This document shows positions 1 to 50,295 of a DNA stretch of 50,295 bases, in pieces. The notes beneath the pieces are model-generated. The model saw only the letters and a list, made by a program, of their open reading frames with translations, made no database searches and was not told the origin of the DNA. Origin of the DNA: Methanosarcinales archaeon (GTDB lineage Archaea > Halobacteriota > Methanosarcinia > Methanosarcinales > Methanosarcinaceae); NCBI GenBank assembly GCA_031260345.1, contig JAIRKA010000098.1, positions 1-50,295 on the forward strand, given 5' to 3'. Positions within the stretch are counted from its first letter, which is position 1; every line of letters starts with the position of its first letter. Made by a program: the position numbers and the translations under genes.

Positions 1-1
1 C

Positions 2-337
2 GGCGATACAATTGCAATCGAACCGTTTGCAACGGCCGGCGACGGTTATGTTGAAAACGGCAGCATCAAAGAAATTTATTCACAGGTCAAGCTGAAGCCG
101 ACCCGAGTTCCCTTCGTCAGAAAAATTTTGGATGAAATCAATACTTACAACGGCCTGCCGTTTGCAAAGCGATGGATGAAAGGCGACAAGCTTGATATGG
201 CGCTCATCCAATTGGAAAGAGACGGCATCATCACAAGCTATCCGGTTTTGGTTGAAGCTTCGGGCGGCTTGGTTTCGCAGGCGGAACACACCGTCATCGT
301 CACGGAAGACGGCTGCGAAGTGACAACAAGGGATTGA
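2..337 (+). CDS. map: Methionine aminopeptidase type II, C-terminal part (cut by window start)
   Basis: This is the last 111 residues of a type II (archaeal/eukaryotic) methionine aminopeptidase, the metal-dependent enzyme that removes the initiator Met from new proteins. The partial frame opens with GDTIAIEPFATAG, the strand carrying a late active-site region. It ends with the typical SQAEHTVIV block, whose Glu is a metal ligand in the family. The middle part (about residues 40-75 of the fragment) matches the winged insert of type II enzymes. The 5' end lies outside the window. DUF1805 follows 70 bp downstream on the same strand. The family call is firm. Confidence 0.9.
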   Translation, partial: GDTIAIEPFATAGDGYVENGSIKEIYSQVKLKPTRVPFVRKILDEINTYNGLPFAKRWMKGDKLDMALIQLERDGIITSYPVLVEASGGLVSQAEHTVIVTEDGCEVTTRD

Positions 338-407
338 TTTTAAAATAATTGAAACGATAGCAGCAGAAATCAAAAGAAACAAAAATAAAAAGGCCGGAGC
401 GAAGGAA

Positions 408-695
408 ATGATTGTTGAAAAATTGATAATGGACGGGAAAGAATTTGACGCTTATTCGATTTCGCTTCATCCCGCGCCGTTTCTTCTGATTCGCTCCGCC
501 GATAAATCATTTTTAGCGTGCGGCTATTTAGACATCGACGCAGCGGACAGCCTTTCTGCCTGTGCTGCAAAAGTCAAAGGCGTCAAAACGTTTGATGATA
601 TGATGAAAGCGGAAGTTGCCGCCGTCACAAAAGAAGCCGAAAAGAAAGGCGTCCAAGTCGGTATGACGGGAAAAGAAGCGTTGCTGAAGTTTTAA
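408..695 (+). CDS. DUF1805 family protein (YunC-like)
   Basis: A 95-residue cytosolic protein of the DUF1805 family, which includes Bacillus YunC; the biochemical role of the family is not established. Family signatures are the N-terminal strand with MDGKEF, the central ACGYLDI segment and the C-terminal GVQVGMTGKEALLKF, a near-invariant GM.G.EAL motif. The ATG is preceded by GGAGCGAAGGAA, a usable ribosome binding site. Its length is normal for the family. It follows map on the same strand and may be cotranscribed with it. Confidence 0.8.
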   Translation: MIVEKLIMDGKEFDAYSISLHPAPFLLIRSADKSFLACGYLDIDAADSLSACAAKVKGVKTFDDMMKAEVAAVTKEAEKKGVQVGMTGKEALLKF

Positions 696-830
696 AATTT
701 GACAAATCCTCCAAAAACAATCCTGAATTTAATGGAGAATATGCACTTCCCCATTAAATTCGGGTTAATTGATTTTAGATTATTCTAAGAATTTTAGTAA
801 TCTTTTTGTTAACATATCGTTGGCTTTGTC

Positions 831-1751
831 CTATCCTTTAAAATCTTCAATAATATAACATTGAGTTTTTAAGTGAATTTTATTTAACAAAAGTTGATAA
901 TCTTGAATTTTTTCTTTACTTTCATCTGTAAGATCCGTTTTTTGTTCAAATAATTTCAAAACTGTGGAGCATAAGAGAGCTAATACGTTTACAAGGTAAC
1001 CAAACGGATAATCTAAATCTAACGTTGAAAATTCAGGGTATGACTCTATTTCTTCTCCAAATATGTATCGAGGAGAGGCATGATTATAAATATTTGCTTC
1101 ATCAACTGGTGCATAAATTGTGTATAATGATGTTTTTTTAGCAATTGAATTGAAATCAATTTTTGTTTTTTTTCCAAATGCTTCGCGCGCCCAATCAAAT
1201 TCGCTTTTTATATTAGATGCGTTCTTCGCTTCTAAAAGATCACTGTATCTATTTCCTTTTTCATCTATGTCTCCTAGTTTTTCATGCAATCTGCGTGCAA
1301 GTTTATAGGCAGAGAAAGGAAATTGTTCAAGATATTTAACTGCCGAATTTGGATATTTTAAAATGAACTCGGAATATACGGCTAATTCATATAATGTTCT
1401 CCATCTGGCCAAAGCTCCCTGAGCCGAACCGTATTGGATTAATATGCAAGCTTCTTCATATACTAAAGTGCCAGTATTCAAAAATTCGGACAGAACAAAA
1501 TAGATTTCATTGTTGTCATCAGGATCACCATATAATGAATGGCATAGCCAATAAATTTCATTTGATACTCTCAGTAGCCCTGCTGAGTAAACCATACTAT
1601 TATTATATTTTTCAATTCTTTCATGTTTGTCTTTAAGTCTTAGTAATTGATTCACTCCAAAAGCCTGATTGCAGTACTCAATCATCATTTCATCTTTTTC
1701 AAGATATCTTTTAAATAATTCAAATTCATCTTTATCGGTACTTTCAGTCAT
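831..1751 (-). CDS. DUF5677 family protein, TAG-terminated
   Basis: A 306-residue protein of the DUF5677 family, recognised from the helix with RWRTLYELAVYSEF (about residues 122-135) and from a later N-H-A-S/YxxFG region. The function of the family is not known. The frame is open further upstream from a TTG at 1853, but those 34 codons look non-coding and I prefer the ATG at 1751; neither start has a clear ribosome binding site. The gene is AT-rich compared with its neighbours. It stops at TAG (831-833), and the frame then runs 16 more codons, mostly Lys/Leu, to a TAA at 780-782. A second, more diverged DUF5677 gene with in-frame TAGs lies at 35748-36689. Confidence 0.75.
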   Translation of the reverse strand: MTESTDKDEFELFKRYLEKDEMMIEYCNQAFGVNQLLRLKDKHERIEKYNNSMVYSAGLLRVSNEIYWLCHSLYGDPDDNNEIYFVLSEFLNTGTLVYEEACILIQYGSAQGALARWRTLYELAVYSEFILKYPNSAVKYLEQFPFSAYKLARRLHEKLGDIDEKGNRYSDLLEAKNASNIKSEFDWAREAFGKKTKIDFNSIAKKTSLYTIYAPVDEANIYNHASPRYIFGEEIESYPEFSTLDLDYPFGYLVNVLALLCSTVLKLFEQKTDLTDESKEKIQDYQLLLNKIHLKTQCYIIEDFKG

Positions 1752-1899
1752 GACATTTATTAGAGAAATATAAGTGATATAAATTGTTAGGACCATGTTA
1801 AGAATAGAATTATCTTTTATAATCTTTATTTTTTGATACCTACCTTCAATCAAGAAACTAAATTAAGAAAGGCGAAAAAAACGAAATCGAAATGATACT

Positions 1900-2370
1900 A
1901 TGAAACGCCGCGCTGCTCAAGACCGAAACAAAATCGCTTTAGAAGCGATTGAATCTATTCTGCCTGAATTAAATGGCGTCGGCGACGACGGCAGTAATCA
2001 AAATTCAGCCGATTCTCTTTTAATTATTGTGGAAGGTCGAAGAGATGTCGTCTCGCTTCGAAATCTCGGAATCACTACAGAAATCATTCCTTGTTCAAAT
2101 CAGCCCGTCGCTGAATTTTGTGAGAGTATTGCGGAAAAGAAAAAAACCGTCATCATTTTAACCGATTGGGACCGAAAAGGCGGCATTTTAGCGTCTCGGC
2201 TGGAAGAACAATTCAAAAACCTGGAAGTGCCGTGTGAAACAGCGCAGCGCGAAAAACTGCTTTTTTATTCAAAGCGTGAAATCAAAGATGTTGAAAGCCT
2301 GTTTTCATATGTCAAAAAATTGAAACGGATAACAGGCACTTCTGTTGAGGATGAAACGGAAAGATTCTGA
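1900..2370 (+). CDS. Toprim domain protein, UPF0292 family
   Basis: A 156-residue single-domain Toprim protein. The Toprim acidic residues are visible as IIVEGRRD (about residues 43-50, conserved Glu) and LTDWDRKG (about 86-93, a DxD motif), the metal-binding pair shared with DnaG primases, topoisomerases and RNase M5. The stand-alone archaeal version corresponds to the UPF0292 family, whose substrate is unknown. The N-terminal 40 residues are charged and probably helical. No clear Shine-Dalgarno precedes the ATG. It is divergent from the DUF5677 gene, with about 150 bp between the two starts. Confidence 0.8.
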   Translation: MKRRAAQDRNKIALEAIESILPELNGVGDDGSNQNSADSLLIIVEGRRDVVSLRNLGITTEIIPCSNQPVAEFCESIAEKKKTVIILTDWDRKGGILASRLEEQFKNLEVPCETAQREKLLFYSKREIKDVESLFSYVKKLKRITGTSVEDETERF

Positions 2371-2424
2371 AAAAACTGTGTTATCAGCTTACTTCATCCG
2401 ATTTTTTTAATTTGCGGCAGCCGG

Positions 2425-3000
2425 CTAAACTTCATAAGGCCAGCATATTGGGGGAGCCGTGGTTGCTATAGTACCAGCAATGTAAAGGGTGATCTCCATG
2501 CCGACTTTAATATCTTCCGTAAAGTAAGTTTCGGGATAAGAGCTGCATCGTATAAGAGTGCCATTATCAAGCATTATTTCATCAAGACTTCCTCTTCTTA
2601 TATTTTCAACAGTTCCGTTTAAAACGCGCATGTTGTCATAAAATACTGTTGCATATATTGATTCCACAGGCCTTTGCAAATTGCCGTCTGCAGGAATCCT
2701 GTAGCTGATAAACATATACTTATCGATTTCAGGCGCGTAGTGAAAATCGCTGATTGTTTCATTATTCAGAATAAAAGTCATCTGAGCCTGCCCGTAATAA
2801 GATTCATGGTTCGTTTTCAATACAATTAATGTATCATTGCCTGAGGCGGAAATGCTCGACACAGTACCGCTGAATGTAGCAATTCCCGGGTCGGACGCTT
2901 TGATAATTTCAGGCTCCGGCATATCATCATTCATGCCGAGACATCCCGAAAAAAGAATGACGCATAACACCAGCAAAAAACAAATTTTGAATTGTTGCAT
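2425..3000 (-). CDS. Predicted lipoprotein, paralogue of the 3989-4666 product, TAG-terminated
   Basis: A 191-residue secreted lipoprotein with no recognised family. The N-terminus has a hydrophobic signal ending in a lipobox (LFSGC, Cys at about 19), so it should be anchored outside the membrane. The ATG at 3000 has an AAAGGAAAT ribosome binding site; an upstream start in the same frame is not needed. The body has two similar beta-rich segments with the pattern G-T-V-x-x-I followed by MTFILNN, matching its neighbour at 3989-4666. The gene ends YEV-TAG and the frame continues PAAAN-TAA. The paralogue reads YEV-R-P at the same place, so the TAG may be read as sense. Confidence 0.75.
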   Translation of the reverse strand: MQQFKICFLLVLCVILFSGCLGMNDDMPEPEIIKASDPGIATFSGTVSSISASGNDTLIVLKTNHESYYGQAQMTFILNNETISDFHYAPEIDKYMFISYRIPADGNLQRPVESIYATVFYDNMRVLNGTVENIRRGSLDEIMLDNGTLIRCSSYPETYFTEDIKVGMEITLYIAGTIATTAPPICWPYEV

Positions 3001-3135
3001 TAATATTTCCTTTGTTTTTGAATAATTAATCATTTTTGAGCAGGGCTCACGATTTGAAACAAAACGCCCAAGTGAAAGAAAGAATGAAAGAGAAAATGTT
3101 CAAAGAATTTAATTTGTGAAAAGAAGTGTTTTTTA

Positions 3136-3426
3136 TCAGCTTGAAGGCTGCGTTGAGATATCAACCACCGGACCTTCGGAGGCATCCATTTTAGAAACAG
3201 TGAGTAAATTGCCTTTGCGCTCAATTAACGTCGCTTCCGTGACTTTTAATTGATTAACGCCGTCTTTGCTTTTATGAACGACGAGGAGTTTTTGACCTTT
3301 CTCGGGATTATTGCCGAATTTTTGAACCATATTTGAAACAACTTGTTCAAATTCGGAATAAATGAGAATTTCCGTCTTATTCGCCGATTTTCTGATACTG
3401 CCAATCGGCTCAACTGTCAAGAGCAT
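3136..3426 (-). CDS. Short TrmO-like (UPF0066-type) protein
   Basis: A 96-residue protein that looks like a shortened member of the TrmO/UPF0066 family (tRNA m6t6A37 methyltransferases). The N-terminal EPIGSIRK matches the family's PIG.I/V strand. The C-terminal LIERKGNLLTVSKMDASEG followed by PVVDI matches the family's conserved end, where the usual form is GTPVLDI. The central part with the family's 'FSH' and 'HPRG' motifs is missing, so methyltransferase activity is doubtful. I use the ATG at 3426; a TTG at 3480 is also in frame. It lies between the two paralogous lipoproteins on the same strand. Confidence 0.55.
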   Translation of the reverse strand: MLLTVEPIGSIRKSANKTEILIYSEFEQVVSNMVQKFGNNPEKGQKLLVVHKSKDGVNQLKVTEATLIERKGNLLTVSKMDASEGPVVDISTQPSS

Positions 3427-3988
3427 AATCTTTTGCCAACCCAATTTTGATTTTTGCTGATTGAATAATTGAAAGAGCAAATGATGAATTATTCATGAGC
3501 AAACATAAACTAAACGAACGAAACACATGCAAACGAAGAATCATCAATCACAATGATTCATTTATTCGTTATTAGTCGAAGAACGACAAGCCAAGTATAT
3601 ATTGGTTTCGTTTACCAACAGTCGGAAAAAACAGGTAAATAATTGATTTGAAAAAATGATAATTAAAATAAAATGCTGCTTTATTTTCGATGACAAGAGG
3701 TGCCACACATATCTCAAAATTATAAATCGGGACAGAACTGTTTCAAAAATATAACTATAAATGATGATGATTTCAAAGCATTTAAAGAGAATAACCGTTG
3801 TCAAAAAAATCTGAAATTGTCGATATTTCAGCCCTTTTCAGAAAAATGGCATTGAAAGGGAAATAAAAAAGCATCCAAAATTTGAAAAATGGAAAAATAA
3901 ATGAAAGTACGAATATAAAATCAAAACAGATGAAAGAGAAGGAAATTAAAAATTTCCATTCTCAAATTCAATTGTCTTTCAGATTAAT
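3427..3988. other. AT-rich spacer without a supported gene
   Basis: This 560-bp stretch between the lipoprotein gene and the TrmO-like gene is AT-rich. I see no convincing coding region: an 80-codon minus-strand frame at 3562-3804 has no family resemblance and no ribosome binding site. It should hold the promoter of the TrmO-like gene and the terminator of the lipoprotein gene. Confidence 0.4.
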
Positions 3989-4666
3989 TCAGCGTTCCAA
4001 AGTGTAAAAAGGTCTCACTTCATAAGCGAATACCTGCGGCGGCTCACTTGCCGTAATAATCCAGCCTGCGAAAATGTTAACCTCTGTTCCTGCTGTCAGA
4101 TCAGACATATTCATATAAAACTGTGTACTGTCGTCGTAGTTAAAGATCATTAACGAGTTGTTTTCGAGCCTGATTTCAAGCTGTCCTGCAACTGTTGTGC
4201 CGTTCGGCGGCGGCGTTACGCTCGTTACAGTAACGATTGCGCCGTTATAGACAGTCATGTTGGCGTACTGAAGCAAGTTTGCGACAATAATGGTTCTCGG
4301 CTCAGTAGAGTTGTTTGAAGATCCGTAGAACACTTCCACATATTGGCCTTGTCTTAAGTCGGAGACGTTGAAGTTCAGTCTTGAATTGTTGTCAACGACG
4401 AAAGTCATATTCGGGGCACCGAAGTTGGTTCCTCTGACTTGTGCCAAAGTAATTGTTGTTGTGCCGTTTACAGTGCTGATGTTCGTCACGTTGCCGCGGT
4501 ACATTGCAATATCGCCAACGGGCGGTTCAATCCGGTCCGGCGGCACAAAGGGCGTGTTGTTGGTCGTGTTGTTTGTCGTATTATTGTCGCCGCCGCCGAG
4601 ACAGCCGGCAGCCAAAACGGCAACCAAAACAAGACACAGCCCGATTAAAAGTAATTGCTTTTTCAT
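3989..4666 (-). CDS. Predicted lipoprotein with Asn/Thr-rich linker
   Basis: A 225-residue predicted lipoprotein. After the ATG at 4666, which has a strong CAGGAGCTC ribosome binding site, comes a signal peptide with lipobox LAAGC (Cys about 22). A linker rich in NNTT follows, with several N-glycosylation sequons, then two related beta-rich repeats (about residues 55-125 and 130-215) with GNVTNIS and MTFVVDNN. The fold may be OB-like, but I cannot prove that. It is paralogous to 2425-3000. It ends YEVRPFYTLER-TGA. A TATA-like run lies about 75-95 bp upstream of the ATG on the coding strand. Confidence 0.8.
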   Translation of the reverse strand: MKKQLLLIGLCLVLVAVLAAGCLGGGDNNTTNNTTNNTPFVPPDRIEPPVGDIAMYRGNVTNISTVNGTTTITLAQVRGTNFGAPNMTFVVDNNSRLNFNVSDLRQGQYVEVFYGSSNNSTEPRTIIVANLLQYANMTVYNGAIVTVTSVTPPPNGTTVAGQLEIRLENNSLMIFNYDDSTQFYMNMSDLTAGTEVNIFAGWIITASEPPQVFAYEVRPFYTLER

Positions 4667-4742
4667 ATTGAGAGCTCCTGTATCAATTAAATAAGTTTGA
4701 AATATGCAGTAAAACGATACTGCATTTAACTGTATTAAAAGA

Positions 4743-4758
4743 TTTATATAATATATAT
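4743..4758 (-). promoter_or_regulatory. TATA-box region of the lipoprotein gene
   Basis: Read on the minus strand, this is an uninterrupted alternating A/T run (TATATATTATATAAA) upstream of the lipoprotein ATG at 4666. It fits an archaeal TATA box, giving a leader of roughly 50-60 nt. No other gene in this orientation could use it. Confidence 0.45.
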
Positions 4759-4847
4759 CTTTGTTTCTCAAAATTATAAAAAAGCAACGTCTAAATAGGC
4801 TAAAATAAACTAAAAACAAAAAGCTTCTTGGAGTTTTAAATAATGAT

Positions 4848-4870
4848 TGACCGCCCCAAAGGGGCGGCCA
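4848..4870 (-). terminator. GACCG...CGGTC-type palindrome after the DUF35 gene
   Basis: TGACCGCCCC-AAA-GGGGCGGCCA is a 10-bp stem with a 3-nt loop, located 30 bp past the stop of the DUF35/thiolase/HMG-CoA synthase operon. It belongs to a family of five similar elements in the window (also near 10112, 40930, 43851 and 49639), each at the 3' end of a gene. Confidence 0.6.
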
Positions 4871-4900
4871 AATTTCGAATACAAATTTGCTTTCGCAGAA

Positions 4901-5296
4901 TTACTCTTTGTCAAGCTCGAATTTAGTGCCGTAGTAAATCATACCGCTGTCACCATCGCTTCCGAGTTTTCTGAAAACGGAGTGAACACGTTTTCCGATC
5001 GCGACTTTTTCGGGCTCATCAACAATCTGTGACGTAAGTCTGGCGCCTTCGTCCAATTCAACGATTGCGAGCGCATACGGAACCAGGTCGCTGAATTCAT
5101 CGGAAGTGCTGTGCGTGATTGTGTAGGTCACGATTTTACCGGTTCCTTTGAACTTGTACTGTTCCATATCGCCGTCACGGCGGCATTCCGGGCAGAGGTT
5201 TCTGATCGGGAAATAGTAGCTGCCGCACGTCTTGCAGTGTGAGCCGATAAGGTTGTATCTGCTCGGCTGCTCTCTCCAGAATCTTGGTACTGTCAT
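4901..5296 (-). CDS. DUF35 Zn-ribbon/OB-fold protein of the thiolase-HMG-CoA synthase complex
   Basis: A 131-residue protein with an N-terminal zinc ribbon (Cys 21, 24, 35, 38) followed by an OB-fold DUF35 domain. In archaea this small protein bridges acetoacetyl-CoA thiolase and HMG-CoA synthase into one complex, so that acetoacetyl-CoA is passed on without release. Here it is the last gene of exactly that trio, starting 6 bp after the thiolase stop. The ATG has a near-perfect GAGGTGATT ribosome binding site. All four Cys are present and the length is normal. Confidence 0.9.
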   Translation of the reverse strand: MTVPRFWREQPSRYNLIGSHCKTCGSYYFPIRNLCPECRRDGDMEQYKFKGTGKIVTYTITHSTSDEFSDLVPYALAIVELDEGARLTSQIVDEPEKVAIGKRVHSVFRKLGSDGDSGMIYYGTKFELDKE

Positions 5297-5302
5297 CTTA
5301 AA

Positions 5303-6475
5303 TCACCTCTCGTTTGAGAAAATATGGACCACAGCTGTTGCGCCGGAGCCGCCGACGTTGTGCGTCATACCGTACTTTGCACCGTTAACCTGACGTTTGC
5401 CGCCCTCGCCGCGGAGCTGATGGACAGCTTCAACAGCCTGTTTGACACCGGTGGCACCGACAGGGTGACCGGTTGATTTCAAACCGCCGGAGGGGTTGAC
5501 GGAGATCTTTGCGTTCAATGCCGTTTCTCCGGCCATGGAAGCCGGGCCGCCTTTTCCTTTCTCAAAGAATCCGAGGTCTTCAATCGCGCAGATTTCAGCG
5601 ATTGTGAAACAGTCGTGGACTTCAACAAAGTTGATGTCTTTCGGAGTCAAACCCGCCATCGCGTAAGCGCGCTTGCCTGCCATGACAGTCGCGTCAAGCG
5701 TTGTAATGTCGCGTCTGTCGTGCAATGCGATTGTGTCGCTTGCCTGAGCGCTGGCTTTAACGTAAATCGGCGCGTCTGTGTATTTGTGCGCTTCGTCTGC
5801 AGGAACAACAATCACTGCGGCCGCGCCGTCAGAAACCGGGGAGCAGTCCAAAATGTGAATCGGGTCAGAAACCATAATGGATTTCAAAACCTGGTCAATC
5901 GTGATCTTGCTCTTGAATTGGGCCATCGGATTGTTCATGCCGTTTTCGTGGTTTTTAACGGCGACTGCTGCCAACTGTTCACTGGTTGTGCCATATTTTG
6001 CCATGTGCAGTTTGGCAATCATACCGTAAATGCCCGGGAATGTCGCGCCCTGGCTGCCTTCCCATTCACGATCGGCTGCGGCTGCGAGTGCATCCGTCAC
6101 GCCGGACCCGTCGATGTCGGTCATTTTTTCTGCGCCGGCTGCGATTACAACATTTTGGTAGCCGGAAGCAACGGCCATAATGGCTTCGCGAAGCGCGAGA
6201 CCACCCGAAGCGCAAGCCGCTTCGACACGGGTGGACGGAATGTGAAGTCCTTTTGCAAGACCGGCATAGTCCGCAATCAATGCGCCCAAGTGTTCCTGCT
6301 CAATGAATTTACCGCCGCTCATGTTGCCGACGTACATCGCATCAATCTGCTCGCCGCTGATGCCTGCGTCTTCAATGGCGCCGACACCGGCTTCAACGAC
6401 GATGTCTCTGAGGGATTTATCCCATAATTCTCCGAATTCGGTTGTCTTTGCACCGACAATTGCTACATCTCTCAT
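5303..6475 (-). CDS. Acetyl-CoA C-acetyltransferase (archaeal thiolase)
   Basis: A 390-residue thiolase condensing two acetyl-CoA to acetoacetyl-CoA, the first step of the mevalonate route to archaeal isoprenoid lipids. Visible are the nucleophilic Cys 88 in VEAACASGG, the HDCF motif near residue 290, and [14 protein letters not shown] near 330 with the catalytic His. The usual C-terminal CxGGG is replaced by NVGGSG, as in SCP2-type thiolases. The ATG is preceded by GAGGTGA. It lies between HMG-CoA synthase (9 bp) and DUF35 (6 bp) in one operon. Confidence 0.92.
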
Positions 6476-6484
6476 TTTTTCACC

Positions 6485-7534
6485 TCATCCGAAATTGATT
6501 TTACCTTTGTGGTGCGCGTATTTGCCGTAGTCCAAGTAAATCGGATCGGCGAGAAGCTGCTCAACCGTCGGGACTTTGCCGCGGTGTTCTTCGATTTTGT
6601 CCGTCACGCGGATGCTGAACGCGTCAGCGCCTGCGCCAGAACCATAAGCGGTCGCAAATATTCTGTCACCTGGTTTTGCAATATCGAGTGTTGCCGCAAT
6701 TCCCATCAAACAGGAGCCGGAGTAAGTGTTTCCGAGTTTTGGAACGACAAGCCCGGGCTTAATCTGTTCTTTTGTAAAACCGAGCATTTGCGCGGCTTTT
6801 TCGGGGAATTTGCCGTTGGGCTGGTGGAAAACCGCGTAGTCGTAGTCTTCCGGTTTGGTTCCCATTTTCTTGAGAAGACCTTTTGCGCCGTTTGTGACGT
6901 GTCCGAAGTAGCCGGGGTCACCTGTGAAGCGTCCGCCATGGCTCGGGTAGTCCTGACCTTCACGTCTCCAGAAGTCGGGCGTGTCGGTTGTATAGGAATA
7001 TGTATCTTCAATAATTGCGATGAGTTCGGATTCTTTGCTGCCGATCACAAATGCAACGCCGCCTGCAGCGGCTGTGTATTCAAGAGCGTCATTGGGCGCA
7101 CCCTGAGCAACGTCTGTACCGATTGCAAGACCGAGATCGACCATGCCGGAGCCGGCCAAACCCATACAAACTTGAACGGCTGCGGAGCCCGCTTTACATG
7201 CGAATTCAAAGTCTGCTGCGGTCATGTGGGGTTGTGCGCCGACGGCTGCTCCAACGATTGTACTGGTCGGCTTGACCGCGTACGGGTGGCTTTCAGAACC
7301 TGTGTAAACAGCTCCGATTCTTTGTGCATCAAGACCGACGCGGCTGATCGCGTTTCTTGCTGCGGAGACGGCAATCGTTGCCGCGTCTTCGTCAACGCCC
7401 GGAACGGATTTTTCATAAACTTTTAAGCCGTTCTTTAAAATTTCGGCATCTCCGCCCCAAACCTTAGCGATTTCTTCGGTTTTAATTCTGTAGCGGGGAA
7501 TGTAAGCGCCGTAGGAAACAATTCCAACTGTCAA
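6485..7534 (-). CDS. Hydroxymethylglutaryl-CoA synthase
   Basis: A 349-residue archaeal HMG-CoA synthase making HMG-CoA from acetoacetyl-CoA and acetyl-CoA in the mevalonate pathway. Catalytic Cys 113 lies in [11 protein letters not shown]. Glu 81 is in the [13 protein letters not shown] block, and a His is in [12 protein letters not shown] near residue 235. I choose the TTG at 7534: it gives the family N-terminus [17 protein letters not shown] and is spaced 5 nt from AGGTGA. A GTG at 7543 overlaps that ribosome binding site and is less likely. First gene of the thiolase/DUF35 operon. Confidence 0.92.
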
Positions 7535-8326
7535 TTTATTCACCTTTTATGTTCAATGATGACTGCAAAATAATCTAACAGAAGCGCAGTCATTTCATAT
7601 TTGGTTGTGTTGTCTCAGCTCGCTTGAACTGTTCTGTGCGCATAAACAAAATTAGAATCCGAAAAAAACAACGCTGATTCAATGAATAAAAACTTCAGTG
7701 AATGAAAGTTTCAATGAATTAAATATTGAAATATGAAACATTGAAACGATGAACTTTCAATCAAAAATCCGATTTAAAGCCGAAATGAGAGACTAATTAA
7801 TATTTTTCCCTGTGGCGAATCAGAAAATTGAAAAAAGACCGATTTTTGGATGCTATTAATTGTTTATGTATATGGGCTTTGAAACAGACCAAAGACTGCT
7901 GCCGGATTTTCGATCAGGGTTCGAATCAAATCAAAGTCGGCTGCAGTTCTTCAGTGCAGATGTTTGCGTTTTTCCTCATTAATCCGTTTTTATGTTTTTA
8001 AACCATTTCTGTCTGTTTAGAGTATTACTCTTATTGACTTCGGATGTTCTTTGCGTCCTTTGAAAACTCAAAGCAACATACTCCGAAGCACTTATTTTCA
8101 AAGATGAAATCGTGATATATAAAAGTAACGAAGATTGATTCGTTTATTGACGAGAATAATTAGAAAAATTTGCTGAAAAATACGGCTATTTAATAAGTGA
8201 AACAAATGGCGGTAAAATGAATGACAAATGCTTTTTTAAAAGTGTCGGAGACTGCGAAATAATAAAAACGGGAGAAAACTCAAAATAAAAATCATATTGA
8301 AAAACAGAAAAGAGAAAGAAACAGCA
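7535..8326. other. Long AT-rich spacer, one orphan plus-strand promoter-like site
   Basis: About 790 bp with no gene of recognisable family. It must carry the minus-strand promoter of the HMG-CoA synthase operon. A plus-strand TATA-like site at 8115-8124 has only a 23-codon frame behind it (8217-8288). That frame ends against the convergent XRE gene, so the site may serve a small RNA or nothing. Confidence 0.4.
8115..8124 (+). promoter_or_regulatory. Possible orphan TATA box
   Basis: ATATATAAAA on the plus strand matches the archaeal TATA consensus, but no gene of normal length follows. A 23-codon frame starting ATG at 8217 is the only downstream frame I found. Weak evidence. Confidence 0.25.
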
Positions 8327-9070
8327 TCAGATTCCTTTAATAGAATACTGACCGTATTTTTTCAGTTCGGCAATCGCCTCATCCAAATTTTTCATTGTGC
8401 ATAAAAGCGGGATTCTGTCAACTTCAGCCATTTTGACCGCCATCGGATCGACTTCATCTTTGGTGAGTCCGTGAAGAACGATTGCGCCGGGCTTCAAATT
8501 CGTCACGCGGATGGCGACGAGCGGGGACTTGCCGGTGGAAACTTTTGTAAAAACCATTGCGCGGTCGGTGCTCCAGCCGTAAAGGCGCTGGAATTCATAA
8601 GAGGTCATTTCCAAGATGGAGCGCTTGCTGTCAACAACTGAGAAGCCGTAAAGCGGGCGTTCCATGCCGCGGTAAAGAACTTGGGCGTCGAGAAGCGAAA
8701 CGAGCTTTTGGAACTGAATCGGAATGGAATATTCATAAGTGGAATAAATGGATTCTTTGGAACTGTCAGCCGTCAGCATTGTTTCATAAGCGTGAATTTT
8801 TTGGCCGCCGCGTTCCGTGTCGATTGCGAGCAGCGATTCAACGATTTTACTGACCATGAGCGTTCCCGGAGATTTACGTCTCCCGGATTCATAATCGCTG
8901 ATAACGGAGGGCGAAACCTGCAGCGAATTAGAAATGTCTGTTTGAGAAACTTCAAAATTCAATCGCCATTTTTTGAGACATTCGCCGGGTTTTTCGGAAA
9001 GCGTGATCTCTCCCGCCATCTTTTCGGCAAGTCTTTTCTTTAAACTCTCAAAAGCCTCATTGTCTGTCAT
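8327..9070 (-). CDS. XRE-type HTH regulator (COG1709-like), next to mevalonate genes
   Basis: A 247-residue transcription regulator. Residues about 30-75 form an XRE helix-turn-helix, with the recognition region SQTDISNSLQVSPSVISDYE. The C-terminal part is a longer alpha/beta domain, possibly ligand-binding. The architecture matches archaeal COG1709 proteins. I recall a homologue (MJ1545) that also sits next to the HMG-CoA synthase gene in Methanocaldococcus, which would make control of the isoprenoid genes plausible. That is inference; no operator was identified. The ATG at 9070 lacks a Shine-Dalgarno, so the transcript may be leaderless. Same strand as the mevalonate operon, about 790 bp upstream of it. 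Confidence 0.8.
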   Translation of the reverse strand: MTDNEAFESLKKRLAEKMAGEITLSEKPGECLKKWRLNFEVSQTDISNSLQVSPSVISDYESGRRKSPGTLMVSKIVESLLAIDTERGGQKIHAYETMLTADSSKESIYSTYEYSIPIQFQKLVSLLDAQVLYRGMERPLYGFSVVDSKRSILEMTSYEFQRLYGWSTDRAMVFTKVSTGKSPLVAIRVTNLKPGAIVLHGLTKDEVDPMAVKMAEVDRIPLLCTMKNLDEAIAELKKYGQYSIKGI

Positions 9071-9152
9071 GACAAAAGAAAAACGAGCGGCTCCAATATA
9101 AATTTATCCTATGTAATACAAATTGCGGTCTCAAATTGTGTTCGTAAATTTT

Positions 9153-9182
9153 GGCGGCTATCGCCGCGCGCGAACTGCTCCG
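9153..9182. repeat. GC-rich intergenic hairpin repeat (CTCGCGCGC family)
   Basis: In an AT-rich spacer this short GC island reads GGCGGCTATCGCC followed by GCGCGCGAACTGCTCC. The inverse of the same string occurs near 29144, 33264, 36941 and 41057, and a same-orientation copy lies at 49466. It contains a small hairpin. Its function is unknown. Confidence 0.6.
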
Positions 9183-9280
9183 TTTTATTTTAATTGTCTG
9201 AAAAATGAGGTTCGTTTTTAAAGTTATCGTTTTTTAAAAAAACGTAAGCTGAATATACTTTCGATTTCAGAGAAAGCAGC

Positions 9281-10111
9281 ATGAAAGAAACAAACGATAA
9301 AACGGTTTTTGTATCTGAAATTCGAATGTGGACGGCTTGTCCAAAACAATTGTATTTCAAAATATCCGCCGAGAAAAAAAGGCATCCCGATTTAATTTTT
9401 AACGAAAAGAGAGCCGGCGTTTTTGAAAATAAAATTTGGCGTGAAATCTGTCTGGAATTGCCGGCTCTTGTTTTGGAATTTACGGATGAAAATCCGGATG
9501 TCGTTTTTGCCGAAAATCAAGAGTTTGAAGAACGATTGAGAACGATGTTTCAAGAAATAAAGAGGGAAGTTGATGAAAATAACAGCTCTGTCATTGAGAT
9601 TGAAAAAGGAATCAAGGAACTGAGCCGAAATATTGATTTGACAATTCAAAGAAGCGGAACAGCGCTTTTTGAAGCCGCCTCAAATCCGATCGCTGTTGAA
9701 AAATCTTATTTGTTTGAAAAAGCGGACCTTTTCGGGGCGCCGCCCAAAGTTCTCGCAGCGGATGGAAAACAGCTGCCGTATTTGATAAAAATTTCAAAAG
9801 CACCGAGTGACGGTTCCTGGGAATCTGACCGGATAACGGCGGCAGCTTATTTGATTCTTTTAGAAAAACAGATTGGGCGGCAGTTTGTTTCCGACAGTGC
9901 GATTGTTGATTATTTCGGAGATTATCGAACAATTCGAATTCGTCCGCAGGACCGAAGAAAAGTATTCAGAGCAATCAGAAAAATAAGAGACATCAAGAAA
10001 GGAAAAATGCCGCGAGAGAAAAATATCCGTTTATGCGGCGGATGCGTTTACAAAGAAAAATGTCATGTGAAAGCAAAGAGTTTGTTTTCGAAAATATTCG
10101 GTGAAGAATGA
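9281..10111 (+). CDS. Cas4-like Fe-S protein (RecB-like nuclease fold), stand-alone
   Basis: A 276-residue protein of the Cas4/Dna2-type PD-(D/E)XK group. Four cysteines placed as in Cas4 (Cys 20; Cys 252, 255 and 261 near the C-terminus) should bind an iron-sulfur cluster. The N-terminal SEIRMWTACPKQLYF is typical of the group. The nuclease acids are not obvious: where Cas4 has GxxD and ExK, this protein shows FGAPPKVL and LIKISK, and the later helix lacks the usual Gln. It may bind DNA without cutting. There is no CRISPR array or other cas gene in the window. The stop codon is followed at once by a palindromic terminator. Confidence 0.7.
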   Translation: MKETNDKTVFVSEIRMWTACPKQLYFKISAEKKRHPDLIFNEKRAGVFENKIWREICLELPALVLEFTDENPDVVFAENQEFEERLRTMFQEIKREVDENNSSVIEIEKGIKELSRNIDLTIQRSGTALFEAASNPIAVEKSYLFEKADLFGAPPKVLAADGKQLPYLIKISKAPSDGSWESDRITAAAYLILLEKQIGRQFVSDSAIVDYFGDYRTIRIRPQDRRKVFRAIRKIRDIKKGKMPREKNIRLCGGCVYKEKCHVKAKSLFSKIFGEE

Positions 10112-10136
10112 TTGACCGCTCCTTCGGATCGGTCAA
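10112..10136 (+). terminator. GACCG...CGGTC palindrome after the Cas4-like gene
   Basis: TTGACCGCTCC-TTC-GGATCGGTCAA begins at the base after the gene's TGA stop codon. The arms are complementary except at one central position. It is a member of the gene-end palindrome family. Confidence 0.6.
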
Positions 10137-10192
10137 AGCGTGAATTTAAATAAAACGAATCATTTTACGAATAGGCTCAAGGAAATGTAATT

Positions 10193-11203
10193 ATGGAAAT
10201 CGGAAAAGTACCGCACGATCTTTTGCAGAAAATCGTTTTTCAAAAGCTGAAAAACTTTGATGACAAGGTCAAAGTCTCACCCGGAATCGGTGAAGACTGC
10301 GCCGTCTTAGACATCGGAGACCAGTTCTTTGTTCTCTCAAGCGACCCGATTACGGGAACGGCGAAAGAAATCGGAAGGCTTGCCGTTTATGTTTCCTGCA
10401 ACGACATCGCCGCAAGTGGCGTTCGCCCGCTCGGTCTGCTCACTACTATTCTGATGCCGCCCGAATCGACGGAAGAGGATTTGGATAAAATTATGGCGGA
10501 AATCGCCGAAACCGCAGCCGCTTTAAACGTCAGCGTGATTGGCGGCCACACGGAAGTCACGGACGCAGTCACCAGAGTTGTCATCAGCACAACCGCGATC
10601 GGAATTTCAAACAAAAACAATGTCATTTGCTCGGCAGGCGCTGCGGCAGGCGACAAAATCATTATGACAAAAACAGCCGCGCTTGAAGGAACGGCCATCA
10701 TCGCCTTTGAAAAAGAAAAAGAATTGACGGAAAAGTTCGGAAATGCTTTTGTTAAAAAGGCGCAGTCAATGATGTCTCAAATCAGCGTGATTGAAGAAGG
10801 CGTGACGGCCGGCGATTTAGGCGCTAAAATTGTTCATTCCATGCACGACATCACGGAAGGCGGCCTTTACGGCGCGCTTTGGGAAATTGCCGAGGCCTCC
10901 AAGACCGGCGTCATCGTCTTTGAGGAAAGCGTTCCGGTAACGGACGAGACGAAAAAGATTTGTGAATATTATCATTTAGACCCATATCGATTGATTTCAA
11001 GCGGCAGCATGATTATAACGACGCCTTCTCCTGAAATTGTTTTGGAAAAGCTGAGGGAGAAAAAGATTCAGGCGGCCGTTGTCGGAGAGATTGTTTCGAA
11101 CCCTCAAAAGCGCCTGATTTATAAAAACGAAAAGCAGGACATTGAAACGATGAACGTTTTACGCGCCCCGAAATCGGATGAGCTGTATAAGCTGCCGAAG
11201 TGA
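10193..11203 (+). CDS. AIR synthase-related protein (HypE/ThiL-like)
   Basis: A 336-residue member of the PurM/AIR-synthase superfamily, which includes HypE, ThiL and SelD. The N-terminal nucleotide-binding part shows GIGEDCAVLD (about residues 32-41) and SCNDIAASGVRPLG (about 70-83). The second domain shows GGHTEVT and the conserved HDITEGGLYGALWE near residue 221. HypE's Cys-containing tail is absent, so the substrate is undefined. The ATG has AAGGAAATG upstream. It is transcribed with or shortly after the Cas4-like gene. Confidence 0.8.
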   Translation: MEIGKVPHDLLQKIVFQKLKNFDDKVKVSPGIGEDCAVLDIGDQFFVLSSDPITGTAKEIGRLAVYVSCNDIAASGVRPLGLLTTILMPPESTEEDLDKIMAEIAETAAALNVSVIGGHTEVTDAVTRVVISTTAIGISNKNNVICSAGAAAGDKIIMTKTAALEGTAIIAFEKEKELTEKFGNAFVKKAQSMMSQISVIEEGVTAGDLGAKIVHSMHDITEGGLYGALWEIAEASKTGVIVFEESVPVTDETKKICEYYHLDPYRLISSGSMIITTPSPEIVLEKLREKKIQAAVVGEIVSNPQKRLIYKNEKQDIETMNVLRAPKSDELYKLPK

Positions 11204-11254
11204 AAAATCAAAAAAATGATTTTTTAAGCTATTTTTAGCAATTTAAATAAAAAT

Positions 11255-11284
11255 GGCGGCAATCTCTCAAATAAAACTGCCGCC
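11255..11284 (-). terminator. Adhesin-type hairpin terminator 1
   Basis: On the minus strand, GGCGGCAGTT is paired with a near-complementary arm (GGCGGCAAT on the plus strand). It lies 40-70 bp past the stop of the surface protein at 11323. The same hairpin follows all five surface genes. Confidence 0.7.
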
Positions 11285-11322
11285 GGCTATTATCTGTTTT
11301 TTTGCTTGCGCTTGGTTATTTG

Positions 11323-12513
11323 TTACTTTTCTTTCTTTGATCCCTCATTTATCCTGTAAATGAAAACGGCGACCGCAACCGTGAAGAAGAGAACAACGAC
11401 GAGAACTTCTTCGGGTTCGGGACCCGGCGGTGGTGGTGGCGGCGGTGGTGGCGGCGGTGGTGGTGGCGGCGGAGACGGTCCGCTTCCGTTGCTGTCATTG
11501 ACAGTTGCATTGCCGGTCCCGTTGCCCCCTCCTCCTCCTGTACTTTCATTGAGCTGCCACTGAGCAAAAAAAATGATATTGCTGTTGGGCATTATGAATT
11601 CGTTGCCGGGCTGATATAATCTCGTAAACCGAGCTACTGAGCCGGCATAATGATTGCTTGTTAGACCTAAATTGGCAATCACTAAATTGAGATCGGTATT
11701 ATCAATAACGCCGTCCGCGTTTAGGTCAAAAGATGCCGAATATCCGGGAGCGCCCCATTGTACACCAAGACTGCTCGCAAGTAGTATTGCATCACTGAGG
11801 TCAATGATTCCATCGCCATTTACATCACCTGCCCAAAGTTCAAAAACATCGGCGCCCGGTGGCGTAAGGACGATTGGATCAGAATTGCTTTCCGCTATTG
11901 TGACGGGCATTGTCCGCACAAGATAACCCGGGCGGCTTATGAAAAGAGTGTAATTGCCATAGGGCACGTCCTCAATCATAAAACTGCCTGTCGCCGAGTC
12001 GGCCGTTACCACTGTTCTCAGGGAATCCGGTGCCGGTATGGAAGGGTCCTCCCTCAGCTCTACTGTAATATTAAAAGCTGAGAGAAAACCATCACCAAAT
12101 CCGCGGTCATCAAATACGGCCGGGTATACACTGCCTGTGACGGTGCGAGTAAGAGGGATAACAATTTCCATCCGCCAGCCTGCAAAGCTGTAGCCGTCTT
12201 TACTTAAATCGCCGTGTCCTAAAACGGTTACTTCCGCGCCCGCTGCGTAGGGGCTGTCAGGATCAATCGGAGGGGTGCCTGCTGTATGACCGTTGCCGTC
12301 ATAGGTGACAATGTAGGTGTTTCCGGCAGCATGATTTCCTGCAAATGAAAGTAAAAGAATCAATACTGTGAAAGTCAAGAAAAGGATTTTCAAAACACGA
12401 TTCAAATCAAAGTTGATTTTAAAGGAGGGAGTTTTTTTCCCTCTCCTTAGAAAGCAAAACTGACTGATTCGCTGGGAAATTGCCGAATTGCTCAAGACTT
12501 TATTATGCATCAT
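11323..12513 (-). CDS. Surface protein 1: InlB-type repeat split by a dockerin-containing insert
   Basis: A 396-residue predicted cell-surface protein. Residues about 38-62 form a signal/anchor segment ending in LLLSFAGNHAAG. An InlB/Listeria-Bacteroides repeat starts at YIVTYDGNGHTAG (about 68) and breaks after FAGWRM (about 115). A carboxypeptidase-regulatory-like beta domain follows, then a dockerin-like pair of calcium loops (DVNGDGIIDLSD and DLNADGVIDNTD). The rest of the InlB repeat then resumes (YQPGNEFIMPNSNIIFFAQW). A Gly/Asn linker with sequons, a run of 16 prolines and a C-terminal membrane helix ending in KKEK complete it. No good ribosome binding site. Adhesion or complex-assembly role is inferred from domains. 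Confidence 0.85.
   Translation of the reverse strand: MMHNKVLSNSAISQRISQFCFLRRGKKTPSFKINFDLNRVLKILFLTFTVLILLLSFAGNHAAGNTYIVTYDGNGHTAGTPPIDPDSPYAAGAEVTVLGHGDLSKDGYSFAGWRMEIVIPLTRTVTGSVYPAVFDDRGFGDGFLSAFNITVELREDPSIPAPDSLRTVVTADSATGSFMIEDVPYGNYTLFISRPGYLVRTMPVTIAESNSDPIVLTPPGADVFELWAGDVNGDGIIDLSDAILLASSLGVQWGAPGYSASFDLNADGVIDNTDLNLVIANLGLTSNHYAGSVARFTRLYQPGNEFIMPNSNIIFFAQWQLNESTGGGGGNGTGNATVNDSNGSGPSPPPPPPPPPPPPPPPPGPEPEEVLVVVLFFTVAVAVFIYRINEGSKKEK
11426..11473 (-). repeat. Proline-codon microsatellite in surface protein 1
   Basis: A run of GGT/GGC triplets on the plus strand encodes 16 consecutive prolines on the minus strand, just before the membrane anchor. Triplet runs of this kind change length by slippage without breaking the frame, so spacer length between wall and ligand may vary between strains. 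Confidence 0.7.
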
Positions 12514-12657
12514 AAAATAATATTAGATGTGTTAATGTATTAATATTATATTATTAATGTTGATTATTATTGCTACTTGCCAAAAAAGCGCAGCTGATGA
12601 CGTCTCAAATAATTAAAAATGGGAATAAAAATCATTTAAAATAATTAAAAAAAATAC

Positions 12658-12684
12658 GGCGGCTTCTCAAATGAAGCTGCCGCC
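12658..12684 (-). terminator. Adhesin-type hairpin terminator 2
   Basis: GGCGGC-TTC...GAAG-CT-GCCGCC hairpin after the stop of the surface protein gene at 12707. It is slightly diverged from the other four copies but has the same arms. Confidence 0.65.
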
Positions 12685-12706
12685 AATCGTTTTGTTTTTT
12701 TATCGG

Positions 12707-15700
12707 TTACTTTTCTTTTTCCGATTCCTCAACTCTTCTGTAACAGAAAACGGCAACTCCGATCATGAAGAGAAGGATGATGATTATACCCCCTTCCGGT
12801 GGAAGCGGCACTTCATAACCCGGGTCTTGGTCGGGATCCGAAGGAGGTAAGATGACAGAGACGTTGTCTCTCACGGTTGCGTTTCCGGTTCCGTTGCCTC
12901 CTCCTCCGCCTGTACTTTCACTGAGCTGCCACTGAGCAAACAAAATGACATTTTTATCGGGCATTATGAATTTGTCTCCGGGCTGATATATCCTATCATC
13001 TTCAGCCTCCTCAGCAACGGAAATCGAGAAACCTGATACTCCATGCGGATAGTCATTACTTGTTAAGCCCAAATTACTGATCAGAAGACCATAATCGTCC
13101 ATATCAATAACACCATCCGCGTTTAGGTCAAAAGACGCCGAATATTTGGAATCACCCCATTGTGCACCCAAAACGCCTTGAAACAACATCATATCATCCA
13201 CGTCAACGCTCCTATCACCATTTACATCACCTCCCCAAAGCTCAAAAACTTGGGAACCGGACGGGGCAAGGACGACTGGATCTGGATTTTTTTCTTCGAT
13301 TCTGACGAGCATTCCCCGCGCAAGATAACCTGGCCGATTTATGAAAAGGACGTAATCACCATAAGGCACGTCCTCAAATACAAAATTGCCTGTCACCGAG
13401 TCGGCCGTTACTATCGTTCTCAGAGAGTCCGGCGCCGGTACGGAAGGACTCTCCCTCAGCTCTACTGTAACACTATGAGCTGAGAGAAAATCCAAACCAA
13501 ATCCGAGGTCACTAAAAACGACCGGATATACACTGCCTGTAACGGTGCGGAAAGGCGGCGGAGGCGGTGGCGGAGATACAATTTTCATTTGCCAGCCTGC
13601 AAAAACATAACCATCCCTTTCTAAAGTGCCCGGCCCCAAAACGGTGACTTCCGCGCCCGCCGTATAAGGGCTGTCGGGGTCTGTCGGCACACTTCCTGCC
13701 GTATGCTCGATGCTGCCGTAAATGACATTATATTGCAGGCCAAACGGATTTCTGTCATAATTGACATCAAAATTATTCAAAAGGTGAATACCTGTAACGG
13801 TGCCGACACTGTCAATCGTACCGCCGAATGTGTTTTCGCCTTGCCATCTGATTTGGCTGTCAGCGGCAGGAAGAGCGGGGTCTCCTGTATAATTAAAAGC
13901 TGCTGAAGCTCTGTTGTTTTCAAACACGGAAGTACTTGAAATGGTGAGCCACAGATATTTGGTTGCATCGTCATACGGATCAGCGTGCTCATAAAACACG
14001 CCGCCGCCATCACCCTCAGCGACATTGCCGCTGATGATACCGTTGATCATATCAAATGTGCTGCCCCGGAGGAACACGCCGCCGCCATCATTTTTTGCAG
14101 TATTGTCGCTGATCGTGCCGTCGGTCATATACAATGCGTTCCCCTCGAGGAACACGCCGCCGCCGTCACCCTCGGCAGTATTGCCGCTGATAACACCTTC
14201 CGTCATTTCAAACGTGCTCATAAAAATATACGCGCCGCCGCCATCACCCCCGGCAGTGTTGCCGCTGATTTCGCCTTCCGTCATTTCAAACGTGCCCATA
14301 AAAATATACGCGCCGCCGCCGTCACCCTCGGCAGTGTTGCCGCTGATAACGCCTTCCGTCATTTCAAACGCGCTCCTAAAAAGATACATGCCGCCGCCGT
14401 CACCCTCAGCAGTGTTTTCGCTGATGACGCCGCCGGAAAAATGAAACATGCCCGCACCTGCCGCGTAAACGCCGCCGCCGGTCTCGGCCGTATTGTTGCT
14501 GACAGCGCCATCCGAGATAGAAAACTCGTATGCGCCTGCCACATAAATGCCGCCGCCGAAGTAGGCTGCCGTATTGTCTTTTATCGTGCCGCCGATCTGA
14601 TTAAAGATGCCGCCCTGAGAAGACACGCCGCCGCCGCTGCCGTCTAAAGCTTTATTACCGCTTATAACGACATCTCCGCTGATTATAAGAGGCGCACGGG
14701 TTTTGATTCCGCCGCCGTTTTCACTGGCGGTATTGTCCGAAATCCTTGCATTTCCTGATATTGTTATAGCGTCGGAGCTGCTCGATTCGGGGGCCAGGAA
14801 GTAACCGATCCCGCCGCCGTTTTCAGCATTATTGCCCGATATAACAGCATTTTCGGAAACGGTAACACTGCCGTAACCGTCATCAAGCCAGCCGAGATCG
14901 TGATCAATCATTATCCCACCGCCCCAGCCGTGCCAGTCATCGGTTCCGGTACCTCGATCCGCCATGTTTCCGATGATACTTGCGCTGCCGCGTACGACCA
15001 CATCTGTGTTGTGCGCATTGATGCCACCGCCCCATCTGGCTGTGTTGTGTGATATTTCAGCATTTCCGGAAATTATTAATGAACCGGCGGAATCCCCCCA
15101 TTCGGGGCTGCTGCCAAGTACGTCAATGCCGCCGCCGCCGTAGGTGCTGGCTGTGTTGTATGATATGACCGCATTACCGGAAATCTCTACGGTACTGTTT
15201 GCCGTCACATGAATACCGCCGCCCCATCTGGCTGTGTTGCGATATATGCCGGCGTCGTCGGAAAGAGTCACTTTTGCCGATACATTGTCACGCGGATCAT
15301 TCGCAGGAAACGTTATACCTGATGCGTATATCCCGCCGCCGCCGTTCAAAGCTGTATTTTCTCTGACCTCTGCATTCCCGATGATCTCAACGGGAAGGGC
15401 AGAAAAAATGCCGCCGCCTTCGACTGCTCTGTTACCTTTGATTTCGCCGCCGGTAATCCGAACACCCACGACCGGATATGTTGAGATTGCAGGATCTGTT
15501 TCTAACGTTATCCTCAGGCCTATCCCGCCGCCCCCGTTAATATCGTTACCGATCCTGGTTCCAAAATTGTTGTCATTCACTTTGCCGCCGTGCATGATAA
15601 ACTGCGCTGTTTGGATGCCCATGCCTCTGGCGCCGCCCGCTGCAACATTTTCGACAAAGTTGTTCGATACGCTGCCGTTATGCATCGTAAATGTATGAAG

Positions 15701-16396
15701 ACTGAGCACACCGCCCGCAATTCCGCCGCTGCCGGCATTCGTTCCGGCTCTGTTGCGGTCAATGTTCCCGTTCCACATTGTCAGCCCGCTGCTTGTATAT
15801 ACGCCGCCCGCATTTCTGCCCGCTTCGTTATTGATTACATTTCCGCTGTCTATTGCCAAGCCGGCACCGAGGTTGTAAATGCCGCCGCCGTCCAGACCAG
15901 CCGTATTGCCGCTGATTGTGCCGTCCGACATCGTGAACGTACCGCTGCTGTTAACTCGAACGCCCCCACCGTATTCTGCTGTATTGCCGCTGATTGTGCC
16001 GCCCGACATCGTGAATCTGCCGAAGTTGACCAAAACGCCGCCGCCGTTATCGCCGGGATTTGCATGCGTCAGAGTGACATCGTCCGCCAGCGTCAAGTCG
16101 CCGCCGGTTTCAATTCTAAAATGCCTGTAGCTGCCTGTGACCGTTAATATGCCTGTGCCTTCCAGCGTTACGATATTGTTGATCAGTATCTCATCGGTCA
16201 GTTCAATATCGCCTGCAAGGGTCACAATGCCGCCTCCGGCAATTGCCGTGCGCAGTTCAGCTTCGCTCGAAATTGCATCGACACTTCCGGCAAATGAAAA
16301 TAAAAGAATCAGTGCTGCAGAAATCAGAAGAGCCGATTTAAAAAACGTCCTAAAATGATAGGTATCGGAATTGAATGAAAATAGTTCGCTATACAT
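12707..16396 (-). CDS. Surface protein 2: beta-helix (PMP-like) repeats, split InlB repeat, dockerin
   Basis: A 1229-residue adhesin-like protein. The signal segment ends at FSFAGSVDA (about residue 41). Residues about 45-880 are beta-helix repeats of the type GGGI/V...SGNTA, similar to Chlamydia polymorphic membrane proteins and pectate-lyase folds. Four of them (near 14160-14410) are almost identical units of 26 residues (78 bp). An InlB repeat then begins and is interrupted after FAGWQM by a carboxypeptidase-like domain and a dockerin pair, resuming at YQPGDKFIMPDKNVILFAQW as in surface protein 1. A Gly/Asn linker and a C-terminal membrane helix follow. The ATG at 16396 has GAGGT upstream; the TTG at 16408 is rejected. 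Confidence 0.88.
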   Translation of the reverse strand: MYSELFSFNSDTYHFRTFFKSALLISAALILLFSFAGSVDAISSEAELRTAIAGGGIVTLAGDIELTDEILINNIVTLEGTGILTVTGSYRHFRIETGGDLTLADDVTLTHANPGDNGGGVLVNFGRFTMSGGTISGNTAEYGGGVRVNSSGTFTMSDGTISGNTAGLDGGGIYNLGAGLAIDSGNVINNEAGRNAGGVYTSSGLTMWNGNIDRNRAGTNAGSGGIAGGVLSLHTFTMHNGSVSNNFVENVAAGGARGMGIQTAQFIMHGGKVNDNNFGTRIGNDINGGGGIGLRITLETDPAISTYPVVGVRITGGEIKGNRAVEGGGIFSALPVEIIGNAEVRENTALNGGGGIYASGITFPANDPRDNVSAKVTLSDDAGIYRNTARWGGGIHVTANSTVEISGNAVISYNTASTYGGGGIDVLGSSPEWGDSAGSLIISGNAEISHNTARWGGGINAHNTDVVVRGSASIIGNMADRGTGTDDWHGWGGGIMIDHDLGWLDDGYGSVTVSENAVISGNNAENGGGIGYFLAPESSSSDAITISGNARISDNTASENGGGIKTRAPLIISGDVVISGNKALDGSGGGVSSQGGIFNQIGGTIKDNTAAYFGGGIYVAGAYEFSISDGAVSNNTAETGGGVYAAGAGMFHFSGGVISENTAEGDGGGMYLFRSAFEMTEGVISGNTAEGDGGGAYIFMGTFEMTEGEISGNTAGGDGGGAYIFMSTFEMTEGVISGNTAEGDGGGVFLEGNALYMTDGTISDNTAKNDGGGVFLRGSTFDMINGIISGNVAEGDGGGVFYEHADPYDDATKYLWLTISSTSVFENNRASAAFNYTGDPALPAADSQIRWQGENTFGGTIDSVGTVTGIHLLNNFDVNYDRNPFGLQYNVIYGSIEHTAGSVPTDPDSPYTAGAEVTVLGPGTLERDGYVFAGWQMKIVSPPPPPPPFRTVTGSVYPVVFSDLGFGLDFLSAHSVTVELRESPSVPAPDSLRTIVTADSVTGNFVFEDVPYGDYVLFINRPGYLARGMLVRIEEKNPDPVVLAPSGSQVFELWGGDVNGDRSVDVDDMMLFQGVLGAQWGDSKYSASFDLNADGVIDMDDYGLLISNLGLTSNDYPHGVSGFSISVAEEAEDDRIYQPGDKFIMPDKNVILFAQWQLSESTGGGGGNGTGNATVRDNVSVILPPSDPDQDPGYEVPLPPEGGIIIILLFMIGVAVFCYRRVEESEKEK
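14159..14410 (-). repeat. 78-bp tandem coding repeats in surface protein 2
   Basis: Successive blocks of 78 bp (26 codons) are nearly identical at the DNA level, each encoding FEMTEG.ISGNTA.GDGGG plus a short variable turn. Low divergence points to recent duplication or gene conversion inside the beta-helix. Confidence 0.7.
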
Positions 16397-16544
16397 AGAC
16401 CTCACCAAAAAATATTTTTTCTAAATGTACCATTTTATCGGATATACTTTTTGGATAAATAGCAAAAGTGTGATTAATAATTGCTAAAGGGATGACATTC
16501 AATCAGCGCTCCGGCTTTTAAAAATGGCAATAGAAATAAAAAAA

Positions 16545-16574
16545 GGCGGCAGTCTCTCAAATGAAACTGCCGCC
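16545..16574 (-). terminator. Adhesin-type hairpin terminator 3
   Basis: Perfect arms GGCGGCAGT and ACTGCCGCC around a 12-nt loop, located just past the stop of the surface gene at 16618. Confidence 0.72.
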
Positions 16575-16617
16575 GACTATTCTATTTTTCTTTCTTGCTT
16601 GTGTTTGGCTATTTTTG

Positions 16618-19600
16618 TTACTTTTCTTTCTTTGCTTCCACATTTCTCCTGTAAATGAAAACGGCAACACCAATCATGAAGAAAAGAACAACGATGAGAG
16701 CTTCTTCAGGTCCGGGGCCCGGGGGTGCGGGCGGTGACGGTCCGCTTCCGTTGCCGTCACCCGGCCCTTCAGTGCCCGGGGTGTTGTTGCTGTCATTAAC
16801 AGTTGCGTTACCGGTTCCGTTGCCGCCGCCGCCCGGCGTTGTTCCGGTCAATTCCCACTGGGCAAACAAAACGACACTGGAAATCATCGGGCGGATCTGT
16901 TCCGGCTGATATGACTCTTCGGGAGTGATGCCGTCTGTTTTCCATCCTGTGAAAGTGTAGCCGGTTTTCGCCATATTGCCCGGACCGAGAATCGTTGCTC
17001 TTTCGACCACTCCGTCCCATTGATAAACGGTCTGATCAACAGGAACAGTACCGGCCGTGTAGCCGTTGCCGTCATAAATAATCATATATTTCGGAATTAA
17101 ATGTGTGGCATCCGCAATGACGTACGCGTATTCAAGAAGGGGATTCTCGTTCCAAATTTGGATATTCCATGTTTGAACAGGCATCATGAACTTGCCGTAA
17201 GAGTTCAAAGTCCAGTTGGCTGCGTCAAATGTTGACCAAACATTAATTGTTTGAAGAGGACTTGTCGGATAAGACCGCCAAACATCTTCAGAAGTTACGA
17301 CAGTCACCGCGGTGAGATTTGTAATGGTTCCGGTCGTACCGTTGGAGATGTTGTTCCAAACAAACAAATTCGAAGATCCTGTTCCGGTCATATAGCCAAA
17401 ATCACTGTTAACTCTGTTACCGGTTCCATTGACAAATTCATTTAAAGCCATACTGTTTTGGATTATACCGTAGTTATTCCAGCCGACCAATCCGCCGACC
17501 AAATCCACTCCGGAAACATCTCCCGTAACATAACTGTTTGAGACCGTTGCTCCCGATCCGGCCTGCCCCATAAACCCGCCGACTTGGTTGCCGGATCCTA
17601 TTGTGTTTCCGGCCATGAAACTGTTTGAAATAGACGTTGTATTATTTGCAAATCCTGCAAAACCGCCGACAAATGCGACTCCATTAACATTCCCCGTAAC
17701 ATAACTGTCTGAAATGTCTGTATTCATCGCATATCCTGCAAATCCTCCGGTGTAACTTCCGTTAGACGTTACGTTTCCTGCGACGACACTGTTTAAAATA
17801 TTAGTTACGGCAGGTGTGTATCCGATCATTCCTCCGGTGTAACTTCCGTTAGACATTACGTTTCCTGCGACGACACTGTTTAAAATGTCGGTCCTGCTTG
17901 CGACAGGTATGTATCCGATCATTCCTCCCGTGTAATTTCCTTCAGATGTCACGCTTCCTGCCATTGACATGTTTGAGATAATGATTTTATTAGCTGAACT
18001 TCCATATCCGATAACTCCTCCGGCAGCATCTCCGGTAGCCGTCACGTTTCCTGTAAAAGAACTGTCTGTAATGTTGAATGGTTGCGCAGCAGAAGACAGT
18101 GCGTATCCTATAAGTCCGCCGACATCATCATTTCCGACGACATTGCCTGAGACAGAACAGTTTTCAACGCCGGAGGACGACAAGTAACCGACTAACCCGC
18201 CGACTAAATCATTTCCGCTGACGTCAACGTCAGATGTACAATCTATGAATGTCACCATGTAGGCAAAACCCGCAAAACCGCCGACATAGTCTCCGTCCAC
18301 TGCTGATGTGACAGTGCCTTTTGAAGAGCTGTTGCTGATTATTCCGTTTGTGTGCTGTCCGACAAAGCCGCCGATTTCTGCTGAACCGCCGGTGACAGTG
18401 GCATCAGATGTACAATTTTCAATCAAGCCCGAACTGAACCCGGTAAAACCGCCGAGATACGACGCATTGAGGCTGAGGGAAACATTTTCGATTCCTGTAA
18501 CCGCATTATTGACGGAGGAACTGTTTGCTATATGACCGAACTCAATGCAGCCCGCAAAGCCGCCCGCGTACTGTACGGCAAAATTGACAATGCTCGTGAT
18601 TATGTAGATGGCTTCCAGCGTCACTTCGTTATCTTCTGACACACAGTCAATAATCTGAGCAACAGAACTGTAGCCCATGAATCCGCCGACATTGTATGCA
18701 TTGCCGGTCACCGTATTTGAAACAGACGAACTGTTTTGAATGGTGCCGCGCTTCATGGAGCCGATAAGACCGCCTGCGTTTTCATAGACTAAAATATCGC
18801 TTCCTTCAACGGAACTGTTGATAATAACACAATCAAAGTAAGTTCCGCCGATGAGTCCGCCCGCATTAGCCGTCATCGAATAATGGATACTGAGGGTGGG
18901 AGGGACACGGCCGGCCGAAAGCGTATCATGAACGGTGACATTTCCGGCTGAGGAATTATAGATTTCAATATCATACCCTCTGCCGACCAAACCGCCTATG
19001 TACATTCCGCTTTGAATTGTGCTGTCCGAAACATGGCAGTTGCCAGCGATCGAATTGTTCATAAAACCGACTAAGGCGCCGGCAGAAAGGCTGGTCGTGT
19101 CGAAATCAGCGTCATTGAATATTGTCACTCTTGAAAGATTGACATTTTTAAACTCGGCATTGTACGCGTAACCGAAGAAGCCTGTCGCATTTCCTCCGGC
19201 AGTGTAGCCCGGAACTGCCGTGAAATTGGACAGCTGATATCCGCCGCCGTCAAATGTGCCTGTAAAAGGATAGGAAACGTTTCCGATTGGAGTTAACGAC
19301 TGGCCGCTGAAATCAATATTTTCCGTCAGTCTGTAATTTGCGCTCAGCAAATAATAAACGCCGGGCTGACCCGCAACTTCTTCACTTGTACCGATTTTAT
19401 CGACATTGCTTGAGTTAATGAGAATGACCGCGCCCTGAACATAGAAGGAAACCAATTTCGGATAAGAAACGCCGTCTTCAATGTACCAAACCAATGAAGA
19501 ATTCGGGCGGCCGTCAATAGACCAGTTCAAAGTATTTTCAAAATATGAAAGTGACGTCATATCATTCTCGTTTGTTCCGTTTTTCCAAACAGTTTCATTG

Positions 19601-21171
19601 AGAAGACTATTGGAAGACTGATTCACAAAAACGGGGATTGGCGCAGAAGAAGAATCAGTGGAAGATGAATAGCTTGTTTTGATTTGCCCGTTGCTGATGT
19701 TGCCTCCAAAGCTTCCCGGGCCGGCAGCTCCCGTCACGGAAACTGTACCTGCAGAATAGCTGTTTTCAATCAAAACGTAAGTCTGATCGGGTCCGGTGAA
19801 CCCGCCGACAAATCCGCCGGCATAACCTCCGGCCGCTGTCACATTACTTTCGGTATAACTGTTTTGGACATAAACCTTGAGAGTATAAACATTGTTAGTC
19901 AAGTCATAATCGCCCGTCATGAACCCGATAAGGCCGCCTGTCATTTCATTTCCGGTTGTGCCGGTCGTCTCAACTTCTCCTGTGGAATTGGAATACAGGA
20001 TAGTGGAATTATTAAGAAAACCCGCAAGGCCGCCCGCGTATGTGCCGGCCGTAACGACAGAATCGGAAGAAGAGTTGTTGATTTTTCCGTAAACACGAAG
20101 TCTGGAGTCAAATTGGCCTTCAAAATATCCGACAAGGCCGCCGGCATAATCACCGGCAGAGGTAATGTTTCCGGCAGATCCGCAATTATTGATGTCTATA
20201 GCTATCCCGTATCCGATTAAGCCGCCGGCTGCATTTGTCGCCTCGACATCACCGCTGAACATAGAATTTGAGACATCGCCAAAGTGCCACCAACCGGTTT
20301 GCTGTGTGCCGTCGAAAAACCCGACCAAACCGCCTGCGTTTCCGCCTTGAGATTGAATGATGGTTTTACTGCCGGAAGAAGAAAGATCGGTGCTGAGAAC
20401 GCTGCTTTTTGAGATTTGACCTTGTGACAGAATGCCGACTAAACCGCCGGCATTTGCTCCGCTTGCAGTAACCGTCACATCAATGACATTGACTTCTTTG
20501 ATATCCCCGGAAATTAATTGCCCTGCGAGTCCGCCGGTAGCGTTGTTTGATGAGATGACCGTGTCAGAAATCGAACAATTGACAAACAGGTACTTATTCG
20601 TCTGATTGTAGATGGGAAGACTCAGAGCACTTCCGGCGATACCGCCCGCATTGTTATTTGCCGCCGTAACGTAACTGTTTTTAACGGAAACGTTGGAAAA
20701 AAATGTATCATTCGCAGAACCCGCAACAGCGCCGACATTTGAAGAGCCGTTAACGACGGCGGACTCAATCGTTAGATTGATAATAAAGGCGCCGCTTGTT
20801 GCGGCAAATAAACCGACATTGCTTGATGTCAAATCGACACTCAAATTAGAAATCGTTTTTCCGTTTCCGTCCAATCGGCCTGTAAACGGTTGAGAAGAAC
20901 CGAGCGGTGTCCAGCTTATTCCGGACAGATCAATGTCATTGCCTAAAATGAAGAAAGAACCCAAAGAATCGTTAATTGCCGCTAAATCAGCCGCATTTCC
21001 TATGATATAAGGATTTGACGGAGTGCCTTCACCGCCGCTGAATCCGCTGCCCGCCGCATTTACACTTCCGGCAAACGAAAACAAAACAATCAATGCTGTG
21101 AAGATGAGAAAGGAATATTTTATAAAATCCTTCAAATTAGAATCGGACTGTAAAGAATGAACTGCTGTCAT
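16618..21171 (-). CDS. Surface protein 3: GLUG-repeat adhesin with InlB repeat
   Basis: A 1517-residue protein, the largest in the window. The signal peptide ends at FSFAGSVNAAG. Most of the body (about 50-1300) consists of GLUG-type repeats (AGGLVGY / VGGFAGF followed by ...NSSV.G.V), found in archaeal and bacterial surface adhesins. Two consecutive repeats at 17744-17886 are nearly identical copies with an 87-bp (29-residue) period. A single uninterrupted InlB repeat follows (YDGNGYTAGT to LFAQWEL), then a GGGNGTGNATV linker with sequons, a Pro-rich stretch and the membrane helix ending KKEK. The ATG is preceded by GGAAGAGA. Binding target unknown. Confidence 0.88.
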   Translation of the reverse strand: MTAVHSLQSDSNLKDFIKYSFLIFTALIVLFSFAGSVNAAGSGFSGGEGTPSNPYIIGNAADLAAINDSLGSFFILGNDIDLSGISWTPLGSSQPFTGRLDGNGKTISNLSVDLTSSNVGLFAATSGAFIINLTIESAVVNGSSNVGAVAGSANDTFFSNVSVKNSYVTAANNNAGGIAGSALSLPIYNQTNKYLFVNCSISDTVISSNNATGGLAGQLISGDIKEVNVIDVTVTASGANAGGLVGILSQGQISKSSVLSTDLSSSGSKTIIQSQGGNAGGLVGFFDGTQQTGWWHFGDVSNSMFSGDVEATNAAGGLIGYGIAIDINNCGSAGNITSAGDYAGGLVGYFEGQFDSRLRVYGKINNSSSDSVVTAGTYAGGLAGFLNNSTILYSNSTGEVETTGTTGNEMTGGLIGFMTGDYDLTNNVYTLKVYVQNSYTESNVTAAGGYAGGFVGGFTGPDQTYVLIENSYSAGTVSVTGAAGPGSFGGNISNGQIKTSYSSSTDSSSAPIPVFVNQSSNSLLNETVWKNGTNENDMTSLSYFENTLNWSIDGRPNSSLVWYIEDGVSYPKLVSFYVQGAVILINSSNVDKIGTSEEVAGQPGVYYLLSANYRLTENIDFSGQSLTPIGNVSYPFTGTFDGGGYQLSNFTAVPGYTAGGNATGFFGYAYNAEFKNVNLSRVTIFNDADFDTTSLSAGALVGFMNNSIAGNCHVSDSTIQSGMYIGGLVGRGYDIEIYNSSAGNVTVHDTLSAGRVPPTLSIHYSMTANAGGLIGGTYFDCVIINSSVEGSDILVYENAGGLIGSMKRGTIQNSSSVSNTVTGNAYNVGGFMGYSSVAQIIDCVSEDNEVTLEAIYIITSIVNFAVQYAGGFAGCIEFGHIANSSSVNNAVTGIENVSLSLNASYLGGFTGFSSGLIENCTSDATVTGGSAEIGGFVGQHTNGIISNSSSKGTVTSAVDGDYVGGFAGFAYMVTFIDCTSDVDVSGNDLVGGLVGYLSSSGVENCSVSGNVVGNDDVGGLIGYALSSAAQPFNITDSSFTGNVTATGDAAGGVIGYGSSANKIIISNMSMAGSVTSEGNYTGGMIGYIPVASRTDILNSVVAGNVMSNGSYTGGMIGYTPAVTNILNSVVAGNVTSNGSYTGGFAGYAMNTDISDSYVTGNVNGVAFVGGFAGFANNTTSISNSFMAGNTIGSGNQVGGFMGQAGSGATVSNSYVTGDVSGVDLVGGLVGWNNYGIIQNSMALNEFVNGTGNRVNSDFGYMTGTGSSNLFVWNNISNGTTGTITNLTAVTVVTSEDVWRSYPTSPLQTINVWSTFDAANWTLNSYGKFMMPVQTWNIQIWNENPLLEYAYVIADATHLIPKYMIIYDGNGYTAGTVPVDQTVYQWDGVVERATILGPGNMAKTGYTFTGWKTDGITPEESYQPEQIRPMISSVVLFAQWELTGTTPGGGGNGTGNATVNDSNNTPGTEGPGDGNGSGPSPPAPPGPGPEEALIVVLFFMIGVAVFIYRRNVEAKKEK
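17744..17886 (-). repeat. 87-bp tandem duplication within GLUG repeats
   Basis: The 56-base block starting at 17744 recurs at 17831 with one base change in the part I compared. That is a 29-codon in-frame duplication within surface protein 3, indicating recent repeat expansion. Confidence 0.75.
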
Positions 21172-21369
21172 AAATCTCTTCCAAGAATTAGATATATTTA
21201 TATAAATATTATCGGTTAAATATAGATATAATTATACAGTTATAAAATAGTATTTACTGTTGTATTTTTTTTACGAAGTGTTCGCGATTTAAAAATTTTT
21301 ATCAGCCGATAAACTGCCTGAATGAAAAATGAAATAAACAAAATGAGAAAATGATTTTAAATAAAAAAA

Positions 21370-21397
21370 GCGGCAGTCTGAAAATCAAACTGCCGCC
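21370..21397 (-). terminator. Adhesin-type hairpin terminator 4
   Basis: GCGGCAGT...ACTGCCGC arms around a short loop, 39 bp past the TAA of the surface gene at 21436. Confidence 0.7.
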
Positions 21398-21435
21398 AAT
21401 TGTTTTGTTTTTTTCTGTTTGCGTTTGTTTCAATG

Positions 21436-23871
21436 TTACTTTTCATTTTCTGTTTCTTCAAATCTTCTGTAGCAGAAAACTGCAATTGCAACCATAAAGA
21501 AGAGGATGACGGCCGTCATTCCTTTCTCGGGCTCAGGATCGGGTTTTTGTTCCTCTTCATAACCCTCATCCGGTCTTTCAACGTCGGCTGTGTTATTATT
21601 TCTGCTGCCGCCGCCACCGCCGCTGGGCGTTGTTTCATTCAGTTTCCATTGAGCAAACAAAGTAATATCAGAAGTCATGACGCGAACATTTCCTGGATTA
21701 TATGATTCTGCAGGAGTCACTCCCGGTCCGGTTTCCCATCTTACGAAAGTATGGTTTGTTTTCGTCATATTACCCGGGCCGAGAATTGTCGCGGATGTGC
21801 CCTCAAGATAATTTGTCGGGTCAACAGGCGGAGCGCCTGCGGTATGCCCGTTGCCGTTGTAAGTGATGCGGTAAGTTTCATTCAGCTTCCATTGAGCAAA
21901 TAAAGTGATATCAGAAGTCATGACGCGAACATTTCCGGGATTATATGATTCTGCAGGAACCACTCCCGGTCCGGTTTCCCATCTGACGAAAGTATAGCCT
22001 GTTTTTGTCATATCGCCCGGGCTGAGAATTGTCGCATCTGCACCCTCAGGATAATTTGTCGGGTCAACAGGCGGAGTACCTGCCGTATGTCCGTTGCCGT
22101 CGTAAGTAATGCGGTACGCGCCGGATGCGAGCGGGTTTTTGTCATAGTTGACGTCCCAATTATTCAGAAGGTGAATGCCTGTCACAACACCGGCGCTGTT
22201 AATTGTGCCGCCGAATGTATTTGTGCCGGACCATCTGACATTATTGTCAACATTCGGAAGAACCGGAACGTCCGGCGGATCATCAATGCCCGTGTAGTTG
22301 TAAACAGTCATCGTTCCGGCCATGTTGTTTCTGATGACAGAAGTGTCCGAGATGATGAGTCCCCGATACGTATTGCTGCCCCACCATGAGGAGGAGCAAG
22401 AGCAAAGTGGGGCCGCACTGTTCTGAATTCCCAAGAGAACGGGTACAACAGGAATGTGATCGCACCAAAACACGCCGCCGCCATTTGCAGCGCGATTGCC
22501 GCTGATTTCGCCGTTTGACATATTGAACGCGCCTTGGCTGAACACACCGCCGCCATTGTTTTTTGCAGTATTATTTAAAATATTACCGCCTTCCATAGTG
22601 AAAACGGAGTATGGAGAGAATGACGTATAATGATTGCATACACCGCCTCCGTCGGTCCCGGCTTCGTTATCGCTGATTGTGCCGCCTCTCATGGTGAAGA
22701 AATAATCGGGAGGGGGCCATATGAAAAGCGGGAAGTTTACATTGTATACGCCGCCACCGTAAACTCCGGCTTTGTTCTTGTTGATCGTGCCGCCTTCCAT
22801 GGTGAAAGCGCCGCTGTTGTACACGCCGCCGCCGTCTCCGATAATCCAATCATAGACCCACTCAGCTGTATTATTGTAAATTATACCGCCGGTCAGGGTG
22901 AATGTGCCTGTGTTCGTCACACCGCCGCCGCACTAATCTACCTCGTTGCTACTGATCATACCGCTATTCATGAGGAAAGTGCCGTTGTTGTACACACCGC
23001 CGCCGGCTCCGAGTGGATTATTAAGGGTATCCCACAAAGCTGCGTTAGTATTGATTTCGCCGCCGGTCAGGGTGAATGTGCCTGCGTTCGCCACACCGCC
23101 GCCGTACCGATTTACATCGTTGTCGCTGATTTTGCCGCCTTCCATATTGAAAATGCCGATGTTGAACACGCCTCCGCCGGCTCCGCCGGGCGTTTGCCAT
23201 TGGGTTGCCCCTTCAGCTGTGTTTTTGCTGATTTCGCCGTCAACCAAAGTGAATGTACCGACGTTAAACACACCGCCGCCGGCCCCGACGGGCCAAGAAG
23301 AATGGTCTCCCGTGACTGTGTTATCGCTGATTGTACCGCCTGTCATGGTGAATGTGCCGAAGTTAAGCACGCCTCCGCCGCCGCTTGCAGGTGTGTCGCT
23401 TCCCGAATATGTATAGGAATTGCCGCTGATTTTGCCGCCCTTCATGTTGAAGGTGCCGCCATGGCTGACGTACACGCCGCCGCCGTCCTCATCCGGATTT
23501 ATGTGTGTCAGCGTCACTTTGTCATCGAGAGTAAAGGTAACGCCGCTGCTGACAGAAAAATGCCTGAAATCGCCGATGACTTGTATCGTGCCGTCGCCTG
23601 TTAAGATTATGTCTTTATTGATTACGATTGCAGTGGAAGGACTCCCTCCGTCAGCGTATGTCAGCATAATTGTCTGGCCGGTCAGGGTTATCGTGCCGCC
23701 GTCTGTGATTGCCGTTCGGAAAGAAGCTTCATCCGTAATTGCATTTACGCTTCCGGCAAATGAAAACAAAATAATGAATGCCGCAAAAACAAGAAAGAAA
23801 TTCTTAAAAAGCGTCTTAAAATGAGTATTCAAATCCGTATCGGATTTTAAAAAACGATTCAATGCAATCAT
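21436..23871 (-). CDS. Surface protein 4: beta-helix adhesin with one in-frame TAG codon
   Basis: A single reading frame of 812 codons, interrupted only by TAG at 22933-22935. The ATG at 23871 has GAGGAC upstream. The first part (312 residues) carries the signal peptide (FSFAGSVNA) and beta-helix repeats (GGGV.N.GTFTM..G.IS.N). Directly after the TAG the same repeats go on without a frame change. Two InlB repeats follow, duplicated in tandem with a 243-bp period (near 21634 and 21877), then a GGGGGSRNNNTA linker and the membrane helix. The repeat interrupted by TAG aligns with another that has Arg there. Readthrough, possibly as pyrrolysine, would give an anchored full-length protein; otherwise it is a broken gene. 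Confidence 0.75.
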
Positions 23872-24206
23872 AAGTAGTCCTCAAACACTTAAAAATAATT
23901 TACAAAGTCTGCTGATAAGCAATTGTTATTAAAATTACAACTGAATGAAGTAAACAATTTTAATCATATATAATATATTTGGGAATTTTTACAAATATAA
24001 TTTAGAATGTAGTCTCAACTAATAATGATTTTTAATAAAATGAATAGAATTTATCTTTACAGACAAACTTTTTTAGGAAAATCAACTATATCTGTATCAA
24101 TTGATTTTAAACAGAAATCAAAATAATTTAAAATAAAAAAAGCGGCAGTCTCTTACATGAAACTGCCGCCGGTTATTTTTCTATCTTTTGTTCGCGTTTG
24201 GTATGA
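23872..24206. other. Spacer between surface proteins 4 and 5
   Basis: 335 bp, very AT-rich. It contains the promoter of surface protein 4 (several TATA-like runs near 23965-23985) and the hairpin terminator of surface protein 5. No coding frame is supported. Confidence 0.45.
24142..24170 (-). terminator. Adhesin-type hairpin terminator 5
   Basis: GCGGCAGT...ACTGCCGC arms, 36 bp past the stop of the surface gene at 24207; same family as the other four. Confidence 0.7.
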
Positions 24207-26693
24207 TTACTCGTCTTCTCTCACTTCCCCAACTCTTCTGTAACAGAAAACGGCAATCGCGAGGAAGGAGAAAAGAACCACTAGTACAATTTCGGGTTGT
24301 CCTTCGTAACCCTCGTCCGGATTGGTCGGAGGCTCAGGGTCGGCCGGAGGTTCAGGGTTGATCGGGGGCTCGGGGTCGGGATTTGGTCTCGAAGGATCAA
24401 CAACCGTTGCGTTGCCTGTTCCTCCGCCGCCACCGCTTCCACCGCCGCCGGGTGGCGTATACGGATTCAAATCATAGTTGATGTCATAATTATTCAAAAG
24501 GTGGACGCCTGCAACAACACCGCCACCGTCAATCTCTCCGCCGAGGCTGTTTTTGCCATTCCACTGAATGTTGCTGTCAACCGCGAGAAGGGCGGGGGTT
24601 CCCGTATAGTTAAAAGCCTCCAAAGCCGTGTTGTTTTTGAATTCAGCTGCGTTTGAAACGAGGAGACTCTGATATTTCGTTCCGTCATCTAAAGGATCTA
24701 TGTGTCTGTGGTAAATACCGCCGCCGCTGTACTTTGCTTCATTATCGCGGATGATTCCGCCGGTCATATTAAATTCAGTTGAAGACCACTGAGTATGCAA
24801 ATACACTCCGCCGCCGTCTTTTGCGGTGTTGCCGCTGATTGTTCCGTCCGTCATATCAAAAACAGCATCTACAACATAAACACCGCCGCCGTAATCTTCT
24901 GCCGTATTATTTTTGATTGCGCCGTCAGACATTTCAAAAGTGCTACCCATGTCTATCAATATGCCACCGCCACGGAATGCAGCCGTGTTCTCACTGATGC
25001 TGCCGCCGCTCATTGTAAAGACACTGTTCATTACAGCAACACCGCCACCGCCGCTTCCCCATTGATTGGTTCCTTTATCTATGTTCTTTCTGATTGAGCC
25101 ATCGTTCATGTTGAATGTTGACCCTATATACACCGCAACACCGCCACCGCTCAGACTCGCTTCATTCTCTAAGATTTCACCATCAGACATTTCAAAAGTG
25201 CCGCCGATAACATAAACACCGCCGCCAAGGGAAGCAGCTGTATTGTCTTTGATCTCGCCGCCGTCCATGACGAAGTCGCCTTGAGTTCGTACACCGCCGC
25301 CGTGCATCAATCCAGTGTTATTGCTGATCACACCTTTTTTTAAGGTAAATTCCCCACCTACGGCAATATTGACACCTGCGCCCTGCGACGCTTCATTATC
25401 TGAAATGCTGCCGCCGTCCATGGTAAACACACTGCTGTCATTAACAAACACACCGCCTCCGGTGACTGAATAACCGTCAGAAATTGTGCCGCCTTCCATC
25501 GTGAAAACGTTATTATTGAATATCCCGCCGCCGTGATTGGTTGCCTTGTTGCCGTCAATTGTCCCGCCCTTTAAAGTAAAAATGCCATTATTTTGGATGC
25601 CTCCGCCCTGCCCATTCACCCCGACAGCTTCATTGTCACGGATCGTTCCGGCGGTCATAGTAAAGCCGCCATTACCGTTGATAAAAATACCTCCGCCGCT
25701 TTCTGCCTTGTTTTCCGCGATGAGGACATCAACGATTGAAAAGCCGGGACTGTTGATGAATATTCCGCCGCCCATGGAGTTTGCCGTGTTGTTGGAAATC
25801 GTTCCTTTTTCTATCGTCATTGTGCCGAGAAGGTGAAGAACGCCGCCGCCGAGGGTTGCTTCATTATCGGCTATGATGCCGCCGTTCAGAGTAAAAGTTC
25901 CGGGTGCAGAAGCGCCGTTGAGCACGCCGCCGCCGTAGTTACCTGCGGTGTTGCCGGAAATATTGCCGCCCTGGAAATCGAGTGTTCCGCCGTTGAACAC
26001 GCCGGCACCATTGTAAGCGGTGTTGCCTGTAATGTTGCCGCCCGTAATGACAATGTCTCCGTGGGAAAAGCCGATAATTCCACCGCCTTGGTTAGCTTGA
26101 TTATCTGTTATGTCGCCGCCGCTCATCTCAAAATATCCTCTGACGGAGTTTCGCATATCAACGACCACGCCGCCGCCTTCTGAGCTTGCCGTATTTTGTG
26201 AGATGGTGCCGCCGGTCATGTAAAAGCTTCCGCCCCAAACCTCAACACCTGCACCCCGCACTGCAGCGTTTTCTGTGATCGTTCCCCCGTTCATAGTAAA
26301 GCGGCCACCGTTGGTGATAAGTATACCGCCTCCGGGAGCACCGGTACTTGCTCTTGTAAGTATGACATCATCGTCCAATGTTAAATGACCGGTCCCGCTC
26401 ACATTAAAGTGCCGAAATGATCCGTCCGTCAGCAGAGTGCCTGTGCCTGTTAACGTAACATCATTGGTGACGGCAATCGTTGAGGTCAGCGTAATTGTCT
26501 GACCTGTAAGAGTAACCGTTCCGCCCGCAGCGATTGCATCGCGGAATGAAGCTTCGTCCGTAATTGCACCTGCGCTTCCTGCAAGTGCAAACAAAATAAT
26601 TGAAATTGCCAGAACAAGAAAAGAACTCTTAAAAAGAGTCTTTAAATGAATTTTCGAATTTATGTTGGATTTATAGTATCGTTTTAATATCAT
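24207..26693 (-). CDS. Surface protein 5: beta-helix (PMP-like) adhesin
   Basis: An 828-residue adhesin-like protein. The signal segment (about 20-43) ends at ALAGSAGA and is followed by ITDEASFRDAI, the same opening as in surface protein 4. Residues about 45-740 are beta-helix repeats (GGGV...FTM.GG.IS.N.A). There is no InlB or dockerin part; the beta-helix leads straight to a GGGGSGGGGGTGNATV linker, a Pro/Glu-rich spacer and the C-terminal membrane helix with FCYRR. It is therefore the simplest member of the array. The ATG at 26693 has only a weak GAGATGAT upstream. It is divergent from the PAPS-reductase-like gene, with 114 bp between the starts. Confidence 0.87.
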   Translation of the reverse strand: MILKRYYKSNINSKIHLKTLFKSSFLVLAISIILFALAGSAGAITDEASFRDAIAAGGTVTLTGQTITLTSTIAVTNDVTLTGTGTLLTDGSFRHFNVSGTGHLTLDDDVILTRASTGAPGGGILITNGGRFTMNGGTITENAAVRGAGVEVWGGSFYMTGGTISQNTASSEGGGVVVDMRNSVRGYFEMSGGDITDNQANQGGGIIGFSHGDIVITGGNITGNTAYNGAGVFNGGTLDFQGGNISGNTAGNYGGGVLNGASAPGTFTLNGGIIADNEATLGGGVLHLLGTMTIEKGTISNNTANSMGGGIFINSPGFSIVDVLIAENKAESGGGIFINGNGGFTMTAGTIRDNEAVGVNGQGGGIQNNGIFTLKGGTIDGNKATNHGGGIFNNNVFTMEGGTISDGYSVTGGGVFVNDSSVFTMDGGSISDNEASQGAGVNIAVGGEFTLKKGVISNNTGLMHGGGVRTQGDFVMDGGEIKDNTAASLGGGVYVIGGTFEMSDGEILENEASLSGGGVAVYIGSTFNMNDGSIRKNIDKGTNQWGSGGGGVAVMNSVFTMSGGSISENTAAFRGGGILIDMGSTFEMSDGAIKNNTAEDYGGGVYVVDAVFDMTDGTISGNTAKDGGGVYLHTQWSSTEFNMTGGIIRDNEAKYSGGGIYHRHIDPLDDGTKYQSLLVSNAAEFKNNTALEAFNYTGTPALLAVDSNIQWNGKNSLGGEIDGGGVVAGVHLLNNYDINYDLNPYTPPGGGGSGGGGGTGNATVVDPSRPNPDPEPPINPEPPADPEPPTNPDEGYEGQPEIVLVVLFSFLAIAVFCYRRVGEVREDE

Positions 26694-26807
26694 TATATAT
26701 CATCTCTTAAAAATTAAGACAGTTTATAATTTTATATTATGAATGTGTATATAAATGTTATGTTTAGTCACTCTTTTTCGATTTGAGATTTTCTGCTTCC
26801 TCCAAAA

Positions 26808-28436
26808 ATGGCTTTTAATAAGATGAGTACATTTATACCGCCCATGGTCAAACCTGTTTTTTTAGGAAAGTTAGTCTTACATTGGTGTCCCGCGTGCAAT
26901 GTCCCTGTTCTGGAAGAAAAATGCGCCTGCGGATGCCAAACAAATTTTGTAACGGTCACGCCGCCCGCGGACATACGTCCGGCTTTTCCATATGACATCA
27001 GCCGTATTAACGAAGTTTCTGTTCGGCAGTTCGGCAAAAAAATGATTGCCGATGGCGAAATTACCGTATACAATAAAGCGCCTTATGATGACCGCATGGA
27101 GGAAATCATCTGCGGCGGCGAAGTTATCGGAACGATTCGTTTTGAAATCGACAAAACCGAGTGGGTTCTTTTGCCGCGCCTGACGGGTGCACGGCGCATT
27201 TTTAACAAAAATTCCAAAATTGAAGATCCCGACGCGGAAAAAAACCTTAAGAATTGGATAATGGTTCATGAAAATGCCGTTCCTTTCGTTGCGGACGGTT
27301 CAAGCGTTTTGGTTCCGGGAATTTTGAGAACGGCGCCCGGAATTGAAAAGGAAGACGAAGTTGTGATTGTCACGCCCGATTTTGAAGTGATTGCCGCCGG
27401 CAGAGCCAAAATGACATCTGAGGAGATCAAAAACTCTGATCGTGGCAAAGCTGTCAAAATCAGATGGAAAGGCATTGAAAGCGAAACTGGGAATGAGAGG
27501 AATACGGCGGCAAGCGTCATGCCCGCAGATATTGAAATTCCGGCAGGGACACCGACTCGGGAAATTTGGCGGAAAACCGTTGATGCAAATCGAAACGTTA
27601 TTGACAAGTTTGAAGCGGACAGCATCCGGTTTATGCAAAACGCCGCCAAAAACATGAAAAAGCAAGTGACTTGCTCTTATTCCGGCGGCAAAGACAGTTT
27701 AGTCACGCTTCATTTAACGGAGCAGGCGTTTGGAAAGGATTCCGGAAACGAGAGAGATTACGAAATCATTTTTGCCGATACGGGTTTGGAATTTCAGGAA
27801 ACGCTTGACAATGTCAAAGAAATCGTTGAAATTTACAAGAGGCCGTTTAAAGAAACAAGCGCGGGAAATGCCTTTTGGGATGAATATGAAACATTCGGGC
27901 CGCCGAGCGTTGACAACCGCTGGTGTACGCAATCCTGCAAGCTGATTCCGATTACGGCCGTGATTGAAATGAATTACGCGGACAGCGGCGGCTGTATGAC
28001 TTTTATCGGTCAGCGTCAATATGAATCCAAGGCGCGCGCCAGAAGTCAAAGGATTTGGAAAAGTCCGTCCGTGAAAGGCCAAATCGGAGCGGCGCCGATT
28101 CAGGAATGGACGGCGATGCATGTTTGGCTTTACATTTTTGACAAGGATCTGCACTATAATCCGCTTTATGAAAAAGGGCTGGATCGAATCGGCTGCTGGC
28201 TGTGTCCGGCAGCGTCGCTTGCTGACTTTGAAAATTTAAAGCATACGCATCCAAAAGACATGGAAATGTGGGAAAATAAACTGATTGAGGCCGGTCATGA
28301 AAAAGGAATTGAGAACCCTGACCTTTGGGTTAAATTCGGCCTTTGGCGTTATGAAAAATTGCCGCCGTCGATGAAGAAACTGGCTGATGAAAAAGGCGTC
28401 AAATATAAAAAGCAAACAGCAGAGAAGGCAGATTAA
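26808..28436 (+). CDS. PAPS reductase-family protein with N-terminal zinc ribbon and PUA-like domain
   Basis: A 542-residue protein. The N-terminus has a cysteine cluster (Cys 27, 30, 39, 41, 43) likely to bind zinc. Residues about 150-235 resemble a PUA RNA-binding domain. The C-terminal half is an adenine-nucleotide alpha hydrolase of the PAPS reductase type with the PP-loop SYSGGKDS (about 290-297), RWCTQSCK (about 371) and a Cys pair in GCWLCP (about 462). The PUA plus PP-loop arrangement is known in methanogens. It suggests thiolation or sulfur transfer on RNA rather than sulfate assimilation, but the substrate is not established. No Shine-Dalgarno is seen at the ATG; an internal Met at residue 13 is an alternative start. 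Confidence 0.8.
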   Translation: MAFNKMSTFIPPMVKPVFLGKLVLHWCPACNVPVLEEKCACGCQTNFVTVTPPADIRPAFPYDISRINEVSVRQFGKKMIADGEITVYNKAPYDDRMEEIICGGEVIGTIRFEIDKTEWVLLPRLTGARRIFNKNSKIEDPDAEKNLKNWIMVHENAVPFVADGSSVLVPGILRTAPGIEKEDEVVIVTPDFEVIAAGRAKMTSEEIKNSDRGKAVKIRWKGIESETGNERNTAASVMPADIEIPAGTPTREIWRKTVDANRNVIDKFEADSIRFMQNAAKNMKKQVTCSYSGGKDSLVTLHLTEQAFGKDSGNERDYEIIFADTGLEFQETLDNVKEIVEIYKRPFKETSAGNAFWDEYETFGPPSVDNRWCTQSCKLIPITAVIEMNYADSGGCMTFIGQRQYESKARARSQRIWKSPSVKGQIGAAPIQEWTAMHVWLYIFDKDLHYNPLYEKGLDRIGCWLCPAASLADFENLKHTHPKDMEMWENKLIEAGHEKGIENPDLWVKFGLWRYEKLPPSMKKLADEKGVKYKKQTAEKAD

Positions 28437-28502
28437 GTCGGCATTTATCGATTTCTTGCCAATTTCTTATCAGATTTTGCCGCATTCAATCAAACAGATA
28501 GG

Positions 28503-28510
28503 CTTATAAA
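28503..28510 (+). promoter_or_regulatory. TATA box of SRP RNA gene
   Basis: CTTATAAA is centred about 28 bp before the first base of the SRP RNA (28535), the usual archaeal TATA-to-start distance. Confidence 0.6.
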
Positions 28511-28534
28511 TTATCCCATGCTTATGATTTACTC

Positions 28535-28848
28535 GGTGGGCTAGTCAGGGCAGCTAGGCGTCGCTTGTAACCCGAAATCGCCAATATGCGGGTGACGAAG
28601 CTTTCGGTCAGGTGCATTGACTTTATGTCAAGTTCGAAATCTTAACGTTGAAACCTCGTCCTGCTGGGATTGTGGTGATTGCCGAGACAAAAGGAGTTTT
28701 GGTTCGGCTTTCTTAATCGTGGAAACCGGTTCAGGCCCGGAAGGGAGCAGACTTACTGCGGACAACAGTCGCTTGCGGGGTTGCGGGGTGGAGGAGAGGT
28801 TTCGGAGACTGCGTAGGGAAGGTGTATCGAGCCGGATGCGTGCCCGCC
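28535..28848 (+). ncRNA. ffs: Archaeal SRP RNA (7S RNA)
   Basis: About 314 nt. The ends pair (GGTGGGC at 28535 with GCCCGCC at 28842), as in the closed archaeal form. The Alu domain includes GCTTGTAACCCG. The S domain carries the hallmark helix 8 loop around CAGGCCCGGAAGGGAGCAG (near 28732), which binds SRP54. A T-rich tract follows the 3' end. It scaffolds SRP19/SRP54 and targets membrane and secreted proteins, including the large signal-peptide-bearing surface proteins of this locus. The adjacent tRNA gene probably has its own promoter. Confidence 0.93.
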
Positions 28849-28961
28849 TTTTCGATTATTATCGATTATAATGAACTTGTGTTTTTCGATTCCACTTCGG
28901 AACGGTAAGCATTAAATATCTCCCTTTCTTTTATGGAAAGTCAAAAACGAATTGTCATCAT

Positions 28962-29046
28962 GGCGAGATAGCCTAGCTCGGTAGGGCGTAGGATTGCTAA
29001 TCCTATGTTGCTTTGCAACTCGGGGGTTCAAATCCCCCTCTCGTCG
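28962..29046 (+). tRNA. tRNA-Ser (anticodon GCU)
   Basis: Class II tRNA with acceptor GGCGAGA pairing with TCTCGTC (one G-U), D-arm GCC...GGGC, anticodon stem TAGGA with loop TTGCTAA (anticodon GCT), a long variable arm (TGTTGCTTTGCAACT) and T-arm GGGGG-TTCAAAT-CCCCC. The discriminator base is G, as for Ser. CCA is not encoded and no intron is present. It reads AGC/AGU codons. Confidence 0.95.
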
Positions 29047-29143
29047 CTCTTTTTATTTTTGATCATTCAACAGGCGAGCTTTGCTTTTCAATATTGAAAT
29101 TGAAAAAGGCAGGGGCAGACGCGAAAATTAAAGAAAAACGGCA

Positions 29144-29574
29144 CAGCTCGCGCGCGGCCGCAGCGATGGTAGCGCAAACAGTAAGGTAACGGTGGCACGT
29201 TCGCGAAGCGAACGGATGTGATAAAAAAGAGCAGATGCATGCGCCAATGCAAACAGCAGGTGGCAGCAGCGAAAAAACAGTCTCAAGAAGTAGCTCGCTC
29301 GGAACAGGTTAGCGTTCTTCCACTTGTATCTGCCTCTTTTTTGAGCATTCCGCTAATTCCGATTTTGTTCTTCGCTTCACTCAGACCAAAACCGAAATTA
29401 GCGGTCGTACGAGGGGATTCATGCAATTTTCGATTTTATTGAAACATCGTCTTTCTTTTAATTTTCTTAAAAAATTAGAACGCCCGTTTTATCTCCCGCC
29501 TAAAACATTTTAATTTAGGGTTTCAGCGGCGTTCAGGTTTATTGCCAACTTCAAAAACCGATGTTTGGTTTTTA
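29144..29574. repeat. Long structured intergenic element, copy 1
   Basis: A non-coding element of about 430 bp with a diverged second copy at 35105-35564. In order: a GC-rich start (GCTCGCGCGCGG); a hairpin CGTTCGC-GAA-GCGAACG (29198-29214); an outer helix AAAAAAGAGCAGAT (29224) with ATCTGCCTCTTTTTT (about 29328); an 18-bp hairpin (29350-29367 with 29387-29404) around a conserved loop; then nested arms AAACATCG/CGATGTTT and GAACGC/GCGTTC. Read on the minus strand, the 18-bp stem is fully paired with two G-U pairs. It could be a structured RNA or a miniature mobile element; strand and function are unknown. Confidence 0.7.
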
Positions 29575-29601
29575 ATAAGAAGAACACCGTAATTGAAATT
29601 C

Positions 29602-30036
29602 ATGGAAATTGATGAAACTTTTTCTTCATTGGAAGAAATCCAAACTCTTTTAGAAAAAGACGGAATGACATGGCGCATCTCTGTTGATGATTCCATGGAT
29701 GATATGGAAAATGACGACAGCATCGAAAATGATGCTACTTGCCATTCCAAAATCATTTTAGAATCTGCCTCTTTCTCTGCCGACGCCGACACTTATGAAA
29801 TCGAAAAATGGGAAGCGGAACTTCCCGACGTTGAAGAGGGAGATGGCGAAGCGGAAAGTTTTGGAGAAGAAACAAAAAATACAGCTTCGAAAACGGCTTT
29901 GGAAAAAGCAGAAGTCATTTACTTTGATCTTTTCAAAAAGAAAACATATACGAAGACGCTTATTTTTCAGTCTGATGAAGAAAACGGCAGCCGAGTCTAT
30001 CGTTTAATCGGTTTTTGTGAAGCGCCGATGTTTTGA
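29602..30036 (+). CDS. Hypothetical acidic protein
   Basis: A 144-residue protein that I do not recognise. The first 90 residues are strongly acidic (many Asp/Glu, for example DDSMDDMENDDS). The C-terminal 45 are more basic and beta-like (KAEVIYFDLFKKK, ending RLIGFCEAPMF). No signal peptide or membrane segment. The ATG at 29602 is preferred over a TTG at 29593; neither has a ribosome binding site. Amino-acid composition and a full-length frame support a real gene, but there is no family evidence. It begins just after copy 1 of the long intergenic element. Confidence 0.55.
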   Translation: MEIDETFSSLEEIQTLLEKDGMTWRISVDDSMDDMENDDSIENDATCHSKIILESASFSADADTYEIEKWEAELPDVEEGDGEAESFGEETKNTASKTALEKAEVIYFDLFKKKTYTKTLIFQSDEENGSRVYRLIGFCEAPMF

Positions 30037-30190
30037 AAAGAAGAAAAAAGTTTTTCAAAAGTATTTTTTGATGCCTTATAAACTATATATCCTTTATATA
30101 TTCCATTTATATACTTGATAAGCGTTTAAGAATATCCGTATTGATTCAAGAAATCCAAATTCAAGAATTAACGAACCTATTAAGCTGCAA

Positions 30191-30198
30191 TTATATAA
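30191..30198 (+). promoter_or_regulatory. Probable TATA box of the TBP gene
   Basis: TTATATAA lies about 45 bp before the TBP ATG at 30241, with other A/T runs further up (30085-30115). It may be self-regulated by TBP, but that is inference. Confidence 0.4.
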
Positions 30199-30240
30199 CT
30201 TATTTTTATACACATATCCATCAATAATACGGTAATAATT

Positions 30241-30795
30241 ATGAGCAATGAATCAAACCTTAAAATCGAAAACGTTGTTGCTTCCACGAAATTGGCGGAA
30301 GAGTTTGACTTAAACTTAATCGTCGAAAAATTCCAGACGGCTGAATACAACAAACAGAAGTTCCCCGGCCTCGTCTACAGAGTTTCTGACCCGAAAGCCG
30401 CGTTCCTCGTCTTCACATCCGGCAAAGTCGTTTGTACCGGCGCCAAGAATGTGGCTGACGTTCACACTGTTATCGGCAACATGGCAAAGAAATTAAACGG
30501 CATCGGCATCAAAACAATCGAGAAGCCGGACATTGCCGTTCAGAACATTGTCGCGTCCGCCGACCTGAAAGCTGTTTTGAACCTTAACGCAATTGCAATC
30601 GGTCTCGGTCTTGAAAACATCGAGTACGAACCCGAACAGTTTCCCGGTCTTGTTTACAGAATCAGCGACCCGAAAGTCGTCGTCTTGATTTTCAGCTCCG
30701 GAAAACTTGTCGTCACAGGCGGCAAAACACCCGAAGACTGCGCGCGCGGCGTTGAAGTCGTTCGCGAACAGTTGGACAACATGGGACTTTTGTAA
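30241..30795 (+). CDS. tbp: TATA-box-binding protein
   Basis: A 184-residue general transcription factor that binds TATA boxes and recruits TFB and RNA polymerase. It consists of two direct repeats of about 90 residues. Each has the core FPGLVYR(V/I)SDPK followed by a (F/S)SGK(V/L)V.TG segment (about residues 41-65 and 132-156), the DNA-contacting saddle. The acidic tail of some methanogen TBPs is short here. The ATG has no strong Shine-Dalgarno. Monocistronic by position. Confidence 0.97.
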
Positions 30796-30941
30796 AGTGC
30801 CTTGTTTTTCATTTTTTATCATTTTTATTGCATTTTATTCATTTGTATTTCATTTACATTTGATTTCACTTGAACAGATGCAGCAAGCGGATTTTAATCG
30901 GGCTTCTTCAACTGCCTTTAGTAAATAACAGGGTTAATATC

Positions 30942-31637
30942 ATGATACATATTGTAAAAGAATATGAAAAGTGTGTTATTTTCCGTTTAGGGAAATTTAA
31001 GAGAGTTGCCGCACCGGGTTTAGTAATTATCCCGCCGCTTCTTGAAACGGGTGTTAAAATTGACATGAGGACATTCACCATCAATGTTCCCAAACAAGAC
31101 GTTATCACAAAGGACAACGTTACGATAAAAGTTGACGCGATGGTTTATTACAACGTCACCGACCCGAAAAAAGCAGTTATCGCAGTCCATGATTTTTGTT
31201 CAGCAACGACAACGCTTGCCCAAACGATTTTAAGAGATGTTCTTGGAAACATGGAGCTTGACGATGCTTTAACAAAAAGGGAACAAATTAATGCGGAATT
31301 GAAGGAATTGCTTGACAAAGGCACTGACCCGTGGGGTATATGCGTGTCAGCCGTCACAATAAGCGATATTAGTTTACCTGATACAATGCTGCGGGCAATT
31401 GCCAAGCAGGCGGAAGCTGAAAGAGAGAAAAGAGCCAGAATCATTTTAGCGGAAGGCGAAGAAATTTCCGCCAAGAAAATGATGGAAGCGGCAGAATTGT
31501 ATGAAAAGATCCCCGTCGCGATTCGGTTAAGAGAATTACAAACACTTTCTGAAATCGCAAGAGAAAAAAATATGGTTATCATTGAGGGAAAAACGGATAT
31601 TGCGAGTGCAATTGCGTTAAGCAAAGGCATAAAATGA
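30942..31637 (+). CDS. SPFH/Band 7 (stomatin-like) protein without N-terminal membrane segment
   Basis: A 231-residue slipin/stomatin-type SPFH protein. The PHB core is clear: VKEYEKCVIFRLGKF, then PGLVIIPPL, KDNVTIKVDAMVYYNV, and the oligomer helix KQAEAEREKRARIILAEGE near residue 160. Typical slipins have a hydrophobic N-terminal hairpin; here the ATG at 30942 starts directly at the PHB domain and the upstream TTG extension (30870) adds no membrane segment. It may associate with the membrane peripherally. The partner NfeD protease subunit is not next to it. AglJ follows 136 bp downstream on the same strand. Confidence 0.87.
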   Translation: MIHIVKEYEKCVIFRLGKFKRVAAPGLVIIPPLLETGVKIDMRTFTINVPKQDVITKDNVTIKVDAMVYYNVTDPKKAVIAVHDFCSATTTLAQTILRDVLGNMELDDALTKREQINAELKELLDKGTDPWGICVSAVTISDISLPDTMLRAIAKQAEAEREKRARIILAEGEEISAKKMMEAAELYEKIPVAIRLRELQTLSEIAREKNMVIIEGKTDIASAIALSKGIK

Positions 31638-31773
31638 AATTGCCGAGCAGGGATGTTGGTCATTTTCAACATCTTCTTATCTATAATTACATTTTTTATT
31701 TTCGACAGCAAAATAAATTTTAAAATCGAAAAAACCGCGTTTTTGCGGAAAAACACAATATATCGGGATTTTT

Positions 31774-32715
31774 ATGACTGAGGAACAGACTATAACTTTT
31801 GACAAAAACGATGTTTGCATTTTTATTCCCGTTCTCAACGAAGAAGGCGCAATTAAAGATGTGATTGAAGGCTTTAAAAATGTCGGCTACAATAATATCT
31901 TGGTTTACGACGGCAACAGCAAAGACAAGACCAGAGAAGTCGCGGCTGCCGCCGGCGCCCGCGTTGTCACTCAAAGCGGCAAAGGTAAAGGCCAGGCAAT
32001 GATTCAGGCCTTTAACGCTATAACGGAAAAATACGTCGTCATGATTGACGGCGACGGAACGGAACTCCCCGAAGAAATCCATCTCTTGCTGAATCCGGTT
32101 TTGGAGGGGAAAGCCGACCACGTCGCAGGGAACAGAATTGCCGGCAGAACGCCGGGAGCGTTTACCACACTGAATCTTTTTGGAAACCGTATGATCAATT
32201 GGTTCTTCCGCCGCGCTTTTAAATCCAACCTCCGCGACATTTTAACGGGCTATCGTGCCTTTACACGTGAATCCATTCAGGCTTTGGATTTAAAACAGCA
32301 CGGATTCGTCATTGAAACAGAAATGACCGTCGAATGTCTGATGAAAGGACAAAAAATCATAGAAGTTCCGATTACGTATCTTCCGCGCCCCGAAAAAGTT
32401 GAAACGAAACTTCATCCGATTCGCGACGGCTACAGAATCAGCATGGCGGTTTACAAATATTCACGCTTTTACAATCCGAAGTTTTTCTTCGGCGTTTGGA
32501 GCCTGCTCTCATTCATCATCGCTTTGCTTTTGATTGCCGCCCATCCGTTCATCATCACATGGCACGGCGCTTCAATGCTTGGAACAGCGTTCTTCTTCTT
32601 TGCGGGCGTCAGCGTTCTGCTTCTTGCGGCAGGATATGTCGCCGACATCAATGCGACACTTCATAGAAAAACTTTGAAAGCGATTCAGGCAAACAGAAAA
32701 AAACAAGAAAAATAA
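31774..32715 (+). CDS. aglJ: AglJ-type glycosyltransferase family 2 (dolichol-phosphate hexose transferase)
   Basis: A 313-residue GT2 enzyme. The nucleotide-sugar domain shows IPVLNEEGAI (about 15-24), YDGNSKDKTREVA (about 46-58), MIDGDGTELPEE (about 89-100, DxD-type metal site), the acceptor region DILTGYRAFTRES and PITYLPRPEKVETKL. Two C-terminal hydrophobic helices (about 232-255 and 262-290) anchor it. This pattern matches AglJ, which loads the first sugar on dolichol phosphate for archaeal N-glycosylation. The surface proteins of this window carry many N-x-S/T sequons and would be natural targets. The gene symbol is by family resemblance. Confidence 0.82.
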   Translation: MTEEQTITFDKNDVCIFIPVLNEEGAIKDVIEGFKNVGYNNILVYDGNSKDKTREVAAAAGARVVTQSGKGKGQAMIQAFNAITEKYVVMIDGDGTELPEEIHLLLNPVLEGKADHVAGNRIAGRTPGAFTTLNLFGNRMINWFFRRAFKSNLRDILTGYRAFTRESIQALDLKQHGFVIETEMTVECLMKGQKIIEVPITYLPRPEKVETKLHPIRDGYRISMAVYKYSRFYNPKFFFGVWSLLSFIIALLLIAAHPFIITWHGASMLGTAFFFFAGVSVLLLAAGYVADINATLHRKTLKAIQANRKKQEK

Positions 32716-32730
32716 TATACAGGTGAACAT

Positions 32731-33168
32731 ATGCAATGGGCCGAATTGTTCGATGACGGGCGTGAGCCGTCAGAGAATCAAATAAGGGAATTTGTTGTTA
32801 CTCCTTTATGGGACGATTTGGCGAATTACTTACAGCAGACGTACAATGTTCAGCCGAAATTATTTTTCAGCTGCTGTTCCATGGATAAAGGATTTTGGCA
32901 GGGATGGAACGTCAAATACAAGAAAAGCGGCAAAGCATTGTGTACGCTTTACCCGAAGCAAGGGTATTTCATTGCGCTCATTGCTGTCGGTGCAAAAGAA
33001 TCTGCCGAAGCTGACGTATTAATTCCCTTTTGCGATGAATACACACAAAACTTATACAACCGGGCGAAATTTGGTTCAGCCGTCAAGTCGCTGGCAGTTG
33101 AAGTAACAAGCGAAAATATATTGCGTGATGTAAAGAGTTTGATTACGCTGCGGGTTGGTACTCGCTAA
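32731..33168 (+). CDS. DUF3788 family protein
   Basis: A 145-residue cytosolic protein of the DUF3788 family, whose function is unknown. Typical features are the N-terminal LWDDLANYLQQTYNVQPK, the central GWNVKYKKSGKALCTLYP and GYFIALIAVGAKE. The ATG has a good AGGTGAAC site and lies 15 bp after the aglJ stop, so the two are probably cotranscribed. Normal length. The functional link to glycosylation is only positional. Confidence 0.8.
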   Translation: MQWAELFDDGREPSENQIREFVVTPLWDDLANYLQQTYNVQPKLFFSCCSMDKGFWQGWNVKYKKSGKALCTLYPKQGYFIALIAVGAKESAEADVLIPFCDEYTQNLYNRAKFGSAVKSLAVEVTSENILRDVKSLITLRVGTR

Positions 33169-33263
33169 TCCCTGTCTCTTTTTAATATTTCATCCTCTTT
33201 CATCTTTTTTTCATCATCAATTCAAAAAACGGGGACGTTTTATGAAATATTTTGAAAAGCGAT

Positions 33264-33287
33264 GCGGCTCGCGCGCAGCGGCAGCCG
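33264..33287. repeat. GC-rich intergenic hairpin repeat
   Basis: GCGGCTCGCGCGCAGCGGCA followed by GCCG can fold with GCGGC/GCCG arms. Same family as 29144, 36941 and 41057. Confidence 0.6.
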
Positions 33288-33389
33288 TTTCAGCTCAAGG
33301 GTGCAATCGGCAGATAACAGCGGCAAAAAAGAAGAGAACATAAAAAAAGAGAAACTCCTTGGAGCTTTGTATGAGTTGATAGTTGAGAA

Positions 33390-33407
33390 GGGGATAGAAC
33401 TACCCCC
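33390..33407 (-). terminator. Probable thiC terminator
   Basis: On the minus strand, GGGGGTAG-TT-CTATCCCC forms a short stem about 70 bp past the thiC stop. Confidence 0.45.
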
Positions 33408-33478
33408 CGCTCGGTTTTTCCATTTTTATGAGGAATTTTGTTTTTATGACCGAGTGATCCAGGATCGCTCAATCAGCT

Positions 33479-34762
33479 TTATTTTGCAAGGTCGTAGTGC
33501 TGGTTGACAATCTTAAGAGCGCAGAAGTCACCGCACATTGTACAAGCGTCTGAGTCGCCCGGCGCGCGGCTGTCACGGACAGCTCTTGCGTGTTCGCCGT
33601 CAATAGCGAGTTCATACATTTTCTCCCAGTCAAGGTCTCTTCTTGCGCGGGCCATAGCCAAGTCTTCATCCCTCTTGCCGAGGCGGATCATGTCGCCGAT
33701 GTGCGCTGCAATCTTGGAGGTTTTAACACCGGTGATGACGTCTTCAACATTCGGAAGAGCCAAGTGTTCTGCAGGCGTCACGTAGCAGAGGAAGTCGCAT
33801 CCGTAGGAGGCGGAAACTGCTGCGCCGATCGCGGTTGTGATGTGGTCGTAGCCGGGCGCAATGTCTGTGACGAGCGGACCGAGCATGTAAAACGGCTTGT
33901 AGTTGCTCATGACTTTCATCAGCTGAACGTTGGTTCTGATCTGGTCGAGCGGAACGTGTCCCGGACCTTCGACGATAACCTGAAGGTCGTATTTGCTGTG
34001 TGCAATGTCAGCGCATTCGGAGTTGATAATCAATTCCTGAACCTGCGCGCGGTCGGTTGCGTCGTGGACAGCGCCTGCGCGCATGCCGTTGCCGGTAGAC
34101 AAGGTAACTTCGTGTTCTTTTAAGATTTCACAAAGGTAATCGAATTGAGCGTAAATCGGGTTTTCCTTTTCATTGTGAAGCATCCAGGTGCTCATGAAAG
34201 CGCCGCCGCGTGAGCAGAGACCGCCGTATCTGCCGTGCCTTTTCAGTCTCTCAAGCGTAATCTGGTTGATGCCTGTGTGGATGGCCATGAAACAGGTACC
34301 GAGTTTTGCCTGGTCTTCGGTGGCTTTGAAGAGTTCATCTTCAGTCATGTGAACGATGGAGCCGTATTTTTCGGCCGCCTGAATAAATGCCTGGTACAGC
34401 GGAACAGACCCGACAGGCAATGAAATAGCGTCACAGACAGCTTTTCTGATACCGAGGAAGTCGCCGCCGGTTCCGAGTTCCATTAATGTATCTGCGCCTG
34501 CTTTTTCTGCAGCGATCGCCTTCGTAACTTCCATGTCCACATCGACGATGTCGGAAGAGGCGCCGATAGAAGCGTTGATTTTGGTGCGGCAGCCTTGGCC
34601 GATACCTGCAAGTTTGACATCTCTATAGGGGCTGGTCGGGATAACGATTCTGCCGGCAGCAATGCCCCTTCTGATAAATTCAGGGTCTAAATCTTCTTTT
34701 TGTGCAACGATTTTCATTGCTTCGGTAATTTTACCGTTCTTTGCGTCTGTAACAATTGACAT
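33479..34762 (-). CDS. thiC: Phosphomethylpyrimidine synthase ThiC
   Basis: A 427-residue radical-SAM-type ThiC that rearranges aminoimidazole ribotide into HMP phosphate, the pyrimidine moiety of thiamine. The C-terminal iron-sulfur motif is C407-x2-C410-x3-C414. Family blocks include RGGAFMSTW, GNGMRAGAVHDA, VEGPGHVPLDQI and LGPLVTDIAPGYDHI. The protein is short because the long N-terminal domain of bacterial ThiC is absent, as usual in archaea. The ATG has GAGGAG upstream. No TPP riboswitch core is recognisable in the leader. A small stem (GCAGG/CCTGC near 34828) lies in the leader. Confidence 0.95.
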   Translation of the reverse strand: MSIVTDAKNGKITEAMKIVAQKEDLDPEFIRRGIAAGRIVIPTSPYRDVKLAGIGQGCRTKINASIGASSDIVDVDMEVTKAIAAEKAGADTLMELGTGGDFLGIRKAVCDAISLPVGSVPLYQAFIQAAEKYGSIVHMTEDELFKATEDQAKLGTCFMAIHTGINQITLERLKRHGRYGGLCSRGGAFMSTWMLHNEKENPIYAQFDYLCEILKEHEVTLSTGNGMRAGAVHDATDRAQVQELIINSECADIAHSKYDLQVIVEGPGHVPLDQIRTNVQLMKVMSNYKPFYMLGPLVTDIAPGYDHITTAIGAAVSASYGCDFLCYVTPAEHLALPNVEDVITGVKTSKIAAHIGDMIRLGKRDEDLAMARARRDLDWEKMYELAIDGEHARAVRDSRAPGDSDACTMCGDFCALKIVNQHYDLAK

Positions 34763-35104
34763 TTTAAAACTCCTCTCTTTAAGAATAGTAAAACGGACTG
34801 AATTGACATCATAATATTGAAATCAAGCAGGTATTGCCTGCAGTCTCGAGTTAAGCCTTAAACGCGTTTTTCGAATATATACCTATTCAAAAAACAAACT
34901 TGAGTTTTAAACAATTTTTTTTGAGTTTTTAATGGCTTGTTGCTGTTATTTTTTAACGTAAAAAAGAAAAATTGATTTAAAAACAACAAAATTTGAATAG
35001 AATTCAAAGCAAAAAACAGAGGAATAAACGAGAAGGAGGAGGGCGATTTCTCGAAAATAAAAAAAACGAGCGGAGGGGTTTTGAAAGTTAAAGGAAAAAT
35101 GGAT
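34763..35104. other. AT-rich thiC leader region
   Basis: It holds the thiC ribosome binding site and promoter region and, from 35105, borders copy 2 of the long element. An 89-codon minus-strand frame here (34858-35127) is Phe/Leu-rich low-complexity translation and not credible. Confidence 0.4.
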
Positions 35105-35564
35105 GGGGTCGCGCGTGTGGGTGGCAACTGTCAAGCAACAGCGCAAAGAGGGAGGTAGTCAGCAGCAAATGGAATTGGTAAGGTAACAGGTGGTCACGTT
35201 CGCGAAGCGAACGGCTACTATAAGAAAGAGCAGAGGCGCACAGTAGCGCAGAAGGCAGCAATCTGCACAAAACAGTCGCAAGAAAGAAACTTGTTCGGAA
35301 CGGGCGAGCGTTTCTGCGTGCATCTGCCTTTTTTGGGGGAGTTCCGCAAATTTTGCTTTTGTTCTTCGCTTCGCTCAGACCAAAATCAAAATAAGCGGTC
35401 GCATGCAGGGATTCATACAATTTTAAAGCTTTATTGAAACATCGTTTTTCATTCATTTTTCTAAAAAAGTGGAACGCGTCTTTTCATTTAATCTTTTAAA
35501 ATTTTAGGGCTTTACTCGGCGTTCAAGTTTAACAAATTTTATGAAACGGATGTTTTTGTTTTAA
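35105..35564. repeat. Long structured intergenic element, copy 2
   Basis: Diverged copy of 29144-29574 with the same order of parts. The 17-nt hairpin (35197-35213) is identical to that in copy 1, together with its flanking CA. The 18-nt stem arms (35344-35361 and 35381-35398) enclose nearly the same loop (TTCTTCGCTTCGCTCAGAC). GAAACATCG recurs near 35434, GAACGC/GCGTTC near 35473 and 35519, and CGGATGTTT at 35547. One stem pair that is C-G in copy 1 (read on the minus strand) is U-A here, a compensatory change, though three other positions are unpaired. Confidence 0.7.
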
Positions 35565-35636
35565 ATGAATTATAAATAAGCAGGATCAGTAAACTCCCAT
35601 TTAATAATCTTGTGGGTGAAGTATCTCGCTTGAAAT

Positions 35637-35719
35637 AATGCACAAAAATTCGTTCGTCGCTATACGAAATGCACAAAAAGGGTTCTACTAGCAGTATATC
35701 CGCCCGTCGTACCCTTTAT
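35637..35719 (-). terminator. Two tandem hairpins with repeated TTTTTGTGCAT tails
   Basis: On the minus strand, directly past the DUF5677 stop, two units follow each other: AAAGGGT...ACCC-TTTTTGTGCAT and TTCGT...ACGAA-TTTTTGTGCAT. Each is a stem followed by a T run and the same GTGCAT. They look like tandem terminators or processing sites; other roles are open. Confidence 0.5.
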
Positions 35720-35747
35720 ATCTTGTATTCAAACATAAAGTCTAAGT

Positions 35748-36689
35748 TTATTTATTAACACCAGTTTTTAGCTTATTCCTCTGTATATCAACGTCTTTTA
35801 TTTCTTTAAGCATTTGTATCACATAGTTCAACATACAGTCTTTTATGCGTGAATCAACTATCATCTTATCTGCTATGTCATATAAGACCAATGCTGGTAT
35901 CCTTGCCGACATTGATATCTGTCTGGCAGATGCTTGATTTTTTCTAAATCGTACTTCATAAGGACTTGTGGTAGAATCCACAAATGTTTCAATCAGTCCC
36001 TTCCAGTTTCCATGAGTGCGATGGCTGAATTGTCTATATGCCTCGTATAAATCCCCCATGCCGGCATCATCAAATCTGTCTCTGATTTTTCTTTTGTGCC
36101 AATAGTTATGCTACTTTTCTTGGCTTGTCCTGAATTGTGTTACGCATGACTGTTGACTTATAAAGAATAATTCTATACGCTTCATCATTCTGTCTCTTAA
36201 TTCAATTTCACGAGGACTCTGCCTATTTGGGTCTGACTTATCCTCGATAAGTTCATCGTATCTCGTCTTTTCTGCTATAAGTGAAAATCTCTTGTATTCG
36301 TCAAATATATTATCTTGTGAGTACCTGTTTATCATAATTTTAAGTGTAACCGCAGTTTCAAGTGCTGTTCTGTCTAGAATATATAATGAATCTTCTTCGC
36401 CCTATGCATCTCCTTCATAATCCTCGACCAAGATTATTTTCATATAGCTGTACATTATTTCTTCTATTTTCCGTAAAAGTCCAAGTATTATCACTGTTTT
36501 TTCGTCTGTTCTGTTAATGTATAAGTCGTCAATTCTTAAAGTCTTGTTAAGTAGATTAAACAAAACTCCATATGCATTACATGCGTAATTCTTAAAGTCT
36601 CTTTCATTTTTGAGTGAGCTGACATTTATATTTCCTGGCGTGTAAAAACTTAGTACCTCGTTTATCTCTTCAGATATTGATTTCTCCAT
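35748..36689 (-). CDS. DUF5677-like protein with two in-frame TAG codons
   Basis: One 314-codon frame from ATG 36689 to TAA 35748, broken only by TAG at 36402-36404 and at 36111-36113. Translating through both gives a continuous protein. The helix DRTALETAVTLKIM after the first TAG corresponds to RWRTLYELAVYSEF of the DUF5677 protein at 831-1751. A later region YEAYRQFSHRTHG resembles the family's second motif. The first TAG, in DA-TAG-G, sits where the paralogue has SAQG. A strong AGGAGG ribosome binding site and a TATA box are intact. No TAA, TGA or frameshift occurs inside. Sense reading of UAG is favoured; two nonsense mutations are the alternative. Confidence 0.7.
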
Positions 36690-36694
36690 AGTAT

Positions 36695-36729
36695 GCCCTC
36701 CTAGTTATCGATTATACCATAATATAATA
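36695..36729 (-). promoter_or_regulatory. Promoter/RBS of the TAG-containing DUF5677 gene
   Basis: AGGAGGGC lies 5-6 nt before the ATG, with TATTATATT at 36721-36729 on the coding strand. The intact signals argue against a long-dead gene. Confidence 0.5.
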
Positions 36730-36940
36730 CACACAATGTTTTCGTCATATATAACATCTAAATCCAAACGCTTTTCCAAAATTCCTATTGCTTTTGTGCA
36801 ATATGCCAAAGACTCTTCTTACCAACAATTTGGTTAAAAGGGGGTCAGTAGATGGAAATTATGAATAAAATGAAGGACGCTTTTAATGACAAATTAAGAA
36901 AATAGGAGGAACAAAATAAATAAAATTCAGAAAAAATGTT

Positions 36941-36965
36941 GCGGCTCGCGCGCGGTGACAGCCGC
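36941..36965. repeat. GC-rich intergenic hairpin repeat
   Basis: GCGGCTCGCGCGCGGTGACA followed by GCCGC: six-pair arms (GCGGCT/AGCCGC) enclose a CG-rich loop. It is the cleanest example of the family. Confidence 0.65.
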
Positions 36966-37085
36966 AAAAATAGTGACACACTTTTATCGTTCCTTAAGAG
37001 AAGATTTATTAAATACGGAAAACTTTTGAAGTCTAAATTTGAAGTCTAAAACCATTAAATATTAAACGAATTAAAAAGGCAAATT

Positions 37086-37349
37086 ATGGATAAAATCAAA
37101 CTCTATACGCTCAAAAAAGAATCCGTCAACTTAGAACCGCTTTTAAGCGTCGGCAAAAACGGAATGGCGGACTCGGTGATTGAGGAACTCAAAAAGCAGT
37201 TGAAATTAAAAAAGCTGGTCAAAGTCAGAATTCATAAAAATTCCGGCGAATCGGATGATATGAAACAGACGGCAGCAGAATTGGCAGAAATGTGCAATGC
37301 CGAAGTGATTGATGTCCGCGGCAGAACCGTAACATTATACAAACAATAA
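37086..37349 (+). CDS. YhbY/CRS1-type RNA-binding protein
   Basis: An 87-residue CRM-domain (CRS1-YhbY) protein. The fold signatures are PLLSVGKNGMADSVIEELKKQL (GxxG loop about residues 22-26) and the C-terminal VIDVRGRTVTLYK. Single-domain members bind ribosomal precursors in bacteria and archaea, so a role in ribosome assembly is likely. The ATG is preceded by AAAAAGGC. It lies 56 bp before alaS on the same strand and is probably cotranscribed with it. Confidence 0.87.
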   Translation: MDKIKLYTLKKESVNLEPLLSVGKNGMADSVIEELKKQLKLKKLVKVRIHKNSGESDDMKQTAAELAEMCNAEVIDVRGRTVTLYKQ

Positions 37350-37405
37350 AGCAACAAAACAATAAAACGTTAGAATGGTAAAGTAATCGGGATGGGGCGG
37401 AAAAA

Positions 37406-40189
37406 ATGCTTGATGAAGAATATGAAGATATAACTTATTTCAGAGAAAACGGCTTTTTGGAAAAAGAGTGTTCCAAATGCAAAAAAACGTATTGGACACG
37501 CGACACAAATAGAGAAACATGCGGCGATCCGCCGTGTGATTATTACACATTCATCGGAAAACCGATTTTTTCAAAACCGATGAACCTCGCGGAAATGCGT
37601 GAATATTTCCTGAACTTCTTTGAAGAGCGCGGCCACGCCAGAGTCGGCAGATACCCCGTTGTCGCACGCTGGAGAGATGACATCTATTTAACCATCGCGT
37701 CCATCGCGGACTTCCAGCCGTTTGTCACCTCCGGACTCGTTCCGCCGCCCGCAAACCCGCTTACGATCTCTCAGCCGTGCATTCGCTTAAACGACTTGGA
37801 TTCCGTCGGCAGAACCGGCCGCCACTTAACGACTTTTGAAATGATGGCGCACCATGTTTTCAACAATAAGGACAAAGAAATTTATTGGAAAGACAAAACA
37901 ATCGCATTATGCGACGAGCTTTTAACGTCTCTCGGCGCTGATGTCACTGACGTGACTTACATCAAAAGCCCGTGGGCCGGCGGCGGCAACGCAGGCGCTT
38001 CCGTTGAAGTCATGGTCGGCGGCCTTGAGCTTGCAACACTCGTTTTCATGAACTTGAAAGAATCGAAAACGGGAACGATTGATATCAAAGGCAAAATGTA
38101 TGAAAAAATGGACAATTACATCGTGGATACCGGTTACGGTTTGGAACGCTTCGTGTGGGCTTCTCAAGGAACGCCGACAATTTACGACTCCGTTTTTCCG
38201 ACAATCGTCCAAGAGCTTACAAAATTAGCAGGCATTGACCACGATTTAAACAACCCGAAATACGCCGAAATATTTGCGAGCAACGCTCAATTTGCGGGTA
38301 TTATGGATGTCAGCGGCAGCGCCAACTTGGCAGAGCTCAGAAAGCAGGTCGCAGACAGTATCGGAATGGATGTAGATGAGCTTTCCCGCATCATGAACCC
38401 GATGGAAAAGATCTTCGCAATCGCTGACCACACGCGCTGCTTGACGTTTATGCTCGGCGACGGCATTATTCCGTCAAACGTAAAATCCGGCTACCTCGCA
38501 CGCCTTGTTCTCCGCCGCACGATTCGTATGCTTCAGGATTTAGGCGTTGACGTGCCGCTCTCGTCAATTGTTGCGCTTCATATTGAAAACATGCCGGAAT
38601 ACTCCGAGTTTGAAGACAGTTTCAAAGTTACGAAAGAAATTCTGGCGCTTGAAGAGGAAAAATACCGCCAGACGATTGAACGCGGCAGAAAAATTATTCA
38701 AAAGGCCGCTGTCCGCTATCAGGAAAAGGGCGAAAAGCTTCCGCTTGCGGAACTCATGGAAATTTATGACAGCCACGGCATCCCGCCGGAAATTGCGAAG
38801 GAAGCCGCAAAAGAGGTCGGCGTTGAAGTCGAATTCCCCGACAATTTCTATTCACTTGTCGCGGATATGCACAGCGAGGCCGGTGACAAAGAAGAATCGA
38901 TTTCAGGATTCGAGTACATGAATAAAATCGAGCGTTTGCCGCTGACGAAACGCTTCTATTATGACGAGCCGGAAAGAATGGAGTTTGAAGCCGTTGTTTT
39001 GGACACCTTCGGCGACTATGTTGTTTTGGACAACACCTACTTCTATCCGGAAGGCGGCGGTCAGGAGGCCGACAACGGTATTTTGACAGTCGGGACTTTC
39101 GTTTACAACGTCATTGACGTTCAGATGTACAACGGCGTGGTCGTTCATAAACTGGACACGACGGGCAAAGAATTATTGATCCACCGCGGCGATATGGCCG
39201 CCTGCAGGGTGGACAAAAAGCGCAGAATGGCGCACAGCCGCCACCACACGGCAACGCACATTATCAACGACGCTGCAAGAAAAGTGCTCGGAAATCACAT
39301 TTGGCAGACCGGCGCGCAGAAATCGGAAAAACGGGCAAGACTTGACATTTCCCATTACAAGCACATTACGCAGGAAGAGCTCAACGAGATTGAGATGATT
39401 GCAAATAAGATTGTGATGGAAAACAAAAAAGTTCATTTTGAAAGCATGGATAGAACAGATGCTGAGCAAAAATACGGTTTCGGCTTGTATCAGGGCGGCA
39501 TTCCGCCCGGAAAAACGCTTCGCATTGTCAAAATCGGTTCCGACATTGAAGCCTGCGGCGGCACGCACTGTCTCGGAACGGGCGTCATCGGCCCGATTAA
39601 AATTTTGAAGACGGAACGCATTCAGGACGGTGTCGAGCGCTTGGAATACGCTGTCGGCGAAGCTGCCGTGACCGCGATTCAGGAGCTTGAAAGTCTGCTT
39701 CGCGATTCCTCTGAAATCTTAAGTATTCAGCCTGAAATTTTACCGCCGACGGTTGAACGTTTCTTTGAGGAATGGAAAGAACTCCAAAAAGAAAACGAAA
39801 AGCTCAAAGGAGAATTGGCAGGCGCAAGAACGATTAAGATGCTGCAGGAAGCCGAAAAAGTCGGCGCTTTCTCCATTGTTGTTCACGTCACAAAAGGGGA
39901 CGATATTGATTCTTTGAGAATGGCGGCGATTGAAATTTTAAAGAATGATAATGCCGCTGCGATTCTGCTCAGCGAAAGCGACGGTGTCAAAGCGGTTGCG
40001 GCGGTCGGCAAAAATGCGGTCGCTAAAGGACTGAAAGCGGGCGATCTTGTCAAAATCATGTCCCAAGCGGTCGGCGGCGGCGGCGGCGGCAAGCCCGATC
40101 TTGCAATGGGCGGCGGTCCGAACGCGGCGGGAATTGGAAAAGCCAAGACGGAAGCGCTTGCAAAAGTTAAGGAGACTTTATCATCTTAA
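37406..40189 (+). CDS. alaS: Alanyl-tRNA synthetase, archaeal type
   Basis: A 927-residue enzyme that charges tRNA-Ala. Archaeal features are the N-terminal zinc-like segment with CSKCKKTYW and CGDPPCDYYTF (about 20-50). Catalytic class II blocks follow (RVGRYPVVARWRDD; DTGYGLERFVWA). The editing domain carries HSRHHTATH (about 609-617) and CGGTHC (about 717-722). A C-terminal DHHA1-like domain contains the run of six Gly in VGGGGGGKPDLAMGGG. Full length and no defects seen. It follows the YhbY-like gene and precedes a methyltransferase. Confidence 0.97.
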   Translation: MLDEEYEDITYFRENGFLEKECSKCKKTYWTRDTNRETCGDPPCDYYTFIGKPIFSKPMNLAEMREYFLNFFEERGHARVGRYPVVARWRDDIYLTIASIADFQPFVTSGLVPPPANPLTISQPCIRLNDLDSVGRTGRHLTTFEMMAHHVFNNKDKEIYWKDKTIALCDELLTSLGADVTDVTYIKSPWAGGGNAGASVEVMVGGLELATLVFMNLKESKTGTIDIKGKMYEKMDNYIVDTGYGLERFVWASQGTPTIYDSVFPTIVQELTKLAGIDHDLNNPKYAEIFASNAQFAGIMDVSGSANLAELRKQVADSIGMDVDELSRIMNPMEKIFAIADHTRCLTFMLGDGIIPSNVKSGYLARLVLRRTIRMLQDLGVDVPLSSIVALHIENMPEYSEFEDSFKVTKEILALEEEKYRQTIERGRKIIQKAAVRYQEKGEKLPLAELMEIYDSHGIPPEIAKEAAKEVGVEVEFPDNFYSLVADMHSEAGDKEESISGFEYMNKIERLPLTKRFYYDEPERMEFEAVVLDTFGDYVVLDNTYFYPEGGGQEADNGILTVGTFVYNVIDVQMYNGVVVHKLDTTGKELLIHRGDMAACRVDKKRRMAHSRHHTATHIINDAARKVLGNHIWQTGAQKSEKRARLDISHYKHITQEELNEIEMIANKIVMENKKVHFESMDRTDAEQKYGFGLYQGGIPPGKTLRIVKIGSDIEACGGTHCLGTGVIGPIKILKTERIQDGVERLEYAVGEAAVTAIQELESLLRDSSEILSIQPEILPPTVERFFEEWKELQKENEKLKGELAGARTIKMLQEAEKVGAFSIVVHVTKGDDIDSLRMAAIEILKNDNAAAILLSESDGVKAVAAVGKNAVAKGLKAGDLVKIMSQAVGGGGGGKPDLAMGGGPNAAGIGKAKTEALAKVKETLSS

Positions 40190-40237
40190 CTTCTTTTTTA
40201 CATTTCTTAATATTTTTCTTTCATTTCGGTGTCTATC

Positions 40238-40933
40238 ATGACCGTTTCTAAAAAAGATGTCAATGCTTGGAACACCGAATATGAACACTTGAAATGGGGC
40301 GGCCTAACGGAAACTTCATGGATTCAAAATCGGCTGAAAAAGGACAGTTTTTTGCTGGATGCCGGCTCCGGCGAAGGCCGTTATTTAAGAGAGTTTTGTT
40401 TTAAATTTCCATGTATCGGTATTGACATTTCAAAAAATGCGCTGAGCCGTTCTGCTGAATCAATCACGGTGATCGCTGAAAAGAAAGCAATAACAGGAAA
40501 AGCAGGAAGCGGCTTTTCATTTCCGGAACACATTCTTTCAAGTACGGCCGAGCTTCCTTTTTCAGACCATGTTTTTGACGGAATTCTGTGTCTTGGTGTT
40601 TTGCAGCATTTGATTTCAAAAGACCGCGAAAAAGCGGCGGCTGAATTTCATCGTGTTTTAAAAAGCGGCGGGCTCGTTTTCTTTGAAGCTTTCGGTGAAG
40701 AAGATATGAGGTGTTTAGGGGAGCCCGCGGTTTTAGAGAATGGGAAGACGGAGCCGCGGACTTTTGAGAGACAGAACGGAATCATTTACCACTATTTTGA
40801 AGAAAATGAAGTGAAAGAGCTTTTTGAAGAGAACGGGTTTCAAACGATTGAATTGAAATCAATCCAAAAAGAGAAGAAATATAACGGTGAGATTTACATC
40901 CGCCATCATTATCGAGCGATTTTTGAAATTTGA
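40238..40933 (+). CDS. Class I SAM-dependent methyltransferase
   Basis: A 231-residue methyltransferase of the Methyltransf_11 type. Motif I is LLDAGSGEGRYL (about residues 34-45), followed by GIDISKNAL. The motif-II-like FDGILCLGVLQHL and the post-motif helix EFHRVLKSGGLVFFEAF are also present. The substrate cannot be read from sequence. I choose the ATG at 40238, which has GGTG upstream, over the GTG at 40229. The TGA stop overlaps the palindrome at 40930. It may be cotranscribed with alaS, 48 bp upstream. Confidence 0.82.
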   Translation: MTVSKKDVNAWNTEYEHLKWGGLTETSWIQNRLKKDSFLLDAGSGEGRYLREFCFKFPCIGIDISKNALSRSAESITVIAEKKAITGKAGSGFSFPEHILSSTAELPFSDHVFDGILCLGVLQHLISKDREKAAAEFHRVLKSGGLVFFEAFGEEDMRCLGEPAVLENGKTEPRTFERQNGIIYHYFEENEVKELFEENGFQTIELKSIQKEKKYNGEIYIRHHYRAIFEI

Positions 40934-40955
40934 CCGGTCCAGCAGGAGCGGTCAA
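40930..40955 (+). terminator. GACCG...CGGTC palindrome overlapping a stop codon
   Basis: TTGACCGGTCC-AGC-AGGAGCGGTCAA: the methyltransferase TGA stop is part of the left arm. Confidence 0.6.
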
Positions 40956-41056
40956 TCATTAGACTTCTTTGGAAAATCGTTTTTCAATTCGTTTCCGAGG
41001 AAGTCAATTGAAAAAAGAGATTGCAATTTTTCAATCAATTGAATATAAAAATGGAA

Positions 41057-41080
41057 CGGCTCGCGCGCGAGGCGGAGCCG
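41057..41080. repeat. GC-rich intergenic hairpin repeat
   Basis: CGGCTCGCGCGCGAGGCGGA followed by GCCG: arms CGGCT/AGCCG with an inner CTCGCGCGCGAG palindrome. Confidence 0.6.
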
Positions 41081-41104
41081 AGCAAATGCAAACGCATTAT
41101 ATCA

Positions 41105-41386
41105 TCAAAACGGGAAAAGCCCGAAGATGTTCAAAATGATCAAAACCAATGCACCAAGAGCACCGGTCAATGCCGTTACAATGATCGTTACGAGCGAAGA
41201 AAGAGACAAACTCAGAATCGGAATGTTTGTAATCCCTATAAGATTCGTAATGATGATCAAAATGAAGCCGACAAGGATGTTAATGACAAGTTTTTTTGCT
41301 GTTTTCAATATTCTGTACAGGATATAAGCAATAACAATTGCCAAAATAATTAAAATTATATCTATGAATAAACTGGGAATTGGCAT
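41105..41386 (-). CDS. BofA-like small integral membrane protein
   Basis: A 93-residue, almost entirely hydrophobic protein with three predicted membrane helices (about 6-25, 30-55, 62-92). The order and the N-x-x-x-G-x-x-x-I-x-N pattern (VINILVGFILIIITNLIG) resemble the BofA family, named for the Bacillus inhibitor of pro-sigma-K processing. Archaeal members have no known sporulation role. The ATG has AGAGGT upstream. Monocistronic. Confidence 0.7.
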   Translation of the reverse strand: MPIPSLFIDIILIILAIVIAYILYRILKTAKKLVINILVGFILIIITNLIGITNIPILSLSLSSLVTIIVTALTGALGALVLIILNIFGLFPF

Positions 41387-41548
41387 AGTGAAAAACCTCT
41401 GTTAATTGAATCGAAATTGTGTGACTTACATTAATTAGCAGTATATAGCATACTCAACAGTTATCAACAGCATAATACATTTCTGTTAATTAATAAGCGT
41501 TAATTATTTTTTCCGCCTATATATTTTTTGCTGTCTTCTGTTTTGACT

Positions 41549-42394
41549 TCATAATGAGGGGAAATACATAAAAATCCCTTGTAAAATCATCCCGGCTCCG
41601 ACAAGGAATGTAATAGCGGAAAAAAGATGCCGAACGTATTTTTGATTGACCCGATGAGAGACTTTGGCGCCGGCCGCTGCAAATATGACGCCGGGAATGA
41701 CCAAAGCCGTCCACATTGCCAAATTGATATAGCCAAGTGAATACGGCGGCAGCCCTGCAATATTCATGCCGTTTATGGCATAGCTGATAACACCGCCGAA
41801 CGACGTAAAAATAATTGTCGCGGCAGATGTTCCGATTGCTTGGCGCAGCGGCATTTTAATCAGAAAGATGAGGAGCGGAATTAAAACCATGCCTCCGCCG
41901 ATTCCCGTCAGTCCCGAAAGCAGCCCCATGATGCAGCCGCAGATTGCAAACAAAATCGGCTTTGAAGACATTTTTTCGAGCGCTTCATTCGCATTTTTCA
42001 TCGTCATAAATTTTAATGACGAGACTAAAACAACAGCTCCGAAAATCACGGAAAGATAAACGGCGTTGAGATGCGAAGCGATATACGCGCCTGCGAAAGA
42101 AAATATAAATCCGAATACGCCTATCAAAAGCGCTTTTTTCCAAAGGACGACTTGATGCTTGGAATGGTTGTAAGCGCTTGAAAATGACGTGAAAAACGTA
42201 AAACTGAGCGCTGTCGCAATCGCAACTTTCATGGCAATATCCGGAGGGTAGCCTGCTTCGGTTAAGAGATAAAATTGAAGCGGAACAAGCAGAATAGAGC
42301 CGCCGATTCCGAGAATTCCGGAAAATGAGCCGGCAACGGCGCCGCCGATAAAGAGGACTGCCAAAAATAAAAGGAACCCCGGTTCCAAAGACAT
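41549..42394 (-). CDS. TauE/SafE family sulfite/anion exporter
   Basis: A 281-residue membrane transporter of the TauE/SafE family (formerly DUF81). The duplicated signature is visible: GSFSGILGIGGSILLVP (about 23-39) and GLLSGLTGIGGGMVLIP (about 160-176). About eight membrane helices are predicted. Members move sulfite, sulfonates or other anions; the substrate here is unknown. The start is uncertain: ATG 42394 sits directly on AGGTG, and TTG 42388 would have better spacing. The longer upstream frame overlaps the HEAT gene and is unlikely. It lies 25 bp after the HEAT-repeat gene. Confidence 0.87.
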   Translation of the reverse strand: MSLEPGFLLFLAVLFIGGAVAGSFSGILGIGGSILLVPLQFYLLTEAGYPPDIAMKVAIATALSFTFFTSFSSAYNHSKHQVVLWKKALLIGVFGFIFSFAGAYIASHLNAVYLSVIFGAVVLVSSLKFMTMKNANEALEKMSSKPILFAICGCIMGLLSGLTGIGGGMVLIPLLIFLIKMPLRQAIGTSAATIIFTSFGGVISYAINGMNIAGLPPYSLGYINLAMWTALVIPGVIFAAAGAKVSHRVNQKYVRHLFSAITFLVGAGMILQGIFMYFPSL

Positions 42395-42419
42395 CACCTG
42401 TTCGCACCCGCTCGTTGTT

Positions 42420-43268
42420 TTATTTAGATTTTTCGTTTGAATTCTCTTTGGTATGTATTTTTTGAATTGATTCCGCTGCGATTCTTGAAACGCGTTCATC
42501 CGGATGATTGAGATACGCCGTTAAATATTGAAGCGTTCCGACATTCCCGATATCGCCTGATATTTCAATGACTTTTGCAAGCACATGTTTATCTAAAGAC
42601 TTCTGCTTCTTATCGAAGGACTTTTTCAAAATATTTACATTATCTGAATCTTCTTTGGTTTGAGAATCCATATAAGGTTTTTGCCGAGTATCGTTCTCTT
42701 TTGGATATCCATCTTTGGAATATTCATCTTTAGAACAATTTTCTAAATCATTCGCCATGATCGTTTCAAAGCCATTCAAAACAGCGGACCCGCCGCGGGA
42801 AAGAGTAATTGCCGCTTCATAAGCCGTTTCAAGGTCCGAGTCGGTTGTTAAAATATCAAACAGCAGAGGGTCATAACGCCGATCATTCAAATGGGCAAAA
42901 CCAATCATACCGTTTTGACGGACACGCGGGATCCGGTTTTTGGCGAATGCTTCAAAAACATGTGGAGATGACTCCGAAATCTGAGAAAAAGCATATGAAA
43001 AGCGAATCTGAAGTTTTTCACAATCTTCACCCTCCTTGCCGCTGAATTTGCCGCTCTGATCGGAATAAACAGATAGGAGCATATCCGCTGCCGTTTTTCC
43101 TGCTTTTCGAAGGATCGGAAAGATGGCGGCGCAAATCATTTCATTTTCATTCGGGTCAGCGAGAAAGTGGATTAAAAGAGACAAATCCTCATTCGTCGGA
43201 GTTTGAATCGAACGGATGAATTGAAGTTTATTTTGAAGAACAGAGCCATCATTTTTTGAATTCATCAT
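42420..43268 (-). CDS. HEAT-repeat protein
   Basis: A 282-residue helical repeat protein. HEAT-like helices are seen at the N-terminus (SLLIHFLADPNENE), in the middle (RVRQNGMIGFAHLNDRRYDPLLFDIL, positions about 130-155) and at the C-terminus (GTLQYLTAYLNHPDERVSRIAAESI). A charged, low-complexity linker lies at about 180-225. The repeats probably bind a protein partner. Candidate ATGs at 43268 and 43265 lie just past the response-regulator stop (43278), so translation may be coupled. Function otherwise unknown. Confidence 0.75.
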   Translation of the reverse strand: MMNSKNDGSVLQNKLQFIRSIQTPTNEDLSLLIHFLADPNENEMICAAIFPILRKAGKTAADMLLSVYSDQSGKFSGKEGEDCEKLQIRFSYAFSQISESSPHVFEAFAKNRIPRVRQNGMIGFAHLNDRRYDPLLFDILTTDSDLETAYEAAITLSRGGSAVLNGFETIMANDLENCSKDEYSKDGYPKENDTRQKPYMDSQTKEDSDNVNILKKSFDKKQKSLDKHVLAKVIEISGDIGNVGTLQYLTAYLNHPDERVSRIAAESIQKIHTKENSNEKSK

Positions 43269-43277
43269 TCTCAAGAC

Positions 43278-43640
43278 TCAAGCAGGAATTGAAGATTGAA
43301 TATACTCGCGGAATTCTTTGATTTTGAAAGGTTTTTGAATGAATCCGTCAAAGCCGGCTTCTTCAAATGTTTTGCCGTCTTTCGTCATCGTATCAGAAGA
43401 TATGGCAATCATTTTAGCGCTTTGATTTGTTTCCGTGCGGACTTGCTTGAGTAACTCCAAACCGTCCATTTTAGGCAGATGGATATCCGTTAAAACCAAA
43501 TCAAAAGACTCTTTTTTTAAAATTTCCAATGCTTCTTTGCCGTCAGCTGCAAATGATAGTTTGTAATTTTCCATTTCAAGAATATCTTTGATTAATTCGG
43601 AATTCATAACATTATCTTCCACCAGAAGAATCCGCTTCAA
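43278..43640 (-). CDS. Stand-alone response regulator (receiver domain only)
   Basis: A 120-residue CheY-like receiver domain. Phosphoacceptor Asp 52 is in LTDIHLPKMDG, acidic pocket residues are in LVEDN (about 7-10), the Ser/Thr switch is in AISSDTM (about 79-85) and the conserved Lys 103 is in IQKPF. There is no output domain. The TTG start is supported by GGGGGT about 9 nt upstream. No histidine kinase is encoded nearby; the downstream HEAT-repeat protein is a possible partner by position only. Confidence 0.9.
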   Translation of the reverse strand: MKRILLVEDNVMNSELIKDILEMENYKLSFAADGKEALEILKKESFDLVLTDIHLPKMDGLELLKQVRTETNQSAKMIAISSDTMTKDGKTFEEAGFDGFIQKPFKIKEFREYIQSSIPA

Positions 43641-43850
43641 AACTTAATACCCCCTTTTCACCAAAACCCCGTAAATCCATCTTTAATGACGGAGATTATT
43701 AAATAAATTGCGCTGGGAAATAATTTCGGCTGTTTTCAATAACGAAAAAAGCCACAGCGGTGGGTTTTTGAAGTTTCAAAACAAGCCCTGTTTTGAGCAA
43801 AAGCAAAAGAAGAAAAAATGAAAAAAGAAAAAATGGAGCTTTGTAAATGA

Positions 43851-43876
43851 TTGACCGCTCCATTCGGACCGGTCAA
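43851..43876 (-). terminator. GACCG...CGGTC palindrome after the isocitrate dehydrogenase gene
   Basis: TTGACCGCTCC-ATTC-GGACCGGTCAA, 20 bp past the stop codon; a family member. Confidence 0.6.
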
Positions 43877-43896
43877 ACAAAGAGTAAAGAAACTCT

Positions 43897-44913
43897 TCAC
43901 TTCGTCATAATTTCAATCATTCTGTCGGCAACTTCACTGAGCTTCTTGTCGCCGCCCATGTCGTAAGTCACATAACCTTCAGAAATTGCCTGTTCGGCTG
44001 CCTTGAAGATCTTTTGAGACTGTTCTTTTTCCCCGAGATAGTCAAGCATCCAGGCGCCTGCCAAAATCGTTGCGATGGGATTGACTTTGTCCATTCCCGT
44101 ATACTTCGGGGCGGAACCGTGAGCCGGTTCAAACATGGCGTATTTGTCGCCGATATTCGCGGAGTAAATCATGCCGATACTGCCGACAAGCGCCGAACAT
44201 TCTTCGCTGATCACATCCATGAATAAATTTGTAGAAAGGAGAACGGTTTTGTCAAACATTTGCGGATTTTTAATGAGCTGCATTGCGATGTTGTCAATGT
44301 GGTATTCCCAAACTTCAATATCGGGATAGTCTTTTGAAACTTCTTCAACGACTTCTAAGAAGGTGCCGCATGTCTTTTTCAAAATATTGCTTTTGTGAAT
44401 CGGAACAACCGCTTTGTATCCGCGGCGCTTGGCTTCTTCAAAAGCGTATTTGGCGATTTTACGGGAAGCAGTTTTCGTGATTTTGCGGATTGCAATCACA
44501 CAATCGTCCGTGAGCTGAACTTCTTCGCCGATGTAGAGGCCTTCCGTTCCTTCTCTGACACAGACGTGTTCGACAGCGCCGAGAGGACCAACTGCTCCCT
44601 CAATTGTTTTAATCGGACGGACGTTAGCATACAAGTCAAATGCTTTTCGGATGGAAACGGCAACGCTGCGCGGGGAGCCGATGCCGCCGGGCGTCGTTGT
44701 CGGGCCTTTGAAGCAGGCATCCGCATTTTTCATAATTTCCCAGGTTTTCGGCGGAATTAAAGAGTCGCCGCCGTTTGCTTTCCACCATGTTTCACCCGCA
44801 TCGCACATTTTAAATTCTACTTGAGTTCCGGAAGCTTTCAGAACTTTAAGCATTGCGTCAACCAATTCGGGTCCTACGCCGTCTCCTTTGATGACGGCCG
44901 CTGTTTTAGTCAT
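43897..44913 (-). CDS. Isocitrate/isopropylmalate dehydrogenase family enzyme, probably isocitrate dehydrogenase
   Basis: A 338-residue decarboxylating dehydrogenase. Visible are IKGDGVGPELVDAML at the N-terminus, SVAVSIRKAFDLYANVRPIK (substrate arginines, about 82-101), the Lys-Ser pair in PIHKSNILK, catalytic YHIDN and LFMDVISEE, and the nucleotide site EPAHGSAPKYTGMDKVNPIATIL. The pattern is closer to the NAD-IDH-like form used by methanogens for 2-oxoglutarate synthesis than to LeuB, but the substrate is not proven. The ATG has AGGTGATC upstream. Confidence 0.88.
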   Translation of the reverse strand: MTKTAAVIKGDGVGPELVDAMLKVLKASGTQVEFKMCDAGETWWKANGGDSLIPPKTWEIMKNADACFKGPTTTPGGIGSPRSVAVSIRKAFDLYANVRPIKTIEGAVGPLGAVEHVCVREGTEGLYIGEEVQLTDDCVIAIRKITKTASRKIAKYAFEEAKRRGYKAVVPIHKSNILKKTCGTFLEVVEEVSKDYPDIEVWEYHIDNIAMQLIKNPQMFDKTVLLSTNLFMDVISEECSALVGSIGMIYSANIGDKYAMFEPAHGSAPKYTGMDKVNPIATILAGAWMLDYLGEKEQSQKIFKAAEQAISEGYVTYDMGGDKKLSEVADRMIEIMTK

Positions 44914-45060
44914 TTATGATCACCTGTTAAAAATAGGAATAATATGAAAATTGAAATTGTAAAAATCGGATTTTCACATCTGTCAATACAATTCTGAAAT
45001 AAAATGTTTCCGTTTTGTAAAAAGAATGGAAGCAGAAATAAAAATAAGAGAACGGCAGAA

Positions 45061-45678
45061 TTAAACGTTTTCAGAAACTTCCGCGACTTTTCGAATCATT
45101 TGAAAAAGATTATTTCGTTTGTTGAATCCGATTTTTTCAAATTTTTGTTTTAAATAATAGTCCACAAGACTTTTTTCACATTCAATAAGTATGTATTCAA
45201 TTCCAATTTTTTGATGAACAGATTCAATGATTTCAAAACATTGCTGAAGCATAAACTGTCCGCCTTTTTCCCAATTATAAGAAACATTTTTGCACAAATG
45301 TCCAATCAAAAAAGTAATTGTCGTCTTTTTAGGCAAAACCGCTTGATTAGTGGAGATATTACTTTCATAAAGTATCTTAGCAGATATAGAAAAATATCCA
45401 TATACAGGATAGGAACCACTTTTTAGATTTAAAACACAATTATTACTACTGTCAACTTTTTCAGATAACACAAAATAAACGCGGCAAAGGTGTTTATTTT
45501 CAAAATCAATAAAATTATTTCTTCTGGTGCCATCTTCATTAAAAGTCTCTTGAAGGAATTGACATAGATCTTCGCTGCCCGACCGAGAATTAAAAAGTGC
45601 TAAATCGGATAAAATTTCTTCAGAGGAATAATGTTGAAGATAAGATTTTAGATCAAGAATAGTGATAGATGGAGACAT
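45061..45678 (-). CDS. GNAT-fold N-acetyltransferase, possible toxin
   Basis: A 205-residue protein. The C-terminal half looks like a GNAT domain: FLIGHLCKN, then a loop with KGGQFMLQQCFEII in the acetyl-CoA position (about 135-155), and YILIECEKSLVDYYLKQKF ending in the typical FEKIGF. The classic R/Q-x-x-G-x-G/A is only loosely kept. It lies 66 bp downstream of a 49-codon gene whose product resembles small antitoxins. GNAT enzymes with such partners often acetylate charged tRNAs, but here that is inference. No other family match seen. Confidence 0.65.
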   Translation of the reverse strand: MSPSITILDLKSYLQHYSSEEILSDLALFNSRSGSEDLCQFLQETFNEDGTRRNNFIDFENKHLCRVYFVLSEKVDSSNNCVLNLKSGSYPVYGYFSISAKILYESNISTNQAVLPKKTTITFLIGHLCKNVSYNWEKGGQFMLQQCFEIIESVHQKIGIEYILIECEKSLVDYYLKQKFEKIGFNKRNNLFQMIRKVAEVSENV

Positions 45679-45744
45679 AATCCATCATCAGTCACATCGG
45701 TTATTAACGTTTTTTAATAGAAAAAAATCCAATAGAATTCAGTT

Positions 45745-45894
45745 TTATAATAGCTTCCGCCCTGCTTCAAGTTGTTCAAGCGCATTTACTCGAAACCTAC
45801 CGGTTGTTAAATCCTCGGTTTCAAATTTTTTCAAAGCTCTTTGCAACTCTTCGCTATCTACAACAATATCCTCTGTTATTGATGACGTTGCCAT
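45745..45894 (-). CDS. Small protein, possible antitoxin partner of the GNAT gene
   Basis: A 49-residue protein encoded just upstream of, and on the same strand as, the GNAT gene. The ATG at 45894 is preceded by GTGGTGAAAA, a good ribosome binding site, and an A/T-rich promoter-like run lies about 25-35 bp upstream. The sequence starts MATSSITEDIVVDSEELQ and ends LEQLEAGRKLL. It is acidic in front and basic behind, with a helical tail like many small antitoxins. No confirmed family. Confidence 0.6.
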   Translation of the reverse strand: MATSSITEDIVVDSEELQRALKKFETEDLTTGRFRVNALEQLEAGRKLL

Positions 45895-46067
45895 TTTTTC
45901 ACCACAATTGCTTTATTTTAATATAATAGTTAGATTGCACAAGTATAGGCTTATTAATACTATACCATCCACGTTTTCAATTCATTTTGATGCTATTTAA
46001 GGTTATTTAATTTGTTGGCGTTATTGACAATTACTATCGTTCAAATAATTTTCGAAAATTTAAGGGT

Positions 46068-46832
46068 TTAACCCCCAATTCCTTCTTTTTTCCAAATTTC
46101 AAAAGCTTCCATGACTTCCCAACCTTCAACGAAAATCATTCCATTCTTCTCACCATAAACCTTTGCGTCTTCCTTTGACAGCGCCTTCCCATTCTCATCA
46201 TCCAGCATTTCGCAGACGACCATCGCAGGCGTTTCTCCTGCCATCAGCGCAAGCGCGATGGACAGCTCCGTCTGGCCGCGGCGCTCATCCAGCAGACCGG
46301 CAGAGGCTCGAAGCGTTGCCGTGTGCCCGGGCGTCCTGAATTCGGAAGCAAAATCAACCGGCTTTCCTTCAAGCGCGGCTTTTGTCATTTCGCCCAGACG
46401 GCGAATTGTATAAGAACGGTCATCATCGGGAATTCCCGTTTTGTTTCCACGGTGGTTGACCCAAAGCGAAAATGAGGATTTTTTATCGTACTGAATGTCG
46501 CCTTCTTTTTCGGCGAAAGTGCCAATCTCAAGCCTCGGATTCATTTTATCATTTGTTGCCGCCGCTGTAACAACATCTGCCATGAACGGAAGTTTCATAA
46601 TAACGGATGCTTTCGGGCTGATTGCAACACAAATCAAACCGCCGCCGTCTTTTCTCATTCTTTTGACATCCTGCGGCTGAACTGAGGTTGCGGCAATGAC
46701 AAAATCCGTCTCTCCCTCTCTTTTTTCGGAATCATAAAGCAAAAAGAACTTACCGTCACGAATTGCCTGAAGCGTTCTTTGAATTTTCTCCGAATATTTG
46801 CCGTCGTTTTGGTTTTGTGTTTTGTTTTCCAT
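46068..46832 (-). CDS. ribB: 3,4-dihydroxy-2-butanone-4-phosphate synthase
   Basis: A 254-residue enzyme making the four-carbon unit of riboflavin from ribulose 5-phosphate. Family blocks are YDSEKREGETDFV (acidic active-site loop, about 33-45), DGGGLICVAI, the Ser/Phe-rich KSSFSLWVNHR, and RTPGHTATLRA (about 165-175). The metal-binding block usually reads GHTE; here it is RRGQTEL (about 186-192), with Gln in place of the His ligand. The ATG is preceded by AGGTGAA. It lies 125 bp downstream of rbkR; a 15-bp tandem repeat fills the gap. Confidence 0.92.
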   Translation of the reverse strand: MENKTQNQNDGKYSEKIQRTLQAIRDGKFFLLYDSEKREGETDFVIAATSVQPQDVKRMRKDGGGLICVAISPKASVIMKLPFMADVVTAAATNDKMNPRLEIGTFAEKEGDIQYDKKSSFSLWVNHRGNKTGIPDDDRSYTIRRLGEMTKAALEGKPVDFASEFRTPGHTATLRASAGLLDERRGQTELSIALALMAGETPAMVVCEMLDDENGKALSKEDAKVYGEKNGMIFVEGWEVMEAFEIWKKEGIGG

Positions 46833-46860
46833 TAAATTTCACCTGAATTTGTGCTGAGAA

Positions 46861-46920
46861 TATGATATTGATATGTATGATATTGATGAGTATGATACTG
46901 ATTATTGATGACATTGATAT
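46861..46920 (-). promoter_or_regulatory. Four 15-bp direct repeats upstream of ribB
   Basis: Four consecutive 15-bp units (TATGATATTGATATG, TATGATATTGATGAG, TATGATACTGATTAT, TGATGACATTGATAT) occupy the ribB upstream region. An operator array for RbkR or plain low-complexity sequence are both possible. Confidence 0.4.
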
Positions 46921-46957
46921 GATAATTTAGAACAAATGATAATTTTGACTTGAACTT

Positions 46958-47617
46958 TCAGCAGATTTCACCGACTGTCACTTTCACTTCATCGCCGTCC
47001 TTTAAATTCAGCGTTTCACGCACTTTAACAGGCGCAATGATTTCCAACAAATCCATTTTATAATGTGTTCTTTCGGGAACAATAATGCAGCCGCAGATGC
47101 CGTTAATTTGGGCAGGATAACAATCGCTCGCTCCGTAAGTTCGCCGGCCGTCGGAAAAGCCGTCGATTCTGACAGACGGAAATTCTTCCATCCGCTTTCT
47201 TAAATCAAAACAATAGTCTTTAATTTTTACATTCAAAGTACCGGGAAACGGTTTGAATCCGAGTTTTTCCTGAAATTGCTTCATATAGCCGTCAATGGAA
47301 ATGTAATATTGACCTTCGCCGAGACCTGAGACCACTGTTCCGTCTAAATCAATATGCTCTTTGACGTGGAAAATCTTCTTGTAATCTGCAAACTCTCTGG
47401 AAAGGAGCTTCATACCGGTCGGGCTGATTTGAATCAGCTGTCCCGACGGACCTACTTCACGCCCAATCAAGCCCCGCTCTTCCAAAAGTTTCAGATTTCT
47501 GGAAATTGTTTTGTCGCTCGCTTCCAAATCCGATTCCAAGTCTTTAACGGAAATTTTAATCGGTTTTTGATCGCAGCCGAGCAGCGCCAGCGTTTTTAAA
47601 TATCTGATTTGATCCAT
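46958..47617 (-). CDS. rbkR: RbkR: HTH regulator fused to CTP-dependent riboflavin kinase
   Basis: A 219-residue bifunctional protein. Residues 1-80 form a winged helix-turn-helix (SVKDLESDLEASDKTISRNLKLLEERGLI). Residues about 90-219 form the DUF120/RibK kinase, with VSGLGEGQYYISIDGY, GFKPFPGTLNVK and the C-terminal ETLNLKDGDEVKVTV. Archaeal proteins of this type both make FMN using CTP and regulate riboflavin genes; ribB is next downstream. I choose the ATG at 47617; the TTG at 47656 lies within the presumed promoter. Two CTCA-N4-TGAG palindromes lie just upstream. Confidence 0.9.
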   Translation of the reverse strand: MDQIRYLKTLALLGCDQKPIKISVKDLESDLEASDKTISRNLKLLEERGLIGREVGPSGQLIQISPTGMKLLSREFADYKKIFHVKEHIDLDGTVVSGLGEGQYYISIDGYMKQFQEKLGFKPFPGTLNVKIKDYCFDLRKRMEEFPSVRIDGFSDGRRTYGASDCYPAQINGICGCIIVPERTHYKMDLLEIIAPVKVRETLNLKDGDEVKVTVGEIC

Positions 47618-47633
47618 ATTCAGCAAATCCTGC

Positions 47634-47663
47634 CTCAAAAATGAGATAATTCTCAAATATGAG
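47634..47663 (-). promoter_or_regulatory. Candidate RbkR operator: two CTCA-N4-TGAG palindromes
   Basis: CTCAAAAATGAG (47634-47645) and CTCAAATATGAG (47652-47663) are 18 bp apart centre to centre. They overlap the expected transcription start of rbkR, given an A/T-rich TATA-like run near 47670-47680. Self-repression by RbkR would fit. Confidence 0.45.
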
Positions 47664-47852
47664 ATGTATGTTCTATTTAATACTTTTTTAGCTGGATTGT
47701 CATTGATTCAGTCGTTTTATCATTGATTTAAATAGATGGACAATAAATAACGCCTGAAATTTCATTCTGACGGAAACATGATTTAAGTAAATTATCAATA
47801 AGCATTAAACTTCAAACGTCAAGCATTAAACATTAACAAAAGGAGCATTCAT

Positions 47853-48722
47853 ATGGATTTGTACGAATCAAAACAATCAAAGATACGTGAGCTTATAGGC
47901 GGGGTAATTATGGATGTCACAACTCCGGAACAAGCCGTAATCGCCGAGCAGGCGGGTGCTTGCGCCGTCATGGCATTAGAAAAAATCCCTGCGGATATAC
48001 GCGCTCAGGGCGGCGTTGCACGGATGAGCGACCCTCAGCTCATCAAAGGTATTCAAGCCGCAGTCAGTATTCCCGTCATGGCAAAGGTACGCATCGGTCA
48101 TTTTGTAGAAGCAGAAATTCTCGAGTCATTAAACATCGATTGCATAGACGAAAGCGAAGTTCTGACACCTGCTGATGACTTCAATCACGTCAACAAGCAT
48201 AATTTTAAAACGCCGTTTGTTTGCGGCGCTAAAGATTTAGGCGAAGCATTGCGCAGAATACAAGAAGGCGCGGCAATGATCAGAACAAAGGGTGAGGCTG
48301 GAACAGGCGATATTGTTCAGGCTGTAAGGCACCTGCGGTCAATAAACGGCGAAATACGCATCGTCCAAAGCATGCCGAAAGATGAGTTATTCAACAAAGC
48401 AAAAGAGCTGAGCGTCCCGTACGAGCTGCTGAAATACGTACACGATAACGGCCGCCTTCCGGTCGTCAGTTTCTCGGCAGGCGGAGTGGCGACGCCCGCA
48501 GATGCCGTCCTTATGATGAGGCTTGGCGCGCAAGGCGTTTTTGTAGGCTCCGGGATCTTCAAATCAGGCGATCCGATAAAAAGAGCGACAGCCATTGTGC
48601 AAGCGGTAAAGAACGCCGATAACTCTTCATTGATTGCGCAATTGTCAGAAGATTTGGGCGAAGCCATGGTTGGAATAAACGCATCAGAACTGAATATAAA
48701 AATGGCCGACCGCGGAATATAA
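47853..48722 (+). CDS. pdxS: Pyridoxal 5'-phosphate synthase subunit PdxS
   Basis: A 289-residue TIM-barrel enzyme assembling PLP from ribose 5-phosphate, glyceraldehyde 3-phosphate and ammonia. Catalytic residues are present: Asp 21 in GGVIMDV and Lys 78 in [10 protein letters not shown]. The phosphate loop is in KGEAGTGD and [12 protein letters not shown]. Full-length, with an AAAGGAG ribosome binding site before the ATG. The glutaminase subunit gene pdxT is not adjacent and must be elsewhere. Confidence 0.96.
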
Positions 48723-48815
48723 TAAGGACCGGAGCAGAGTTAATATAAGTGTTCGATAAATGTTTCTACAAATATTCCTGGCTTATTCAAAATGAATAAC
48801 AGTTTTGTGAGAATT

Positions 48816-49439
48816 ATGATTGAAGAAGAAAATGAAGTTGAAATTAAATGCCCGAAATGTTCGCCTGCTGACGAAACATGGCATGAGATTTTAAAGCCGG
48901 GCCAGAGTCCGGTTGCCAAATGCATGGACTGCGGACACGTTCACAGCTACCGCGTTCCGCGTATCAAGATGAAGACCGTCAAAGTAATTGTCAGCCACAT
49001 GGGAGATTCCATTGTCATGCAGGCGCTTTTGCCCGAAGATGAGCGCTTTCTCATTGACGATGAATTCATTGTTGAAGATGTCCATTCCGGTGACGTTGTT
49101 CCGGTTATGGTTACCGTTTTGGAATGCGGCGACAAAAGAAAACCGTCGGCCGCTGTTAAAGATATTGATACGATTTGGGGACGCGCCATCGATGAAATGA
49201 CGGTCAAAGTCGCGATTCAGCAGAAAGAAGTCACCGAGGCCGCCGAAGTTAAAGTTCCCGGTGATTTTAAATTCGTTGTCGGCCAAAACGTTAAAGTTGA
49301 CGGCAAAGATTATCCGATCATTTCAATCAAAATCCGCGGCGGCAGTTTCAAGTCAAGAGAAGGCGATTATGTCCTCGCAAAAAAAGTCAAACGCGTCTAT
49401 GCAAAGAAACCGATGCACGGAAGACGCGGAAAGTACTGA
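48816..49439 (+). CDS. HVO_0476-family zinc-finger protein
   Basis: A 207-residue archaeal protein with an N-terminal zinc ribbon (CPKC near residue 12 and CMDCGHVHSYR near 37) and a C-terminal beta-rich part with repeated MTVKVAI and VGQNVKVDGKDYPI segments. Resembles the HVO_0476 family, which is archaea-specific and of unknown function. The frame is also open from an ATG at 48792; I prefer 48816. The basic tail KKPMHGRRGKY suggests nucleic-acid contact, which is inference. Confidence 0.78.
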   Translation: MIEEENEVEIKCPKCSPADETWHEILKPGQSPVAKCMDCGHVHSYRVPRIKMKTVKVIVSHMGDSIVMQALLPEDERFLIDDEFIVEDVHSGDVVPVMVTVLECGDKRKPSAAVKDIDTIWGRAIDEMTVKVAIQQKEVTEAAEVKVPGDFKFVVGQNVKVDGKDYPIISIKIRGGSFKSREGDYVLAKKVKRVYAKKPMHGRRGKY

Positions 49440-49465
49440 TAAAATTTTGCTCGCTTCGCGACTTT

Positions 49466-49492
49466 GGCGGTTCCGCCGCGCGCGAGCTGCTC
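49466..49492. repeat. GC-rich intergenic hairpin repeat
   Basis: GGCGGTTCCGCC hairpin followed by GCGCGCGAGCTGCTCC. It is in the same orientation as the copy at 9153 and inverse to those near 33264-41057. Confidence 0.6.
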
Positions 49493-49638
49493 CATTTTTT
49501 ATTTTAGTTCACAACCCGCTCATCGTTTTTCTTTTAGTTTTTCAATCCGCTCATCAGCTTGTTTCACTATTCGAAAATTTAAAGATAAGAGAAAATAAAA
49601 TAAAATAAAATAAAAACCCCTCGGAGCTGCGCTCCGAG

Positions 49639-49665
49639 TTGACCGTTTCCTTCGGAACCGGTCAA
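49639..49665 (-). terminator. GACCG...CGGTC palindrome overlapping the dnaJ stop codon
   Basis: TTGACCGTTTCC-TTC-GGAACCGGTCAA: on the coding (minus) strand the dnaJ TGA lies inside the left arm. A second stem (TCGGAGC-TGC-GCTCCGA, 49621-49637) follows directly. Confidence 0.62.
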
Positions 49666-50295
49666 TCATCAAACGCTTCTTTCACTTTTTTAAAAAAACC
49701 GCCTTTCTCCTTTTTCTCTTTCTTTTTGGAGCCGGCGGCCGTTGTCGCTTCAAAGCCGGAAGACTTGGCGAATTCTTCAAGCAGTCTGCGCTGGTCGGCG
49801 GAAAGCTTGTCCGGCGTAATCAAATTGACCGTCACATATTGGTCGCCTGTGGATTTACTGTTGACGTGCGGGAAGCCTTTGCCTTTCAAACGGAAAGTGC
49901 TGCCGTTCTGCGTGCCTTCGGGAACGGTCATCGTGACGTCACCGCCGAGCGTCCGCACATTAATGTCTGTTCCGAGCGCCGCCTGAACGAAGTTCAAATC
50001 GACTTTGACATAAACGTCATCGCCCTCGCGGACAAAGTAATTGTCGGGAGTGACTCTGACAATCACATACAAGTCGCCTGCGGGTGCGCCCGGGTCACCG
50101 ACATTGCCGTCGCCGGGGTAGCGCAGGCGCATGCCGTTTGGAGCGCCGGCCGGAACCGCGACCGATATTTTCTTTGTCGAGCGAACCTTTCCTTTGCCGG
50201 AGCATTTCGGACACGGTGTTTCAATTATCCGGCCGCCGCCGTGACAAGTCGGACAAGAGGATTGTGAAATCATATTGCCAAAAGGCGTTTGAATC
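49662..50295 (-). CDS. dnaJ: Chaperone DnaJ, C-terminal part (cut by window end)
   Basis: The last 211 residues of DnaJ (Hsp40), co-chaperone of DnaK. The fragment starts inside the zinc-finger region with CPTCHGGG and CPKCSGKG. It continues with the C-terminal substrate-binding domains (VPAGAPNGMRLRYPGDGN, GDLYVIVRVTPDNYF, LGTDINVRTLGG, PEGTQNGSTFRLKGKGFP). The J domain lies outside the window. The tail is Lys/Gly-rich (KKKEKKEKGGFFKKVKEAFDD). The gene is read toward a double stem terminator. Confidence 0.93.
   Translation of the reverse strand, partial: IQTPFGNMISQSSCPTCHGGGRIIETPCPKCSGKGKVRSTKKISVAVPAGAPNGMRLRYPGDGNVGDPGAPAGDLYVIVRVTPDNYFVREGDDVYVKVDLNFVQAALGTDINVRTLGGDVTMTVPEGTQNGSTFRLKGKGFPHVNSKSTGDQYVTVNLITPDKLSADQRRLLEEFAKSSGFEATTAAGSKKKEKKEKGGFFKKVKEAFDD

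Follow-up and report, generated by a model that had tools for sequence, protein, structure and literature searches.

A DUF5677 gene with two in-frame TAG codons in a pyrrolysine-encoding archaeon of the Methanosarcinaceae

The window analysed here, a 50,295-nucleotide stretch of DNA (contig JAIRKA010000098.1 of assembly GCA_031260345.1) from a Methanosarcinales archaeon, holds a DUF5677 gene whose frame stays intact provided that TAG counts as a sense codon. The genome to which it belongs carries the full pyrrolysine cassette, nearly lacks TAG at the ends of its genes, and has TAG codons within other conserved genes. We infer that the DUF5677 gene is translated, its protein probably being made at full length through pyrrolysine decoding of UAG; residues 96 and 193 would both be pyrrolysine, and the two codons would be of neutral origin. 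The host would be a methylamine-using archaeon of Methanosarcinaceae type, in which PylB, PylC and PylD would make pyrrolysine, PylS would charge it onto tRNA(Pyl), whose anticodon is CUA, and UAG would be read as sense.

Reading frame and family of the DUF5677 gene

The gene occupies positions 35748..36689 on the minus strand, running from an ATG at 36689 to a TAA at 35748, and comprises 313 codons with TAG read as an amino acid. Direct reading bore out what had been noted from the sequence alone, namely that this frame has two internal stops and that both are TAG; TAA, TGA and frameshifts number zero. The first TAG (36402..36404, minus strand) is codon 96 and the second (36111..36113, minus strand) is codon 193, and pyrrolysine is predicted at each. 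With TAA and TGA together making up 5.7% of the trinucleotides in this stretch, the probability that 313 codons would be free of both by chance is about 9e-9; Markov simulation, run 20000 times, never gave an open frame. The remaining five frames over the gene hold 10 to 33 stops apiece, and GC peaks at codon position 1 in all three of the pieces delimited by the TAGs. The motif AGGAGGG (36696..36702, minus strand), which from its sequence is the likely ribosome-binding site, lies 6 nt upstream of the ATG, in agreement with the intact AGGAGG site described earlier. The promoter that had likewise been called intact was not upheld, since the sigma-70-like matches are no better than shuffled sequence and the host is archaeal.

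The read-through protein matches the Pfam family DUF5677 (PF18928) over residues 95-237, with 66.2 bits against a gathering score of 27.1 and E = 5e-18. The homology runs across the second TAG, at residue 193, whereas the first TAG, at residue 96, is merely at the N-terminal edge of the match. The conserved helices that the sequence-only reading had seen flanking the first TAG are thus reduced to a match that starts at residue 95 and just touches this codon. The same reading had aligned the first TAG with a Gln of the paralogue, a pairing that our alignment did not reproduce; among distant homologues, in what is an uncertain alignment, the column is variable, with L, Y, H, F and N. AlphaFold2, run on the read-through protein as a single sequence, returned a mean pLDDT of 42, too low for a fold search, and the protein was unmatched by PADLOC, which covers known anti-phage defence families. 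The window contains a second DUF5677 gene (831..1853, minus strand), of which the standard frame ends in TAG, the next stop being 16 codons on.

Pyrrolysine machinery and the use of TAG as a terminator

The MAG that holds the window (76% complete, with 1.59 Mb spread over 119 contigs and a GC of 0.43) includes a contig, C20, that opens with pylT, followed by pylS, pylB, pylC and pylD (cluster G000:C20:34-4792). By ARAGORN, pylT is tRNA-Pyl with the anticodon CTA, and PylS (657 bits), PylB (458), PylC (416) and PylD (278) all exceed the NCBIfam cut-offs. The dimethylamine methyltransferase gene mtbB (783-798 bits) carries the expected in-frame TAG. Among the genus mates, pylT was found in 5 of 5 and a full PylS in 4 of 5, being absent from G004 (66% complete), while neither pylS nor pylT was found in G008, a genome of the same family; 30 of the 183 called genes of G008 (L184-L193), about 16%, end in TAG. 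With pylTSBCD complete in the MAG, and with it a tRNA for UAG, the pyrrolysine decoding proposed from the sequence alone is strongly supported.

The genome also has an aRF1 that looks complete, and its presence means that some UAG termination may persist. An intact aRF1 makes competition at UAG possible, a model reviewed in PMC9499178. Such competition could underlie a regulated readthrough of the DUF5677 gene, in which a 95-residue short form would end at the first UAG and the long form would be made solely when pyrrolysine is abundant, as a means of methylamine sensing. We give this little credence, since the 95-residue piece had no domain of its own in the Pfam search, the TAGs are scattered across unrelated genes, and conservation of the TAG positions is not demonstrable. 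In the stop-reading motif of aRF1, YxCxxxF, five aligned genus members have YHCN (L126-L130) and five outgroup genomes have YHCD (L121-L125), the NIKS motif being intact; this apparent change is offered as a lead only. It is highly improbable that UAG, aided by the YHCN change, is fully out of the termination code in the genus and that the DUF5677 protein needs its two pyrrolysines.

The survey of TAG covered a 270-kb sample of the 1.59 Mb genome, in which 4-5% of open frames end in TAG, although the majority belong to interrupted genes whose coding-like character continues beyond the TAG. Terminators were counted in genes of which the C-termini could be aligned to an orthologue in the sister species G005. 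By this count, TAG ends 1 of 107 genes in the MAG and, likewise, 1 of 107 in G005, and the identical pair is the pyrrolysine codon of mtbB. With mtbB set aside, TAG ends 0 of 106 ordinary genes, as against 7 of the 38 C-terminus-aligned genes of G008, which is without pylS and pylT (Fisher p 5.7e-5). The TAG share of terminators in Methanosarcina is 4-5% (PMC4153887), and by our own arithmetic the chance of 0 of 106 at this share is about 0.008. As judged from these alignments, TAG appears to be nearly lost as a terminator in the pyl-bearing genus.

TAG within other genes

The internal stops in conserved genes were 5 TAG versus 1 TAA; 2 further TGA fall within an N-terminal extension where the alignment is gapped, and do not count as true interruptions. 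In a hydantoinase gene, the TAG occurs in this genome only, the gene being stop-free in five genus mates (77-85% identity). Its position is TGG in both genus mates read at that codon, and the identity to G005 is 0.90 before the TAG and 0.75 after it. Other TAG positions in ordinary genes correspond to CAG and TCA in relatives. We take TAG to be a sense codon in ordinary genes here, because TAG termini are nearly absent and internal TAGs replace sense codons in other genes; the replacement of Trp, Ser and Gln codons alike points to neutral missense substitutions, all of them introducing the same new residue.

These results bear on two further points of the sequence-only reading, which had regarded a DUF5677 protein as an unusual case of pyrrolysine and had offered Gln as an alternative meaning of UAG. 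With TAG lying within several unrelated genes and hardly ever terminal, its presence in a DUF5677 gene is no surprise but what one would expect. A suppressor tRNA that reads UAG as Gln or another standard residue would suit the CAG to TAG change, which is among those observed, but it is extremely improbable: both tRNA-Gln genes found have ordinary anticodons (TTG and CTG), the sole CTA-anticodon tRNA among the ARAGORN-readable tRNAs of this 76%-complete bin is tRNA-Pyl (five weak or possibly intron-bearing candidates being outside this set), and the residues replaced are not Gln alone. Overall, of the earlier interpretation, pyrrolysine decoding stood, while the special status of the DUF5677 gene and the reading of UAG as Gln did not.

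Sequencing or assembly errors might be suspected in a MAG of 119 contigs, and the lone TAA in one conserved gene could be such an error. As a source of the two TAGs in the DUF5677 gene they have an almost negligible probability, two independent errors that both produce TAG in one frame being unlikely given the TAGs in several other genes. The TAA in question (L033:17047-17049, minus strand) lies in a gene whose protein, compared over 771 residues with the orthologue in G005, shows 93.5% identity; it could reflect either a mistake in the assembly or a gene that has only recently become a pseudogene.

Within the window, a gene for a repeat-rich, probable surface protein of 811 residues (21436..23871, minus strand) has one TAG, which divides it into 312 and 498 residues, and is coding-like on both sides. 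A DUF3800 gene (L022:17134-17799, minus strand) has a single in-frame TAG within its Pfam match. On contig C5 of the same MAG, a gene for a 157-residue protein with no family match (L030:2507-2977) has TAG at codon 29; this TAG is also found in G003 and G005, a stop-free homologue occurs in G002, and no homologue was found outside the genus. It is possible that this is a conserved pyrrolysine protein other than a methyltransferase.

Origin of the DUF5677 gene and comparison with known systems

Comparison of the spacer between thiC and yhbY, which is 483 bp in the sister species G005 versus 2323 bp here, revealed an insertion of ~2 kb (approximately 34997..36996), and this extra DNA holds the DUF5677 gene. 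None of the other genomes of the genus has the gene, and close homologues of the protein were found in none of the genome contigs, viral contigs, phages, plasmids, genus mates and PDB sequences searched. Selection on the gene is hard to judge, because these collections yielded no orthologue. Distant archaeal DUF5677 proteins do exist, at a divergence too high to place the TAG positions with certainty. The gene is AT-rich and foreign in composition and codon usage (scores -0.12 to -0.17), and its two TAGs in 313 codons compare with a rate of about 1.3e-4 per codon among the conserved genes (p about 8e-4 when this gene is taken singly, before allowing for gene number). This excess suggests a young or weakly constrained gene.

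The lineage-specific insertion, the foreign codon usage and the raised TAG frequency would also suit a horizontally acquired gene in decay, in which the TAGs would be among the first hits and the protein non-functional, whether UAG is read through or not. In a decaying gene, however, TAA and TGA hits would be expected too, and here these and frameshifts are lacking in all 313 codons, while the start codon and the AGGAGGG are intact. The probability that both of two random stops would be TAG is 0.06-0.09 in six simple mutation models, and an amber-mutated pseudogene is therefore only weakly countered by this figure. On balance, decay is considered unlikely. The sense use of TAG and the absence of TAA and TGA favour the view that the frame is maintained as open under the host's own code, the function of the gene itself being putative. 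In the preferred reading, pyrrolysine decoding with a neutral origin of the TAGs, UAG would have been almost abandoned as a terminator, such that a new TAG would be a missense rather than a nonsense change; the DUF5677 gene, once acquired in the lineage, would have gained two TAGs by neutral missense change, and the full-length protein would carry pyrrolysines that are probably dispensable for its function.

Several known systems offer comparison. According to the part of PMC2933860 that cites Heinemann 2009, pyrrolysine was physically observed in Thg1, the tRNA-His guanylyltransferase of Methanosarcina acetivorans, and is dispensable for its activity. On that account, the two cases share a non-methyltransferase gene with a TAG not common to its relatives, in a pyl-bearing methanogen, but the DUF5677 gene differs from Thg1 in having two TAGs, in being unconserved and in being known from sequence alone. 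In Ca. Methanomethylophilus alvus, 16 pyrrolysine proteins besides the methyltransferases have been predicted, including Cas1 and MtxX, and TAG makes up 1.6% of stops (PMC4153887). The present archaeon resembles it as a methanogen of gut type that has nearly given up TAG as a stop and has TAGs in unrelated genes with TAG-free homologues; it differs in belonging to the Methanosarcinaceae rather than the order Methanomassiliicoccales, and the gene is another one. The methyltransferases MtmB, MtbB and MttB depend on the same cassette for decoding UAG as pyrrolysine, although in them the residue is conserved and catalytic, whereas in the DUF5677 protein it is probably neutral. Finally, Kivenson and colleagues (Science, 2025) reportedly described an archaeal 'Pyl code', in which all TAG codons are said to be pyrrolysine, with confirmation by proteomics in some archaea; here, similarly, TAG is practically absent as a terminator and occurs in frame in several unrelated genes. 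The DUF5677 gene adds one more instance to a phenomenon already described in related archaea.

The more useful point, in our opinion, is the genus-wide near-loss of TAG termini rather than the DUF5677 case itself. Where TAG is called as a stop, the genomes of this genus are misannotated, and genes such as the DUF5677 gene are split into fragments. The pyl-bearing genus, set beside G008, provides a clean pair for studying the change of a stop codon into a sense codon.
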